Shown in pieces: positions 1 to 64,000 of a DNA stretch of 64,000 bases. The stretch is taken from NCBI RefSeq assembly GCF_024362325.1, contig NZ_CP101497.1:2480001-2544000 (forward strand), written 5' to 3'. The DNA comes from Microcella humidisoli (GTDB lineage Bacteria > Actinomycetota > Actinomycetes > Actinomycetales > Microbacteriaceae). Below the pieces are notes generated by a model. That model was not told the DNA's origin and did not search any database. It was given only the letters and a program-made list of their open reading frames with translations. The position numbers were made by a program, and so were the translations under genes. The number at the start of each line of letters is the position of its first letter. Positions within the stretch are counted from its first letter, which is position 1.

Positions 1-192
1 GAACAGCCGGCTGAGCTTGTCCATGACGCTCGACTCTCCGCCCGGGATGACGAGACCGCCCACCTCGGCGAGCTGCGCCGGCGTGCGCACCTCGCGCACG
101 TCGGCGCCCAGCTGCGCCAGCACCGCGACGTGCTCGCGCACGTCGCCCTGCAGCGCGAAGACACCGACGGGCGGGAGCGACCTACCAGCCAC
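1..192 (-). CDS. pdxT: PdxT, glutaminase subunit of PLP synthase (partial)
   Basis: Glutamine amidotransferase subunit of the DXP-independent pyridoxal 5'-phosphate synthase; it hydrolyses glutamine and channels ammonia to PdxS. Only the first 64 residues are present because the gene runs off the left edge. The fragment shows the family start [13 protein letters not shown] followed by [19 protein letters not shown], the conserved glycine-rich oxyanion segment; the nucleophile Cys and the His/Glu lie outside. The GTG at 192 is chosen because it overlaps the pdxS stop codon by a few bases (translational coupling) and leaves a normal short leader before VGVFALQG. It forms an operon with pdxS. 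Confidence 0.93.
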
Positions 193-1072
193 GCTCGGCG
201 AGGCGGTGCGGCGCGGGCAGGTCGGCGACGTTGATGCCGACCATGGCCTCACCGAGACCGCGCGAGGCCTCGGCGACGATCGCGGGGTCGCTGTAGCCCG
301 CCGTCGCCTTGACGATCGCGGCAGCGCGCGCCACGGGGTTGCCCGACTTGAAGACGCCCGAGCCGACGAACACGCCGTCGGCGCCGAGCTGCATCATGAG
401 CGCGGCATCGGCCGGCGTGGCAACCCCGCCCGCGGTGAAGAGCACGACGGGCAGCTTGCCGGTCTGCGCGACCTCGGCGACGAGCTCGTACGGCGCCTGC
501 AGCTCCTTCGCGGCCACGTACCACTCGTCAGGGGTCTTCGCCGACAGGGCCCGGATCTCGCCGAGGATCGTGCGGATGTGCTTGGTGGCCTCGGAGACAT
601 CGCCCGTGCCGGCCTCGCCCTTCGAGCGGATCATGGCGGCACCCTCGGTGATGCGCCGCAGCGCCTCGCCCAGGTTGGTCGCTCCGCACACGAACGGCAC
701 CGTGAAGGGCCACTTGTCGATGTGGTTCACATAGTCGGCGGGACTCAGCACTTCCGACTCGTCGATGTAGTCGACGCCGAGCGACTGCAGCACCTGCGCC
801 TCGACGAAGTGGCCGATACGGGCCTTCGCCATGACGGGGATCGAGACGGTCGCGATGATCTCGTCGATCAGGTCGGGGTCGCTCATTCGCGCGACGCCGC
901 CCTGAGCGCGGATATCGGCGGGCACGCGCTCGAGCGCCATGACGGCGACGGCGCCCGCGTCTTCAGCGATGCGCGCCTGCTCGGCGTTGATGACGTCCAT
1001 GATGACGCCGCCCTTGAGCATCTCGGCGAGTCCGCGCTTGACGCGGCTCGAGCCGGTCTCGGTAGTGCTCAT
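182..1072 (-). CDS. pdxS: PdxS, synthase subunit of PLP synthase
   Basis: 296-residue (beta/alpha)8-barrel enzyme that makes pyridoxal 5'-phosphate from ribose 5-phosphate, glyceraldehyde 3-phosphate and PdxT-derived ammonia. Family signatures are clear: [52 protein letters not shown] (first catalytic lysine) and the phosphate loop [11 protein letters not shown] (second lysine). The ATG at 1072 is preferred over the upstream in-frame ATG at 1123 because a purine-rich GAAGGGAA lies 8-10 bases before it and the protein then starts [14 protein letters not shown], normal for actinobacterial PdxS. Divergent from pdxR, with the palindrome at 1138-1161 between them. Confidence 0.97.
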
Positions 1073-1137
1073 CAGGGTTCCCTTCGACGGATGGCGCGCT
1101 GGCGCGCGTATGCTTGAGGCCACGGATCACAATGACC

Positions 1138-1161
1138 TAGGCCAAAAGATACCATGGCCTA
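1138..1161. promoter_or_regulatory. Palindromic operator candidate between pdxST and pdxR
   Basis: Perfect 7-bp inverted repeat TAGGCCA (1138-1144) and TGGCCTA (1155-1161) with a 10-bp spacer in the 109-bp gap between divergent pdxS and pdxR. A third related half-site GAGGCCA lies at 1116-1122, 22 bp from the first, in direct orientation. Possible -10 hexamers of the TAnnnT type fall in the spacer on both strands (TACCAT on +, TATCTT on -). MocR/PdxR proteins are known to bind repeated half-sites in this kind of divergent promoter; that PdxR binds here is inferred. Confidence 0.55.
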
Positions 1162-1181
1162 TCCGGCAGACACCCCGAGCG

Positions 1182-2534
1182 ATGGACCGCCACATGACCC
1201 TCGAGATCACCGGCCGTTCGGCCGCAGAGATCGCCGCCAGCGTGCGCGGACTGATCGAGCGCGGCACGCTGATTCCGGGTGATGCCCTCCCTCCGGTCCG
1301 CGACCTCGCGGACGACCTCGGTGTCAACCGCAACACCGCCACGGCTGCGTACCGCCAGCTCACGCAAGCGGGCCTCGTCGTCACGCGCGGCCGGGCCGGC
1401 ACCCGCGTCGCCGATCTCGCGGCCGTCGCCCAGGAGGGCTTTGCTGCCGACAGCGTGCTGCGCGACGTCGCGACGGGGAATCCCGACCCGGCGCTCATCC
1501 CCGATCAGTCGCGGGCGCTCGCCGGCATGGCCGGCCATCGAGTGCTCTACGGCGAGCCCGTGATCGATCGCGACCTCGAACGCTGGGCCACCGGGTGGAT
1601 GCGCGCCGACCTCGCACCCGCCGACGTGCGACTGACGGTCACGAGCGGCGCAGCCGATGCAGTCGAGCGGCTGCTCTCCCAGGCACTCGTCCGCGACGAC
1701 GCTGTCGCGCTCGAGGATCCGTGCTTCCTCACCAGCATCCATACGGTTCGCGTGGGCGGCTATCGTCCAGTGCCGGTGCCGGTCGATGAGGAGGGGATGA
1801 CCGTTGCCGGGCTCCGGGCGGCACTCGAGCAGGGCGTTCGTGCCGTCGTCTGCACTCCCCGTGCACAGAACCCCACGGGGGTGAGTCTGAGCGAGCGGCG
1901 TGCCGTCGAGCTGCGCGCGGCGCTCAGTGAGCACCCGTACGTGCTGGTCATCGAGGACGATCACTTCTCGATGCTGTCGCGCTCGCCGTTCCGCTCACTC
2001 ATCGGACCCGACCATAAGCGCTGGGCACTCGTGCGCTCGGTCTCCAAGTTTCTCGGTCCGGACATGTGCCTCGCCGTGACGGCGTCCGACCCCGACACCG
2101 CCGATCGGCTCGCGATGCGGCTCACCCCGGGCACCACCTGGGTGAGCCACTTGCTGCAGCGGCTGACCCTCGCCCTCGTGTCCGACCCTGCTGTCGCCGC
2201 CGGCATTGCTCACGCCGGCGACCACTACGCCGACCGCAATGCCGCGTTCGCGGCTCGACTCACGGCGCTCGGCATCCCGACGTACGCCGGTGACGGCCTC
2301 AACCTCTGGGTGGCACTGCCCGTCGCAGCGCGCGAGGTCTCCGAGCTGCTCATGCGCCGCGGGTGGCTGGCACGAACGGGTGACGAGTTCTCTCTGGGCT
2401 CCGTACCCAGCACGCGCCGGCTGCGTCTCACGGTGCACGATCTCGACGACGCCGACGCCGGGCGTCTCGCCGCCGACATCGCGGCAGCCGTGAGGGCCGC
2501 TGGCGGACGGCTGCGCCCGACCCAGGTGGAATGA
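1182..2534 (+). CDS. pdxR: PdxR, MocR-family transcriptional regulator
   Basis: 450-residue MocR protein: an N-terminal GntR winged helix (about residues 5-75, with PPVRDLADDLGVNRNTATAAY as recognition region) joined to a type I aminotransferase-fold domain (about 95-445). The PLP lysine is K289 in SVSKFLGP, with the family motif CTPRAQNPTG upstream. Such regulators sense PLP and control pdxST, consistent with the divergent position. The ATG at 1182 is chosen because an upstream extension would run through the operator; ATG 1194 is a possible alternative. The regulatory target is inferred from position. Confidence 0.9.
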   Translation: MDRHMTLEITGRSAAEIAASVRGLIERGTLIPGDALPPVRDLADDLGVNRNTATAAYRQLTQAGLVVTRGRAGTRVADLAAVAQEGFAADSVLRDVATGNPDPALIPDQSRALAGMAGHRVLYGEPVIDRDLERWATGWMRADLAPADVRLTVTSGAADAVERLLSQALVRDDAVALEDPCFLTSIHTVRVGGYRPVPVPVDEEGMTVAGLRAALEQGVRAVVCTPRAQNPTGVSLSERRAVELRAALSEHPYVLVIEDDHFSMLSRSPFRSLIGPDHKRWALVRSVSKFLGPDMCLAVTASDPDTADRLAMRLTPGTTWVSHLLQRLTLALVSDPAVAAGIAHAGDHYADRNAAFAARLTALGIPTYAGDGLNLWVALPVAAREVSELLMRRGWLARTGDEFSLGSVPSTRRLRLTVHDLDDADAGRLAADIAAAVRAAGGRLRPTQVE

Positions 2535-2541
2535 TCGAGGA

Positions 2542-3393
2542 ATGAAGGTCCTGTCCATCCAGTCCGCCGTGGCCTACGGGCACGTCGGCAACTCCGCCGC
2601 CGTGTTCCCCCTGCAGCGCATCGGCGTCGAGGTCATGCCGGTCTACACGGTCAACTTCTCCAACCACACGGGATACGGAGCGTGGCGAGGCCCGCTCATC
2701 AGTCCGGATGACGTGAGGGATGTCATCGTGGGAATCGAGGAGCGTGGCGCGTTCCCGACGATCGACGTGATTCTCTCCGGCTATCAGGGCTCGGAGGGCA
2801 TCGCCGATGTCATCCTCGAGGCGGTCGCCCGCATCAAGGCGGCGAACCCCGACGCGATCTACGCCTGCGACCCCGTCATGGGCAATGCGACGAGCGGGTG
2901 CTTCGTGGCGCCCGCGATTCCGGTGCTCCTGCGGGAGCGCGTCGTGCCCGCCGCCGACCTGATCACCCCGAACCAGTTCGAGCTCGGCTACCTCACCGGA
3001 ACCGAGCCTGACACCCTCGAATCGACTCTCGCTTCAGTCGACCGCGTGCGGGAGTCCGGCCCGCGCGTGGTTCTCGTGACGAGCGTCGAGCGCCCCGATC
3101 GCGACGACGGCACTCTCGAGATGCTCGCCGTCACCGACACCGGAGCGTGGATCGTCACCACGCCACGGCTGCCCCTGAAGGCCAACGGCTCGGGCGATGT
3201 CACCGCCGCGCTCTTCACCGCGCACTACCGCCGCACCGGTGACGCCGCCGACGCCCTCGCACGCACGGCCTCGAGCGTGTTCGACCTGCTGGAGAACACG
3301 TTGAACTCGGGCGAGCGGGAGCTGCAGCTCATCGAATCGCAGGAGGCATACGCCCACCCGCAGATGCAGTTCGCGGTGCGCCAGGTGCGCTGA
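2542..3393 (+). CDS. pdxY: PdxY, pyridoxal kinase
   Basis: 283-residue ribokinase-superfamily kinase that phosphorylates pyridoxal in the B6 salvage pathway. Features are the N-terminal MKVLSIQSAVAYGHVGNSAA, the substrate segment NFSNHTGYGAWRG, YACDPVMGN, and the C-terminal nucleotide-binding/catalytic loop LKANGSGDVTAALF with the catalytic Asp. Length matches the family. It starts 7 bp after the pdxR stop, so the two are probably cotranscribed; GAGGA immediately precedes the ATG and an AGGTGGA lies about 12 bp further up. The locus therefore holds both de novo and salvage B6 genes. Confidence 0.93.
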   Translation: MKVLSIQSAVAYGHVGNSAAVFPLQRIGVEVMPVYTVNFSNHTGYGAWRGPLISPDDVRDVIVGIEERGAFPTIDVILSGYQGSEGIADVILEAVARIKAANPDAIYACDPVMGNATSGCFVAPAIPVLLRERVVPAADLITPNQFELGYLTGTEPDTLESTLASVDRVRESGPRVVLVTSVERPDRDDGTLEMLAVTDTGAWIVTTPRLPLKANGSGDVTAALFTAHYRRTGDAADALARTASSVFDLLENTLNSGERELQLIESQEAYAHPQMQFAVRQVR

Positions 3394-3417
3394 GCCACCC
3401 CGTCGGCGACGGCGGGA

Positions 3418-3990
3418 TCAGCGCGGCCAGGCCGCCGCGATCTGGACCCGCACCTCGTCGAGCAACCGCGGCATCGCCTTTGTGCCCGCGATGATCGGCA
3501 TGAAGTTCGCGTCCGCGCTCCAGCGCGGCACGATGTGCTGATGGAGGTGGCTCGCGATGCCGGCGCCGGCCAGACGGCCCTGGTTCATGCCTATGTTGAA
3601 CCCCTCGCAGCGCATGGTGTCCCGCAGCACCCGCATGGCGGTCTGCGTGAGCGTCGCGATCTCTGCCGTCTCCGCGTCCGTCGCCTCGTCGTAGAGCCCC
3701 ACATGACGGTACGGGCACACGAGCAGGTGTCCGCTGTTGTACGGGTACAGATTCAGCACGACGAACGAGAACTCACCGCGTGCGACGATCAGCGACTGCT
3801 CGTCGGAGAGCGCTGGAGCGCGGCAGAACGGGCACGCGTCGTCGCTCTCCTGCCGGTGATGCGACTGGATGTACGCCATCCGGTGCGGCGTCCAGAGCCG
3901 CTCGTAGCTGTCGGGCACACCCACGAACTGCGAGGCCGGCTCCGCCTCGACGCCCGCCAGCGACGGCCGCTCCGCATCCTGATCGGTCAT
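3418..3990 (-). CDS. HIT-family hydrolase, Ap4A phosphorylase type
   Basis: 190-residue histidine-triad protein. The catalytic motif is SHLHQHIVPRW (His-x-His-x-His) near residue 150, and CPFCR near residue 53 supplies cysteines for the structural zinc seen in actinobacterial members. The closest known type is the mycobacterial Ap4A phosphorylase next to thrS, and here too it follows thrS by only 9 bp on the same strand, so it is probably cotranscribed. Exact substrate (Ap4A or another dinucleotide) cannot be read from the sequence. Converges with pdxY. Confidence 0.88.
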   Translation of the reverse strand: MTDQDAERPSLAGVEAEPASQFVGVPDSYERLWTPHRMAYIQSHHRQESDDACPFCRAPALSDEQSLIVARGEFSFVVLNLYPYNSGHLLVCPYRHVGLYDEATDAETAEIATLTQTAMRVLRDTMRCEGFNIGMNQGRLAGAGIASHLHQHIVPRWSADANFMPIIAGTKAMPRLLDEVRVQIAAAWPR

Positions 3991-3999
3991 GGATGCTCG

Positions 4000-6021
4000 C
4001 TACAGTTCGGCCGAACGCGTCGAGATCGCCGTGGTGATGCGCGCGATCGCCTGCTCGACGGGCACGCCGTTGACCTGCGAGCCGTCGCGGAACCGGAAGC
4101 TCACCGCGCCGTTGGCGACATCCTCGGCGCCCGCGATGAGGAGGTAGGGCACCTTGCCGGTCGTGTGGGTGCGGATCTTCTTCTGCATGCGGTCGTCGGA
4201 GTGGTCGACATGGGCCCGCACACCGGTGGCCCGGAGCTTCCCGATGACCCCCTCGAGATACTCGGCGTAGTACTCCGCGACGGGGATGCCGACGACCTGC
4301 TCGGGCGAGAGCCAGGCCGGGAAGGCCCCCGCGTAGTGCTCGAGCAGGATCGCGAAGAAGCGCTCGATCGACCCGAGCAGCGCGCGGTGGATCATGATCG
4401 GCTGCTGGCGCGTGCCGTCGGACGCGGTGTACTCGAGCTCGAAGCGCTCGGGCTGGTTGAAATCGAGCTGCACCGTCGAGAGCTGCCACGTGCGGCCGAT
4501 CGCGTCGCGCGCCTGCACCGAGATCTTGGGGCCGTAGAACGCGGCTCCACCCGGGTCGGGCACGAGCTCGAGCCCCGACTCGACGGCGACCTCGCGCAGC
4601 GTCTCCGTCGCCTGCTCCCACAGCTCGTCGCTGCCGACCGACTTCTCGGGGTTGCGGGTCGACAGCTCGAGGTAGAAGTCGTCGAGGCCGTAGCCGCGCA
4701 AGGTCTCGAGCACGAACTGCAACTGGCTCGCGACCTCGGCCTTCACCTGGTCGGGCGTCACGTAGATGTGCGCGTCGTCCTGCGTGAGGCCGCGCACGCG
4801 CGTCAAGCCCGAGAGCGTGCCGCTCTTCTCATAGCGGTACACCGTGCCGAACTCCGCCAGGCGCAACGGCAGCTCGCGGTACGAGCGCCCGCGGGCCCGG
4901 AAGATCAGGTTGTGGAACGGGCAGTTCATGGGCTTGAGGTAGTAGTTCTGCCCCTGCTTGGTGATGTTTCCCTCGGCGTCGCGCTCCTCATCGAGGTGCA
5001 TGGCGGGGAACATACCCTCCTCGTACCACTGCAGGTGCCCACTGGTCTCGAAGAGGGCGCCCTTCGTGATGTGCGGCGAGTACACGAGCTCGTAGCCGTT
5101 CGCGAGCAGGCGCTCGCGCATGAAGTCCTCGATCTCGGCGCGGATGATGCCGCCCTTGGGGTGGAAGACCGCGAGCCCTGATCCGATCTCATCGGGGAAG
5201 CTGAACAGGTCGAGTTCGACGCCGAGCTTGCGGTGGTCGCGCTTGGCGGCCTCCTCGAGGCGGCCGAGGTGCTCGCGGAGGGCATCCTTCGACGGCCAGG
5301 CTGTGCCGTAGATGCGCTGCAGCTGCGGGTTCTTCTCGCTGCCGCGCCAGTAGGCGGCGGCCACTCGCATGAGCGACCAGCCGTTGCCGATCATGCGCGT
5401 GTTGGGCAGGTGCGGGCCGCGACACAGGTCTTTCCAGTAGACCTCACCGGTCTTGCCGTCGACGTTGTCGTAGATCGTGAGCTCTCCCCCGCCGACCTCG
5501 ACGCTCTCGCCGTCCGCACCGTCGGCTGCCGCACCCTTGAGCCCGATGAGCTCGAGCTTGTAGGGCTCGGCCGCGAGCTCGGCCCGCGCCTCATCCTCGG
5601 TGACGACCCGGCGGACGAAGCGCTGGCCCTGGCGGATGATCCGGTCCATCGCCTTGCTCAACGCCGAGAGGTCGTCGGTCGTGAACGGGGTCGAGACATC
5701 GAAGTCGTAGTAGAAGCCGTCGGTGATCGGCGGACCGATGCCGAGCTTCGCCTCGGGGTTGATCGACTGCACGGCCTGTGCGAGCACGTGCGCGGCCGAG
5801 TGCCGCAGAATCGCCAGGCCGTCGGGACTGCCGATCGTCACCGGCTCGGCGACATCGCCCGGGTGCAGCCGGTGCGCCAGATCGCGGAGTTCGCCGGCCA
5901 CCCGCATGGCCACGACCGAGCGGTCGGTGAAGATGCCGAAACCGTCGGTCGCCTGCGTGACCGCGACCGGCTCGGGAGCGGTCGGGACGGCGGCGGACTC
6001 GGGCGCGACGGGGTCGGACAC
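4000..6021 (-). CDS. thrS: Threonyl-tRNA synthetase
   Basis: 673-residue class II aminoacyl-tRNA synthetase charging tRNA-Thr. An N-terminal TGS-like segment (about 25-75) is followed by the editing domain, with [15 protein letters not shown] carrying the HxxxH metal site. The catalytic core has the zinc ligands in [10 protein letters not shown] (Cys), [11 protein letters not shown] (His) and [13 protein letters not shown] (His), and the C-terminal anticodon-binding domain ends [12 protein letters not shown] start at 6021 with a strong GAGGAG about 10 bases upstream. First gene of the thrS-HIT unit; length normal for actinobacteria. Confidence 0.98.
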
Positions 6022-6104
6022 GCAGGCTCCTCGTGGGGCGGATTGCTGGGGCGATGGGCGCGACCAACTCTACCGGCGCGCATCCGCCCGCTCGGCCGCG
6101 CCGA

Positions 6105-7286
6105 TCAGCCGACGAACACGACCCAGGCGTCGGCGACCGACTGCATCCAAGCGAGCACGATCTCGCGATCGAGGGCCGCCGCCCACGCGATCGCGATCTG
6201 CAGCACGGCGACGAGGTCGACGAGGGCGTTCGTGACCGGCGTGCGCGCGCCCGGGATGAGGGTGATCGCGAGCAGCGTCAGCAGCGTGAAGGTCACGCCG
6301 GCGGCACCGGGGTGGAAAGCGCCGAGCAGGAAGGCGACGTTGAGCAGCAGGAACACGATCGTCGAGACCGGGATGGCGGCGGGACGTCGCACGATCGCCG
6401 CGACCAGCCACGAGCTCAGGACGGGAGCGGCGATGAGCCAGCCGGTCGGCGTCGAGTAGAGCGCTTGCAGCCCCGCGAGACCAGCCGGGATGCTCGCGAT
6501 GATGCTGGCGACATCCTCTTGCGGCCACGGGGTGCCGAAGAACAGCATGTTGAGGAAGATGATCGTCGCGAACGCGCCGAGGGTGGGGAAGCCGATGACG
6601 AGCATGTTCGCCGCGCGCAGCCCCGGCGCCGACGGCCGGCCGTGGCGCAGGAAGGGCGACGCGAGCACGGCGACGAGCGCGTAGAGGATGCCCGAGGGGT
6701 CGCTGAGCGCCGCGATCATGAGCAGGATGCCTGCCCGGAACCCCGACTCGGTGCTGCCCCAGTTGACGAACCGCACGAGGTCGGCGAGGGCAAGGCCGAA
6801 GAACGTGATCGCGAGGAAGCCCGGCAGGTTCTCGAGCGCGAAGTAGGCGAAGAGCGGGTTCGCCGCGAGCGCGATGATGAGGATGATGCCCGTCGACCGC
6901 GGGATCGCTCTCTGCGCGATGATCTCCGCGACCTTCTGCAGCAGGAAACCCGCGGCGATCGCCCCGATGATGCTGAGTCCGAGTCGGCCGAAGGGGTTGC
7001 TCGCGGCGATCAGAATCGACGTGTGCGGGTACAGCAGCGCGAGCCACTCGGCGTCGCCCCGCGTCCAGTCGATCGCCGCCACATCGACGAGCAGATCGGC
7101 GTTGGGCGCCGACTCGGGGTACGGCACGAGTTCGAGCAGGAGCGCGATCGCGATGAGCGGGGCCATGAGGCCGAGGCGCAGCATCCAGCGTTGCACCGGG
7201 AATCGGGGGAAGGGGTCGTGACGCGTGCGCGGAGCGCGGCGGCTTGATCGGTCACGCACCATGGGGGCCTCAGTCGTGCTGGACAT
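6105..7286 (-). CDS. Polytopic membrane protein paired with a GT2 synthase
   Basis: 393-residue integral membrane protein with about ten predicted hydrophobic segments, for example LGLMAPLIAIALLLELV after a basic cytoplasmic N-terminus and IGAIAAGFLLQ further on. No catalytic motif is recognised and the family is unknown to me. Its start overlaps the end of the upstream glycosyltransferase by 17 bp, so the two are translationally coupled and probably act together, for example in making or exporting a surface polysaccharide. That role is inferred only from the pairing. Confidence 0.75.
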   Translation of the reverse strand: MSSTTEAPMVRDRSSRRAPRTRHDPFPRFPVQRWMLRLGLMAPLIAIALLLELVPYPESAPNADLLVDVAAIDWTRGDAEWLALLYPHTSILIAASNPFGRLGLSIIGAIAAGFLLQKVAEIIAQRAIPRSTGIILIIALAANPLFAYFALENLPGFLAITFFGLALADLVRFVNWGSTESGFRAGILLMIAALSDPSGILYALVAVLASPFLRHGRPSAPGLRAANMLVIGFPTLGAFATIIFLNMLFFGTPWPQEDVASIIASIPAGLAGLQALYSTPTGWLIAAPVLSSWLVAAIVRRPAAIPVSTIVFLLLNVAFLLGAFHPGAAGVTFTLLTLLAITLIPGARTPVTNALVDLVAVLQIAIAWAAALDREIVLAWMQSVADAWVVFVG

Positions 7287-9150
7287 GCGTCGTCAGACCG
7301 TGCTCGGTCTTCTCCCAATAGTGCGGCTTGGTGATGAGCTGCCAGAGGCCCTTGTAAGCCGCGATCGAGTGCAGCAGCCAGTACAGCGGATTCAGCAGCG
7401 CCCACAGCACGAGGTGGAACGTGCCGCGCTTGTACGGCCCCATCATCGACAGGTAGATCATGATGACGTTGCCGATGACGAAATTGAGCAGGGTCAGCCA
7501 GAGCAGCCAGATCGGGAAGAGCTGTGCGAGAGCATCGACCGGCAGCACGATCGTGAACGCCGTGATCACGTAGAACGGGATCACCCCGAGGAACGTGGCT
7601 GGCGTGCCCGCGATGAGGAGCACGAAGCTCAGGAACCGCCGGAGCCCGATCTGGCGCACGAGGGCGAGCGGCTGGCGCGCGTGCACGAGCGTCGTCTGCA
7701 TGTAGCCCTTGATCCACCGCGAGCGCTGACGGATGAAGTTGGGGATGGAGGTGTTGGCCTCCTCCATCGTCGTCGAATTGATGACCCCGACCCGGTAGCC
7801 GAGCGCGCTCGCACGGATTCCGAGGTCGGCGTCTTCCGTGACGTTGTACGGGTCCCACCCGCCGAGCTCGATGAGCGCGGACGTGCGGAAGTGGTTCGAC
7901 GTGCCGCCGAGCGGAATGGGCAGGTCGCCGAGGTCGAGGCCGGCGAGCATGTAGTCGAACCAGTAGCTGTACTCGAGCGTGAACATGCGGGTGAGCGCGT
8001 TCTCGCGGTCGTTGAAGTAGTTCAGCGAGGCCTGCACGCAGACCGTCTCGTCGCCCCCACGACGGAAGGCGACGACGGCCTTCTTGAGCTGGTCAGGGTC
8101 GGGCGTGTCTTCGGCGTCGTAGATGACGAGCAGATCGCCCGTCGCGAAGTACAGCCCGACGTTGCATGCCCGCGGCTTCGTCTGCGGCTGGCCCTTCGGG
8201 ATCGTGACGATTCGGAAGTGGGGCGGCGGATTCGAGGTGAGCACCGCATCCCGCGTCTCGTGGTCTTCCTCCTCGATCAAGATGAGCACCTCGAGCTTCT
8301 CGGTCGGGTAGTCGAGACCGCCGAGGTTGCGGATGAGCTGGCCGACGATGTTCGCCTCGCGGAAGACCGGCACGAGCACCGTGTACCGGGGCAGCTCGCG
8401 CTCGTCGAGCGCGTGGATCTGCGCCTTCGTGATGCGCTCGACGACGTCGTAGCGGGCCCCGCGCATGGCGACGATGAACTTGAAGCTCGTGCCCGCCAGG
8501 AACACCAGACTCGTGACGGTCATCAACACGATCACGGTCTCGACGGGCCGCAGCACCGCCGCAGCGACGAGCACGAGGGCGCCAACGGCCCCGATCACCT
8601 TCTGACCGCGGCTGAAGGTGATGCGCGCCGACATGGCGGGGTTCTGACGCCACAGTTCGTTCGCGGCCTCATCGGCGATCTCGGAGCGAAACAGCTTGAG
8701 GCACGCGTTCTTGATGTCCCACGACGTGGTGGCGACGAACTGCACCTCCGCACCGCCGAGTGCCTCACGGATGCTCGCCACACGCTCGGGAGCGACACCG
8801 CGTGCGGTCGCCACGAAGACGATGCCCGCGTCGTTGCGCCGGATCGGCAACCAGTTCTCGGCCAGATAGCGCTGACCGGAACCGCTGCGCACGAGCTCGT
8901 CGTCGAACTTCACCGCTTCGAGGTCAATCGGGTGGATACCCCACGATGCCGCCTCGGCGAGCAGCAGCGATTCGGAATCGAGCAGGCCCTCGCTGATGAG
9001 CACCTGGTCGATGTGGGCACCCGTGCGCTCTTTAACGAGCCGCGCGAACGCGAGGTTCTCTGACGAGACGAGACCGCTTTGCAGCAGGAGATCGGCGAAC
9101 GCCTCACTGTCGGCGACGCGCGTCGCTGGAGCCTCTCCCCCCGGAGCCAT
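7270..9150 (-). CDS. Membrane GT2 glycosyltransferase with N-terminal MshEN-like domain
   Basis: 626-residue processive-type family 2 glycosyltransferase. Residues about 10-150 resemble the GspE/MshE N-terminal domain (LLLQSGLVSSENLAFARLVKE, then LISEGLLDSESLLLAEAA), normally found on type II secretion/pilus ATPases. Two membrane helices follow (about 190-225). The GT-A domain has YTVLVPVFREANIVGQLI, the first Asp in YDAEDTPDPDQLKKA, the acceptor region VTEDADLGIRA (ED) and RQRSRWIKGYMQ (QxxRW). Four or five more helices end the protein. This is the architecture of NfrB/cellulose-synthase-like enzymes. Product unknown; coupled to the membrane protein downstream. Confidence 0.88.
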   Translation of the reverse strand: MAPGGEAPATRVADSEAFADLLLQSGLVSSENLAFARLVKERTGAHIDQVLISEGLLDSESLLLAEAASWGIHPIDLEAVKFDDELVRSGSGQRYLAENWLPIRRNDAGIVFVATARGVAPERVASIREALGGAEVQFVATTSWDIKNACLKLFRSEIADEAANELWRQNPAMSARITFSRGQKVIGAVGALVLVAAAVLRPVETVIVLMTVTSLVFLAGTSFKFIVAMRGARYDVVERITKAQIHALDERELPRYTVLVPVFREANIVGQLIRNLGGLDYPTEKLEVLILIEEEDHETRDAVLTSNPPPHFRIVTIPKGQPQTKPRACNVGLYFATGDLLVIYDAEDTPDPDQLKKAVVAFRRGGDETVCVQASLNYFNDRENALTRMFTLEYSYWFDYMLAGLDLGDLPIPLGGTSNHFRTSALIELGGWDPYNVTEDADLGIRASALGYRVGVINSTTMEEANTSIPNFIRQRSRWIKGYMQTTLVHARQPLALVRQIGLRRFLSFVLLIAGTPATFLGVIPFYVITAFTIVLPVDALAQLFPIWLLWLTLLNFVIGNVIMIYLSMMGPYKRGTFHLVLWALLNPLYWLLHSIAAYKGLWQLITKPHYWEKTEHGLTTHVQHD

Positions 9151-9213
9151 GCCTCTAGCCTAGGCCGTCACCCGCTCGAATGCCCGCCCCAGAACGGGGT
9201 GCCATCCCTCGTG

Positions 9214-9654
9214 CTAGGCCACGGGCGCTGGGTCGAACGCGCGGGTCCGTGCCCGGATCCCCTCGACGACGAGAGCCAGCAGCACCCCCAGCATCGTGCC
9301 GGCGAGATTGGCGACCAGGTCGCGCGGATCGGAAATGCGAGCCGTCGGGATCTGCGCGATCTCGATCAGCGTCGTCAGCGCGAGGCCCGCGAGGATCGCG
9401 AGCCACCACCGGCGCGCGCCCACGACGAGCAGTGCGAGCGCGCCCCATGGCGCGAAGAGCAGCACATTCGCGGCGAACTCGAGCACCGACCCGGTCGTCC
9501 AGGTGGCTGGGTCGAACCACTCGCGCCACGCGAGGACACCCCTCGCCGACTGGGATCCCACGAGACGCTGAGGCACAGGACCGAGGGTCACGAGCAGCAC
9601 GAGAGCCGTGTAGGCGAGACCCACGATGATGGCGGGAGTGCGGCGGCTCATCAT
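9214..9654 (-). CDS. VanZ-like membrane protein
   Basis: 146-residue membrane protein of the VanZ family, typified by VEFAANVLLFAPWG-like sequence (here LEFAANVLLFAPWGALALL), LTTLIEIAQI and RISDPRDLVANLAGTMLG, with four hydrophobic helices. VanZ itself gives low-level teicoplanin resistance, but most chromosomal family members have no known role. Two adjacent ATGs (9654 and 9651) are possible starts. A degenerate tRNA-Val fragment lies 38 bp upstream. Confidence 0.85.
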   Translation of the reverse strand: MMSRRTPAIIVGLAYTALVLLVTLGPVPQRLVGSQSARGVLAWREWFDPATWTTGSVLEFAANVLLFAPWGALALLVVGARRWWLAILAGLALTTLIEIAQIPTARISDPRDLVANLAGTMLGVLLALVVEGIRARTRAFDPAPVA

Positions 9655-9691
9655 TCGATGATCGCACCCCCGACGATGACGCCGCTGAGTG

Positions 9692-9718
9692 TGGTGGGCG
9701 ATACGGGGATCGACCCAG
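9692..9718 (-). repeat. Degenerate 27-bp copy of the tRNA-Val 3' end
   Basis: 25 of 27 bases match 9765-9791, the T-arm and acceptor 3' end including CCA of the adjacent tRNA-Val(GAC). Two mismatches (9705, 9714) break the T-stem and change the TTC of the T-loop, and nothing resembling the 5' half follows, so it cannot encode a tRNA. It is either a decayed tandem tRNA copy or an old integration/recombination scar. Confidence 0.75.
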
Positions 9719-9764
9719 CGCAGAGGCGACAGCGTCTGCAAGGGCACTGGTTCGAGGGAAGTGT

Positions 9765-9839
9765 TGGTGGGCGATACTGGGATCGAACCAGTGACCTCTT
9801 CCGTGTCAGGGAAGCGCGCTACCGCTGCGCCAATCGCCC
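9765..9839 (-). tRNA. tRNA-Val (anticodon GAC)
   Basis: 75-nt tRNA with encoded CCA. Acceptor GGGCGAT pairs with ATCGCCC; anticodon stem CTTCC/GGAAG encloses the loop CTGACAC, giving anticodon GAC; T-arm ACTGG-TTCGATC-CCAGT. Last gene of the minus-strand tRNA-Gly-Cys-Val cluster. Very similar to tRNA-Val(CAC) at 10191 on the other strand. Confidence 0.96.
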
Positions 9840-9870
9840 ATTCGCATGGGGTGTTTCGGGTGGTGCTGTG

Positions 9871-9941
9871 AGGTGGCGACGGGATTCGAACCCGTGTGCA
9901 CGGCTTTGCAGGCCGCTGCCTCGCCTCTCGGCCACGCCACC
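9871..9941 (-). tRNA. tRNA-Cys (anticodon GCA)
   Basis: 71-nt tRNA without encoded CCA. Acceptor GGTGGCG pairs with CGCCACC; anticodon loop CTGCAAA gives GCA; T-loop GGTTCGAATCC is standard; discriminator U as usual for tRNA-Cys. Lies between tRNA-Gly and tRNA-Val on the minus strand. Confidence 0.96.
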
Positions 9942-9978
9942 GTGGGCAATAGCCCACCTCACAGAGGGCCATTACTCG

Positions 9979-10050
9979 AGCGGATGACGAGATTCGAACT
10001 CGCGACCCTCACCTTGGCAAGGTGATGCGCTACCACTGCGCCACATCCGC
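9979..10050 (-). tRNA. tRNA-Gly (anticodon GCC)
   Basis: 72-nt tRNA without encoded CCA. Acceptor GCGGATG pairs with CATCCGC; anticodon stem TCACC/GGTGA encloses TTGCCAA, anticodon GCC; T-arm CGAGTTCGAATCTCG. First gene of the minus-strand cluster, behind the promoter at 10083-10112. Confidence 0.96.
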
Positions 10051-10082
10051 ATTCGCTCCCCCGTTCCCGGGGGCGCATCGAA

Positions 10083-10112
10083 ACTCTAGCCCACCATTCC
10101 GGTCTGGGCCAA
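10083..10112 (-). promoter_or_regulatory. Promoter candidate for the tRNA-Gly-Cys-Val cluster
   Basis: On the minus strand, TTGGCC (10112-10107) and TAGAGT (10088-10083) are separated by 18 bp, fitting -35 and -10 elements of a housekeeping promoter. The -10 lies about 33 bp before the tRNA-Gly 5' end, leaving a short leader. A GC-rich hairpin occupies part of that leader. Confidence 0.5.
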
Positions 10113-10190
10113 ACCGACCGGTGCGGGCGTGTCCCCTGCTCCGTGGGCGTCGCAACGAGCTCTCGCGTTTGTGGCAAGATGGACGCGCAC

Positions 10191-10266
10191 GGGCGATTGG
10201 CGCAGTTGGTAGCGCGCTTCCTTCACACGGAAGAGGTCATCAGTTCGAGTCTGGTATCGCCCACCA
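10191..10266 (+). tRNA. tRNA-Val (anticodon CAC)
   Basis: 76-nt tRNA with encoded CCA. Acceptor GGGCGAT/ATCGCCC, anticodon stem CTTCC/GGAAG around TTCACAC giving CAC. It is nearly identical outside the anticodon loop and T-arm to the tRNA-Val(GAC) on the opposite strand, so the two form an inverted pair. Its CCA abuts the stop codon of the convergent Amt-like gene with no spacer. A CAAGAT hexamer just upstream could be its -10. Confidence 0.96.
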
Positions 10267-11358
10267 TCAGTCTCCTCCCGCAGGATCCCGGGTCACGGCA
10301 TCGCCTGCGGCACGGCCCCGCGGTCCCCGCTCGAGCAGGATGATCGCTCCGATCGCGAGGGCCCCGCAGAGCAGCCCCGAGGCGGCCGATCCGAGCGCAA
10401 TCGCGAGCACCGCGCCCAGCTGGCCCAGGACGGGCGCGACGGCCCCTGTGGCCGCGAGCCCGAACCCGTCGGCGAGCAGCGCGAGCACGACGCCACCGAC
10501 CGAGGCCGCGACGATGACCCCGACGGCGACTCGACGCACGGGGTCGGCCGCCGCGGGGGCGCGCACGATCACGGCCGTGCCGCTCGCCGTGCCGATCACG
10601 ACCGCGGTGGCGAGACCGACGGGTGACAGGAACGCGACCCCCGCGCCGATCGCGGCCCAGCCGAGCACAGCACCCGCGACGAGCCCGGTCGGGCTGCCGG
10701 GGCGCCCGGCGATGCGCGCCACGAGCGCCCAGACGAGTGCCCCGAGCAGCACACCGACGACCGCATTGCCGAGGGTGCGTCCCGTCGCGGCATTGACGAC
10801 GCGCTCGACTCCCACCATCCAGGCGGTCGCCCCGACAGCCAGCAGCACGGTTGCGACGATCGCCCGCGACAGCCTGGCCGGTTCCGACGGCTTCGCGGCC
10901 CGCGGGCGCGCGGGAAGCAGGGAGAGGGCGAACAGGGATGCCGCGGGCGCGACATGCGTGGCGAGCACCCCCGCATAGTCCACGGCCCCGAATACGGTCT
11001 GCACGAGCGAGGGAACCGTGCCCACGACCGCGGCGAACACCGGGGGCAGCACGATGACCCCCCACACCGCAGCGAACACGCCTCCGCCGAGCGCTCCGAG
11101 GCGGGTCGCGGCGAGCACGGCGACCGACCCGGTGATCGCCGCGGCAAGGGCGGCATCGAGCACGATGCTCGCCGGGTCGACCGAACCGCCGCGGATCGCG
11201 GCCCCGATGATCACTCCCGCGGCGGCGACGAGGCCGGCGACGGTCACCGCGAGGGTGCGTCGCTCGCCCGGCGGCCGGAGCCCCATGAGCAGGGCCACGG
11301 GCACCGCGAGCACGAGCACCGCGCATACGGCTTGCAGCACGGGGTCGCTCGCTCCCAC
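10267..11358 (-). CDS. Degenerate Amt/Rh-like membrane protein
   Basis: 363-residue polytopic membrane protein. It can be aligned by eye with the amt product just upstream. DPVLQAVCAVLVLAVP matches the Amt first helix, VDYAGVLATHVAPAASLFAL matches IDFAGGTAVHINAGAAALAL, and VGGVVLALLADGFGL matches IGTLYLGFFANGSGL. The first pore histidine appears kept (H135), but the second helix-10 histidine has no counterpart and cytoplasmic loops are shortened. It probably arose from a tandem amt duplication and may not conduct ammonium. GTG start at 11358 with GAAGGA about 10 bases upstream. The terminator hairpins after amt suggest its own promoter or read-through. Confidence 0.7.
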   Translation of the reverse strand: MGASDPVLQAVCAVLVLAVPVALLMGLRPPGERRTLAVTVAGLVAAAGVIIGAAIRGGSVDPASIVLDAALAAAITGSVAVLAATRLGALGGGVFAAVWGVIVLPPVFAAVVGTVPSLVQTVFGAVDYAGVLATHVAPAASLFALSLLPARPRAAKPSEPARLSRAIVATVLLAVGATAWMVGVERVVNAATGRTLGNAVVGVLLGALVWALVARIAGRPGSPTGLVAGAVLGWAAIGAGVAFLSPVGLATAVVIGTASGTAVIVRAPAAADPVRRVAVGVIVAASVGGVVLALLADGFGLAATGAVAPVLGQLGAVLAIALGSAASGLLCGALAIGAIILLERGPRGRAAGDAVTRDPAGGD

Positions 11359-11390
11359 AACGGCACCGTCCTTCCCGTGCGAACGCCGAG

Positions 11391-11420
11391 GGGCGCTACT
11401 CCCTTGCGAGAGTAGCGCCC
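11391..11420 (-). terminator. Terminator hairpin after amt
   Basis: Perfect 11-bp stem GGGCGCTACTC/GAGTAGCGCCC with an 8-nt loop, 35 bp after the amt stop codon. No U-tract, as is common at high GC. Confidence 0.65.
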
Positions 11421-11424
11421 CGGT

Positions 11425-11440
11425 CTCCCGCAGGCGGGAG
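11425..11440 (-). terminator. Second hairpin after amt
   Basis: 6-bp stem CTCCCG/CGGGAG with a 4-nt loop directly before the longer hairpin, 16 bp after the amt stop; together they make a double-hairpin barrier between amt and its degenerate paralogue. Confidence 0.4.
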
Positions 11441-11455
11441 GGTGTTTCAGGGTGC

Positions 11456-12724
11456 TTACTTGGCGTCGAGCACGTACCCGGCTTCGCCGTGCACGATCGG
11501 GTCGATGCCCGCGATCTCGTCTTCCTCGGTGACGCGGAAGCCGATGGTCTTCTCGATCGCGAAGCCGATGATGTAGGCGACGACGAACGAGTAGATCATC
11601 ACGGCGAAGGCTGCGATGGCCTGCGCAGCGAGCTGCGTGAGCGATCCGCTGTAGATGAGGCCCGAGCCGTTGGCGAAGAAGCCGAGGTACAGCGTTCCGA
11701 TGAGTCCGCCGACGAGGTGGATGCCCACGACGTCGAGCGAGTCGTCGAAGCCGAGCTTGAACTTCAGGTCGACAGCGAGGGCGCAGAGCGCACCAGCGAG
11801 AAGTCCGAGCACGATCGCCCAGAACGGCGTCAGGGATGCACAGGCCGGCGTGATGGCCACGAGACCCGCGACGGCACCGGAGGCGGCGCCGATCGAGGTC
11901 GGCTTGCCGTCCTTGATCTTCTCGACGATGAGCCAGGCGAGCAGCGCCGCAGCGGGGGCCGCGATCGTGTTCATGAAGGCGATGGCCGCAACGCCGTCAG
12001 CGGCGAGCTCCGAGCCGGCGTTGAAGCCGAACCAGCCGAACCACAGCAGACCCGCGCCGAGCAGCACGAACGGCGGGTTGTGCGGAACGTGGGCGCCCTT
12101 GGCGAAGCCGACACGCTTGCCGAGTACGAGCGCAAGCGCCAGAGCCGCAGCACCGGCGTTGATGTGCACCGCGGTACCGCCGGCGAAGTCGATGGCACCC
12201 GCGCCGATCCACTCCTGCAGACCGTAGGTGATCCACCCGCCGTCGGCGAACGAACCGTCGTCGGCGAGGGTGAAGTTGAAGACCCAGCTCGCGACCGGGA
12301 AGTAGACGATCGTCGCCCACAGTCCCGCGAAGATCATCCACGAGCCGAACTTCGCGCGGTCCGCGATCGAGCCGGAGATGAGCGCGACGGTGATGATGGC
12401 GAACGTCGCCTGGAAGGCCGCGAACGCGATGAGCGGGAATGCGCCCGCCGGCTCAGAGGCCTCTTGGAAGACTGCGTCGAGTCCCAGGTTGGTCGCGTCG
12501 AGGTTGAACGGAAGGTTCACCCCGTCGCTACCCGAGAATGCGACCGCGTACCCGTACAGCACCCACAAGACTCCAATGAGACCGATCGCGCCGAAGCTCA
12601 TCATCATCATGCTGATGACGCTCTTGGCCTTGACGAGTCCTCCGTAGAAGAACGCGAGTCCGGGAGTCATCAGCAGCACGAGCGCTGCGCAGATGAGGAG
12701 GAAGGCAGTGTTGCCCTGATCCAT
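11456..12724 (-). CDS. amt: Ammonium transporter Amt
   Basis: 422-residue Amt-family channel/transporter in the cytoplasmic membrane. Signatures are the first helix AFLLICAALVLLMTPGLAFFYGG, the twin-histidine pore residues in DFAGGTAVHINAG and DVVGIHLVGG, and GAASGAVAGLVAITPACA. Eleven helices are expected with a short charged C-tail. ATG at 12724 with AGAGAGGT upstream. The 193-bp gap before nhaA contains a GlnR-type box, so nitrogen-responsive control is likely. No glnK/glnD follows; instead a degenerate Amt-like gene does. Confidence 0.96.
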   Translation of the reverse strand: MDQGNTAFLLICAALVLLMTPGLAFFYGGLVKAKSVISMMMMSFGAIGLIGVLWVLYGYAVAFSGSDGVNLPFNLDATNLGLDAVFQEASEPAGAFPLIAFAAFQATFAIITVALISGSIADRAKFGSWMIFAGLWATIVYFPVASWVFNFTLADDGSFADGGWITYGLQEWIGAGAIDFAGGTAVHINAGAAALALALVLGKRVGFAKGAHVPHNPPFVLLGAGLLWFGWFGFNAGSELAADGVAAIAFMNTIAAPAAALLAWLIVEKIKDGKPTSIGAASGAVAGLVAITPACASLTPFWAIVLGLLAGALCALAVDLKFKLGFDDSLDVVGIHLVGGLIGTLYLGFFANGSGLIYSGSLTQLAAQAIAAFAVMIYSFVVAYIIGFAIEKTIGFRVTEEDEIAGIDPIVHGEAGYVLDAK

Positions 12725-12831
12725 GTCAAACCTCTCTTACCGTGGCAAAGGGAGCGCCCGACTCGAGGACTCAGGTTCGGGACGAGACTCCCCCGGCGAG
12801 TCCGGGCACATGCACAGTGTCGAGTGAGGAG

Positions 12832-12869
12832 GTTTCGGTAGGAGTGTCGCGATGTTTCCCGGGTGTTAC
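12832..12869 (-). promoter_or_regulatory. GlnR-type box upstream of amt
   Basis: Read on the minus strand: GTAAC-n6-GAAAC-n6-ACACT-n6-GAAAC, i.e. four 5-mers at exact 11-bp spacing, three of them matching the actinobacterial GlnR a-b-a-b pattern (gTnAC, GaAAC). It ends 108 bp before the amt start. The third element is weak. The glnA box at 56338-56375 has the same geometry. Confidence 0.7.
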
Positions 12870-12917
12870 ACGAATCCCCCACAGGTAAACATCGCGTTTC
12901 GCGGATGCTCGAACGCG

Positions 12918-14288
12918 CTAGGAGCTCACCCTGTCGTCGCCGTAGACATCAGGGATGCCGTCACCGTCGGCATCGACCTGCTCGTCAGCCAGTTGTCGCT
13001 TGTACTGGCGGTTGCGCGCGCCCAAGAGGATGACGGCCAGCACCGCGGCGATGAGCGAGCCGAGCAGAATGCCGACCTTGCCGATGTCGTCGAGAGCGGT
13101 GCCCTGGCCGAAGCTCAGTTCGCTGATGAGCAGCGAGACCGTGAAGCCCATGCCGGCGAGCAGCGCGAGGCCGATGAGGTCGACCCACTTGACACCGCGC
13201 GGCAGAGAGACACCCGGCAGTCGGGTCACGAGCCACGTCGCGACGGTGATGCCGACGGTCTTGCCGACGACGAGCCCCGCCATGATGCCGAGAGCGATGG
13301 GGCTCGACACCGCGTCGACGAGGCCATCCCAGCCCCCGACCGCGACGCCCGCCGAGAAGAAGGCGAACACAGGAACAGCGACACCGGCGCTGAGCGGGCG
13401 GTAGCGATGCTCGAAGATCTCGGCGAGACCCATGCGCGGCCCGAGGCCGTCGTCGTCGCCGCCCTTCGCCCGCACCGGCACGGTGAAGGCGAGCAGCACT
13501 CCGGCGACCGTCGCGTGCACGCCCGACTCGAACATGAAGAACCACACGACGATGCCGATGGGCAGCAGGATCGCCCAGGCGGCGGTCTCGCGCACGCGGA
13601 AGAACTCCTGGTAGCGCTGCGCGAGCAGCCCGTACACGGCGAGGCCGATGAACGATGCCAGCAGGAACAGCGGCTCGAGGTCGGTCGTGTAGAAGAAGGC
13701 GATGATCGTGATCGCGATCAGGTCGTCGACGACCGCGAGCGTCAGCAGGAAGGTGCGCAAGGCGAGCGGCAGCGCCGTGCCGACGACGGCGAGCACGGCG
13801 AGCGCGAAGGCGATGTCGGTTGCGACGGGGATCGCCCAGCCGCGTAGCGCCTCGGGGCCGTCGTCGAGCACGATCGCGACGTAGATGATCGCGGGCACGA
13901 TGACGCCGCCGATCGCCGCCACCACGGGCACGAGCGCCTTGCGGGGGTCGCGCAGCTCGCCCGCGACGAACTCGCGCTTGAGCTCGAGGCCCGCGAGGAA
14001 GAAGAAGATCGCGAGCAGGGCATCCGCCGCGAATTTTCCGACCGAGATCTCCCAGAACAGGTCGCCGAAGGTGATCTGCAGGTAGGTCGCGCGCAGCTCG
14101 AAGTAGCCCTCGCCCCACGCGGAGTTCGCGACGATGAGCGCGAGCACGGTCGCGGCCAGCAGCAGGAAACCGCCGACCGTCTCTCGGCGAAGGATGCGCT
14201 CGATCCACAGCGACTCGCGGTAGCGACGCTCCGGCCCGCTCAGGGGTGCGGTGGGGTTCTGCTCGATGGGGGCGCTCTCGGCGGTCAT
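12918..14288 (-). CDS. nhaA: Na+/H+ antiporter NhaA
   Basis: 456-residue NhaA antiporter exporting Na+ for H+ in the cytoplasmic membrane. Clear motifs: [52 protein letters not shown] and the ion-binding Asp pair in [16 protein letters not shown]. Twelve helices fit the length. The cytoplasmic tail ends with DADGDGIPD, a match to the DxDxDGxxD calcium-loop pattern not expected in NhaA. ATG at 14288 with GGAAGG 5 bases upstream. Confidence 0.95.
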
Positions 14289-14383
14289 GCGGCCTTCCGG
14301 GGGTCGATGATCAGGATGCTCCCGATGACTACCGGGAGGCCGACCAGGCTTCCCGGCGCTCCGGTACCCAGTCTAGGCGGTGG

Positions 14384-15409
14384 TCAGTTCGCGGCCGTTG
14401 TGAGGGCGATCATGCGGGAGGTCGCCCGCAGGTACTTCTTGCGGTATCCACCCGCCAGCATCTCGTCGGGAAACACCTGGTCGAGCGGCACCCCCGTGGC
14501 GTGGATGCGCACTTGCGCGTCATACAGCCGGTCGACGAGGGCGACGAGGCGCAGCGCATCCGTCTGGTTCGACAGCACCTCGACGTCGGTGAGCCCGATC
14601 GCGTCGAGGCCGCTGATGAGGCCGACGTAGCGGCTCGGGTGCACGGTGGCGAGATGCCGCAGCACGTCGCGGAACGGATCGACCGTGACGCCGCCCGTCT
14701 CGGCGGCGATGCGCGCCGCGAACTCCTCGTCAGTGAGCGCGACGGCGTGTCCCTCGATGTCGCGTTTGCGGTAGTCCTCGCCGTCGATGCGCACGGTCGT
14801 GAACCGATCGGCGAGCGCATTGATCTCGCGCAGGAAGTCTTGCGCAGCGAAGCGGCCCTCACCGAGCGCGTGCGGCGGAGTGTTCGAGGTTGCGGCGATG
14901 CGCGAACCACTCGCGACCAGCTCGCCCAGCAGCCGGGACATCACCATCGTGTCGCCGGGGTCGTCGAGCTCGAACTCGTCGATCGCGATCAGGGCGGCGC
15001 CGCGGAAGTGCGCGACCGCCTCGCGGTAGCCGAGCGCGCCGACGATCGCGGTGTACTCGATGAAGGTGCCGAAGTACTTGCGGCCGCGCGTGCGGTGCCA
15101 GAGGGCCGCGAGCAAGTGGGTCTTGCCGACGCCGAAGCCGCCGTCGAGGTAGACGCCGGGCTTGGCGACCGGCGCGGCGGCCCTGCGGGAGAAGAGCCCG
15201 CGCACGGGCGCGGCGACCTCGCTCGAGAAGGTGCGCATCGCCTCGACCGCGGCGGCCTGCGAGGGGTAGCGCTCGTCAGGAACGTAGTTCTCGAGGCTCG
15301 CACCCGCGAACTGCGGGGGCGGGCTCAGGTGGCCGACGAGCTCGGCGGCGGTCATCCCGGGCTGACGGTCGATCAGTCGCGCCGCGGTCGTCGTGGGTTC
15401 CACCGTCAT
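14384..15409 (-). CDS. zapE: ZapE/AFG1-like ATPase
   Basis: 341-residue AAA+ ATPase of the AFG1/ZapE family. Walker A is GGFGVGKTHLL (about residue 95), Walker B ALIAIDEFELDDPGDT, and sensor-1 region IAATSNTPPHALGEGRF. Family members link to cell division (ZapE) or membrane-protein quality control (AFG1); the role in actinobacteria is not established. The ATG at 15409 is chosen because the upstream extension lacks family similarity and a GAGGGCGA precedes it. Divergent from the rhodanese gene. Confidence 0.88.
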   Translation of the reverse strand: MTVEPTTTAARLIDRQPGMTAAELVGHLSPPPQFAGASLENYVPDERYPSQAAAVEAMRTFSSEVAAPVRGLFSRRAAAPVAKPGVYLDGGFGVGKTHLLAALWHRTRGRKYFGTFIEYTAIVGALGYREAVAHFRGAALIAIDEFELDDPGDTMVMSRLLGELVASGSRIAATSNTPPHALGEGRFAAQDFLREINALADRFTTVRIDGEDYRKRDIEGHAVALTDEEFAARIAAETGGVTVDPFRDVLRHLATVHPSRYVGLISGLDAIGLTDVEVLSNQTDALRLVALVDRLYDAQVRIHATGVPLDQVFPDEMLAGGYRKKYLRATSRMIALTTAAN

Positions 15410-15522
15410 CGTTCGCCCTCGGGCTCGTCGCACTCCGTCACGTGAGGTCGGCGCCCAGCCGGAGTGCGTAGATTTCTCAGCGGGCGGTGTTCCCCAGTTT
15501 ACCGCCGTGAAGAGAGGCCCCC

Positions 15523-16422
15523 ATGACCGTCGCATTCGACCCGTCCGAGAAGTTCCAGGCCTACGCGCACCCCGAGCGGCTCGTCTCGACGGCCTGGCTC
15601 GAGGCGCACCTCGGCGCCCCGGGGCTCATCGTCGTCGAGAGCGATGAAGACGTGCTGCTCTACGAGACCGGGCACATCCCCGGCGCCGTCAAGGTCGACT
15701 GGCACACCGAGCTCAACGACCCCGTCGTGCGCGACTACGTCGACGGAGCCGGCTTCGCACGCCTCATGAGCGCCAAGGGCATCGCCCGTGACGCCACCGT
15801 CGTCATCTACGGCGACCGCAGCAACTGGTGGGCGTCGTACGCGCTCTGGGTGTTCACGCTGTTCGGCCACGCCGACGTGCGGCTGCTCGACGGCGGCCGC
15901 GACCGCTGGGTGGCCGAGGGCCGCCCGCTGACGACCGAGGCACCGTCCCCGACACCCGTCGACTACCCGGTCGTCAAGCGCGACGACTCGGGCGTTCGCG
16001 CGTTCAAGGAGGACGTGCTGGACCACGTCGGCAAGCCGCTCATCGACGTTCGCTCGCTCGAGGAGTACACGGGCGAGCGCACGCACATGCCGTCGTATCC
16101 CCAGGAGGGCGCGCTGCGCGGCGGGCACATCCCGACGGCAGCGAGTGTGCCGTGGTCGCGCGCCGCGAACGACGACGGCACGTTCCGTTCGGCCGGCGAG
16201 CTCACCGCGATCTACCGCGTCGAGGCCGGCATCGACGACGCCGACGACGTCATCACCTACTGCCGCATCGGCGAACGGTCGAGCCACACCTGGTTCGTGC
16301 TCGCGCACTTGCTGGGGGTGCCGCGCGTGCGCAACTACGACGGATCGTGGACCGAGTGGGGCAGCGCCGTGCGCGTGCCGATCGCCGTGGGTGCCGAACC
16401 CGGCTCGGCACCCGGCCGATAG
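15523..16422 (+). CDS. sseA: Thiosulfate sulfurtransferase (tandem rhodanese)
   Basis: 299-residue protein of two rhodanese domains: an inactive N-terminal one (about 15-140, [17 protein letters not shown]) and a catalytic one (about 165-290) with the active cysteine in [15 protein letters not shown]. It moves sulfur from thiosulfate or another donor to an acceptor. It is followed 9 bp later by a sufE-type gene, so a shared role in cysteine-derived sulfur transfer is plausible. GAGAGG lies just upstream of the ATG. Confidence 0.95.
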
Positions 16423-16431
16423 CCTGAACGC

Positions 16432-16866
16432 GTGACCGTCCTGCCCGCTGCGCTCGCCGAGATCCGCGACGACTTCCTCTCGTTCAGCGAGAAGGATCGC
16501 CTCCAACTGCTGCTCGAGTTCTCGAACGAGCTGCCCGCCCTGCCCGAGCGCTACCGCGAGCACCCCGAGCTGCTCGAACGCGTCGAAGAGTGCCAGTCGC
16601 CCGTCTACCTCTTCGTCGAGGTGTCGCCTGAGGGCCGCGTCGACGTGCACGCGACCGCGCCTGCCGAGGCGCCGACGACGCGCGGCTTCGCGTCGATCCT
16701 CGCGCAGGGGCTCAGCGGTCTCGACTCGGCCGCGGTGCTCGCCGTGCCCGACGACTTCCCCCTGCAGCTCGGCCTCACGGCGGCCGTGAGCCCGCTGCGG
16801 CTCAACGGCATGTCGGGCATGCTCTGGCGCATCAAGCGGCAGGTCGGCGAGAAGTCGGCCGCATGA
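16432..16866 (+). CDS. sufE: SufE-family sulfur-acceptor protein
   Basis: 144-residue SufE protein: DDFLSFSEKDRLQLLLEFSNELPALPERY, then the conserved acceptor cysteine in EECQSPVYLF (about residue 54) and a C-terminal GLTAAVSPLRLNGM. SufE proteins accept persulfide sulfur from cysteine desulfurase for Fe-S assembly. GTG start. The stop codon overlaps the ATG of the next gene. Confidence 0.93.
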   Translation: MTVLPAALAEIRDDFLSFSEKDRLQLLLEFSNELPALPERYREHPELLERVEECQSPVYLFVEVSPEGRVDVHATAPAEAPTTRGFASILAQGLSGLDSAAVLAVPDDFPLQLGLTAAVSPLRLNGMSGMLWRIKRQVGEKSAA

Positions 16867-17579
16867 TGCTGCGGCGGGTCGTGCCGGTCGAGGGCAGCGC
16901 ACTCGATGTCGAGCATCCGGATGCCCGCCGCACCCTGCTCGATTGGTACGCCCCGCACTCCCCCGAGCACGTGCGGCTCTCCTTCGTGACCACGCTCGAC
17001 GGTCGGGCTGCCGGCACCGACGGCACGTCGGAGTCGCTCACGTCGCGCACCGATCGCATGATCCTCGGGGTGATCCGCGAGCACGCCGACGTCGTCCTCG
17101 TCGGCGCCGCGACGGTGCGCCGCGAAGGCCTGCGCCGACCGCGGCGAGCAGCGCTCGCGATCGTGTCGGCGAGCGGCGACCTCCGCGGTCATCGGCTCGA
17201 CGCCGACGACCGCACGGCACCGGTCATCGTGCTGACGACCGAGGCCGCTGCCGCGCGTGCCGCCGACGCTGTGCCCGACGCGACCGTCATCCCGCTCGCG
17301 ACCGGGCCCGACGGTCGCCTCCCGATCACGACGATCGTCGACGTGCTGCGGTCACGGGGGTTGGCCGGCATCGCCGCGGAAGGCGGACCCGCTCTCGCGG
17401 GGCAGCTGCGTGCCGCCGGTCTCGTCGACGAGCTGTGCCTGACGGTCATGCCTCGCCTCGGCGGGCCGATGATTCCCCTGCTCGGCGATGGTGACGCCGA
17501 AGTCAGTCGGCTGACGGCGGTTCAGCTGCTCGTGGACGACGAGGGCGCGCAGTACGGTCGCTGGCGGCTGGAGCCGTAG
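16863..17579 (+). CDS. RibD C-terminal/DHFR-fold reductase
   Basis: 238-residue pyrimidine-reductase family protein: VRLSFVTTLDGRAAGTDGTS, DRMILGVIREHADVVLVGAATVRREG, and the NADPH loop IAAEGGPALAGQL. This fold acts in riboflavin synthesis in RibD, but stand-alone copies like this often have unknown substrates and no rib gene is nearby. ATG overlaps the sufE stop (ATGA), so it is in the sseA-sufE operon. Its last 77 bp overlap the convergent hydrolase. Confidence 0.88.
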   Translation: MMLRRVVPVEGSALDVEHPDARRTLLDWYAPHSPEHVRLSFVTTLDGRAAGTDGTSESLTSRTDRMILGVIREHADVVLVGAATVRREGLRRPRRAALAIVSASGDLRGHRLDADDRTAPVIVLTTEAAAARAADAVPDATVIPLATGPDGRLPITTIVDVLRSRGLAGIAAEGGPALAGQLRAAGLVDELCLTVMPRLGGPMIPLLGDGDAEVSRLTAVQLLVDDEGAQYGRWRLEP

Positions 17580-18807
17580 CCCCGGCAAGCCCCGTGTCGG
17601 TCAGCCAGACGCGGATCGCGCGCTCCCACCGCTCGGCGTCGAAGTTCCAGAGCTTCGTGTGGCGGGCGACCGCGAAGCGCTCGAGCCGCACGACATCCGG
17701 CCGCGCCGCGGCGAGGGCGGCGCTGCCGTCGATCGGCACGTATCCGTCGTCGTCGCTGTGCAGCAGCAGCATCGGGATGCGCAGCGACGCCGCGCGCGCG
17801 AGCACGTCGAGCCGCTCGAAGTCGATGGGTTCGGCGAGCCCCACCCACTGCGAGGCCCGGTCGGACCCGAGCATCGCGAGCGCCGCGTCGCGCACGGGCG
17901 CGGGCAGTCGCGCGGCCTCGGCCTGGAACCGCAGCACCGAGAGCCAGTCGACGACGGGCGACTCGAGCACGACGCCGTCGATGTGCTCGGCGAGCGGCGA
18001 GCGCGTGATGCACTGCAGCACCGTGGCGCCCCCCATCGACCAGCCCATGAGCACGATCCGACGTGCGCCCTCGTGCCGGGCGACGGTGATGGCGGCCTCG
18101 ACGTCGCGCCATTCCTCGTCGCCGAGGGCGTAGCGTCCGTCGTGGCTCGGCGGGGCATCCCCGTCGTTGCGGTAGCTGATGAGCAGGCAGCGGTAGCCCG
18201 CCGCGCGCAGGACGGCGACCGCGCGCAACCCTTCGGCGCGCGTGACGCCCCGACCGTGCACGAGGATCGCCCAAGAGGCGCTCGGCTCCGCCGGCTCGAT
18301 CTGCCAGGCGGGGGCGATGCCGACCGGCGTGGGGATTCCGACCTCGCGGAACGGGAGCCCGAGGTCGGCAGGCGTCAGGTACCACCACCCCGCCCACCGG
18401 CCGTGGGATGCCCGCTCGAGGTCGCCGCGCTGCACCCCCTCCAGGCGGCGCAGCACCGTGCGGTCGTCCTGCTCGAGCACGTCCGCGACGCGCGCATGCC
18501 CCCGATCGTGATCGAACCAGAGGCTGTACCGACCCGGCACGACCGTGTCGGGCGAGCGCCCCAGCCGCACGGTCGAGGCCGCGAGGTCGACGGCGACGAT
18601 GTCGACATCCTGCCGCCGGCGGCGCGGCGGCGTCACAACGTCGCGAGCGACGCGCAGAGCCACGAGTCCTGCTCCGAGCAGGCCGGCGGCCGTCGCGACG
18701 AGCATGACGGCGGCGGCGCGCACCGCGATGCGGCGTCGCCCCCTCACGGGCGCCCCGACGGGCGGTGCGGGTACGGAACGGCGAGTCTCACGCCTCGACG
18801 GTAGCAA
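17503..18807 (-). CDS. Membrane-anchored alpha/beta hydrolase
   Basis: Up to 434 residues. A basic N-terminus and one hydrophobic helix (VRAAAVMLVATAAGLLGAGLV, about 28-48) precede a beta-rich stretch and an alpha/beta hydrolase domain (about 180-405) with AILVHGRG (oxyanion), the nucleophile elbow LMGWSMGG, and a late acidic/His pair in LLHSDDDGYVPI and VARHTKLWN. Substrate unknown. The TTG at 18807 is the longest start; the GTG at 18747 would still include the anchor helix. The C-terminal tail is Arg/Pro-rich and overlaps the convergent reductase. Confidence 0.85.
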   Translation of the reverse strand: MLPSRRETRRSVPAPPVGAPVRGRRRIAVRAAAVMLVATAAGLLGAGLVALRVARDVVTPPRRRRQDVDIVAVDLAASTVRLGRSPDTVVPGRYSLWFDHDRGHARVADVLEQDDRTVLRRLEGVQRGDLERASHGRWAGWWYLTPADLGLPFREVGIPTPVGIAPAWQIEPAEPSASWAILVHGRGVTRAEGLRAVAVLRAAGYRCLLISYRNDGDAPPSHDGRYALGDEEWRDVEAAITVARHEGARRIVLMGWSMGGATVLQCITRSPLAEHIDGVVLESPVVDWLSVLRFQAEAARLPAPVRDAALAMLGSDRASQWVGLAEPIDFERLDVLARAASLRIPMLLLHSDDDGYVPIDGSAALAAARPDVVRLERFAVARHTKLWNFDAERWERAIRVWLTDTGLAGATAPAASDRTARPRRPRAAEPPSAD

Positions 18808-18826
18808 GACGGCCTAGTCTGCACAC

Positions 18827-19426
18827 GTGTCCCCCGCCACGGCCGCAGAGCCGACGCCGCAGGCCGTCTTCGACGGGCTCATCGCCTCGGTCGGCCGCGC
18901 ACGGCTGCGGGAGGAACTCGAGGTCTCGACCATCCCGGCCCCCGGAGGTCTCGCACCCTTCTCCTATGCGCTCGCCGCCGATGTGAATCCCGCCCGGCAC
19001 GCTGACGACTCCGACCTCGGCACGGGGCGGCTCATCATCCTCTTCGACCCCGAAGCGCCCGAGGGCTGGGGCGGCCCGGTGCGGGTCATCTGCTACGCGC
19101 AAGCACCGCTCGAGACCGAGATCGGCCTCGACCCGTTCGTGGCCGACGTGGCCTGGTCGTGGCTCGTCGACGCGCTCTCCGCCCGTGGCGCCGACTACAC
19201 GGCCGCGAGCGGCACCGCGACGAAAGTGCTCTCCACGGGCTACGGCGAGCTCGCCGCCCAGGGCAGCGGCGCGCAGATCGAGCTCCGCGCCTCGTGGACG
19301 CCGCTCGACGACGATCTCGCCGCGCACGTCGAAGGCTGGGCCGAACTGCTCTGCATGGTCGCGGGGTACCCACCGACGGCCGAGGGCGTGGCGGTGCTGC
19401 CGCCGCGGCGGGGGTCGCGTGGCTGA
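18827..19426 (+). CDS. DUF3000-domain protein
   Basis: 199-residue actinobacterial protein of unknown function. Recognisable DUF3000 features are FSYALAADVN near residue 45, GRLIILFDPEAPEGWGGPVRVICYAQAPLETEIG and the C-terminal EGWAELLCMVAGYPPT. It is characteristically next to the RNase D-type gene, and here its stop overlaps that gene's GTG start. GTG start at 18827, 20 bp from the divergent hydrolase start. Confidence 0.9.
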   Translation: MSPATAAEPTPQAVFDGLIASVGRARLREELEVSTIPAPGGLAPFSYALAADVNPARHADDSDLGTGRLIILFDPEAPEGWGGPVRVICYAQAPLETEIGLDPFVADVAWSWLVDALSARGADYTAASGTATKVLSTGYGELAAQGSGAQIELRASWTPLDDDLAAHVEGWAELLCMVAGYPPTAEGVAVLPPRRGSRG

Positions 19427-20801
19427 GCGTCCCCCCGTCACCGATCCGTTCGCCGTGCCGCCGCCGATTCCGCCGCGCGCGCGGTCGACCGCGCCGTCGA
19501 TCGCGCCGTCGCGGCGCACCGGGCAGTCTGTGCCGGATGCCCAGCCGTCGCCTCCCGAGTCGCCGACGCCCGAAGCTTCCCCGGCACTGCCGACCGCGCG
19601 GCTCGCGCGCACGCCGCACGTCATCGACTCCCGCGAGGAGTACCTCGCGGCGGTGGCCGAGCTCGCCGCCGCGAGCGGCCCGGTCGCGGTGGATGCCGAG
19701 CGGGCGAGCGGGTTCCGCTACTCGCAGCGGGCCTACCTCATCCAAGTCTTCCGGCGCGGTGCCGGCACGTTCCTGTTCGATCCCCCCGCGATCGGCGCCT
19801 TCGCCGAGCTGCAGGCCGCGATCGGCGAGGTGGAGTGGGTGCTGCACGCGGCGAGCCAAGACCTCTCGTGCCTGCGGGAGGTCGGCCTCGACCCGGTGCT
19901 GCTGTTCGACACCGAGCTGGGCGCCCGCCTCGCGGGCATGCCGCGGGTGGGTCTCGGCGCCGTCGTCGAGGAGACCTTGGGACTGCACCTCGCGAAGGAG
20001 CACTCGGCCGCCGACTGGTCGACGCGCCCGCTGCCGGACTCGTGGCTCACCTATGCGGCTCTTGACGTCGAGCTGCTGCTCGACGTGCGCGACCGCATCG
20101 CCGAGCGCCTGGAGGAGGCCGGCAAGAGCACGATCGCGGCGCAGGAGTTCGCGGCGGTGCTCGCGAAGCCCGCAGCAGAGCCCAAGGCCGAGCCCTGGCG
20201 CCGCCTGTCGGGCATCTCGACCGTGCGGGGTCAGCGAGCGCTCGCCGTGGCGCGCGAGCTGTGGCGGGCGCGCGACGACTACGCCCAGGAGGTCGATACG
20301 TCTCCCGGTCGCCTCCTCCCCGATGCGTCCATCGTGGCTGCCGCGCGCGCACCGCTCGCCTCGAAGCGCGACCTGGCAGCCCTCAAGACCTTCATGGGGA
20401 GGGCCAGCCGGGCCCAGATCGACCGGTGGTGGGCTGCGATCGAGGCCGGACTCGCGACCGACGACCTGCCTGCCCACCGCAGCTCGGAGGAGAGCATCCC
20501 GCCCCCGCGCTCGTGGGCTGATCGCAGCCCGGAAGCCGACCGCCGCTATCGGGGCGTGCGTCCGCGCCTGCAGGCCATCGCCGAGGGGATCGACCTGCCG
20601 GTCGAGAACCTGCTGACGCCCGAGCACGTGCGCCGCATCTGCTGGGCGCCTCCGGCCGAGATCACCCTTCAGAGCATCGGCGAGACCCTCTCCGGGCTCG
20701 GCGCGCGCCCCTGGCAGATTGACGCAACCGCACAGGCGATCGCCGAAGCCTTTGTCGAGGCGCTCCAAGAGCCGGTCGAGGCCTCCGAGTCCGGTTCGTA
20801 G
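19419..20801 (+). CDS. rnd: RNase D-type 3'-5' exonuclease with HRDC domain
   Basis: 460-residue protein. A disordered Pro/Ser-rich N-terminus (1-60) is followed by a DEDD exonuclease domain: VAVDAERASGFRYSQ (DxE), HAASQDLSCL (second Asp region) and TYAALDVELLLDVRD (YxxxD-type motif III). The HRDC domain starts near residue 265. Such enzymes trim 3' ends of stable RNAs. The GTG at 19419 overlaps the DUF3000 stop; frames further upstream would lie inside that gene. Confidence 0.92.
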   Translation: MAERPPVTDPFAVPPPIPPRARSTAPSIAPSRRTGQSVPDAQPSPPESPTPEASPALPTARLARTPHVIDSREEYLAAVAELAAASGPVAVDAERASGFRYSQRAYLIQVFRRGAGTFLFDPPAIGAFAELQAAIGEVEWVLHAASQDLSCLREVGLDPVLLFDTELGARLAGMPRVGLGAVVEETLGLHLAKEHSAADWSTRPLPDSWLTYAALDVELLLDVRDRIAERLEEAGKSTIAAQEFAAVLAKPAAEPKAEPWRRLSGISTVRGQRALAVARELWRARDDYAQEVDTSPGRLLPDASIVAAARAPLASKRDLAALKTFMGRASRAQIDRWWAAIEAGLATDDLPAHRSSEESIPPPRSWADRSPEADRRYRGVRPRLQAIAEGIDLPVENLLTPEHVRRICWAPPAEITLQSIGETLSGLGARPWQIDATAQAIAEAFVEALQEPVEASESGS

Positions 20802-20881
20802 GAACACGCAGGGCTTCGCACCCCCTCCCGGCGGCCTCCCTAGGCTGAGCGCCAGACCATCAACCCCTGGGAGGCACCATC

Positions 20882-22081
20882 GTGGCTGAACGAGCCGACG
20901 TCGTATTCGTGGACGGAGTCCGAACCCCGTTCGGGCGTGCGGGCGAGAAGGGCATGTACTGGAACACCCGTGCCGACGATCTGATCGTGAAGGCGATGAT
21001 CGGGCTGCTCGAGCGCAACCCCTCGCTGCCGAAGGAGCGGGTCGACGAGGTCGCGATCGCCGCGACGACCCAGGTCGGCGACCAGGGCCTGACGCTCGGG
21101 CGCACCGCCGCGATCCTCGCCGGCCTGCCGCTCAGCGTTCCCGGCTACGCGATCGACCGCATGTGCGCGGGCGCCATGACCTCGGTGACCACGACGGCCG
21201 GCGGCATCGCCTTCGGCGCCTATGACATCGCCATCGCGGGCGGCGTCGAGCACATGGGACGCCACCCCATGGGATTCGGGGCCGACCCGAACCCCCGCTT
21301 CGTCGCCGAGAAGCTCGTGAGCGGCGACGCGCTCAACATGGGCCTCACCGCCGAGCGCCTGCACGACCGGTTCCCGGCGCTCACCAAGGAGCGCGCCGAC
21401 CGCTTCGGCATGCGCAGCCAGCAGAAGGTCGCCGCCGCCTACGCCGCGGGCAAGATCCAGCCCGACCTCGTGCCCGTCGCGTTGCGCAGCGAGACCGGTT
21501 TCGGGCTCGCGACCACCGACGAGGGACTTCGGCCGGAGACGACCATGGAGGGCCTCGCCGGGCTGAAGACGCCGTTCCGCCCGCACGGTCGCGTGACCGC
21601 CGGCAATGCATCCCCCCTCACCGATGGCGCGACCGTGAGCCTGCTCGCGAGCGCCGACGCGGCGAAAGAGCTTGGCCTCACGACGAAGATGCGCCTCGTG
21701 AGCTTCGCCTACGCCGGGGTCGCCCCCGAGGTCATGGGCATCGGCCCGATCCCCTCGACCGAGAAGGCACTGAAGAATGCCGGGCTCTCGATCGACGACA
21801 TCGGCCTCTTCGAGCTCAACGAGGCCTTCGCCGTGCAGGTGCTGAGCCTGCTCGACCACTTCGGCATCGACGACGACGATGACCGCGTCAACCCCTGGGG
21901 CGGCGCGATCGCGCTCGGCCACCCGCTCGCGAGCTCGGGCGTGCGTCTCATGATCCAGCTCGCCCGGCAGTTCGAAGAGCGTCCCGATGTGCGCTACGGC
22001 CTTACGGCCATGTGCGTCGGCCTCGGTCAGGGCGGCAGCGTCATCTGGGAGAACCCGCACTACACCGGAAAGAAGGCCTGA
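20882..22081 (+). CDS. fadA: Acetyl-CoA acyltransferase (thiolase)
   Basis: 399-residue thiolase completing beta-oxidation by cleaving 3-ketoacyl-CoA. Acyl-accepting Cys in IDRMCAGAMTSV, then NEAFAVQVLSLLD, GHPLASSGVRL (catalytic His) and the second Cys in TAMCVGLGQGGS. GTG start with GGGAGG 8 bases upstream. The fadB gene begins 2 bp after its stop, so they form an operon and presumably the trifunctional-type complex. Confidence 0.97.
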   Translation: MAERADVVFVDGVRTPFGRAGEKGMYWNTRADDLIVKAMIGLLERNPSLPKERVDEVAIAATTQVGDQGLTLGRTAAILAGLPLSVPGYAIDRMCAGAMTSVTTTAGGIAFGAYDIAIAGGVEHMGRHPMGFGADPNPRFVAEKLVSGDALNMGLTAERLHDRFPALTKERADRFGMRSQQKVAAAYAAGKIQPDLVPVALRSETGFGLATTDEGLRPETTMEGLAGLKTPFRPHGRVTAGNASPLTDGATVSLLASADAAKELGLTTKMRLVSFAYAGVAPEVMGIGPIPSTEKALKNAGLSIDDIGLFELNEAFAVQVLSLLDHFGIDDDDDRVNPWGGAIALGHPLASSGVRLMIQLARQFEERPDVRYGLTAMCVGLGQGGSVIWENPHYTGKKA

Positions 22082-22083
22082 CC

Positions 22084-24249
22084 GTGGCGACCACGAGCGC
22101 GACCGCGCAGTACTCCCCCGACCAGTTCGCCGAGCTGCGCTCGCTGAGCGATGACGAGGTCGTCACGCACAGCTACGTGCGCGACGTGCCGCTGCCGAGC
22201 GGTGGGATGCTGGCCCTCGTCACGCTCGACAACGGGCGCGACCACACGCGGCCGAGCACGCTCGGCCCCGAGGGTCTCATGCAGCTCGCGAGCGTCCTCG
22301 ACGCGCAGAAGGCGCGCGCCGCCGCGGGCGAGATCCGCGCCCTCGCGATCACGGGCAAGCCGTTCATCCTCGCCGCGGGCGCCGACCTCTCGAAGGTCGG
22401 CGACATCCCGAGCTATGAGGCGGGCTTGCAGATGGCCCAGCTCGGGCACTACGCGCTCGGCAAGCTCGGTGAGCTCGGCGTGCCGTCGTTCTGCTTCATC
22501 AACGGTCTTGCGCTCGGCGGCGGGGTCGAGGTCGCCCTCAACTGCGACTACCGCACGCTCGACTCGAGCGCCGCGGCGCTCGCGCTGCCCGAAGTGTTCC
22601 TCGGCATCATCCCCGGCTGGGGCGGCGCCTGGCTGCTGCCCAACCTCATCGGCATCGAGAACGCGCTCAAGGTCGTCGTTGAGAACCCGCTCAAGAACAA
22701 CCGCATGCTCAAGCCCGCCGAGGCGTTCGAGCTCGGCATGGCCGACGTGCTGCTGTCGCCGGCCAACTTCCTCGAGGACTCGATCCGCTGGGCCGACGGC
22801 GTGCTCACGGGCGCGACGAAGGTCAAGCGCCCGAACGAGCCCGGCAAGCTCGAGCGGGCCGTGAAGTGGGATGTCGCGATCGGCATCGCGCGCAAGACCC
22901 TCGAGAAGCGCCTCGGCACGGTCGCGAAGTCGCCGTACGCGGCGCTCGAGCTGCTCGCCGCGGCCAAGAGCTCGACCAAGGCCGAGGGCTTCGCAGCGGA
23001 GGACAAAGCCCTGGCCGACCTCGTCGCGGGCGACCAGTTCCGCGCATCCATCTACGCCTTCAATCTGGTGCAGAAGCGGGCCAAGAAGCCCGCCGGCGCC
23101 CCCGACAAGGCGCTCGCGAAGAAGGTCACGAAGGTGGGCGTGCTCGGCGCCGGGCTCATGGCGAGCCAGTTCGCCCTGCTCTTCCTGCGCCGCCTGCAGG
23201 TGCCGGTGATCATCACCGACCTCGATCAGGCGCGCGTCGACAAGGGGCTCGACTACATCCGCGGCGAGATCGATGGCCTGCTGCAGAAGGGCCGCATCGA
23301 TGCCGATGAGGCCAACCGGCTCAACGCCCTCCTCACCGGCACGACCGACAAGGCCGACTTCGCCGATTGCGACTGGGTCATCGAGGCGGTCTTCGAAGAG
23401 CTCTCGATCAAGCAGGATGTCTTCGCCGAAATCGAGCAGCACATCTCGCCCGAGGCCGTGCTCGCCACCAACACCTCCTCGCTCTCGGTCGAGCAGATCG
23501 GCGCGAAGCTGAAGAACCCCGAGCGCGTCGTCGGGTTCCACTTCTTCAACCCCGTCGCCGTCATGCCGCTCATCGAGGTCGTCAACACCCCGGCGACCGA
23601 TGAGGCGACGCTCGCCACGGCCATGGCCACGGCGCACGCCCTGCGCAAGAACGCGGTCATCACGGCCGACACTCCGGGCTTCGTCGTCAACCGGATCCTC
23701 GCGAAGGTGCTCGGCGAGGCGATGCACGCCGTCGAACTCGGCACCCCGTTCGAGACCGTCGTCGAGGCGCAACGCCACTTCGGCCTGCCGATGGACCCGT
23801 TCGTGCTGCTCGACCTCGTCGGTCTCAAGGTCGGCGCGCACGTGCTCGACACGCACCACGCGGCCTTCCCCGACCGCTTCTTCGAGTCGCGCGCTCTCCA
23901 CGAGCTCGCGGAAGCGGGGGTGCTCCTCGAGAAGGACGCGAAGGGCCAGTCGAAGGGCATCGACAAGAAGGCCATCGCGATCGTCGCGAAGCACCGGCCG
24001 CAGGGCGCGCAGCCCTACACGGTCGAGCAGCTCACGGCGCGGCTCGAGGACGGCCTGGCCGACGAGATCCACCGCATGCTCGAGGACGGGGTCGTCGAGG
24101 CTGCCGAGGACATCGACCTCTGCATGATCCTCGGCGCGGGCTGGCCGTTCCAGATGGGCGGCGTGACGCCGTTCCTCGACCGGGTCGGCGCCTCCGAGCG
24201 CGTGTTCGGCGGCACGTTCCACGAGCCGCGCATCCGCGGCATCCGCTGA
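22084..24249 (+). CDS. fadB: Enoyl-CoA hydratase / 3-hydroxyacyl-CoA dehydrogenase
   Basis: 721-residue bifunctional beta-oxidation enzyme. The N-terminal crotonase domain (about 30-300) has FILAAGADLSKVG and INGLALGGGVEVALNCDYR; the dehydrogenase domain (about 340-620) begins VGVLGAGLMASQFALLFL (NAD-binding GxGxxA) and includes NTSSLSVEQIG and FHFFNPVAVMPLIEVV (catalytic His). A second C-terminal HAD-type repeat ends the protein. GTG at 22084 is chosen because it sits right after fadA; an upstream frame would be inside fadA. Confidence 0.97.
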   Translation: MATTSATAQYSPDQFAELRSLSDDEVVTHSYVRDVPLPSGGMLALVTLDNGRDHTRPSTLGPEGLMQLASVLDAQKARAAAGEIRALAITGKPFILAAGADLSKVGDIPSYEAGLQMAQLGHYALGKLGELGVPSFCFINGLALGGGVEVALNCDYRTLDSSAAALALPEVFLGIIPGWGGAWLLPNLIGIENALKVVVENPLKNNRMLKPAEAFELGMADVLLSPANFLEDSIRWADGVLTGATKVKRPNEPGKLERAVKWDVAIGIARKTLEKRLGTVAKSPYAALELLAAAKSSTKAEGFAAEDKALADLVAGDQFRASIYAFNLVQKRAKKPAGAPDKALAKKVTKVGVLGAGLMASQFALLFLRRLQVPVIITDLDQARVDKGLDYIRGEIDGLLQKGRIDADEANRLNALLTGTTDKADFADCDWVIEAVFEELSIKQDVFAEIEQHISPEAVLATNTSSLSVEQIGAKLKNPERVVGFHFFNPVAVMPLIEVVNTPATDEATLATAMATAHALRKNAVITADTPGFVVNRILAKVLGEAMHAVELGTPFETVVEAQRHFGLPMDPFVLLDLVGLKVGAHVLDTHHAAFPDRFFESRALHELAEAGVLLEKDAKGQSKGIDKKAIAIVAKHRPQGAQPYTVEQLTARLEDGLADEIHRMLEDGVVEAAEDIDLCMILGAGWPFQMGGVTPFLDRVGASERVFGGTFHEPRIRGIR

Positions 24250-24255
24250 GGCTCC

Positions 24256-24285
24256 GCGGCGGCCTCCCGTGTCGGAGGCCGCCGC
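24256..24285 (+). terminator. Terminator after fadAB
   Basis: Perfect 12-bp GC-only-rich stem GCGGCGGCCTCC/GGAGGCCGCCGC with a 6-nt loop, 7 bp after the fadB stop. It ends only 12 bp before the next ATG, so the following reductase likely depends on read-through or a promoter overlapping this hairpin. Confidence 0.65.
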
Positions 24286-24297
24286 TACCCTCAGGGC

Positions 24298-24843
24298 ATG
24301 AGTGGTTCGACCGTCTACTACGTCGCCCAGAGCCTCGACGGCTTCATCGCCGACCGCGATGAGGCCCTCGACTGGCTGCTCGCCTTCGGCTTCGACGACT
24401 TCCAACAGCAGTACGACGCCTTCATCGGCGGCGTCGGCGCGATCGTTATGGGGGCCGGCACCCTGCGCTGGCTCGCGGCCGAGGGCGAGCCGTGGGGCTA
24501 CACGGGCACACCCACGTGGGTGGTGAGCAGCTCCGAGTCCCTGCCCGCGATCGTCGGCGCCTCCTACGAGCGGGTCGCCGACCCCGTCGCGGCGGTGACG
24601 GCGGCGCGCGCGGCGGCCGCGGGGCGCGACGTGTGGGTCGTGGGCGGCGGCGGGCTCGCGGGCTCCCTCGTCGACGCGGGTCTGCTCGACCGCCTGCACC
24701 TCACCGTGATGCCGGTGACGATCGGCGCCGGAACCCGGGTGCTGCCGCACGCCGCGGCGAGCATCCCCTGGCAGCTCGAATCGGCGCAGCCGATCGGTTC
24801 TGCGGGCGCCGTGGAGCTGCGTTATCGGGTGCGTTCGTCCTGA
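24298..24843 (+). CDS. DHFR-fold (RibD C-terminal) reductase
   Basis: 181-residue single-domain reductase-like protein: VYYVAQSLDGFIADRDEALDW, GAIVMGAGTLRW and the nucleotide loop VWVVGGGGLAGSLVDAGLLD, ending with LHLTVMPVTIGAGTRVLP. Related to, but shorter than, the copy at 16863. Substrate unknown. Its last 22 bp overlap the convergent dxs gene. Confidence 0.87.
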   Translation: MSGSTVYYVAQSLDGFIADRDEALDWLLAFGFDDFQQQYDAFIGGVGAIVMGAGTLRWLAAEGEPWGYTGTPTWVVSSSESLPAIVGASYERVADPVAAVTAARAAAAGRDVWVVGGGGLAGSLVDAGLLDRLHLTVMPVTIGAGTRVLPHAAASIPWQLESAQPIGSAGAVELRYRVRSS

Positions 24844-26768
24844 TCCACGCTCGCGCCGTGCTCGTCGGGCAGCGGCCGGGCGACGGGGATGCGCGTGCCG
24901 AGCACCTGCGCCACGAGGTCGCGCGCGATCGCCTGCGACGTGAGGCCGACCCGCTCGAGAATCTCCTCGCGCGTCGCGTGCTCCAAGAACTCGTCGGGGA
25001 GTCCGAGCTCATCAACGGCCGTGTCGACACCCGCCGCGCGGAGATCCTGACGGATGCGCGTGCCGATGCCGCCCACGCGCACGCCGTCTTCGATGCTCAC
25101 GAGGATGCGGTGGTCGCGAGCCAGCTCGATAACGCTCGAGGGCACGGGCACGACCCAGCGCGGGTCGACGACCGTCGCCCCGATGCCCTGGGCGGCGAGC
25201 CGATCCGCGACCTCGAGGCCGATCTTCGCCATCGGGCCGACCGTGACGATGAGAACGTCCTTGTGCGGCGCCTCGCGCAGCACGTCGACACCGTCGTCGG
25301 TGCGGCGCACCGCGTCGAACTCGGTGCCCACCGAGCCCTTCGAGAAGCGCACGACGGTCGGCGCATCGTCGACGGCCACCGCCTCGGCGAGCTCTTCCCG
25401 CAGGCGCGTCGCGTCGCGCGGCGCAGCGAGACGGATGTTCGGCACGACCTGGAGGATCGAGAGGTCCCACATGCCGTGGTGGCTGGCGCCGTCGGGCCCC
25501 GTGACACCCGCGCGATCGAGCACGAAGGTCACGCCGGCCTTGTGCAGCGCGACATCCATGAGCACCTGGTCGAACGCGCGGTTGATGAACGTCGCGTAGA
25601 CCGCCACGACCGGATGCATGCCGCCGAAGGCGAGGCCGGCGGCCGAGGTCACGGCATGCTGCTCGGCAATGCCCACATCGATGATGCGATCGGGGTGCTT
25701 CTCGGCGAGTTTGTGCAACCCCGTCGGGCGCAGCATGGCGGCGGTGATGCCCACGATGCGGCGGTCCTTGTCGGCCAGCGCCACGATCTCGTCGGCGAAG
25801 ACCGAGGTCCATGACGGACGGCTCGCCTGCTCGATCGACTCGCCCGTCTCGGGGTCGATCTGCCCGACGGCGTGGAACTGGTCGGCGACGTCGGCCAGCG
25901 CGGGCTCGTAGCCCTTGCCCTTCTGGGTGATCGCGTGCACGATGACGGGCGCGCTGTACTCCTTCGCCTGCCGCAGCGCGCGCTCGACGTCTTTCAAGTC
26001 GTGCCCGTCGATCGGGCCGATGTACTTGATGTCGAGGTTCGAGTACAGCGCCTCGTTGTTGGTGAACCGCGACAAGAACCCGTGCAACCCGCCGCGAACG
26101 CCGCGGTAGACCGCACGACCAGGAGCCCCGAAGAAGCCGAACGCCCGCTCCGTCCCCCGACGGAACCGGTAGTACGAGCGGCGCGTCCGCACCGTCGAGA
26201 GGAACCGGGCCATGCCGCCGATCGTCGGAGCATAGGAGCGCCCGTTGTCATTGACGACGATCACCAGATTGCGGCTGTTGTCATCGCTGATGTTGTTGAG
26301 CGCCTCCCAGGTCATGCCGCCCGTGAGCGCGCCATCACCGACGACGGCGATGACGTGGCGGTCGTCCTGGCCCGTCATCTCGAACGCGCGCGAGATTCCG
26401 TCGGCCCAGCTGAGCGAGCTCGACGCGTGCGAGCTCTCGACGATGTCGTGCTCGCTCTCCGAGCGCTGCGGGTAGCCCGCCAGGCCGCCCTTCTGCCGCA
26501 GCAGCGAGAAGTCTTGCCGGCCCGTCAGCAGCTTGTGCACGTACGACTGATGCCCGGTGTCCCACACGATCGCGTCGCGCGGCGAATCGAAGACCCGGTG
26601 GATGCCCAGCGTCAACTCGACGACGCCGAGGTTGGGCCCCAGGTGCCCTCCGGTCTTCGAGACCTCCGTCACCAGGAAACGGCGGATCTCCTCCGCCAGT
26701 TCGACCATCTGCGACTCAGAGAGCCGATCGAGGTCACGGGGGGTGCGGATCGCGTCGAGCAGTGCCAT
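24822..26768 (-). CDS. dxs: 1-deoxy-D-xylulose-5-phosphate synthase
   Basis: 648-residue thiamine-diphosphate transketolase-family enzyme starting the MEP isoprenoid pathway from pyruvate and glyceraldehyde 3-phosphate. Motifs: GHQSYVHKLLTGR, the ThDP motif VVGDGALTGGMTWEALNN...VVNDN, and VGIAEQHAVTSAAGLAFGG with the catalytic Glu. Length is normal. It follows acnA on the same strand, but the hairpin at 26804-26841 separates them. Confidence 0.97.
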   Translation of the reverse strand: MALLDAIRTPRDLDRLSESQMVELAEEIRRFLVTEVSKTGGHLGPNLGVVELTLGIHRVFDSPRDAIVWDTGHQSYVHKLLTGRQDFSLLRQKGGLAGYPQRSESEHDIVESSHASSSLSWADGISRAFEMTGQDDRHVIAVVGDGALTGGMTWEALNNISDDNSRNLVIVVNDNGRSYAPTIGGMARFLSTVRTRRSYYRFRRGTERAFGFFGAPGRAVYRGVRGGLHGFLSRFTNNEALYSNLDIKYIGPIDGHDLKDVERALRQAKEYSAPVIVHAITQKGKGYEPALADVADQFHAVGQIDPETGESIEQASRPSWTSVFADEIVALADKDRRIVGITAAMLRPTGLHKLAEKHPDRIIDVGIAEQHAVTSAAGLAFGGMHPVVAVYATFINRAFDQVLMDVALHKAGVTFVLDRAGVTGPDGASHHGMWDLSILQVVPNIRLAAPRDATRLREELAEAVAVDDAPTVVRFSKGSVGTEFDAVRRTDDGVDVLREAPHKDVLIVTVGPMAKIGLEVADRLAAQGIGATVVDPRWVVPVPSSVIELARDHRILVSIEDGVRVGGIGTRIRQDLRAAGVDTAVDELGLPDEFLEHATREEILERVGLTSQAIARDLVAQVLGTRIPVARPLPDEHGASVDQDERTR

Positions 26769-26803
26769 TCACCGAGTCTACGGGAGCGCGGTGGAGAGGC
26801 GGC

Positions 26804-26841
26804 CCGTCGACGAACGCCTGTTGCTGGGCGTTCGCCGACGG
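26804..26841 (-). terminator. Terminator after acnA
   Basis: Interrupted hairpin: outer stem CCGTCG/CGACGG and inner stem GAACGCC/GGCGTTC with a 2-nt internal loop, 13 bp after the acnA stop and before dxs. Confidence 0.5.
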
Positions 26842-26853
26842 TTCGCTGAACGA

Positions 26854-29538
<2,685 letters not shown>

Positions 29539-29615
29539 GGTGGCTCCTCATTGTGCACCGGGGCAGGCGCATCCGCCGCCCCGCATCGGACTCGACCAGC
29601 CTACTGGCCGAAAAC

Positions 29616-29633
29616 TATCTTGATATCGAGATA
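29616..29633. promoter_or_regulatory. Near-perfect palindrome upstream of acnA
   Basis: TATCTTGATATCGAGATA: 18-bp imperfect palindrome with an AT-rich core inside a high-GC region, in the 109-bp gap between acnA and the DUF3159 gene. Size and symmetry fit a MarR-family dimer site. A MarR-family citrate-responsive regulator (TamR) controls aconitase in Streptomyces, so such a site is plausible; the actual binder is unknown. Confidence 0.5.
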
Positions 29634-29647
29634 AATAATGCTAGCAC

Positions 29648-30358
29648 TCACGCAGCGCGGCGGGTGTAGATGGCGCGAACCATCAGCCAGGTCACCCAGA
29701 GCACCGCGGCGTAGAGCGGCAGCCCCATGAGCAGCTTCGTCGCCGCGAGCGCGGCGGCCTGCTCGGCGAGGTACAGCGGCACCTGCACGCCGAGGCGCAG
29801 CGTGAAGAGCGCGACCCACAGCCAGGTCGTGACGGTCAGCACCGTGCGCTTGGCCGCATCGGCCCGCCACTCGTGATCGCCCGTGAGCAGCGCAGTGATG
29901 ACCCCGATGAGCGGCCGACGCACGGCGAGGCTCACGAGCAGGGCGACGAGCCACACCCCGTTGATGACGAAGCCCAGCAGGAAGTTCTCCTCGGCCCGAC
30001 CCGTCCACAGGGCGAGGCCGGCGGAGAGGGCGATGCCGACGAGGCCGACGACCGCCGGCACGATGGGCGAGCGCGTCACGGCCCGAACGAGAACGAAGAG
30101 CACCGCGATGCCCACCGGGATCAGCACGGAGGGCGCGACGTCACCGGTGATCGTGAAGACGACGAGGAACAGGAAGCCGGGCAGCAGCGACTCGACGAGC
30201 CCCCGCACGCCGCCGACAGCGGCCCAGAGGGCGTGGGCGGTCGGACGCTCCCCCGGTTCGACGCGCGCGAAGCCCGATCGTCGCGCCGCGGCCGCGAAGG
30301 CCTCGCGCAATTCGGCGCGCGGGTCCTCCTCGTTCGAGGAGGGCGTCTCGGTGGTCAT
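29648..30358 (-). CDS. DUF3159 membrane protein
   Basis: 236-residue protein with six hydrophobic segments, e.g. LLPGFLFLVVFTITGD and SPIVPAVVGLVGIALSAGLAL, matching the actinobacterial DUF3159 family (VGGVRGLVESLLPGF signature). Function unknown. The ATG overlaps the stop of the upstream DUF3710 gene, so dut-DUF3710-DUF3159 are translationally coupled. Confidence 0.87.
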   Translation of the reverse strand: MTTETPSSNEEDPRAELREAFAAAARRSGFARVEPGERPTAHALWAAVGGVRGLVESLLPGFLFLVVFTITGDVAPSVLIPVGIAVLFVLVRAVTRSPIVPAVVGLVGIALSAGLALWTGRAEENFLLGFVINGVWLVALLVSLAVRRPLIGVITALLTGDHEWRADAAKRTVLTVTTWLWVALFTLRLGVQVPLYLAEQAAALAATKLLMGLPLYAAVLWVTWLMVRAIYTRRAA

Positions 30359-30990
30359 GCCGTGGCAGGGGGCACGACGGCGCCCGCCGCCTGAGCGGCA
30401 CCCTGCGGCACCTGCAGCGGGATGAGATCGCGCGGCGGCATCGGCGTCGAGCCGCGCACGACCACGACGCTGCGGAACACGTCGTCGATCGCCGCCGCGG
30501 CATCCGCCTCGATCGCTCCGCGACCCGCGATGACGCCGCGCAGGAACCAGCGAGGCCCGTCGACGCCGACGAATCGCGCGATGCGCGTCGCTCCGGGCTC
30601 GCCACCCGTGACGGGGATGCGCGCGACGAGCTCGGGACCGAACGCCCCCGCGCGCTCTTGCGTCTCGCCGCCCTGCGAGCGCACCTGCTCGACGATCTGC
30701 GCGCGGATCTCGTGCCACAGCCCGCTCGAGCGCGGCGCGGCGAACGGCTGCACCTGCAGCGTCGAACCGGCGTAGTCGATGCCCACGGCAACGACGCGCT
30801 TCGTGCCCTCTTCGATCTCCAGCCGCAGCTGCAGACCCTCACGGGGCACGAGCTTGACCGCGCCGAGGTCGACGTAGGGCCGCACGGCGTTCGCCTCGCT
30901 CTCGTCGAGGGGGCCATTCTCGGCGCGATCGATCGGCGCGGATTTCGCGTCGTCGGGGGGCACCGCAGCGCCGGGGGACGGATCGGTCAC
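30355..30990 (-). CDS. DUF3710-domain protein
   Basis: 211-residue soluble actinobacterial protein: GPLDESEANAVRPYVDLGAVKL, QLRLEIEEGTKRVVAVGIDYAGSTLQVQPFAAPRSSGLWHEIR-type core, and FVGVDGPRWFLRGVIAGRGA. Function unknown; consistently next to dut. The GTG at 30990 is chosen because it overlaps the dut stop (GTGA). Confidence 0.88.
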   Translation of the reverse strand: MTDPSPGAAVPPDDAKSAPIDRAENGPLDESEANAVRPYVDLGAVKLVPREGLQLRLEIEEGTKRVVAVGIDYAGSTLQVQPFAAPRSSGLWHEIRAQIVEQVRSQGGETQERAGAFGPELVARIPVTGGEPGATRIARFVGVDGPRWFLRGVIAGRGAIEADAAAAIDDVFRSVVVVRGSTPMPPRDLIPLQVPQGAAQAAGAVVPPATA

Positions 30991-31448
30991 GCTGAATCTC
31001 CTTCGGTCGGCACCCCACGGTAGCCGGTCGACCCGAACCCGCGCTCCCCGCGGTGCGAGCCGGGAAGCTCCTCCACGGGAACGAAGCGGGCGCGCGCGAC
31101 CGGCCACACGATGAGCTGCGCGATGCGGTCGCCCGCGTCGATGGCGAACGGCTCGCGCGCATCCGTGTTCAACAGGGTCACGCGGATCTCGCCCCGATAG
31201 CCGGCGTCGACAGTTCCCGGGGCGTTGACGATCGTGATGCCGTGGCGCGCCGCGAGTCCGCTGCGGGGCACGACGAAGGCCGCGTAGCCGTCGGGCAGGG
31301 CGATCGCGGTTCCCGTTCCGACGGTCGCCCGCTCACCGGGCGCCAGCACGAGACTCTCGGCGGCGCACAGGTCGGCACCCGCGTCACCCGGGTGGGCGTA
31401 CGCGGGAACGGTGGTGCCGGTCAGCAGCACGTCGATGGTTCGCAGCAC
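30987..31448 (-). CDS. dut: dUTP diphosphatase
   Basis: 153-residue trimeric dUTPase hydrolysing dUTP to dUMP. All five motifs are visible: AHPGDAGADLCAA (1), PRSGLAARHG (2), NAPGTVDAGYRGEI with the catalytic Asp (3), GDRIAQLIV (4) and the C-terminal RGERGFGSTGY (5) that closes over the active site. GTG start. First gene of the dut-DUF3710-DUF3159 unit, 32 bp from the divergent DUF3093 gene. Confidence 0.97.
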   Translation of the reverse strand: MLRTIDVLLTGTTVPAYAHPGDAGADLCAAESLVLAPGERATVGTGTAIALPDGYAAFVVPRSGLAARHGITIVNAPGTVDAGYRGEIRVTLLNTDAREPFAIDAGDRIAQLIVWPVARARFVPVEELPGSHRGERGFGSTGYRGVPTEGDSA

Positions 31449-31480
31449 CCGTCGAGGCTAATGCATGGTCGAATGGAGCA

Positions 31481-31927
31481 ATGGAGACGTATCGCGAGCG
31501 CGTGTGGCCGGCACCCTGGATCGCGGTCATCGCGCTGTTGGCGGTTCCCGCGAGTCTGCTGACCTTCGCGCCGGTCAGCATCGTCGCGGGCGGGGTCGTC
31601 GGCGGAGTGCTCGCGGCGGGTGTCATGCTCGCGGCCGTGCTGAGCGCCCCGACCATCGTCGTCGCAGACGGGATGCTGCGCGCGGGCTCGGCGCGCGTGC
31701 CCCTGTCGCTCATCGGCGGCACGGCAGTCGCCCGAGGCGCCGAGGCGCGACGCATGCGCGGACCGGAACTCGATGCCCGCGCGTTCCTCGTGCTGCGGCC
31801 CGATGTCGACCCCGTCCTGCGGGTCGACCTCGTCGATCCCGACGACCCCGTGCCCTACTGGGTCCTCTCGACGCGTCGTCCCGAGCAGCTCGCCGCGGCG
31901 ATCCGCGGCACGACGGAAACCGCCTAG
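31481..31927 (+). CDS. DUF3093 membrane protein
   Basis: 148-residue protein with two N-terminal helices (WIAVIALLAVPASLLTF and VVGGVLAAGVMLAAVL) and a soluble C-terminal domain ending WVLSTRRPEQLAAAIR. Matches DUF3093, an actinobacterial family typically beside dut. Function unknown. Its stop overlaps the convergent DUF4193 stop by 4 bp. Confidence 0.88.
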   Translation: METYRERVWPAPWIAVIALLAVPASLLTFAPVSIVAGGVVGGVLAAGVMLAAVLSAPTIVVADGMLRAGSARVPLSLIGGTAVARGAEARRMRGPELDARAFLVLRPDVDPVLRVDLVDPDDPVPYWVLSTRRPEQLAAAIRGTTETA

Positions 31928-32214
31928 GCGGCGCACTCCCGGCAGACCGAGCCGAGCTTCTCCTCGTGGTCGAGCTGCGAGCGGTGCTTCACGAGGAAGC
32001 AGCTGATGCACGTGAACTCGTCAGCCTGCGGAGGCAGCACGACGACGTCGAGGTCGAGGTCGGCAAGATCTTGCCCCGCGAGCTCGAAGCCCGGATTGTC
32101 GGCGTCATCGACGTCGACGACACCCGACAACTTGTCGGGAACGCGCTCCTGCAGAGCCTGGATCGAGTCGGTGTCCTCGTCCGTCTTGCGGGGGGCGTCG
32201 TAGTCCGTAGCCAT
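31924..32214 (-). CDS. DUF4193 zinc-ribbon-like protein
   Basis: 96-residue acidic protein: DVDLDVVVLPPQADEF-type middle (here LADLDLDVVVLPPQADEFTC) followed by CISC and CREC, a four-cysteine zinc site in the C-terminal third. Typical actinobacterial DUF4193; function unknown. The 206-bp gap upstream, shared with sepH, holds the promoters and shows no further gene. Confidence 0.9.
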   Translation of the reverse strand: MATDYDAPRKTDEDTDSIQALQERVPDKLSGVVDVDDADNPGFELAGQDLADLDLDVVVLPPQADEFTCISCFLVKHRSQLDHEEKLGSVCRECAA

Positions 32215-32420
32215 GCCAGTCCACTTCTCATCATCAGTCGTCGGCCGCGTTCGGCGCGCATAGTTTGCAGGAAGGGAGGGGGAAACGCAAACGCGCTCGT
32301 CCGCCGGTGTTCCGACCTGCCATCCGCGCCAACTTCCGGCACGCCCGCGCTATTCCCGCGCTCTCGCGCGCGCTCGTGGGATGCTGTGGCCACCCAGCCC
32401 ACGACGAGAGGGTGAGAGCC

Positions 32421-33488
32421 ATGGACGAGCTCACAGTGATCGGTGCCGAGAACGGTGCGCTCGTCGTCGTCGCCGCCGACGGAACCCGGTTCCGCGTTCC
32501 GATCACCGAGGCGCTGCACACGGCCATCCGTCAGAACCGACCCGCCGCACCGGCACCGCACCGGGTCGGACCGCGCGAGGTGCAGGCGCTCATCCGGCAG
32601 GGCCTCACCGCGGCCGAGGTGGCCGCGCAGACGGGCGAGCCGCTCGAGTACATCCAGCGCTTCGAAGGCCCGGTGCTCGCCGAGCGCGAGTACGTCGTGA
32701 CCGCGGCGCGCACCGTGCCGGTCGCCGTCGCGTCCGACCCCGATGCGGGGACGACGGGCACCTTCGGCTCGGCCATCGACTACCGGCTGACGGGCATCGG
32801 CGCGCGCGACGTGCGCTGGGAGAGCCGCAAGCACGAGTCGCACTGGATCGTCTCGGTGAGCTTCCTCGACGGCGACGTCGCGCGCATCGCATCCTGGAGC
32901 TTCGACCCCAAGAAGTCGACGCTCGCCCCGGCCAACCACGAAGCCCAGTCGCTGTCGCAGCAGGGCGACGCCCCGGCCCCGATCATCCCCCGGCTGCGGG
33001 CCGTGCCCGTCGACACCCCCACGAGCGGGCGCTTCGATAGCGGCGCCTTCCTGCCGACGGGCGAGCAGCCCCGCGCCTCGCAACCCGTCGAGCGGCCGAT
33101 CGCGCGCATCGCCGAGGCCGACACGAGCGACACGCAGGAGGTCGGCCAGACCGCCGATCTGCTCGAAGCCCTGCGCCGACGCCGCGGTGAGCGCGAGGCC
33201 GCGCCGAGCGACGACTGGGAGTCCGCGCGCGCCGCGCATCCCTCGACCGGGTCGATCCGCATCGTCGAGGTGCCCATCGACCCGGCGCTGCTCGACGACG
33301 CGGCCGAGTCGAACGCCGCGGCAGACGCGGCGTTCGACGACACGGCCCTGATCGGCGACGATCTCGAGGTCGACGACTCCCCCGCCGGCGCTCCCCCCGC
33401 GAAGCCCGCCAACCGCCGTGGCCGGGCCGCGATGCCGAGCTGGGACGAGATCGTCTTCGGCGCGCGCCCCGACGACGAGGGTGCGTGA
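32421..33488 (+). CDS. sepH: Septation protein SepH
   Basis: 355-residue actinobacterial cell-division protein. The N-terminal DUF3071 region (1-165) begins MDELTVIGAENGALVVVAADGTRF and contains a helix-turn-helix-like stretch REVQALIRQGLTAAEVAAQ. A long disordered acidic linker leads to the conserved C-terminal patch MPSWDEIVFG. SepH binds FtsZ and stabilises filaments in Streptomyces and Mycobacterium. ATG at 32421 is chosen for family agreement and the preceding GAGAGGGTGAGAG. Confidence 0.92.
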   Translation: MDELTVIGAENGALVVVAADGTRFRVPITEALHTAIRQNRPAAPAPHRVGPREVQALIRQGLTAAEVAAQTGEPLEYIQRFEGPVLAEREYVVTAARTVPVAVASDPDAGTTGTFGSAIDYRLTGIGARDVRWESRKHESHWIVSVSFLDGDVARIASWSFDPKKSTLAPANHEAQSLSQQGDAPAPIIPRLRAVPVDTPTSGRFDSGAFLPTGEQPRASQPVERPIARIAEADTSDTQEVGQTADLLEALRRRRGEREAAPSDDWESARAAHPSTGSIRIVEVPIDPALLDDAAESNAAADAAFDDTALIGDDLEVDDSPAGAPPAKPANRRGRAAMPSWDEIVFGARPDDEGA

Positions 33489-33498
33489 CGGTTCCGTC

Positions 33499-34629
33499 CT
33501 AGCGGGCGAAGGCACCCCAGCGCGCGAGCGGCACCCGCAGCTCGTCGGGTGAGAACGAGCCGTGCTGCCCGACCATGGCGAGCGATCGCTCGGTGGCCAT
33601 CCGTGCGTCGTAATAGGCCACCTGGGCGCGTGCCGCGACGATGACGTCGCCGATCCTCGAGAGCGCAGCGGTACCGACCGGGCCGAACCACCCCGCGGCG
33701 ACCGCCTCGTCGCGCGTCACCACCCACGACCGAGCGGCCTCTGCCTCGAGCCAGCGGTCGCGCACGAGTTCCGCATCCGCGGGATCCTCAAGCCCCAGGT
33801 GCAGGCAGCGCGGCTCGCCCGCGACATGCCGGATGCCCTGCCACAGCGGATCGTCGGCGCCGAGCACGAGCCGCCGGTGCGGCGCCACGTCGAGCATGCC
33901 GTGGTCGGCGGTGAGCAGCACTCCCGCATCCGCGGGCACCGCCCCGTCGAGCGGTCGGAGCGCGGCGTCGAGCTCGTCGAGCCGTGTCGTCCACAGGGGC
34001 GACTGCACACCGTCGGCGTGCCCGGCCATGTCGAGCTCCGGAACGTAGACGTAGACGAGGCGACGCTCGCTCCCGGCCAGCAGCTCGACTCCGCGGGCGA
34101 TGCGCTCCGCGATCGAGCGCCGCGCCTCGAAGCGCGCACCGCGCAGCACGGCGTCGGTGAAGCCGGTGTCGCGGTACCGCTCGGCCCCGACGACGACGGC
34201 GTCGATGCCCTCGGCGGCGACGCGCTCGAACACCGTCGGCAGGGGCTGCCAGTCGCGCGGCCGCATGCCCTCGTCCCAGCCCGTCAACTGGTTGACGACG
34301 CGATCACCGGCCCGGTCGATCGCGCTGTAGCCGACGAGGCCGTGCTCGCCGGATGATCGCCCCGTCGTGAGGGTCGCAAGCGCAGAGGCGGTCGTGGTCG
34401 GGAATCCGGACTCGATGACCCCTCCGGCGGACGGGATGGCGGCCAGAAGCCGACGGGCGTGACCCGCGCGCTGCTGGAGCGCGGTCATGCCGAGGCCATC
34501 GACGAGCAGCACGGCGGCACTGCGCACGGCGGGCAGCCCCAGGGGGTTCGGCTCGGCCCGCATCGCCGCCGCCGAACTGGTCAACACGTCGGCGAGTGAC
34601 GGGGTGTCGCCACGGGGCGCCGGTAGCAT
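33499..34629 (-). CDS. Alkaline phosphatase superfamily phosphodiesterase
   Basis: 376-residue type I phosphodiesterase/nucleotide pyrophosphatase-like protein: [14 protein letters not shown] (metal Asp), the nucleophile region [16 protein letters not shown] (Thr), and the late metal motifs [12 protein letters not shown] and HxH-type residues. No signal peptide is evident, so it is probably cytoplasmic. Substrate unknown. The ATG is only 11 bp from the divergent parC start. Confidence 0.9.
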
Positions 34630-34640
34630 GGCTCCAGCCT

Positions 34641-37112
34641 ATGACTCCCCCTCCCGCCTCCCGATCCCGGGGCTCCGACCCCGCCGACGCGCCCGTCGGC
34701 GAACGCATCGACGACGTCGACCTCGCCGACGAGATGCAGGGCTCGTTCCTCGAGTACGCCTATTCCGTCATCTACTCGCGCGCGCTGCCCGACGCCCGCG
34801 ACGGCCTCAAGCCCGTGCAGCGGCGCATCCTGTACATGATGAGCGAGATGGGCCTGCGGCCCGATCGCGGCCACGTGAAGTCGGCGCGCGTCGTCGGCGA
34901 GGTCATGGGGAAGCTGCACCCGCACGGCGACTCGGCGATCTACGACGCCCTGGTGCGCCTCTCGCAGGACTTCACGCTGCGCGTGCCGCTCATCGACGGC
35001 CACGGCAACTTCGGCTCGCTCGACGACGGACCCGCCGCCGCGCGCTACACCGAGGCCCGGCTGCGCGCCGAGGCGATGGCGATGGTCGACGACCTCGATG
35101 AGGACGTCGTCGATTTCGTGCCGAACTACGACAACCAGCTGACGCAACCCTCGGTGCTGCCCGCGGCCTTCCCCAACCTGCTCGTCAACGGCGCGAGCGG
35201 CATCGCCGTGGGCATGGCCACCAACATGGCACCGCACAACCTCATCGAGGTCGCCGCGGCCGCTCGCCACCTGCTCGACGATCCTTCGGCATCGCTCGAC
35301 GAGCTCATGGCCTACGTGCCCGGCCCCGACCTGCCCACGGGCGGCACGATCATCGGCCTCGAGGGCATCCGCGAGGCCTACGCGACGGGGCGGGGGTCGT
35401 TCAAGACCCGCGCCAAGGTGTCGATCGAACCCATCACCGCGCGCAAGACGGGCATCGTCATCACCGAGCTGCCCTACCTCGTCGGGCCCGAGAAGGTCAT
35501 CGAGAAGATCAAAGACGGCGTGCAGTCGAAGAAGCTCGCGGGCATCAGCGATGTCACCGACCTCACCGACCGCCGCAACGGGCTACGCCTGGTCATCGGC
35601 ATCAAGACGGGGTTCAGCCCCGAGGCCGTGCTCGAGCAGCTGTACCGCTACACCCCGCTCGAAGACGGATTCTCGATCAACGCTGTGGCCCTGGTCGACG
35701 GCACGCCCCAGACGCTCGGACTGAAAGAGCTGCTGCAGGTCTACCTCGACCACCGCATCCAGGTCGTCACCCGGCGCAGCAGCTACCGCCTCGCACGACG
35801 CCGTGAGCGGCTGCACCTCGTCGAGGGACTGCTCGTCGCCATCCTCGACATCGACGAGGTCATCCAGGTCATCCGCACCTCCGACGACGCCGACACGGCG
35901 CGCACGCGCCTCATGGAGGTCTTCGACCTCAGCCAACTGCAGAGCGAGTACATCCTCGAACTGCGTCTGCGCCGCCTCACGAAGTTCAGCCGCATCGAGC
36001 TCGAGACCGAGCGCGATCAGTTGCGGGCTGAGATCGCCGAGCTCGAGACCCTGCTCGCCGATCCGGCCCGCGTGCGCGGCGTCGTCGGCGATGAGCTCGA
36101 GGCGACCGCCGACCGCTTCGGCACGCCGCGTCGCACCCTGCTGACCGAGGCGAGCGCCTCGATCGCGGCCCCGCGCAGCCGGGGCGCCGCCCCCGTGTCG
36201 CTCGAGATCGCCGACGCGCCCTGCCGCGTGCTCGTGTCGACGACGGGTCGCGCCGTGCGCGTCGAACTGCCCGAGGGCGCAACGATCGTCACGCCGGCGC
36301 GTCGCAGCAAGCACGACGCCCTCCTCGGCGCCGTCGACTCGACGACGCGCGGCGAGCTCGTCGCCATCACCTCGCGCGGGCGCTTCGTGCGGTTCACACC
36401 CGTCGATCTGCCGAGCGTGCCCGCGAACTCGGTGCAGCTCGCCGCCGGGGCGAAGCTGCGCGACTACCTCGGGCTGACCGATGCGAAGGAGCGCGTGCTC
36501 GCGATCGTCGACCCCGCCAGCACGGTGCCGCTCGCCCTCGGCACGCGTGAGGGCACCGTCAAGCGCGTGGCGCCGGGCGGGTGGCCTGCCCGTCCCGACG
36601 GCGACGTCATCGCCCTCAAGGCGGGCGATGAGGTCATCGGGGCGGCTCCCGCCGACGAGGCGGCCGAGTTGGTCTTCGTGACCTCGGATGCCCAGCTGCT
36701 GCACTTCGCGGCCGACCAGGTGCGCCCCCAGGGCCTCGCGGCAGGCGGCATGGCGGGCATCAAGCTCGGCGCCGGCGCGCGCGCGGTGTTCTTCGGCGCC
36801 GTGGATCCGGCGACCGCCGAGGTTCTCACGGTCTCGAGCTCGACGCAGACCATCGCGGGCGCCGACCCCGGCCGCGGCAAGCTCTCGGCGTTCGAGCAGT
36901 TCCCGGGCAAGGGGCGCGCGACGGGTGGCGTGCGGTGCCACGCGTTCCTCAAGGGCGAAGACGTGCTGCAGCTCGCCTGGGTCGGCACGGCTCCGCTCGC
37001 GGTCGGCGCCGACGGCTCAGCCCGCACCCTGCCGGCCAGCGGAGCGAAGCGCGACGCCTCGGGCACGCTTCTCGACTCCCCCCTCGGCTCGGTCGGCACG
37101 CCCATCGCCTGA
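34641..37112 (+). CDS. parC: DNA topoisomerase IV subunit A
   Basis: 823-residue type IIA topoisomerase breakage-reunion subunit: [44 protein letters not shown] and the catalytic tyrosine in [11 protein letters not shown] beta-propeller C-terminal domain (about 500-815) lacks an obvious GyrA-box, favouring ParC over GyrA, as does convergence with a parE gene 18 bp away. It decatenates replicated chromosomes. ATG at 34641 starts [11 protein letters not shown]; earlier frames cross the phosphodiesterase start. Confidence 0.93.
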
Positions 37113-37130
37113 GCGAGCGTGCCGCACGAC

Positions 37131-39221
37131 CTAGACGTCGATGCGGTCGCGGTCGAGGCCCTGCCCGGCGATGATGAAGTCTTTGCGGGGGGCGACCTCG
37201 TTGCCCATGAGCAGCTCGAACATGCGCGATGACGCCTCGGCGTCGCTCACGCGCACGCGCCGGAGGGTGCGGTGGGCCCGGCTCATGGTCGTGTCGGCGA
37301 GCTGATCGGCATCCATCTCGCCGAGGCCCTTGTAGCGCTGGATCGGATCCTGGTAGCGCTTTCCCGCCTTCTTGAGCGCCGCGAGCACGCCCTGCAGCTC
37401 GTTCTCGCTGTAGGTGTAGATGGTCTCGTTGGGCTTCGAGCCGGGGTTCATGACGACGACGCGGTGCAGCGGCGGCACGGCGGCGAACACCCGGCCCTCG
37501 TCGATCATGGGCCTCATGTAGCGGAAGAACAGCGTGAGCAGCAGGGTGCGGATGTGCGCGCCATCGACGTCGGCGTCGCTCATGATGATGACCTTGCCGT
37601 AGCGCGCCTGCTCGAGGTCGAAGCTGCGCCCCGAGCCCGCGCCGATGACTTGGATGATCGAGGCGCACTCGGCGTTGCTGAGCATGTCGCTCACCGAGGC
37701 CTTCTGCACGTTGAGGATTTTGCCGCGGATGGGCAGCAGGGCCTGGAACTCGCTGTCGCGGGCGAGCTTCGCGGTGCCGAGGGCGCTGTCGCCCTCGACG
37801 ATGAACAGCTCGCTGCTCGCGACGTCGTTCGACCGGCAGTCGACGAGCTTCGCCGGCAGCGCCGAGCTCTCGAGTGCGTTCTTGCGCCGCTGAGTCTCTT
37901 TGTGGGCGCGCGCCGAGATGCGGCTCTTCATCTCGGCGACGACCTTGTCGAGCACGAGCGCCGTCTGCGCCTTGTCGTCGCGCTTGCTCGAGGCGAAGCG
38001 CTCGGCGAGGCCGCGGGCGATGACGTTCGCAGCGATCGCGCGCACGGCCGGCGTGCCGAGGATCTCCTTCGTCTGCCCCTCGAACTGCGGCTCGGGCAGG
38101 CGCACCGTGAGCACGGCGGTGAGACCCGCGAGCACGTCGTCCTTCTCGAGCTTGTCGGTGCCGGCCTTCAGGCGGCGCGCGTTCTTCTCGACCTCGGCGC
38201 GCAGGAACTTGAGCAGGCCCTGCTCGAAGCCGAGCTGGTGGCTGCCGCCCTTGGGCGTCGCGATGATGTTGACGTACGAGCGGAAGGTCGTGTCGTACCC
38301 GGTCCCCCAGCGCAACGCGATGTCGACGACGCACTCGCGCTCGACCTCGGTCGGCACCATGTGTCCGTTCGCCTGCAGCACGGGAACGGTCTCGGTGAAG
38401 GTGCCGCTGCCCGTGATGCGCCAGGTGTCGGTGAGCGGGGCATCCGGCGCCAGGAACTCGGCGTACTCGCTGATGCCGCCGTCGAACCGGAAGGCCTCGG
38501 TGACCGGTGCCTCGCCGCGCTCGTCGGTGAGCTCGAGCGTGATTCCCGGCACGAGGAAGGCCGTCTGCCGCAGCCGGCCGATGAGCTCGTCGGTGAGGAA
38601 GCTCGCGCCCTTCGTGAAGATCTGCGGGTCGGCCCAGTAGCGGATGCGCGTGCCCGTGACGCCCTTGGCCACCTTCCCGATCGTGCGCAACTCGCTGCCC
38701 GAGACGAACGGTGTGAACGGCGCGTCGGGGCTGGGGCCTTCGGGGCCATCGGCGAACACGCCGGGCTCACCGCGGTGGAACGACATCGCCCACGTCGCGC
38801 CATCGCGGTCGACCTCGACATCGAGACGCGCGCTGAGCGCGTTCACGACGGAGGCACCGACGCCGTGCAGGCCGCCCGACGCGGCGTAGGACCCACCGCC
38901 GAACTTGCCGCCGGCGTGCAGCTTGGTGAACACGACCTCGACGCCGCTCAGCCCCGTCTTGGGCTCGATGTCGACGGGGATTCCGCGCGCGCGGTCGCGC
39001 ACCTCGACGCTGCCATCGGGGTGCAGCCGCAGGTCGATCTGGGTGCCGTGGCCACCGAGCGCCTCATCGACCGAGTTGTCGATGATCTCCCACAGGCAGT
39101 GCATGAGGCCGCGCGAATCGGTCGAGCCGATGTACATGCCGGGGCGCTTGCGCACCGCTTCGAGGCCCTCGAGGACGGAGAGATGGCGGGCGGAGTAGTC
39201 GGAGCTGGGCACGGCATTCAT
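37131..39221 (-). CDS. parE: DNA topoisomerase IV subunit B
   Basis: 696-residue ATPase subunit. GHKL motifs: EIIDNSVDEALGG, GGKFGGGSYAASGGLHGVGASVVNALS; the Toprim domain has IVEGDSALGTAKLARD (EGDSA) and IMSDADVDGAHIRTLLLTLFFRYM (DxD). The ATG at 39221 gives the usual start SSDYSARHLSVLEGLEAVRKRPGMYIGST. Converges with parC. The 186-bp region upstream contains a TTGACA at 39326 without a convincing partner -10. Confidence 0.95.
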   Translation of the reverse strand: MNAVPSSDYSARHLSVLEGLEAVRKRPGMYIGSTDSRGLMHCLWEIIDNSVDEALGGHGTQIDLRLHPDGSVEVRDRARGIPVDIEPKTGLSGVEVVFTKLHAGGKFGGGSYAASGGLHGVGASVVNALSARLDVEVDRDGATWAMSFHRGEPGVFADGPEGPSPDAPFTPFVSGSELRTIGKVAKGVTGTRIRYWADPQIFTKGASFLTDELIGRLRQTAFLVPGITLELTDERGEAPVTEAFRFDGGISEYAEFLAPDAPLTDTWRITGSGTFTETVPVLQANGHMVPTEVERECVVDIALRWGTGYDTTFRSYVNIIATPKGGSHQLGFEQGLLKFLRAEVEKNARRLKAGTDKLEKDDVLAGLTAVLTVRLPEPQFEGQTKEILGTPAVRAIAANVIARGLAERFASSKRDDKAQTALVLDKVVAEMKSRISARAHKETQRRKNALESSALPAKLVDCRSNDVASSELFIVEGDSALGTAKLARDSEFQALLPIRGKILNVQKASVSDMLSNAECASIIQVIGAGSGRSFDLEQARYGKVIIMSDADVDGAHIRTLLLTLFFRYMRPMIDEGRVFAAVPPLHRVVVMNPGSKPNETIYTYSENELQGVLAALKKAGKRYQDPIQRYKGLGEMDADQLADTTMSRAHRTLRRVRVSDAEASSRMFELLMGNEVAPRKDFIIAGQGLDRDRIDV

Positions 39222-39407
39222 CGTAAGCGGGCTCGCCGACGCTGCCGGGTTCCCACTCCGCGGGACGGCCGGCTCCGAACAACCGGTACGACCTCGGCCT
39301 ACGCGTTCAGCGAAATCGGGGCGTATTGACACGAGACCGTCGCATGCGTGTGGTGCAATAAGGGCACTGAGAGATTCGCGACGCCACCGGAGAGTGAGGG
39401 GCACCCC

Positions 39408-39632
39408 ATGACGCAGATCACCACCGAGAACCCGACCGTCGCGACCGCGCCGCTCACCGCCCTCGACCGCTGCGACAGCTGCGGCGCCCAGGCCTACGTT
39501 CGGGCGACCCTTGCGACCGGCGAACTGCTGTTCTGCGCCCACCACGCGGCGCGCTTCAAGGAGAGCCTCGCGAGCACGGCCCTGGCCTGGCACGACGAAT
39601 CGAGCCGCCTGCTCGATGAGCGCGGCGCCTGA
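39408..39632 (+). CDS. Small CxxC zinc-ribbon protein (DUF7455 type)
   Basis: 74-residue protein: LDRCDSCGAQAYVRATLATG then LLFCAHHAARF, giving a Cys2 plus Cys-His zinc site, and a C-terminal helix. Such small proteins sit between sigA and parE in many actinobacteria; function unknown. Its stop overlaps the ATG of the alanine racemase-like gene that follows, implying cotranscription. GAGGGG lies before the ATG. Confidence 0.88.
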   Translation: MTQITTENPTVATAPLTALDRCDSCGAQAYVRATLATGELLFCAHHAARFKESLASTALAWHDESSRLLDERGA

Positions 39633-40266
39633 GCCGCCCGGCGTTCGTCGTATCGCGCGCCTCTCGGCCCGCGCCCTCGACGATGCGCTGACCGCGCTGC
39701 TCGCGACCGACGACGCGATCGTCGACCTGCGGGCCGACGGCTACGGCCACGGCGCCGACGAGATCGAGCGACGCGCCCGCGCGCGCGGGATTGACCGCTT
39801 CGTGCGCGATGGCGATGACGGCTCCCCCGACGGCGCGAACGATCACCGGATGCTGGCCTACGGGCTGCATCCGCACCAGCAGCCCGTGCTGAGGCTTGAG
39901 GGCGAGGTCGTGGCCGTGAAGCACGTGCCCGCGGGCACCGCGGTCTCGTACGGCTACCAGTACCGCACGAGCACGGAGGCGACGCTCGCGCTCGTCGGCC
40001 TCGGCTATGCCGACGGCGTGCCGCGCCTCGCCTCGAGCCGCGCGCCCGTGCGTGTCGGCGACACGACCGGTATCGTCGCCGGCCGCATCGCGATGGATCA
40101 GCTCGTCGTCGATCTGGGGCCGGAAGCGGCCGCGGTCGGCGACACGGCCGTGCTGTGGCACGACGCCGCGTCGCTCGCGGCCTGGAGCACGGCGACCGAG
40201 CGCCCGGCCGAGGCGCTGCTCGCCGGGCTCGGGCGCCGCATTCGCCGGCAATGGGTCGAGGCATGA
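39616..40266 (+). CDS. Truncated alanine racemase-like subunit with C-terminal domain and no PLP lysine
   Basis: 216 residues. Residues 10-65 resemble the first strand-helix-strand of the alanine racemase barrel, but the PLP motif reads LRADGYGHG, with Arg39 in place of lysine. The remaining ~150 residues of barrel are missing; it then jumps to the C-terminal beta domain: VKHVPAGTAVSYGYQY with Y112 (equivalent of catalytic Tyr265'), LGYADGVPR and GRIAMDQLVVDLG (M160, D161). These residues normally reach into the partner subunit's active site. ATG overlaps the previous stop; its own stop overlaps the next racemase ATG. Likely a heterodimer partner of that protein; a decaying pseudogene is the alternative. 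Confidence 0.82.
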   Translation: MSAAPEPPGVRRIARLSARALDDALTALLATDDAIVDLRADGYGHGADEIERRARARGIDRFVRDGDDGSPDGANDHRMLAYGLHPHQQPVLRLEGEVVAVKHVPAGTAVSYGYQYRTSTEATLALVGLGYADGVPRLASSRAPVRVGDTTGIVAGRIAMDQLVVDLGPEAAAVGDTAVLWHDAASLAAWSTATERPAEALLAGLGRRIRRQWVEA

Positions 40267-41306
40267 CCGCCGTCGCCGTCATCGACCGCGCGGCGTTCGC
40301 CCGCAATGTGCGGCGTCTCGTCGAGCGCGCCGCACCCGCCGAGGTCATGCTCGCGATCAAGGCCGACGCCTATGGGCACGGCATGCTCGACCTCGCCCCC
40401 GTCGCGCTCGCCGCCGGTGCCCGCTCGCTCGCCGTGCTCGAGATCCCGGCCGCGCTCGCGTTGCGCGAGGCCGGTATCGACTGCCGACTCTTCGCCTGGC
40501 TGCATGGCACGGGCAGCGACTTCGCCGCGGCGATCGCCGCGGGCATCGACCTCGGTGTCTCGGCGCCGTGGCAGCTCGACGCCATCGCCTCGGCCGCCAG
40601 CACGGCACGTCCCGCCCGCGTGCACCTCAAGATCGACACCGGGCTGCGGCGCAACGGCGCGCTGCCCGAGCAGTGGCCCGCGCTCGTGCGGCAGGCTCGC
40701 GAACTCGCCGAGACCGGCCGCATCGTCATCGACGGCATCTGGTCACACCTCGCCGACGCCTCGGTCGAGGCCGACGACGCCGCGATCGCCGTGTTCGAGG
40801 CCGCCATCGCGACCGCCGAGGCGCTCGGCGTCTCGCCGCCCCTCCGGCACCTCGCCGCGAGCTCGGCGGGCTGGCGCGAGCCGCGCGCGCGGTTCGATCT
40901 CGTGCGCTTCGGCATCGCCGCCTACGGCGTCTCGCCCTTCGACGACCGTTCGGGGCTCGATCTCGGCCTCGAGGCCGTCATGACCCTGCGCACGACGGTG
41001 ATGGATGCCGCCGCGCCGAGCGGGCGGTCCTGGATCGCGGCGGGCTACGCCGACGGCGTGCCGGCGGCGGCGCAGGGGGCCGAGGTGTCGATCGACGGCC
41101 ATCGGTGCGCGGTCGAGGCCGTCGAGGTGGATCGCACGCTCGTCGTCTCGCCCCCCTCGGTCGAACCCGGCGCTGTCGTCACCGTCTTCGGCGAACCGGC
41201 GGCGGGCGTGCCGAGCGCCGAGGATTGGGCGCGCTGGAGCCGCACGATCGGCGATGAGATCCTCACCGGAGTTCCTGCCCGGGTACCGCGCAGCGCGGTC
41301 GGCTAG
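40263..41306 (+). CDS. alr: Alanine racemase lacking the catalytic-tyrosine segment
   Basis: 347-residue fold type III PLP enzyme. The barrel is complete: PLP lysine K33 in IKADAYGHG, Y37, KIDTGLRRNG (K123, R130), SHLADAS (H162), SSAG and RFGIAAYG (R215, phosphate loop). The C-terminal domain is degenerate: the VSYGxxY segment with the second catalytic base (Tyr265') is deleted between TLRTTVMDAAAP and GYADGVP, and the MDQ motif reads VDR. Alone it lacks the second catalytic base; the overlapping upstream gene encodes exactly the missing parts. D-Ala supply for peptidoglycan is the expected role, but another D-amino acid is possible. Confidence 0.88.
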   Translation: MTAVAVIDRAAFARNVRRLVERAAPAEVMLAIKADAYGHGMLDLAPVALAAGARSLAVLEIPAALALREAGIDCRLFAWLHGTGSDFAAAIAAGIDLGVSAPWQLDAIASAASTARPARVHLKIDTGLRRNGALPEQWPALVRQARELAETGRIVIDGIWSHLADASVEADDAAIAVFEAAIATAEALGVSPPLRHLAASSAGWREPRARFDLVRFGIAAYGVSPFDDRSGLDLGLEAVMTLRTTVMDAAAPSGRSWIAAGYADGVPAAAQGAEVSIDGHRCAVEAVEVDRTLVVSPPSVEPGAVVTVFGEPAAGVPSAEDWARWSRTIGDEILTGVPARVPRSAVG

Positions 41307-41330
41307 CGCGGACGAGCGAGCGCGGTCGGG

Positions 41331-42086
41331 CTAGACGGCGACGCCGGGGCGGCCGAGGCGCTCGGCGATCGCCGCGCGGGCGCGACGAGCACGCTCGTCG
41401 ACTTGGGCGATGCGATCGTCGGCCTCGGGCAGTCCCCGCCCGTGGCGGGCCAGCGCGGCGACGAGCAGCTCGTCGGCGAGGAACGGGTTCATGGGCAGTA
41501 CGGGCCCGCCGAGGTGGGTGCCGATGAGGGCGCCGAGCCGCACGCCCTCACCGCGGTCGGCGCCATCGGCCGTGCCGGTGTTACCCGGGCCGCGATCGAG
41601 CACCGTGAGCGGATCCGCGTCGTGCACGTCGACCGACACCCCGTGGTTGACGAAGCCCGCGAGCCGGCCGTCGGCCCGCGGAACGCCGAGCGCTTCACCG
41701 ACCGCCCGCGAGCGGGCATCCCGCACCGTGATCGGCAGCAGGCCGAGCCCCTCGTGCGGGCGACCCTCAAGATCGACGATGCGCTGCGCGAACAGGTGCA
41801 TGCCCGCTCCGATGGCGATCATCGGCACGCCGGTTGCCGCCCACTCGCGCAGCAGCGGTCCGTGCTCGCGAGCGTCGGGCAGCACGGCATCACGCGCCGA
41901 ACGCGCGCCGCTGCCCACGTGCACGAGATCGGCAGAGTCGGGCAGGGAATCTCCGGGCGCGACGTCGACGATCGTGACCGACACCCCGCGCCATTCGAGT
42001 CGACGACGCAGAGCGAGCACGTTGCCGCGGTCGCCGTTGAGCCCGAGCTCGGTCGGGTAGAGGTGCACGATGCGCAGCTCGGTCAT
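41331..42086 (-). CDS. gatD: GatD-like amidotransferase subunit without nucleophile cysteine
   Basis: 251 residues of the CobB/CobQ-like class I glutaminase fold as in GatD of the lipid II isoglutaminyl synthase: VHLYPTELGLNGDRGNVLAL at the N-terminus and GFVNHGVSV with the catalytic His (H148). The nucleophile elbow, normally CGGxQ, reads GAGMH (residues 93-97), so the catalytic cysteine is Gly. The whole protein contains no cysteine. It therefore should not hydrolyse glutamine. ATG overlaps the stop of the murT-like gene, so the pair is coupled. The fold may act as a structural or regulatory partner. Confidence 0.85.
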   Translation of the reverse strand: MTELRIVHLYPTELGLNGDRGNVLALRRRLEWRGVSVTIVDVAPGDSLPDSADLVHVGSGARSARDAVLPDAREHGPLLREWAATGVPMIAIGAGMHLFAQRIVDLEGRPHEGLGLLPITVRDARSRAVGEALGVPRADGRLAGFVNHGVSVDVHDADPLTVLDRGPGNTGTADGADRGEGVRLGALIGTHLGGPVLPMNPFLADELLVAALARHGRGLPEADDRIAQVDERARRARAAIAERLGRPGVAV

Positions 42087-43363
42087 GCGCCGCCCTCCAG
42101 GTCGAGGTAGCCCATGCGCAGGCGCAGCTCCATCATGAGCTCGTAGTTGATGACGGCGACCTTGGGGCCGTCGCTCGGCTCGGGAAGGGCGAGGAAGGCG
42201 TCGACCGCGGCAGGGAACTCTTCGATGACCGCCCCCACCTCGATGCCCTCGTAGGCGAGCCGCGTGGCCCACTGCCAGGCCTTCGTCCCCGTCACGATGT
42301 CGACGTGGTCGAGCGTCGAGAGGTCGGTGTCGTAGATCCACGAGGGGTCGGGCGTGCCCTCGTCGACGGCGACCATGACGCGCTGCGGCACGCGGCCGAG
42401 CGCGTCGAGGTTGAGCTGCAGGCTCGGCGGGTTCTTCATCATCACGAGCTCGATCTGCTGCCCTCGAGCGTCGAGGATTTCGCCGCGCCCGTAGACCGTG
42501 TCGAGGCCCGCGAAGGCCGATTCGGCGGTCGCGCGGTCGAATTGGGCGCCGAGGAGGCTGCGGGCGGTCGCGAGCGCAGCCGCGGCGTCGACGGCGTAGT
42601 GCAGTCCGCGAGCAGGCAGGGCGATGGATGCGCGCTCGCCCCCGACCGCGATCGACGCCATCGTGCCCTCCACCTGCAGCACGACGACCGAGGCCTCGGG
42701 CAGCGCCGGCCGTTCGGGGCTCGCGCCCGTCGGGGTCGCGCGCGGTGCCGCGGCGACGCCGTGGGGACTCGCTGCGAGCGCCTCGGGCGCGACGTCGAAG
42801 ACGACGACCTCTTGGTCGGCGCGCGACTCGCGCCCGAGCGCGGCCGTGTTGAGGTCGGCCGCGTTCACGATGACGCGACGACGCGCGGCGTCGCGGATGC
42901 GCTCGAGCATGCCGTACACCCGGTCGGGCTCGTGGAACCGGTTGAGCTGGTCGATCTGCAGGTTGAGCAGCAGGAGGTCGGTGGGCGCGAGGCGGTCGGC
43001 GAGGCCCACCCCGTACGCCTCATCGACCTCGAGGACGGCGATGTCGTCGCGCACCCGCCCGTCGAGCGGCACCGAGGCGAGCAGAGCCGACGCGATGCCC
43101 TGCGGCAGATTGGCCCCGCTCGGGTTGGTGAAGACCCGCATGCCGTGGGCGCGCAGCACGCCGACGAGCATGTTCGTCGTCGTCGACTTGCCGTTCGAGC
43201 CCGTGACGAAGACGACGCCGAGCGGCAGCCCGCCGAGCGCGTGCTCGAGGAATCGCGGGGCGATGCGCAGGGCGATGTTGCCCGGGATCGCCGAGCCGCC
43301 GCCGCGCAGGCGGGCGACGACGCGCACGGCCCGCCCGACGAGCACTGCCAGCCGGATGCGCAC
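42083..43363 (-). CDS. murT: MurT-like Mur ligase without zinc ribbon
   Basis: 426-residue Mur-ligase-family protein. The ATPase core is intact: VTGSNGKSTTTNML P-loop (residues 54-63), NPSGANLPQGI, LEVDEAYG, NLQIDQLNRFHEPDR, and the ligase domain MMKNPPSLQLNL and DPSWIYDTDLS (D345 region). Canonical MurT has a four-cysteine zinc ribbon inserted in the central domain; here residues 190-250 are Ala/Pro-rich and the entire protein has no cysteine. It presumably still activates the D-Glu carboxylate of a peptidoglycan precursor. GTG start 9 bp after the sigA stop suggests read-through from sigA. Confidence 0.87.
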   Translation of the reverse strand: MRIRLAVLVGRAVRVVARLRGGGSAIPGNIALRIAPRFLEHALGGLPLGVVFVTGSNGKSTTTNMLVGVLRAHGMRVFTNPSGANLPQGIASALLASVPLDGRVRDDIAVLEVDEAYGVGLADRLAPTDLLLLNLQIDQLNRFHEPDRVYGMLERIRDAARRRVIVNAADLNTAALGRESRADQEVVVFDVAPEALAASPHGVAAAPRATPTGASPERPALPEASVVVLQVEGTMASIAVGGERASIALPARGLHYAVDAAAALATARSLLGAQFDRATAESAFAGLDTVYGRGEILDARGQQIELVMMKNPPSLQLNLDALGRVPQRVMVAVDEGTPDPSWIYDTDLSTLDHVDIVTGTKAWQWATRLAYEGIEVGAVIEEFPAAVDAFLALPEPSDGPKVAVINYELMMELRLRMGYLDLEGGA

Positions 43364-43372
43364 GGGGTCGGC

Positions 43373-44845
43373 CTACTCGAGGTAGTCGCGCAGCGCCTGC
43401 GAGCGCGAGGGGTGCCGCAGCTTGGCCATCGTCTTCGACTCGATCTGGCGGATGCGCTCGCGCGTGACCCCGAAGGTGTCGCCGATCTGATCGAGCGTCT
43501 TCGGCATGCCGTCGCCGAGGCCGAAGCGCATGCGGATGACGCCGGCCTCGCGCTCGGAGAGCGAATCGAGCAGGCTCTCGAGCTGCTTCTGCAGCATCGT
43601 GAAGCCCACGGCGTCGGCCGGAACGACGGCCTCGGTGTCTTCGATGAGGTCGCCGAACTCGCTGTCACCGTCTTCGCCGAGCGGCGTGTGCAGCGAAATC
43701 GGCTCGCGGCCGTACTTCTGCACCTCGATGACCTTCTCGGGGGTCATGTCGAGCTCGCGGCTCAGCTCTTCCGGCGTGGGCTCGCGCCCGAGGTCCTGCA
43801 GCATCTGACGCTGCACGCGGGCGAGCTTGTTGATGACCTCGACCATGTGCACGGGAATGCGGATGGTGCGGGCCTGGTCGGCCATGGCGCGCGTGATCGC
43901 CTGACGGATCCACCACGTGGCATACGTCGAGAACTTGAAGCCCTTGGTGTAGTCGAACTTCTCGACCGCGCGGATGAGACCGAGGTTGCCCTCTTGAATC
44001 AGGTCGAGGAACTGCATGCCGCGGCCGGTGTAGCGCTTGGCGAGCGAGACCACGAGACGCAGGTTGGCGCCGAGCAGGTGGTTCTTCGCGCGCTGGCCGT
44101 CGCGGGCGACCCAGGAGAGGTCACGACCGAGGGCCGAGCGCTTCTCCTTCTCGGTCATCGTCGAGAGCTTCTCCTCGGCGAAGAGGCCCGCCTCGATGCG
44201 CATGGCGAGCTCGACCTCCTCCGCGGCGTTGAGCAGCGGGACCTTGCCGATCTGCTTCAGGTAGTCCTTGACCGGGTCAGCCGTCGCGCCCGTGATGGTC
44301 GAGGAGTAGACGGGAACCTCGTCGTCGTCATCGGTGTTCGAGATGACGATCGCGCCCGTCGGCAGGTCGCCCGCCGATCCCGTGTCCTTCTCGTCGTCGT
44401 CATCATCGCCGGTGTCGTCGGCGTCGGCATCAGCGTCCTCGACCACCACCACGACCTCGGGGTCGATCTCGCCCTCGGCGACGACGGCCTCGACATCGGG
44501 CTCGACGGCATCGAGGTCGACCTCGACCTCATCATCACCCTCGGCCGCGGCACCCGCGGGTGAGGCCGCCTTCTTCGCCGCCGCGCGCTTGGTGGCAGCG
44601 GGAGCTGCGGCGGCAGGAGCCTTCGCGGCCGCCTTCGCGGGCGCGGCCTTCGCTGCGGGAGCCTTCGCGGCCGCAGTCTTCGCGGTCGTGGTCTTGGCGG
44701 GCGCTGCCTTCGTGGCCGTGGTCTTGGCGGCCGTGGTCTTGGCGGCTGCAGTCTTCGCGGTCGTGGTCTTCGACGCCGGGGCCGTCGCGCCGGCGGTCGT
44801 CGCCGCGGGCTCGGCGGTCGTGCTGGTGGTCGCTCGGGCAGCCAT
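43373..44845 (-). CDS. sigA: Primary RNA polymerase sigma factor
   Basis: 490-residue group 1 sigma-70 factor. Residues 1-110 are Ala/Lys/Thr-rich ([17 protein letters not shown] pattern), 115-180 very acidic (e.g. [12 protein letters not shown]), then region 1.2 [16 protein letters not shown], region 2 [27 protein letters not shown] and [19 protein letters not shown], region 3, and region 4 [32 protein letters not shown] 44845 with AGAGGGG upstream. The 139-bp leader contains GATAAT on the minus strand at 44967-44962, a possible -10. Confidence 0.97.
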
Positions 44846-44961
44846 GGGGCCCCTCTTTTCGCGTTCTGCGGGCAGTACAACGACCCATGTCAAGTCGCTG
44901 CGGCGCGCCGACCCGCGGAAGCGGAGTGCGCGCCCGGCGTCCGACCGGGTCGTGAACCTTC

Positions 44962-44967
44962 ATTATC
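44962..44967 (-). promoter_or_regulatory. Possible -10 element for sigA
   Basis: GATAAT on the minus strand, a good -10 match in an otherwise GC-rich gap, about 117 bp before the sigA ATG. No convincing -35 is seen 16-18 bp upstream. Confidence 0.3.
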
Positions 44968-44984
44968 GCACACCGGGCCGGGGG

Positions 44985-46184
44985 TCACGACCAATGCTCG
45001 ACGTCGCCCCGTCCCTCGCGGCGCCCGCGCCACCGTCGCACGATCGCGAGCCAGAGCGGACCGACGGCGATGCCCTCCTCCTCCTGCAGCCGACGGCGGG
45101 TGCGGCGTCGCGCGATGAGCATGAGGCCGACGACGAGGCCCACGACCGGGCCCTGCACGGCGAGCGCGAGTCGCCAGCGCTCCCAGGCGTAGAGCTGCTC
45201 GGTCGACGCGCCCGGGCTCTGCAGGTCGAGCAGCACGCCGACGAGCAGCACCACGATCATCCAGAACGGCGGGATGCCCGGCCACAGCAGCACGATCGTC
45301 CAGGCGAGGGCCATGGTGCCGACGATGCCGAGCACGAGGTTCGAACGCCGGAAGGGGAAGCGCGCCGACAGCAGGCCGATGATCGGCCCCGCGATCGCGG
45401 CCACCACGACCATGAAGCCGATCATGCCGGCGGCCACCGCGGGCCCGTAGCCGAGGCCAATCGACAGCATCGGGAACCCCCACAGCAGTGCGAGCATCGC
45501 TCCGCTCGACTGCGTCGCGGCGTGCGCCCAGAATCCGAGGCGTGTGCCCGGGTGGCGGATGCTCGCCCGCAGGCTGCTGAGCGCCGATGCGAGCGAGGCC
45601 GAACGGTCGGGCGGTGCTCCGGCCGGAGCATCCCGCACGGTGACGAGCACCGCCGCCGCGACGACGACCGAGAGCGAGGCCGCGGAGGCGAAGGCCGCCG
45701 TCCAGCCGCTCAGCTGCAGCACGGCCGCGAAGGGGATGGCCGAGAGCAACTGCCCGCTCTGCCCGAGCGTGCCGACCCACTGCGAGAGCTGCGGCAGGCG
45801 GCCAGGCGAGAACCACGCGCCCAGCAAGCGCAGCACCGAGATGAAGGTCATGGCATCGCCGGCACCGACGAGCACGCGCCCGATGATCGCGATGACGAGG
45901 TCGTCGGCGACCGCGACCGCGAGCTGCCCTGCCGCCATCGTGAGGGCGCCCGTGAGGATGAGCACGCGCGGGCCGAAGCGGTCGACGAGCACGCCGACGG
46001 GAATCTGCAGCAGCGCGTAGACGAGCAGCTGCAGCACAGCGAGGCTCGAGAGCGCGGTCGCGTCGACGAGGAAGCGCTCCGTGGCCGCGACACCCGCCAC
46101 GCCCATGCTCGATCGCTGCAGGACGCCGATGATGTAGGCCAGCATCGCCACGAGCAGCACGGCCCAGGCGCGACGCGAATCCAC
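44985..46184 (-). CDS. MFS permease, possibly internally deleted
   Basis: 399-residue major facilitator protein: first helix RAWAVLLVAMLAYIIGVLQRSSMG, the A-like motif VGVLVDRFGPRVLI after helix 2, and GRVLVGAGDAM. Related permeases usually have a conserved stretch with a FD-x-ARTFNP-type motif before the penultimate helices; here the sequence passes directly from FWMIVV to LLVGVLLDLQSP, leaving about ten helices. Substrate unknown. Convergence with nothing nearby; likely monocistronic. Confidence 0.85.
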   Translation of the reverse strand: MDSRRAWAVLLVAMLAYIIGVLQRSSMGVAGVAATERFLVDATALSSLAVLQLLVYALLQIPVGVLVDRFGPRVLILTGALTMAAGQLAVAVADDLVIAIIGRVLVGAGDAMTFISVLRLLGAWFSPGRLPQLSQWVGTLGQSGQLLSAIPFAAVLQLSGWTAAFASAASLSVVVAAAVLVTVRDAPAGAPPDRSASLASALSSLRASIRHPGTRLGFWAHAATQSSGAMLALLWGFPMLSIGLGYGPAVAAGMIGFMVVVAAIAGPIIGLLSARFPFRRSNLVLGIVGTMALAWTIVLLWPGIPPFWMIVVLLVGVLLDLQSPGASTEQLYAWERWRLALAVQGPVVGLVVGLMLIARRRTRRRLQEEEGIAVGPLWLAIVRRWRGRREGRGDVEHWS

Positions 46185-46224
46185 GCCGCCAGCCTAGGTC
46201 GCGCGGTGCGCCCGCCTGACCGGC

Positions 46225-47148
46225 CTAGCGCGGGTCGTCGTCGTCGGTGGCCTGCCGGAAGGCGAGGAACTTCTCGAGCTCGGCCGCGATCGAGTCGGCG
46301 CTCGGCAGCTCGCCGTCCTCATCGGTCAGCGGCGAGCGCAGCGGGTTGTCCTCCATATAGCTGTCGTGGCGCTCTTCGAGCGTTCCCACGAGGCGGGCGA
46401 GCTCGCTGTTGCCCTCGACCTGGCCCTCGATCTTCGCGAGGAACTCGCGCCCGTCCGACCGCAGCCGGTCGGTGGGGAACAGCAGCCCGGTCGCCGCGGT
46501 GATGCTCTCGAGGGCGGTGACCGCGGCGGACGGGAACTCGGTGTCGGCCAGGTAATGCGGCACGAGCAGCACGAAGCCCGCGATCGGGTGCTCCGATTCG
46601 GTGAGTCGGTACTCGAGCAGGTGCAGCACGTTGCCGGGCACCTGCGTGGTCGGGCGCCACACCGAGAGCGACTCGATCAGGTCCTCGCGCGTGCCGCTCA
46701 CGGTGACGCCGATCGGCCGGGTGTGTGGAACCGGCATTGGGATGGCGTGCACCCACGTGGTGCTCGCGACGCTGTAGCGCCCGATGATGCCGATCACGGC
46801 GTCGACGAAGCGCTCCCACTGGAAGTCGGGCTCGTAGCCCGTGAGCAGGAGGAACGGCGCGCCGAGGTCGTCCTGCGCGAGCCGCAGGGCGAGCTGCGGG
46901 CGCCGGTAGGCCGTGATGCGGGTCTCCTCGAAGACCATGATCGGGCGTCGGGCGCGATAGTCGAGCAGTTCGTCGTTGTCGAAGACGATGACGTCGCGGT
47001 GCTCGAGCTCGTCGAGCAGGTACTCGGAGACCTGGGCGACGGCCCCGCCCGAGTCGACGAATCCGGTGAGGCCGACGACGAGCGGCAGATCGCGCGGCAC
47101 CTCGTCCTCCGTCAGCACGACGGAGTAGAGATCAGCCGGATTCCGCAT
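46225..47148 (-). CDS. PAC2-family protein
   Basis: 307-residue PAC2 (proteasome assembly chaperone 2-like) protein: LVVGLTGFVDSGGAVAQVSEYLLDEL, FLLLTGYEPDFQWERF and IPMPVPHTRPIGVTVSGT. Common in actinobacteria, including those without proteasomes; function unresolved. Acidic C-terminal tail ending ATDDDDPR. ATG at 47148 gives MRNPADLYSVV, the usual start, although the frame stays open far upstream. Divergent from pepA. Confidence 0.9.
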   Translation of the reverse strand: MRNPADLYSVVLTEDEVPRDLPLVVGLTGFVDSGGAVAQVSEYLLDELEHRDVIVFDNDELLDYRARRPIMVFEETRITAYRRPQLALRLAQDDLGAPFLLLTGYEPDFQWERFVDAVIGIIGRYSVASTTWVHAIPMPVPHTRPIGVTVSGTREDLIESLSVWRPTTQVPGNVLHLLEYRLTESEHPIAGFVLLVPHYLADTEFPSAAVTALESITAATGLLFPTDRLRSDGREFLAKIEGQVEGNSELARLVGTLEERHDSYMEDNPLRSPLTDEDGELPSADSIAAELEKFLAFRQATDDDDPR

Positions 47149-47277
47149 ACCTCCATGGTAGGTCGCGGCGACCCCGCGACCCGGCCGCGCGGGGCGCGCT
47201 GAGAGCGAACAGCGCCCCCGATCCGCCCTGGGGCGGCCCGTGCGGAGCAGCCCGGCGGCGCGGCTAGCCTGGACCGC

Positions 47278-48774
47278 ATGGCCTCCCCCGCGCTCTCCGT
47301 GTCGACCCGCCCGCCCACCGAGCTGGACGGCGACGCGCTCGTTGTCGGCATCGCCCCGGCGGCCGAGGACGGCATCGCGGTCGTCGGCATCGAGTCCGGT
47401 CCGCTCGCGACGCTCGCCGGGGGGCTCCGGATGCTCGGGCTCACGGGCGCCATCGACGAGACGGCCCGCATCCCCGCGCCCGAGGGTGTCGCCGCCGCGA
47501 GCATCCTCGTCATCGGACTCGGCCGCGCTCCCCTCACGCCCGAGAGCCTGCGCAGCGCGGCGGGCACCGCCGCGCGCTCGCTCGGCTCGGCCGCCCGCAT
47601 CGCGTTCGCCCTGCCGACGAGCTCGCCCGCCGACGTGCAGGCGGTGCTCGAGGGCGCCGCGATGGGCGGCTACCGCTTCACGGCGTACCGATCGACGGAG
47701 TCGAGCGCGGGCACGACCGCAATCGAGCTCGCGACCACCGTGGCGGGCGCCGAGGCGGCTGCCATCGCCGCGAGCGCGACCGCGAGCGCTGTCGCCCTCG
47801 TGCGCGATCTCGTCAACACGCCCCCGAACGACCTCTACCCGGCGAGCTTCGTCGAGCGGGCCCGTGAGGCCGCGGCCGACCTGCCGGTCGAGTTCGAGGA
47901 GTGGGGACCCGACGAGCTCGCCGCGGGCGGCTTCGGGGGCATCCTCGGCGTCGGCCAGGGCTCGTCCCGTCCGCCGCGCCTGCTCGCCGTGCGCTACCGC
48001 CGAGCGAGCGACGACACCCACCTCGCGATCGTCGGCAAAGGCATCACGTTCGACTCGGGTGGGCTCTCGCTCAAGCCCGCCGCCGCGATGGTCGGCATGA
48101 AGTACGACATGACGGGAGCCGCGACGGCGCTCGCAGCCGTGCTCGCCGCCGCTCGGCTCGAGCTGCCCGTGCGGCTCACCGCATGGCTCTGCCTCGCCGA
48201 GAACATGCCCTCGTCGACCGCCATGCGCCCCAACGACGTGCTCACCATCCGCGGCGGCACGACCGTCGAGGTGCTCAACACCGACGCCGAGGGCCGCCTC
48301 GTCATGGCGGACGGCCTCGTCGCCGCCAGCGAGGAGCGACCCGATGCGATCGTCGACGTCGCGACCCTGACGGGCGCGGCCCGCGTCGCGCTCGGCGAGC
48401 GGTATGCGGGCCTCATGGGCGACGACGCCCTCGTCGAGCAGGTGCGCGCCGCCGCCGCCGACACGGGCGAGCTCGTCTGGCCCATGCCGCTGCCCGCCGA
48501 GCTGCGTCCGCTGCTCAAGAGCGATGTCGCCGACATCGCCAACGCCAAGCCGGGCAGCACGGCGGCGGGAATGCTGCTGGCGGGCGTGTTCCTGCGCGAG
48601 TTCGTCGGGCGCACCGGCGACGAGGCCGATGCGCCGCGCATCACGTGGGCCCACCTCGACATCGCGGGGCCGGCCAACAATCCCGCGGCACCGTTCGGCT
48701 ACACCCCCAAGGGACCGTCGGGCGTGACCGTGCGGCTGCTCGTCCGGCTCGCCGAGCGCCTCTCGGCCAAGTAG
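47278..48774 (+). CDS. pepA: Leucyl aminopeptidase
   Basis: 498-residue M17 metallo-aminopeptidase. The catalytic half contains VGKGITFDSGGLSLKP (metal Lys and Asp), KYDMTGAATAL, and the signature NTDAEGRLVMADGL; the N-terminal half is a regulatory macro-like domain. Removes N-terminal residues from peptides in the cytoplasm. The pepA-lpd-dlaT/sucB order recurs in actinobacteria. Confidence 0.96.
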   Translation: MASPALSVSTRPPTELDGDALVVGIAPAAEDGIAVVGIESGPLATLAGGLRMLGLTGAIDETARIPAPEGVAAASILVIGLGRAPLTPESLRSAAGTAARSLGSAARIAFALPTSSPADVQAVLEGAAMGGYRFTAYRSTESSAGTTAIELATTVAGAEAAAIAASATASAVALVRDLVNTPPNDLYPASFVERAREAAADLPVEFEEWGPDELAAGGFGGILGVGQGSSRPPRLLAVRYRRASDDTHLAIVGKGITFDSGGLSLKPAAAMVGMKYDMTGAATALAAVLAAARLELPVRLTAWLCLAENMPSSTAMRPNDVLTIRGGTTVEVLNTDAEGRLVMADGLVAASEERPDAIVDVATLTGAARVALGERYAGLMGDDALVEQVRAAAADTGELVWPMPLPAELRPLLKSDVADIANAKPGSTAAGMLLAGVFLREFVGRTGDEADAPRITWAHLDIAGPANNPAAPFGYTPKGPSGVTVRLLVRLAERLSAK

Positions 48775-48782
48775 TAGGCTCG

Positions 48783-48804
48783 ACGACGGGCACGTGACCG
48801 TCGT
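48783..48804 (+). terminator. Weak terminator candidate after pepA
   Basis: 7-bp stem ACGACGG/CCGTCGT with an 8-nt loop, 9 bp after the pepA stop and about 80 bp before the lpdA start. Confidence 0.3.
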
Positions 48805-48883
48805 GCCGCACATCGGGTCGACCCGCCACCTCGATCGTCGACCCCCGCACGACAATCCTTCGCGGATAAAGGAGTCTCTGCCG

Positions 48884-50257
48884 GTGTCGGACCAGAATTT
48901 TGACCTCGTCATCCTCGGTGCCGGAAGCGGCGGCTACGCCGCTGCGCTGCGCGCCAGCCAGCTCGGAATGAGCGTCGGGCTCATCGAGAAGTCGAAAGTG
49001 GGCGGCACCTGCCTGCACGTCGGCTGCATCCCGACCAAGGCGCTGCTGCACGCCGCCGAGGTCGCCGACGCCGCACGCGACGCCGCGAAGTTCGGCGTCA
49101 AGGCGACGCTCGAGGGAATCGACGTTCCCGCGGTCATCCAGTACCGCGAGGGAATCATCGCGAGCAAGTACAAGGGCCTGCAGGGCCTCATCAAGGCGCG
49201 CGGCATCACGATGATCGAGGGCGAAGGACGCCTCACCTCCCCCACGACCGTGCAGGTCGGCGACAGCACGATCACCGGCAAGAACGTCATCCTCGCCACG
49301 GGCTCGTACTCGCGCACGCTGCCGGGCCTCGAGATCGGCGGCCGCGTCATCACCTCCGAGCAGGCGCTGCAGCTCGACTTCGTGCCGAAGAAGGTCGCGG
49401 TGCTCGGCGGCGGCGTCATCGGCGTCGAGTTCTCGAGCGTCTGGCGCTCGTGGGGCTCCGAGGTGCACATCATCGAGGCGCTCCCCCACCTCGTGCCGAT
49501 GGAGGAGGAGTCGATCTCGAAGCAGTTCGAGCGCGCCTACCGCAAGCGCGGCATCGAGTTCACGCTCGGCGTGCGCTTCCAGAGCGTCACCCAGAACGAC
49601 CAGGGCGTCGTCGTCACGCTCGAGAACGGCGCGACGATCGAGGCCGACCTTCTGCTCGTCGCCGTGGGCCGCGGTCCCGCGACGGCCGGACTCGGTTTCG
49701 AGGAGGTCGGCGTGGCGATGGATCGCGGATTCGTGCTCACGAACGAGCGGCTCGAGACGAGCATCCCGGGCCTCTACGCCGTCGGCGACATCGTGCCGGG
49801 CCTGCAGCTCGCGCACCGCGGCTTCCAGCACGGCATCTTCGTCGCCGAGGAGCTCGCGGGCCTCAACCCGATCGTCATCAGCGACGTCAACATCCCGAAG
49901 GTCACGTACAGCGAGCCCGAGGTCGCCTCGGTCGGTCTGAGCGAGGCCAAGGCGAAAGAGCAGTACGGCGATGCGGCCGTCGCGAGCTACGAGTACAACC
50001 TCGCCGGCAACGGCAAGAGCCACATTCTCGAGACGGCCGGATCGATCAAGGTCGTGCGCGTCGTCGACGGCCCCGTGGTCGGCGTGCACATGATCGGCGC
50101 CCGCGTTGGCGAGCTCATCGGCGAGGCGCAGCTGGCCGTGAACTGGGATGCGCACCCCGAAGATGTGGCACCGCTGCTGCACGCCCACCCGACGCAGAAC
50201 GAGGCCCTCGGCGAGGCCTTCCTCGCGCTCGCGGGCAAGCCGCTGCACGCGATGTGA
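48884..50257 (+). CDS. lpdA: Dihydrolipoyl dehydrogenase (E3)
   Basis: 457-residue flavoprotein re-oxidising dihydrolipoamide for 2-oxoacid dehydrogenase complexes. FAD motif VILGAGSGGYAAALRA, redox-active disulfide GGTCLHVGCIPTK, NAD motif VAVLGGGVIGVEFSS, and the C-terminal His-Glu in HAHPTQNEAL. GTG at 48884 with AAAGGAG at 48868-48874. Followed 62 bp later by sucB on the same strand, with no terminator between. Confidence 0.97.
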   Translation: MSDQNFDLVILGAGSGGYAAALRASQLGMSVGLIEKSKVGGTCLHVGCIPTKALLHAAEVADAARDAAKFGVKATLEGIDVPAVIQYREGIIASKYKGLQGLIKARGITMIEGEGRLTSPTTVQVGDSTITGKNVILATGSYSRTLPGLEIGGRVITSEQALQLDFVPKKVAVLGGGVIGVEFSSVWRSWGSEVHIIEALPHLVPMEEESISKQFERAYRKRGIEFTLGVRFQSVTQNDQGVVVTLENGATIEADLLLVAVGRGPATAGLGFEEVGVAMDRGFVLTNERLETSIPGLYAVGDIVPGLQLAHRGFQHGIFVAEELAGLNPIVISDVNIPKVTYSEPEVASVGLSEAKAKEQYGDAAVASYEYNLAGNGKSHILETAGSIKVVRVVDGPVVGVHMIGARVGELIGEAQLAVNWDAHPEDVAPLLHAHPTQNEALGEAFLALAGKPLHAM

Positions 50258-50319
50258 GCCCCGCCAGACCACCGCAACTAGGCTGAAGAAACATTGAAGG
50301 CTTCGAAGGAGCACTACTG

Positions 50320-51723
50320 ATGAGCGAATCCGTCAACCTCCCGGCGCTCGGTGAGAGCGTCACCGAGGGAACGGTCACCCGATGGCTGAAGAACGTGGGA
50401 GACCGGGTCGAGGTCGACGAGCCGCTGCTCGAGGTCTCGACCGACAAGGTCGACACCGAGATCCCCTCGCCCATCGCGGGCGTCGTCGAGGAGATCCTCG
50501 TGGCCGAGGACGAGACCGTCGAGGTCGGCACGCCGCTCGTGCGCATCGGTGACGGTGCGGGCGGAGGCGCGGCCCCCGCCGCTCCCGCCGCTGAGCCCGT
50601 GGCTGCGCCGGAGCCGGTCGCCGCCCCCGAGCCGGTTGCTGCTCCCGAGCCCGTCGCTGCACCGGAGCCCGTGGCCGCGCCCGAGCCGGTTGCCGCCCCG
50701 GAGCCCGTTGCCGCCCCGGAGCCCGTCGCCGCTCCCGCTCCGGCCGCGGCGCCGGCACCCGCTGCTGCGCCGGCGCCGGTGGTCGCGCCAGCACCCGCCG
50801 CCGCGCCTGCGGCCGCGACGGCCAACGCCGCCGCGTACATCACGCCGATCGTGCGCAAGCTCGCCGCCGAGCACGGCGTGGACCTCGCTCGCGTGACGGG
50901 CACCGGCGTGGGCGGTCGCATCCGAAAGCAAGACGTCATCGCCGCGGCCGGTTCCGCACCGAGAACCGCCGCGCCGTCGACCCCTCGTGCCGAGCTCGAG
51001 GTCTCGCCGCTGCGCGGCACGACGGCAGCCATGTCGCGCCTGCGTAAGGTCATCGCCGAGCGGGCCGTCATCTCGATGCAGTCGACCGCCCAGCTCACGA
51101 CCGTCGTCGAGGTCGATGTCACGAAGGTCGCGGCGCTGCGGACGGCGGTCAAGGCCGACTTCGAGAAGGCGACCGGCACGAAGCTGTCGTTCCTGCCCTT
51201 CTTCGCGAAGGCCGCGACCGAGGCGCTGCGGGCATTCCCGATCATCAATGCCACGGTCGATGGCGACTCGATCGTCTACCCCGACACCGAGAACCTCTCG
51301 ATCGCGGTCGACACTGAGCGCGGCCTGCTCACCCCGGTCATCCGCAACGCCGGCGACCTCAGCATCGCCGACCTCGCCCGCGAGATCGCCGACCTGGCCG
51401 CGCGCACGCGCGACAACCAGCTCAAGCCCGACGAGCTCGCAGGGGGCACCTTCACGCTCACCAACACCGGCTCGCGCGGGGCTCTCTTCGACACGCCGGT
51501 CGTCTTCCTGCCGCAGGTCGCCATCCTCGGCACCGGCATCGTGAGCAAGAAGCCCGCGGTCATCCAGGTTGACGGCTCGGACGTCATCGCCGTGCGCTCG
51601 ATGGTCTACTTCGCCCTGTCGTACGACCACCGCATTGTCGACGGCGCCGACGCCGCGCGCTTCCTCAGCGCGGTCAAGGCGCGCCTCGAGGAGGCCGACT
51701 TCGACGGCGACCTCGGCATCTAA
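50320..51723 (+). CDS. sucB: 2-oxoacid dehydrogenase E2 (dihydrolipoamide acyl/succinyltransferase)
   Basis: 467-residue E2. One lipoyl domain (1-78) with the lipoyl lysine in [13 protein letters not shown]; a long Pro/Ala linker with eight EPVAAP repeats; a peripheral-subunit-binding domain (about 170-205, [37 protein letters not shown]); and the catalytic domain ending [16 protein letters not shown] (His, Asp). Whether it serves pyruvate or 2-oxoglutarate dehydrogenase cannot be decided here; in mycobacteria the equivalent gene is dlaT. Neighbouring lpdA, lipB and lipA supply E3 and lipoylation. Confidence 0.93.
50593..50736 (+). repeat. Eight tandem 18-bp repeats in sucB (EPVAAP linker)
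   Basis: Eight consecutive 18-bp units encoding EPVAAP, differing only at synonymous third positions. They form the flexible swinging-arm linker behind the lipoyl domain. Unit number could vary between strains by slippage. Confidence 0.9.
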
Positions 51724-53342
51724 CCGCGCACGTCGCGCAGACGCCATCCGGCCTCGCTCCTCACGATGAGGAGCGAGGCCGTCGTCGTCGTGCCCTCAAC
51801 GAGGTCGACGAGCACCGCGCCGCCCATGCGCTCCACCACGACGACCTCGCCCCGGCGATCGCTCCAGCGCTGCAGCAGTTCGTGACGCTCGTCGTCGACC
51901 GCGATGAGCAGCTCGGCTGCCGACCCCGCGTGCACCACCTCGGCTCCGCATGCGCCGCCCGTGGACGCGGTCGCTCGGCATGCGGCCCAGCGGTCGACGA
52001 GCACCTCGACGATGCCCTGCCACTCCTCCGGTGCCGGGTCCGGTGCGAGTTCAGGGACCGCAGGGTCGGCTAGGGGCGCAGTGTCGACAGGAGCCGCAGG
52101 GTCGACAGGGGCCGCAGGGCCGCCGGGCGCCGGCGCGGCAACGGGCTCGCTCGTCGGACCGATCGCCCCTGCGTCACTCTCCGCCACCGTTCCCTCGCCT
52201 CCGGGCTCGTCGCCGGGCCCGCCGGAGGGCCCGCCTCCGAGCCCGCCCACCACGATTGCGAGCACGACGGCCGCGGCCCCGGCAGCGCCCGCGATCGCGA
52301 ACCGGGGGCGCACGGGTGCTCGGTCGACGACACCGGCCGCGCGACCGCGCAGCGCCCTCCCGAGCGCCAGCGCGCGATCGGCACCGCGGGCCACGGGGTC
52401 GACGACGGTCGACGGGAGTCCGAGCTCGCGCAGCGTGCTGAGCAGCACGGCGACCAGACGAGGCCGTACGGTCTCGCCGGCGAGGGCAGCCGACCGCGCC
52501 GGCGCGGCGACCGGGGCTGCGGGCAGCGCCGGGGATGCTGCCGTCACTGAGGGCGCAAGCAGATCGCCGACCGCGGCGCCCTGGTCGACGGCCGCCGCGC
52601 GCAGGGGCTGCGGGTCGGCCAGGTCGAAGAGCGCGTGGGCGAGCGGTGTGCCGCGCTCGGGCGCGCGCAGCGCGGCGAGCAGCGCCGGGCGATCCGACTC
52701 GACGACCGCCGCCGCGACGGCGGCCCCGAGCCGCTCGAGCGCCGCGCGGTCGGCGAGGTGCGCCGCATCGGCGGCGCGGAACCGTTCCGGCAGCGCGGGC
52801 CCGCTCCGGGCATCCTGAACCCGAACGATCACCGCGGCGCCGCTCGCCCGGAGGCGCACCGCCGTGGGGTCGAGACCGAGCCCCGTGAGTCCGACCCCGT
52901 GCGCGCACTCGACGGCCGTCGCGAGGGGCGCGAGCAGGGTGACGGCCTCGCCGAGCGAGAGCCCCCCGCGCCGCGCCCCGAGCACGTCGACGAGCCGTGG
53001 CCCCGGCACCTGCTCGAGCAGCAGCACGAACCGCCCATCGGGCAGGGTTGCGAGATCGCGCAGGGAGACCGCGTGAGCGCGCAGGGCCGGGTCGCCCACC
53101 GCGATGGCGTCGTGCACCGCGAGCTCGGCGTCGATCACCTCGTCGGGCGTCGTCGCCGCGAGCACGCGGGCCACGAACGGTGCGCCATCGGCGTGCACGA
53201 GCGCCGTCAGCGCGCGCTCGTCTCGGCTGAGCACCCGCACGACGCGATAGCCGACGAGCTCGTGCGGCACCGACTGCGCGACGGGGTGGGCGCGCGCATC
53301 AGGGCGCGGCGAGTCGGGGTCGGGGGCGTCAACGGCGGGCAC
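51720..53342 (-). CDS. Membrane pseudokinase-like protein
   Basis: About 540 residues. The N-terminal ~230 residues have the outline of a Ser/Thr protein kinase: [18 protein letters not shown] at the glycine-loop position, [13 protein letters not shown] hinge, then [25 protein letters not shown] where kinases have the HRDLKPxN loop. The catalytic Asp, DFG and Lys are not recognisable, so it is probably inactive. One membrane helix ([20 protein letters not shown]) and a Pro/Ala linker lead to an outside domain with two cysteines ([13 protein letters not shown]). Start uncertain: GTG 53342 avoids overlap with the divergent DUF4191 gene. Confidence 0.68.
51750..51780 (+). terminator. Terminator after sucB, inside the convergent gene
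   Basis: Perfect 13-bp stem GGCCTCGCTCCTC/GAGGAGCGAGGCC with a 5-nt loop, 26 bp after the sucB stop. It lies within the last ~20 codons of the pseudokinase gene on the other strand. Confidence 0.7.
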
Positions 53343-53457
53343 CTCGCGATGATGCGCCGGGCCTCGCCCTGGCCTCGACGTGCCGGGCGTCGTCGGGGAC
53401 GATCGGCTCTCGGCGAACGGCGGGGAGGAGCCGAGCGCGGGCCCTATCCTGGTATGC

Positions 53458-54171
53458 ATGGCCCGCACCTCCTCCGCTCAAAAGCCCCCGAAAGAACCCG
53501 GTCGCATGAAGCAGATGTGGCAGGTGTTCCAGATGACGCGGCGGATGGACCCGCTCGCCGTCTGGATCATGCTGCTGGTGTTCCTGCTGCCGATCCTCGC
53601 GGCCGTGCTGCTGGCGGTGTTCGCGACGCCGGGCGATGTGCTCGCCGGCATCCTGTGGGTCGTCACGGGGGTGCTCCTCGGCATCCTGCTCGTGCTCATC
53701 GTGCTCGGGCGTCGCGCTGAGCGCGTGGCGTACCGTCAGATCTCCGGCCAGCCCGGCGCTGTCGGCGCGGTGCTGAAGTCGTCGCTGCGGCGAGCATGGC
53801 AGGCAAGCGAGATGCCCGTCACCGTGAGTCCCAAGACGCAGGATGCCGTCTACCGGGCGATCGGCAAGCCCGGTGTCGTCATCATCGGTGAGGGGCCGGC
53901 TTCGCGCACCCGCCGCATGATGGAGGACGAGCGCCGGAACGTGAACCGCATTGTGCCCAACGTGCCGGTGCACCTCCTGCACGTGGGCCCCGATGTCGAG
54001 AGCGTCAAGCTCGAGAACCTCGCCCGCACCCTCAACAAGCTCAAGCGGTCGATCACGAAGGCCGAGGTCTACGCGGTCAGCAATCGACTCACCTCGCTCA
54101 GCAAGTCGAGCACGCTCCCGATCCCCAAGGGCATCGACCCGCTCAAGGCGCGCGCTCCCAAGCCGCGCTGA
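53458..54171 (+). CDS. DUF4191 membrane protein
   Basis: 237 residues. Basic N-terminus (KMKQMWQVFQMTRRMDP-like), two adjacent helices (WIMLLVFLLPILAAVLLAVFA, VVTGVLLGILLVLIVLG), then a cytoplasmic domain with YRQISGQPGAVGAVL and VIIGEGPASRTRRMMEDERR. Matches actinobacterial DUF4191, typically next to lipA/lipB. Function unknown. Converges with the RDD gene. Confidence 0.9.
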   Translation: MARTSSAQKPPKEPGRMKQMWQVFQMTRRMDPLAVWIMLLVFLLPILAAVLLAVFATPGDVLAGILWVVTGVLLGILLVLIVLGRRAERVAYRQISGQPGAVGAVLKSSLRRAWQASEMPVTVSPKTQDAVYRAIGKPGVVIIGEGPASRTRRMMEDERRNVNRIVPNVPVHLLHVGPDVESVKLENLARTLNKLKRSITKAEVYAVSNRLTSLSKSSTLPIPKGIDPLKARAPKPR

Positions 54172-54184
54172 GGCTGCTGCGCCG

Positions 54185-54592
54185 CTAGCGGCGCAGCAGC
54201 ACCGTGCCCGCGGCGCGATCGTGCAGCCCGCGCTGGTTCTCGTCGAACAGCAGCGCGGGGATCACGAGCGCGATCAGGAGCGCGCGCACGATCGGGCGCC
54301 AGACGCCGAGCATTCCGCCCGCCATCGGCACGACGCGCATCCCGAGCACCGCGTGACCGATGCTCGCGTTGATCACGACCGTGAACAGCGCCTGCAGGCC
54401 GACGAAGAGCAGCAGGGTCACGAGCGAGTCGTACGCGAAGAACGCGGCCGAGAGCGCTACGGCGATGCCCCAGTCGATCGCGAGGGCGCCGAACCGGCGC
54501 CCGAGGCGAGCCACCGAGCGCGGGCCGGTCTCGGGAAGCCCGAGGCGCTGGCCGGGCCAGTCGGGCGGGGTCGATGCGGGGATCGCGGTCAC
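54185..54592 (-). CDS. RDD-family membrane protein
   Basis: 135 residues: VARLGRRFGALAIDWGIAVALSAAFFA (RDD signature with R and D), a second helix pair, GHAVLGMRVV, and a C-terminal DENQRGLHDRAAGTVLL. Small actinobacterial RDD proteins adjacent to lipA-glnA are conserved; role unknown. GTG start. Confidence 0.88.
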   Translation of the reverse strand: MTAIPASTPPDWPGQRLGLPETGPRSVARLGRRFGALAIDWGIAVALSAAFFAYDSLVTLLLFVGLQALFTVVINASIGHAVLGMRVVPMAGGMLGVWRPIVRALLIALVIPALLFDENQRGLHDRAAGTVLLRR

Positions 54593-54633
54593 CCCCTCAG
54601 CCTACGAGTCGTGCTCGGGCGTAGACTGAAGGC

Positions 54634-55299
54634 GTGATCGACTCCGTCGTCACGGGGCTAAGCGCCAACTCCGTGCCGTATTTGTCGGGTCTCGAGCAGC
54701 AGCGTGCCCTGCACGCCGCCGTCGCCGAGGGCCGGGCGCCAGACACCCTGATGCTGCTCGAGCACGAGAGCGTCTACACCGCAGGCAAGCGCACCGAGCC
54801 GCACGAGCGGCCGACCGATGGCACTCCCGTCGTCGAGGTCGACCGCGGCGGCAAGATCACCTGGCACGGCCCCGGCCAGCTCGTCGGCTACCCGATCATG
54901 CGCCTCGCCGATCCGGTCGACGTCGTGCAGTACGTGCGCCACCTCGAGGGCATGCTCATCGCCGTGCTCGATGACCTCGGTGTCGTCGGGGCGGGTCGGG
55001 TCGCGGGCCGCAGCGGCGTGTGGATGCGCGGCACCGACAAGATCGCCGCGATCGGCATCCGCGTGGCCCAGGGCGTGACGATGCACGGCTTCGCCCTCAA
55101 CTGCTCGAACAGCTTCGAGGCATACCGCGCGATCGTCGCGTGCGGCCTCGCCGACGCGGGGGTCACCTCGGTGAGCCGCGAACTCGGACGCACGGTGACA
55201 CCCGCGGAGGTCATCCCGCTCATCGAGCAGCGCTTCGGCCCGCTCGTCCACGACATCGTCGGCGTCGCTGCGTCGACTCCCGAAGGAGTACCCGCATGA
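54634..55299 (+). CDS. lipB: Octanoyltransferase LipB
   Basis: 221-residue enzyme moving octanoyl from acyl carrier protein to the lipoyl domains of E2 and GcvH. Motifs: [17 protein letters not shown], the catalytic Lys in [22 protein letters not shown] and the catalytic Cys in [14 protein letters not shown] start. Its stop overlaps the lipA ATG, so the two steps of lipoate synthesis are coupled. Confidence 0.96.
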
Positions 55300-56300
55300 C
55301 CACGACGCCCGCCACGCACCCCGCCGACGGCCGCAAGCTGCTGCGGCTCGAAGTGCGCAACGCCCAGACGCCCATCGAGAAGAAGCCCGAGTGGATCAAG
55401 ACCCGGGCGAAGATGGGGCCCGAATACTCGGCCCTGCGCTCGCTCGTCGGCGAGCAGAACCTGCACACGGTGTGCCAAGAGGCCGGATGCCCGAACATCT
55501 ACGAGTGCTGGGAGGACCGGGAGGCGACATTCCTCATCGGTGGCAGCCAGTGCACGCGCCGCTGCGACTTCTGCCAGATCGACACGGGCAAGCCCGCCGA
55601 CTACGACCGCGACGAGCCGCGGCGGGTCGCCGAATCGGTCGTGCAGATGAACCTGCGCTACGCGACCGTCACGGGCGTCGCCCGCGACGACCTGCCCGAC
55701 GAAGGCGCGTGGCTGCACGCCGAGACGGTGCGCATGATCCACGAGCTCAACCCCGGCACGGGCGTCGAGCTGCTCGCGACCGACTTCTCGGGCAACCCCG
55801 AGCTGCTGCGGGTCGTCTTCGACTCACGCCCCGAGGTGTTCGCGCACAACGTCGAGACGGTGCCGCGCATCTTCAAGCGCATCCGACCGGCGTTCCGCTA
55901 CGAGCGCTCGCTCGACGTCATCACGCAGGCGCGCGACTACGGGCTCATCACGAAGTCGAACCTCATCCTCGGCATGGGCGAGACGCGCGAGGAGGTCTCG
56001 CAGGCGCTGCAGGACCTGCACGATGCCGGAACCGACATCGTCACGATCACGCAGTACCTCCGCCCCAGCTCGCGCCACCACCCGATCGACCGCTGGGTCA
56101 AGCCCGAGGAGTTCGTCGAGCTCAAGGCCGAGGCCGAGGCGATCGGCTTCCTCGGCGTGCTCGCCGGCCCGCTCGTGCGCTCGAGCTACCGGGCGGGGCG
56201 CCTGTGGGCGCAGTCGATGGTGGCCAAAGGCCGGCCGATCCCCGAGTCGATGCGCGCTCTCGCCGAGACGACGGAAGGGTTCGCGCAGGCCGTCGGCTGA
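55296..56300 (+). CDS. lipA: Lipoyl synthase LipA
   Basis: 334-residue radical SAM enzyme inserting two sulfurs into octanoyl chains. The auxiliary cluster cysteines are in [15 protein letters not shown], the radical SAM cluster in [10 protein letters not shown], and the C-terminal serine ligand in [14 protein letters not shown] overlaps the lipB stop, with GAAGGAG before it. Confidence 0.98.
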
Positions 56301-56337
56301 GCATCCGGAACCGCGACGAGGTGACAGCGGTTCGCCC

Positions 56338-56375
56338 GTAACATCCCGGAAACACACGGGACACTGCAGGGAAAT
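56338..56375 (+). promoter_or_regulatory. GlnR-type box upstream of glnA
   Basis: GTAAC-n6-GAAAC-n6-GACAC-n6-GAAAT: four 5-mers at exact 11-bp spacing, matching the actinobacterial GlnR a-b-a-b consensus. It is followed 10 bp later by TAGTCT (56386-56391), a TAnnnT -10 candidate. The box centre is then about 42 bp before the predicted transcript start, an activator-like position. Confidence 0.8.
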
Positions 56376-56385
56376 GCCCTGCGCC

Positions 56386-56391
56386 TAGTCT
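56386..56391 (+). promoter_or_regulatory. Candidate -10 element for glnA
   Basis: TAGTCT, 55 bp before the glnA ATG. The corresponding -35 position falls inside the GlnR-type box and has no consensus, as expected for an activated promoter. Confidence 0.4.
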
Positions 56392-56445
56392 CGGAGCCAG
56401 GCTGCGACTGCAGTCGTCCGGTACCAAGCTCAGGAGATCTGTCGC

Positions 56446-57870
56446 ATGTTCAGTGATTCTTCCGAGGTGCTGAAGTTCATCAAGGACACGGACGTCAAGT
56501 TCCTCGACATCCGATTCACCGACCTCCCCGGTGTCCAGCAGCACTTCAACATCCCCGCCTCGACCGTCGATGAGGACTTCTTCACGGTCGGCCAGCTGTT
56601 CGACGGCTCCTCGATCCGGGGATTCCAGTCGATCCACGAGTCCGACCTGCAGCTCATCCCTGACGTGTCGACGGCCTACGTCGACCCCTTCCGCACCGAG
56701 CGCACGCTCATCATGGTCTTCGACATCTACAACCCGCGCAACGGCGAGATCTACGCCCGCGACCCGCGCCAGGTGGCCAAGAAGGCCGAGAAGTACCTCG
56801 CCTCGACCGGCATTGCCGACACCGCGTTCTTCGCCCCCGAGGCGGAGTTCTACATCTTCGACGACGTGCGCTACGAGGTGAAGCAGAACACCTCGTACTA
56901 CTCGGTCGACTCGAGCGAGGCGGCCTGGAACACCGGCCGCGTCGAAGAGGGCGGCAACCTCGCCAACAAGACCCCGTTCAAGGGCGGCTACTTCCCCGTG
57001 AGCCCGGTCGACCAGCACGCCGACCTGCGCGACGACATCGTCGTGAAGCTCATGGAGGTCGGCCTCGAGGTCGAGCGCAGCCACCACGAGGTGGGCACCG
57101 CCGGCCAGGGCGAGATCAACTACAAGTTCGACACGATGGTCTCGGCCGCCGACGACATCCTGAAGTTCAAGTACATCGTCAAGAACACGGCGCTCGAGTG
57201 GGGCAAGGTCGCGACCTTCATGCCCAAGCCCCTCTTCGGCGACAACGGCTCGGGTATGCACACCCACCAGTCGCTGTGGAACGAGGGCAAGCCCCTGTTC
57301 TACGACGAGGCGGGCTACGGCGGGCTCAGCGACATCGCGCGCTGGTACATCGGCGGCATCCTCAAGCACGCCCCGGCGATCCTCGCGTTCACGAACCCCT
57401 CGCTGAACTCGTACCACCGCCTGGTCAAGGGCTTCGAGGCTCCGGTCAACCTGGTGTACTCGGCCGGAAACCGCTCGGCAGCCATCCGCATCCCGATCAC
57501 GGGCACGAACCCCAAGGCCAAGCGCATCGAGTTCCGCGCGCCGGACGCCTCGGGCAACCCGTACCTCGCGTTCGCGGTGCAGCTCATGGCCGGCATCGAC
57601 GGCATCGTCAACAAGATCGAGCCGCACGAGCCCGTCGACAAGGACCTCTACGAGCTGCCGCCCGAGGAGGCCAAGGGCATCCCGCAGGTTCCCGGCTCGC
57701 TCGAGGAGGCGCTCGTCGCCCTCGAGAACGACCACGAGTTCCTGCTCGCCGGTGGCGTCTTCACCAAGGACCTCATCGAGACCTGGATCGAGTACAAGCG
57801 CACCATGGAGATCCTCCCGGCCGCGCAGCGCCCGCACCCGTTCGAGTACGAGCTGTACTTCTCGGTCTAG
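56446..57870 (+). CDS. glnA: Glutamine synthetase type I
   Basis: 474-residue dodecameric GSI-beta enzyme making glutamine from glutamate and ammonia. [43 protein letters not shown], the ATP-binding [12 protein letters not shown] and the adenylylation site LYELPPEE with its Tyr. The presence of glnE next door supports covalent control. ATG with AGGAG upstream; GlnR-type box 71-108 bp upstream. Confidence 0.98.
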
Positions 57871-57895
57871 TTCGAGACCGCCACCACGGCATCAC

Positions 57896-57929
57896 CAGGG
57901 GCCCCGTTCCGTCAGGAGCGGGGCCCCTG
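57896..57929 (+). terminator. Strong terminator between glnA and glnE
   Basis: 15-bp stem CAGGGGCCCCGTTCC/GGAGCGGGGCCCCTG (one G-U pair) with a GTCA loop, 25 bp after the glnA stop and 36 bp from the convergent glnE stop; symmetrical, so it could serve both genes. Confidence 0.8.
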
Positions 57930-57964
57930 CCGTGCGTCGGGACGCCTACGCGCTCGCGGTGGCG

Positions 57965-60892
57965 CTACGCCGTGGCGTAGAACCCTCGCTCGAACACCTG
58001 TCGGGCCAGGCGGGTCGTGCGCAGATACTCCTCCTCGAGCTGGGAGGCTCCCCCGGCCGGGTAGCCCATGAGCCGCGCAACGCCCTCGAGCTGCGGCCGG
58101 TCGATGGGCAGCACATCGGCGGTCTTCGCGCTCCACAGCGTCAGCGCCGAGCGGGCGCGCGAGGCGATGAGCCACGCGGCGCGGAGGCGCTCGGCGTCGG
58201 CGGGCGGCACGAGCCGAGCATCCACCGCCGCCTCGAGGGCCTCGAGCGTCGAGGTCGTCGCGAGCGCGGGCACCGCCGCCGCGTGCTGCAGCTGCAGCAG
58301 CTGCACGAACCACTCCACGTCGCTGAGCGAGCCGCGGCCGAGCTTGAGGTGCCGCGCGGGGTCGGCGGCCTGCGGCAGCCGCTCGGCCTCGACGCGGGCC
58401 TTGATGCGCCGCACCTCGCGCGCATCGGCGTCGGGGAGCGATTCGGGGTACCGCACCGTATCGGCGAGAGCCGTGAAGTCGGCCATGAGCGGCTCGTCGC
58501 CCGCGACCGCCCGAGCCCGCAGCAGGGCCTGCGCCTCCCACGTGAGCGACCAGCGCTCGTAGTAGGCCCGGTACGAGTCGAGCGAGCGGGCGATGGCCCC
58601 GTTGCGCCCCTCGGGACGCAGATCGATGTCGAGGTCGAGCGGCAGGCGCAGGTCCTCCGTCAGGCGCTTGAGCTCGTGCACGATGTGCTCCGCCCGTGCC
58701 TGGGCGTGCTCCCCCGCACCCGCGTCGCGGTAGACGTACATGACGTCGGCATCCGAGCCGAAGCCCAGTTCAGCCCCGCCGTAGCGACCCATGCCGATGA
58801 TCGCGAACTCGATCCCGTCGCCATAGCGATGCACGAGCGAGAGCGCCCCGGTCAGTACCGTCGTCGTGACGTCGCTGAGCGCCCGCCCCAGCTGCTGCAC
58901 CGTGATCACATCCAGGATGCCCGCGAGGGCCAGGCGCAGCACCTCGCGTCGCCGCGCCGTGCGCAGCGCCTTCGCGGCCGCCTCGATGTCGCCGGCGTGG
59001 CGGTCGACCGTGGCGCGCGCCTCGTCGAGCAGGCCCGCGAGCGGACGCGGATGCAGCTCCTCTTCGTTCTCGAGCCAGGCGGCGCCCTCGGGGATGCGCT
59101 CGAAGAGCCCGCCGACATAGCGCGACGAGGCGAGCACGCTCGTGAGCCGCTGCGCCGCGCCGCTCGAGTCGCGCAGCATGCGCAAGAACCAGTAGGTCTC
59201 GCCGAGATCGTCGCTGAGCCGCCGGAAGGCGAGCAGCCCGTAGTCGGGGTCGGCACCCTCGGCGAGCCACTGCAGGATGACCGGCAGGAGGGTGCGCTGG
59301 ATCTGGGCGCGGCGCGACACGCCGCTCGTGAGCGCCGCGATGTGGTGCAGGGCCCCGCGCGCGTCGCCGAACCCGATCGCCGAGAGCCGGGCCTCGGCCT
59401 GCCCGCTCGTCAGGGCGAGGCCCTCCTCCGGCAGCGCGGCCACGGCCGAGAGCAGCGGCCGGTAGAAGAGCTTCTCGTGCAGCGAGCGCACGGCGATCTT
59501 GGTCTGCTGCCAGCGCTCGGTGAGCTCGGCGGCCGAAGCGGCGAGCCCCGTGGCACGCGCGAGCACGCGCAAGCGCTCCTCGTCGCGCGGCATGAGGTGG
59601 GTGCGGGTCATGCGGTCGAGCTGCACGCGGTGCTCGATGACCCGCAGCAGCCGGTAGTCCCGCGCGAACGAGGCCGCCTCCTCGCGGCCGATGTAGCCAT
59701 GCTGCGCGAGGGCCGCGAGGGCGCCGAGCGTGTCGGGCTGGCGCACCCGGTCGTCGGTGTGGCCGTGCACGAGCTGCAGCAGCTGGATCGTGAACTCCAC
59801 GTCGCGCAGGCCGCCGGGGCCGAGCTTGAGCTGAACATCCACCTCATCGGCAGGGATGTGCTCGGTGACGCGCTCGCGCATGCGCTGCACCGAGTCGACG
59901 AAGCCCGCGCGCTGCGAGCTGGCCCAGACGAACGGATGCACCGTCTCGCAGTAGCGCTCCCCCAGCTCGACGTCTCCGGCCACAGGCCGCGACTTCAGCA
60001 GCGCCTGGAACTCCCAGCTCTTCGCCCAGCGCTCGTAGTACGCGCGGTGCGAGTCGATCGTGCGCACGAGCGCGCCGTCCTTGCCCTCAGGCCGCAGGTT
60101 GGCATCGACCTCCCACAGCGGCGGCTCCACCCCCGGTTCCTGGATGCCGCGGGCCGTCTCCGAGGCCAGTCGCGTCGCGATCTCCACGGCCCGCGCCGGG
60201 TCGAGCCCACCGTCGCCGTCGGCGACGTAGATGACATCGACGTCGCTGATGTAGTTGAGCTCGCGCGCGCCCGCCTTGCCCATGCCGATGACGGCCAGGC
60301 GCGTGCGTGCGACATCGACGGCGGGGAAGGTCGAGGTGCGTCGCGCCAGCAGCAGGCTCGCATCGATCGCGGCGCCGGCGAGGTCGGCGAGAGCAGCGGC
60401 GACGCGCGGCAGGGCCTCGAGCGCGTCGCCGTGCTCGAGATCCCAGGCGGCGATGCGCAGCAGCCAGCGGCGGTAGCGCACACGCAGGGCGGTGCGCGCC
60501 CGCTCGACCTCCGCCGGAGTACCCACGGGCGCGCCCTCGACGGCGGCGACGAGGAACCGGCGCAGCTGCTCCGCGGTCGGCGGGGTGCGCAGCGGCTCGC
60601 GCAGCGCGAGCAGCTCGGCCGGCCGGCGCCGCACGAACTCTCCGAGGCCCTCGCTCGCGCCGAGCACCCGGATGAGGCGCGCCGCCCAGGCCGGGTCGTC
60701 GAGGACGGGGCGGAGGGCATCCGGATGCTGCTCCTGCAACCGCACGAGCAGCCGGAGCGCCCGGTCGGGGTCGGCGGCCGAGCCGAAGGCCTCGAGGTGC
60801 TCGGCGAGGTCGCCGAGGGCGTCCCTGGCGGCGCTCAGCTCGGCGAAGCCGAGGCGAGCGAGCTCGGTGAGCGTCGACGGTGAGCGCGTCAT
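57965..60892 (-). CDS. glnE: Glutamine synthetase adenylyltransferase/removase
   Basis: 975-residue bifunctional enzyme that adenylylates and de-adenylylates glutamine synthetase. Two nucleotidyltransferase domains are visible: the N-terminal removase with VIGMGKAGARELNYISDVDVIYV (about 230) and the C-terminal transferase with IIGMGRYGGAELGFGSDADVMYV (about 700), each followed by a helical GlnD-like region. Lies between glnA and glnA2; 18 bp separate it from the glnA2 stop, which precedes it on the same strand, so glnA2-glnE are probably cotranscribed. Confidence 0.97.
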   Translation of the reverse strand: MTRSPSTLTELARLGFAELSAARDALGDLAEHLEAFGSAADPDRALRLLVRLQEQHPDALRPVLDDPAWAARLIRVLGASEGLGEFVRRRPAELLALREPLRTPPTAEQLRRFLVAAVEGAPVGTPAEVERARTALRVRYRRWLLRIAAWDLEHGDALEALPRVAAALADLAGAAIDASLLLARRTSTFPAVDVARTRLAVIGMGKAGARELNYISDVDVIYVADGDGGLDPARAVEIATRLASETARGIQEPGVEPPLWEVDANLRPEGKDGALVRTIDSHRAYYERWAKSWEFQALLKSRPVAGDVELGERYCETVHPFVWASSQRAGFVDSVQRMRERVTEHIPADEVDVQLKLGPGGLRDVEFTIQLLQLVHGHTDDRVRQPDTLGALAALAQHGYIGREEAASFARDYRLLRVIEHRVQLDRMTRTHLMPRDEERLRVLARATGLAASAAELTERWQQTKIAVRSLHEKLFYRPLLSAVAALPEEGLALTSGQAEARLSAIGFGDARGALHHIAALTSGVSRRAQIQRTLLPVILQWLAEGADPDYGLLAFRRLSDDLGETYWFLRMLRDSSGAAQRLTSVLASSRYVGGLFERIPEGAAWLENEEELHPRPLAGLLDEARATVDRHAGDIEAAAKALRTARRREVLRLALAGILDVITVQQLGRALSDVTTTVLTGALSLVHRYGDGIEFAIIGMGRYGGAELGFGSDADVMYVYRDAGAGEHAQARAEHIVHELKRLTEDLRLPLDLDIDLRPEGRNGAIARSLDSYRAYYERWSLTWEAQALLRARAVAGDEPLMADFTALADTVRYPESLPDADAREVRRIKARVEAERLPQAADPARHLKLGRGSLSDVEWFVQLLQLQHAAAVPALATTSTLEALEAAVDARLVPPADAERLRAAWLIASRARSALTLWSAKTADVLPIDRPQLEGVARLMGYPAGGASQLEEEYLRTTRLARQVFERGFYATA

Positions 60893-60910
60893 GGGGTGCC
60901 CGGGGCCGGG

Positions 60911-62269
60911 CTAGAGGATCTCGAGGTTGCTCTCGAGTTCGTACGGGGTGACCTGCGCGCGATACGCGGACCATTCGCGCCGCTTGTTGAGCAGCACGTA
61001 GTTGAACACCTGCTCGCCGAGCGTCTCGGCGACGAGCTCGCTCTCCTCCATGAGGCCGAGGGCGCGGTCGAGGCTCGACGGCAGCGGCTTGTAGCCGAGC
61101 GCGCGACGCTCGACCTCGGTGAGCTCCCACACCGTGTTCTCGGCCTCGGGCGGCAGCTCGTAGCCTTCCTCGATGCCTTTGAGCCCCGCGGCGAGCAGCA
61201 GCGAGAAGGCGAGGTAGGGATTCGCGGCCGAGTCCATGCCGCGGTACTCGACGCGCGCGCTCTGGCCCTTGCCGGGCTTGTAGAGCGGCACGCGCACGAG
61301 CGCCGAGCGGTTGTTGTGGCCCCACGTCACGTAGCTCGGGGCCTCGTCACCCGTCCAGAGGCGCTTGTACGAGTTGACGAACTGGTTGGTGACGGCCGTG
61401 ATCTCGGGCGCGTGCGTGAGCAGGCCGGCGACGAACTGGCGGCCGATCTTCGACAGCTGGTACTGCCCAGCCGGGTCGAAGAAGGCGTTCGTGTCGCCTT
61501 CGAAGAGCGACAGGTGCGTGTGCATGCCCGATCCGGGATGCGCAGCCAGAGGCTTGGGCATGAACGTGGCGTAGACGCCCTGCTCGATGGCCACCTCCTT
61601 CACGACCGTGCGGAAGGTCATGATGTTGTCGGCCGTCGTCAGCGCGTCGGCGTAGCGCAGGTCGATCTCGTTCTGACCCGGGCCGGCCTCGTGGTGGCTG
61701 AACTCGACCGAGATGCCGAGGTCTTCGAGCATGCGCACGGCGCGGCGGCGGAAGTCGTGCGCGGTGCCTCCCGGCACGTTGTCGAAGTACCCCGCGGCGT
61801 CGACCGGCTGGGGGCCCTTGGGACCGTACTTGCTGCTCTTGAGCAGGTAGAACTCGATCTCGGGGTGCGTGTAGAACGTGAACCCGCGGTCGGCCGCCTT
61901 GGCGAGCGTGCGCTTCAGCACATGCCGCGGGTCGGCGGCGGCGGGCTGGCCGTCGGGCGTCGTGATGTCGCAGAACATGCGCGCGGTCGGGTCGACCTCG
62001 CCGCGCCACGGGAGGATCTGGAAGGTCGTGGGGTCGGGGTGCGCGAGCACGTCGGCCTCGTAGGCGCGCGAGAAGCCCTCGATCGCCGAGCCGTCGAACC
62101 CGAGGCCCTCGGCGAAGGCCCCCTCGACCTCGGCAGGCGCCACAGCGACCATCTTGAGGGTGCCCACCACATCGGTGAACCAGAGGCGCACGAACTTGAC
62201 GCCGCGCTCCTCGATCGTGCGAAGAACGAAGTCGCGCTGCTTGTCCATGCCGCCCATTCCGGTGCTCAC
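60911..62269 (-). CDS. glnA2: Second glutamine synthetase, GlnA2 type
   Basis: 452-residue GSI paralogue: FVRLWFTDVVGTLKMVAVAP, LGFDGSAIEGFSRAYEADVL, FYTHPEIEFYLLK, PGSGMHTHLSLFEG and GYELPPEAE. It matches GlnA2 of mycobacteria and Streptomyces, which in some species acts on gamma-glutamyl precursors or polyamines rather than ammonia; substrate cannot be told here. GTG at 62269 with GGGAGAG 7 bases upstream is preferred to the internal ATGs. No GlnR-type box is seen in the 46-bp gap to nadE. Confidence 0.94.
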   Translation of the reverse strand: MSTGMGGMDKQRDFVLRTIEERGVKFVRLWFTDVVGTLKMVAVAPAEVEGAFAEGLGFDGSAIEGFSRAYEADVLAHPDPTTFQILPWRGEVDPTARMFCDITTPDGQPAAADPRHVLKRTLAKAADRGFTFYTHPEIEFYLLKSSKYGPKGPQPVDAAGYFDNVPGGTAHDFRRRAVRMLEDLGISVEFSHHEAGPGQNEIDLRYADALTTADNIMTFRTVVKEVAIEQGVYATFMPKPLAAHPGSGMHTHLSLFEGDTNAFFDPAGQYQLSKIGRQFVAGLLTHAPEITAVTNQFVNSYKRLWTGDEAPSYVTWGHNNRSALVRVPLYKPGKGQSARVEYRGMDSAANPYLAFSLLLAAGLKGIEEGYELPPEAENTVWELTEVERRALGYKPLPSSLDRALGLMEESELVAETLGEQVFNYVLLNKRREWSAYRAQVTPYELESNLEIL

Positions 62270-62315
62270 ATCTCTCCCTCGGTCGACACAAACTCCCGCC
62301 ATTAGGCTAACGGGT

Positions 62316-64000
62316 ATGCCCCGCCTCCGCTTGGCCCTCGCCCAGTCGAACCCCCTCGTCGGAGACCTCGCGGGCAACGCCGAGCAGATCGTCGCCGCCG
62401 CGCGCTCGGCCTCCGCGCAGGGCGCCGATATCCTCGCGCTCGGCGAGATGGCGCTGACCGGCTACCCCATCGAAGACCTCGCTTCGCGGCCCTCCTTCCT
62501 CGTCGACGCGGGCGCCGCCGTCACGGCACTCGCCGCCCGCCTCGAGGCCGAGGGGCTCGGTCACCTGCCCATCGTCGTCGGGCACCCCGACGGGCCGCAC
62601 GAGCCTCGCCTGCTCGGCACCTCGAACGCGCCCACGGCGATCGCGCAGAACTGCGCGAGCGTGCTGCAGGGCGGGCGCGTCGTCGCCCGCTACGCCAAGC
62701 ACCACCTGCCCAACTACGGCGTCTTCGACGAGTACCGCATCTTCATCCCCGGCGATGAGCTGCTCGTGCTGCGCCTGAAGGGCGTCGACGTCGCGCTCAT
62801 CATCTGCGAAGACCTGTGGCGCGACGGCGGGCCGGTCGGCCGCGTGCTCGAGTCGGACGCGGGCGTACTGCTCGTCATCAACGCCTCGCCCTTCGAGCGC
62901 GACAAAGACGAGGTGCGGCTGCCGCTCGTCACCCGCCGCGCGGTCGAGACCGACACGGTCGTCGCCTACGTCAACATCGTGGGCGGGCAGGACGACCTCG
63001 TGTTCGACGGCGACAGCGTCGTCGTCGACGGGCAGGGCACGATCCTCGCACGCGCCCCCCAGTTCGTCGAGCACCTCCTGGTCGTCGACGTGGATGCGGC
63101 CGCAGCCACCGATACCGAGCTGCCCCCGGCGGTGCGCAGGGTGGAACTTGCGGGTGGCAAGGCCTCGAGCGAGCATCCGGTGGACGTTGATCTGGCCGAA
63201 TTGCCGGATGACCGGGAGCAGCTCTGGAATGCGCTCGTCACCGGTACGCGCGACTACGTGCGCAAGAACGGGTTCCGCAGCGTCGTGCTCGGGCTCTCGG
63301 GCGGCATCGACTCGGCCGTGTGCGCGGCCATCGCCGCCGACGCGATCGGCGCCGAGAACGTCTCCGGCGTCTCGATGCCGTCTCGGTACAGCTCCGACCA
63401 CTCGCGCAGCGACGCCGATGATCTCGCCGAGCGCATCGGGCTGAACTACTCCGTCGAGGCCATCGCCGACCTCGTGCAGCCCGTCGAGACCCAGCTTGCG
63501 CTCGACGGCGTCGCTGCCGAGAACCTGCAGGCGCGCATCCGGGCCATCATCCTCATGGGGCTCTCGAACATGCACGGGCACCTCGTTCTGACGACGGGCA
63601 ACAAGACCGAGCTCTCGGTGGGCTACTCGACGATCTACGGCGACTCGGTCGGCGGGTTCGCGCCGATCAAGGATGTGCCGAAGCTGCTCGTGTGGGAACT
63701 CGCGCGCTGGCGCAATGAGGCCGCGATCGCGCGGGGTGAGACCCCGCCGATCCCCGAGAACTCGATCGCCAAGCCTCCGAGCGCCGAGCTGCGGCCCGGC
63801 CAGGTCGACCAGGACACGCTTCCGCCGTACGAGGTGCTCGACGCCATTCTCGAGGCCTACGTCGACCGCGAGCTCGGGCGCGACGATGTCGTGGCCCTCG
63901 GCTTCGAGGCCGAAACGGTCGACTTCGTGACGCGGCTCGTCGACCGCTCGGAGTGGAAGCGGCGCCAGGGCGCCATCGGGCCGAAGATCTCGGGCATGGC
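62316..64000 (+). CDS. nadE: Glutamine-dependent NAD+ synthetase (partial)
   Basis: About 561 residues before the right edge cuts the gene. N-terminal nitrilase-type glutaminase domain with the Glu-Lys-Cys triad: LGEMALTGYP, RYAKHHLPNYGVFDE, LIICEDLWRDGG. The synthetase domain (from about 310) has the ATP loop VLGLSGGIDSAVCAAI and GNKTELSVGYSTIYGDSVGGF. Converts deamido-NAD to NAD with glutamine as nitrogen donor. ATG at 62316 gives the usual MPRLRLALAQ start. Confidence 0.96.
   Translation, partial: MPRLRLALAQSNPLVGDLAGNAEQIVAAARSASAQGADILALGEMALTGYPIEDLASRPSFLVDAGAAVTALAARLEAEGLGHLPIVVGHPDGPHEPRLLGTSNAPTAIAQNCASVLQGGRVVARYAKHHLPNYGVFDEYRIFIPGDELLVLRLKGVDVALIICEDLWRDGGPVGRVLESDAGVLLVINASPFERDKDEVRLPLVTRRAVETDTVVAYVNIVGGQDDLVFDGDSVVVDGQGTILARAPQFVEHLLVVDVDAAAATDTELPPAVRRVELAGGKASSEHPVDVDLAELPDDREQLWNALVTGTRDYVRKNGFRSVVLGLSGGIDSAVCAAIAADAIGAENVSGVSMPSRYSSDHSRSDADDLAERIGLNYSVEAIADLVQPVETQLALDGVAAENLQARIRAIILMGLSNMHGHLVLTTGNKTELSVGYSTIYGDSVGGFAPIKDVPKLLVWELARWRNEAAIARGETPPIPENSIAKPPSAELRPGQVDQDTLPPYEVLDAILEAYVDRELGRDDVVALGFEAETVDFVTRLVDRSEWKRRQGAIGPKISGM

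Follow-up and report, generated by a model that had tools for sequence, protein, structure and literature searches.

The window analyzed here, a stretch of 64,000 nucleotides from Microcella humidisoli, carries two overlapping genes, U and D, whose sequences suggest that their products very probably form, as an obligate heterodimer, a PLP-dependent amino-acid racemase of fold type III in which a single composite active site is built from both chains. Alanine racemase is the textbook homodimer and a drug target (D-cycloserine). In published structures, one monomer contributes Lys39, Tyr43, Ser204, Arg219, and Tyr354 to a given site, and the other adds Tyr265', Tyr284', and Arg290' (PMC3485190, PMC4517790, PMC3245724). 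In the proposed heterodimer, D would supply the PLP barrel (internal-aldimine Lys39, Tyr43, Arg136, His166, Ser204, Arg219), and U would supply, across the interface, the second catalytic base Tyr265', entry/carboxylate Tyr284', Arg290', Met312', and Asp313'. The second site would be out of use, and we propose that the barrel of U and the Tyr265 loop of D decayed because that site no longer served.

Table 1 The U/D gene pair and its neighbors in the window
Feature	Position	Strand	Remark
gyrB/parE-like topoisomerase subunit	37131..39200	-	conserved neighbor, divergent
DUF7455 gene	39408..39632	+	overlaps U start by 17 nt; possibly first gene of the operon
U, small subunit	39616..40266	+	ATG 39616, TGA 40264-40266; 216 aa including Met
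ATGA, D start codon over U stop codon	40263..40266	+	read directly
D, large subunit	40263..41306	+	ATG 40263, TAG ending 41306; 347 aa
gatD-like glutamine amidotransferase	41334..42080	-	frequent neighbor, convergent here
murT-like Mur ligase	42083..43363	-	frequent neighbor
Principal sigma factor gene (sigA/rpoD)	43373..44893	-	conserved neighbor

U consists of a remnant of the barrel start (DLRADGYGHG, with Arg in place of the PLP Lys) and a complete racemase C-domain; Pfam finds Ala_racemase_C alone (residues 90-211 of the translation without Met, P0001), which bears out an earlier note, made from the letters of this stretch, that most of the barrel is missing. Its C-domain retains Tyr265', Tyr284', Arg290', Met312', and Asp313', the residues that act in the partner's site, and Glu stands at the position of Tyr354, a PLP-phosphate and specificity residue of a subunit's own site; the PLP barrel is lost. 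D matches Ala_racemase_N in full (7-225) and the C-domain more weakly (256-344). Its barrel is complete, with K33, Y37, R130, H162, S200, and R215, and its C-domain has the Tyr265 loop (VSYGxxY segment) deleted, Met312 lost, and VDR instead of MDQ, with Asp at specificity position Tyr354 (TIGDEI). All residues that had been named in the earlier note (R39, Y112, M160, and D161 in U; those listed for D except S200) are present as claimed, and the missing VSYGxxY segment and the change of MDQ to VDR are seen in the sequence. In the window pair, the PLP lysine occurs in D only and the catalytic Tyr265 in U only; no single polypeptide has both. The losses had been called exactly complementary: the same split recurs in 64 typed pairs, but the window D still has Tyr at the 284 position and Asp (of VDR) at 313, and the loss of trans residues is not total. 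The claimed overlap of start and stop is the ATGA common to both genes, which suggests translational coupling of U and D.

Both proteins score below the NCBIfam cut-off of 168 for TIGR00492 over the whole protein (U 102.4 bits, D 162.4 bits), and both are predicted to fold confidently when each chain is folded singly (pLDDT 94.5 and 93.2), with the alanine-racemase fold. Among PDB sequences, D matches alanine racemases best (E 9.1e-52) and lysine racemase at 5e-11; Lyr and Bar are not its closest sequence relatives there. Sources that name proteins of the U and D types call them 'alanine racemase', 'alanine racemase C-terminal domain-containing protein', or 'hypothetical protein'.

The partition is conserved well beyond the window. 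We searched 60 relatives, 397 family genomes that represent 76 genera (the matches being taken from a shortened list), and further selected genomes; 80 loci were fetched, all for a split or tandem match pattern except one, the canonical alr of the window's genome. Typing at 12 active-site positions covered 79 fetched loci and the window, with L089 of G028 left out, and once the frame-broken genomes G020, G400, and G034 had been dropped it yielded 64 units each of D and U and 24 full-length ones, the 64 pairs representing 27 genus codes in the family as counted from the survey tables. Every typed unit was full, D, or U, except two that are without both Lys39 and Tyr265 and are pieces of frame-broken genes, and a U lies beside the D in every typed locus. 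The D and U classes are defined by Lys39 and Tyr265, and the counts of those two residues are not independent evidence. The remaining positions sort in the same way. Among the 64 D, R136, H166, and S204 (S/T) are present in 64/64, Y43 and R219 in 63/64 each, and M312 in 1/64, and the trans residues are partly kept (Asp313 36/64, Tyr/Phe284 24/64, Arg290 5/64). Among the 64 U, Y284 (Y/F), M312, and D313 (D/N, two of them N) are present in 64/64 and R290 in 63/64, and the barrel residues are mostly gone (Y354 0, Y43 2, R136 1, H166 0, S204 6, R219 5). Sixteen more pairs from organism-titled genomes fit this pattern, 15 from Microbacterium (14 genomes) and 1 from Marisediminicola senii, as do database proteins found by similarity: the 120 listed U proteins all have Tyr265, Met312, and Asp313, and the 120 listed D proteins all have Lys39, His166, and Arg219, none with Tyr265 and 3 with Met at 312.

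The distribution is uneven at close range. Beyond the window's own genome, 25 Microcella genomes were searched and 11 have a pair (the D of G020 is frame-broken); in Microbacterium the pair is present in 10 of 14 genomes and absent in 4. Among the 14 Microcella genomes in which no pair was found, two, 71% complete, are without any racemase match. In G097 a D-like match is accompanied by a very short U-like match (profile matches, untyped). The order-wide control of 147 genomes of other families mostly gave one match (two genomes gave none, and G045 and G522 gave three), with no U/D pattern seen among the rows listed. One Microbacterium sufflavum genome holds two separate U/D pairs (L278 and L279). 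The earlier note had asked whether relatives show strict co-occurrence and a separate canonical alr, and had named a canonical alr elsewhere, with the pair absent in close relatives, as speaking against its idea. Co-occurrence holds for every typed D, but there is a canonical full-length alr beside tsaE in the window's 2.65-Mb genome (G000:C1:1412049-1413107) and, with the 14/25 pair-less genomes, this goes part of the way against the idea as it was put.

Within Microcella, both genes lie in the purifying range, U with a dN/dS of 0.18-0.41 over 21 comparisons and D with 0.26-0.44 over 15. By domain, the median ω of D is 0.30 for the barrel and 0.42 for the C-domain, and that of U is 0.28 for the C-domain and 0.34 for the remnant (descriptive medians, each from six genomes and 15 comparisons), whereas the control, six canonical alr of the genus from mostly other genomes, shows little difference (0.29 for barrel and 0.31 for C-domain). 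This domain-wise pattern is what would be expected if only the barrel of D and the C-domain of U form a working site. The frame breaks at the G020 and G400 loci and the patchy presence within the genus could be taken to mean that U and D are pseudogene remnants of a decaying duplicate, different parts having been lost by chance. We reject this explanation, which is hardly credible in view of the same partition in 64 pairs across 27 genera and the purifying selection on both genes, and the conserved 4-nt overlap and the confident predicted folds of both chains likewise speak against it; the original argument that random decay would not produce such losses is upheld on the first two grounds.

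The canonical Alr of the window's genome has a complete C-domain, and D might pair with such canonical subunits while U served as a regulator or decoy in the manner of an antizyme inhibitor. We regard this as very improbable: U adjoins D in every typed locus and is fused with it in one frame in 15 loci, the D/U pattern also occurs in genomes without another racemase match, and U keeps Met312 in 64/64, in addition to the Tyr265 that it has by class definition. The natural D-U fusions at those 15 loci lend indirect support to a physical U-D complex, and we infer from the sequence patterns a heterodimer that would assemble and be active as such. Fold type III also includes decarboxylases, which would accommodate an altered chemistry, e.g. 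that of a decarboxylase or peptide epimerase, instead of free amino-acid racemization; this seems quite unlikely, as both racemization bases, Lys39 and Tyr265', are kept, one per chain (which follows from the class definitions and the pairing). Of the heterodimeric alanine racemase that had first been proposed, the one-site heterodimer is strongly supported by co-occurrence, cis/trans residue sorting, 4-nt overlaps, fusions, and domain-wise selection, but the word alanine is doubtful, with a canonical alr elsewhere and Asp at 354 in D.

The pairs fall into two kinds at two loci. Kind 1, that of the window, is defined by Asp or Glu at 354 in D and comprises 45 pairs (30 Asp, 15 Glu). At least one of gyrB/parE, DUF7455, and sigA is present in 45/45 of the fetched stretches, with a DUF7455 match in 44/45 and a murT/gatD match in 28/45; the start codon of the downstream gene lies in an exact 4-nt overlap in 40/45 and within -40 to +30 in 4, with neither in G062. 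Kind 2 has Tyr354 and comprises 19 pairs, with tsaE in 19/19 stretches; here D precedes U, and the two share a single open frame in 15 pairs and occupy separate frames in 4 (Pfam was run on 8 of the 15 fusions). In g66, both of the 2 proteins scanned are triple fusions of D, U, and TsaE (t6A ATPase) in one open frame (L122:3686-6055 and L124:3688-5952). Full-length tandems at 11 loci also lie with tsaE, the first copy having Tyr354 and the second Asp/Glu354; in the first, Tyr354 copy of L083, L170, and L171, Asn replaces Asp313 (AMN). Intermediates are found in G033, G120, and G158, where U keeps much of the barrel and the lysine is gone.

These arrangements suggest an origin in tandem full-length racemases, a Tyr354 copy followed by an Asp/Glu354 copy, which would have undergone reciprocal degeneration. 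In the tree built from the barrel, a branch (0.99; SH-aLRT 95) has all the Asp/Glu354 racemases, 45 of them D and 11 full-length, on one side, and the 354 state changes once, that of split versus full-length six times. A single origin of all 64 D is rejected on this tree (lnL difference 182, p-AU 3.1e-7), the D group of the topology test having been set by residues after the FastTree tree had been seen. For the 19 D of the Tyr354 type, one common origin is compatible with the data (p-AU 0.29), and separate origins of these would follow from the best tree alone. In g91 (G117, G170) both kinds are present with no other racemase match, and the C-domain of the kind-2 U clusters with those of the full-length second copies of Asp/Glu type (0.96, in a C-domain tree that is short and weakly supported), as would be expected if the same ancestral tandem had degenerated in mirror image. 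A fuller scenario, which we hold as tentative and doubtful in its entirety, would have tandem racemases split more than once, within this one bacterial family, into reciprocal half-enzymes. In kind 1, U would descend from the upstream copy and D from the downstream Asp/Glu354 copy, and the resulting heterodimeric diamino-acid racemase would produce the D-Orn, D-Lys, or D-DAB bridge residue of group-B peptidoglycan, with a MurT-like ligase encoded nearby as a candidate for attaching that residue. The alr-tsaE locus would show the mirror image (upstream D, downstream U), with heterodimeric or single-chain alanine racemases that replace the canonical enzyme.

The canonical alr rules out the pair as the only alanine racemase of the window's genome, and the pair is therefore probably not needed there for D-Ala. 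Since Asp/Glu replaces Tyr354, a canonical alr stands elsewhere, and murT/gatD-like genes are often nearby, we consider the chances about even that the kind-1 pair is a diamino-acid (Orn, Lys, or DAB) racemase for the D-diamino acid of group-B peptidoglycan. An acidic residue at 354 would suit the second amino group of such a substrate. In the sections of PMC3485190 bearing on specificity, Tyr354 narrows the entry for alanine; the position is occupied by Ala in Bar and by Thr in lysine racemase, where a docked model shows the Thr touching the side-chain nitrogen of the lysine substrate. The MurT- and GatD-like proteins of the window (41334-43363) score far under the NCBIfam cut-offs (MurT 105 against 800, GatD 94.7 against 450). 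In group-B walls the bridge is attached at the D-Glu alpha-carboxyl, and the role of these two proteins may therefore differ from amidation. We know of no gene for the D-diamino acid step of group-B peptidoglycan, and none appeared in the titles and abstract openings of the literature searched; if the Asp/Glu354 kind does make this residue, it would fill that missing biosynthetic step.

The heterodimer may also be real and yet no more than another alanine racemase, or one of broad specificity, a reading to which we would give somewhat less than even credence. Its fold and the best sequence matches of D are those of alanine racemases, Tyr354-type D-U genes occupy the alr-tsaE locus, where the canonical alr stands elsewhere, and G062 (0.93 Mb; 927,303 bp) yielded no racemase of this family other than an Asp354 pair, which may make D-Ala there. 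Weighing against it are the canonical alr of the window's genome, the grouping of the typed Asp/Glu354 racemases in one clade with a single change of the 354 state, and the description of Tyr354 as setting alanine specificity in the part of PMC3485190 concerned.

In some genera the kind-2 Tyr354 D-U genes at the alr-tsaE locus stand in for the canonical alr. In a set of 27 genomes selected because their best scores were low, 22 (17 of them with residues typed) have no racemase match outside D/U pieces, save weak partial matches in G067 and G423, and one extra full-span match each was found in the other 5/27 (G114, G208, G319, G359, and G388). Ddl-family matches occur in 19/19 genomes tested, and at least two class-IV aminotransferase (PF01063) matches in 17/18 genomes tested, the window's genome being outside this test. 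An extra aminotransferase could be a D-amino-acid transaminase, which weakens the case for D-U as the necessary source of D-Ala in genomes lacking canonical alr. G167, which has the fused gene only and the single class-IV aminotransferase match, is the cleanest case of D-U alone and favors an alanine or broad substrate; where D-U stands alone, the kind-2 enzyme is likely the alanine racemase.

The correlation of the pair with wall chemotype is mixed. The M. lacticum clade has L-Lys, and the pair-less G337 and G408 hold a canonical Alr near M. lacticum-clade names (query from G408). In favor of a link, the pair is present in M. testaceum, M. sufflavum, and M. hydrocarbonoxydans, clades or strains with D-ornithine in the relevant passages of PMC10757982, and in M. 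oxydans, a close neighbor studied there, and Compostimonas, given as L-DAB (B1) in an excerpt of PMC7033078, has one racemase match only. Against it, M. gubbeenense (L-Lys in the same portion of PMC10757982) has a pair with Glu354, and three genomes of Cryobacterium (genus with DAB, B2gamma, in that excerpt of PMC7033078) have one racemase match only. Among the 37 of 80 loci listed, no pair was found for M. thalli, Galbitalea, Salinibacterium, Leifsonia Root4, Okibacterium, Pseudoclavibacter soli, Agromyces salentinus, Microcella alkalica, or four genomes of other families. The available portion of PMC6113628 contains nothing on Microcella.

Compared with homodimeric Alr/DadX (TIGR00492; S. 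lavendulae 1vfh, G. stearothermophilus 1sft), U/D has the same fold, domain order, and PLP lysine and would share the two-base mechanism and a site built from two chains, but the chains are two different ones, one site would be kept and one dismantled, and the window D has Asp for Tyr354. Lyr, Bar, and BsrV share the alanine-racemase fold, and 354 is changed in Lyr and Bar as in the window D; Lyr and Bar, however, are homodimers with Thr/Ala, not Asp/Glu, at this position, and are 22-24% identical to D in structural alignment. In the trypanosome prozymes (S-adenosylmethionine decarboxylase/prozyme, deoxyhypusine synthase DHSc/DHSp) and ODC-antizyme inhibitor, duplication has led to a dead or degenerate paralog that pairs with an active one. 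U/D would resemble the prozyme systems in this pairing and differs in that the half of the catalytic residues missing from U is not the half missing from D; neither chain alone could form a complete site. Engineered ODC cross-complementation, where two complementary point mutants restore one site in a heterodimer, matches U/D in fold type III and in having one good site per heterodimer, but was made in the laboratory, whereas that of U/D would have been fixed by evolution. The phrase 'heterodimeric alanine racemase' was not found in the literature searched, and titles and abstract openings retrieved for alanine racemase with heterodimer, split, duplication, or Microbacteriaceae, or for ornithine racemase in this group, described no such system. 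Living relatives hold full-length tandems, part-degraded pairs, split pairs, and fusions, an experimental series for the passage from duplicated homomers to obligate heteromers.

Microbacteriaceae also contain another type of full-length racemase, which has His at 354 (L176, L291, L292, and L293; Gln in L290). In G319 and G388 a Ddl-family match lies within about 500 bases after such an extra racemase match (the one in G388 is untyped), and a His354-type racemase near a Ddl-family gene could possibly belong to a VanT-like or D-Ser pathway.
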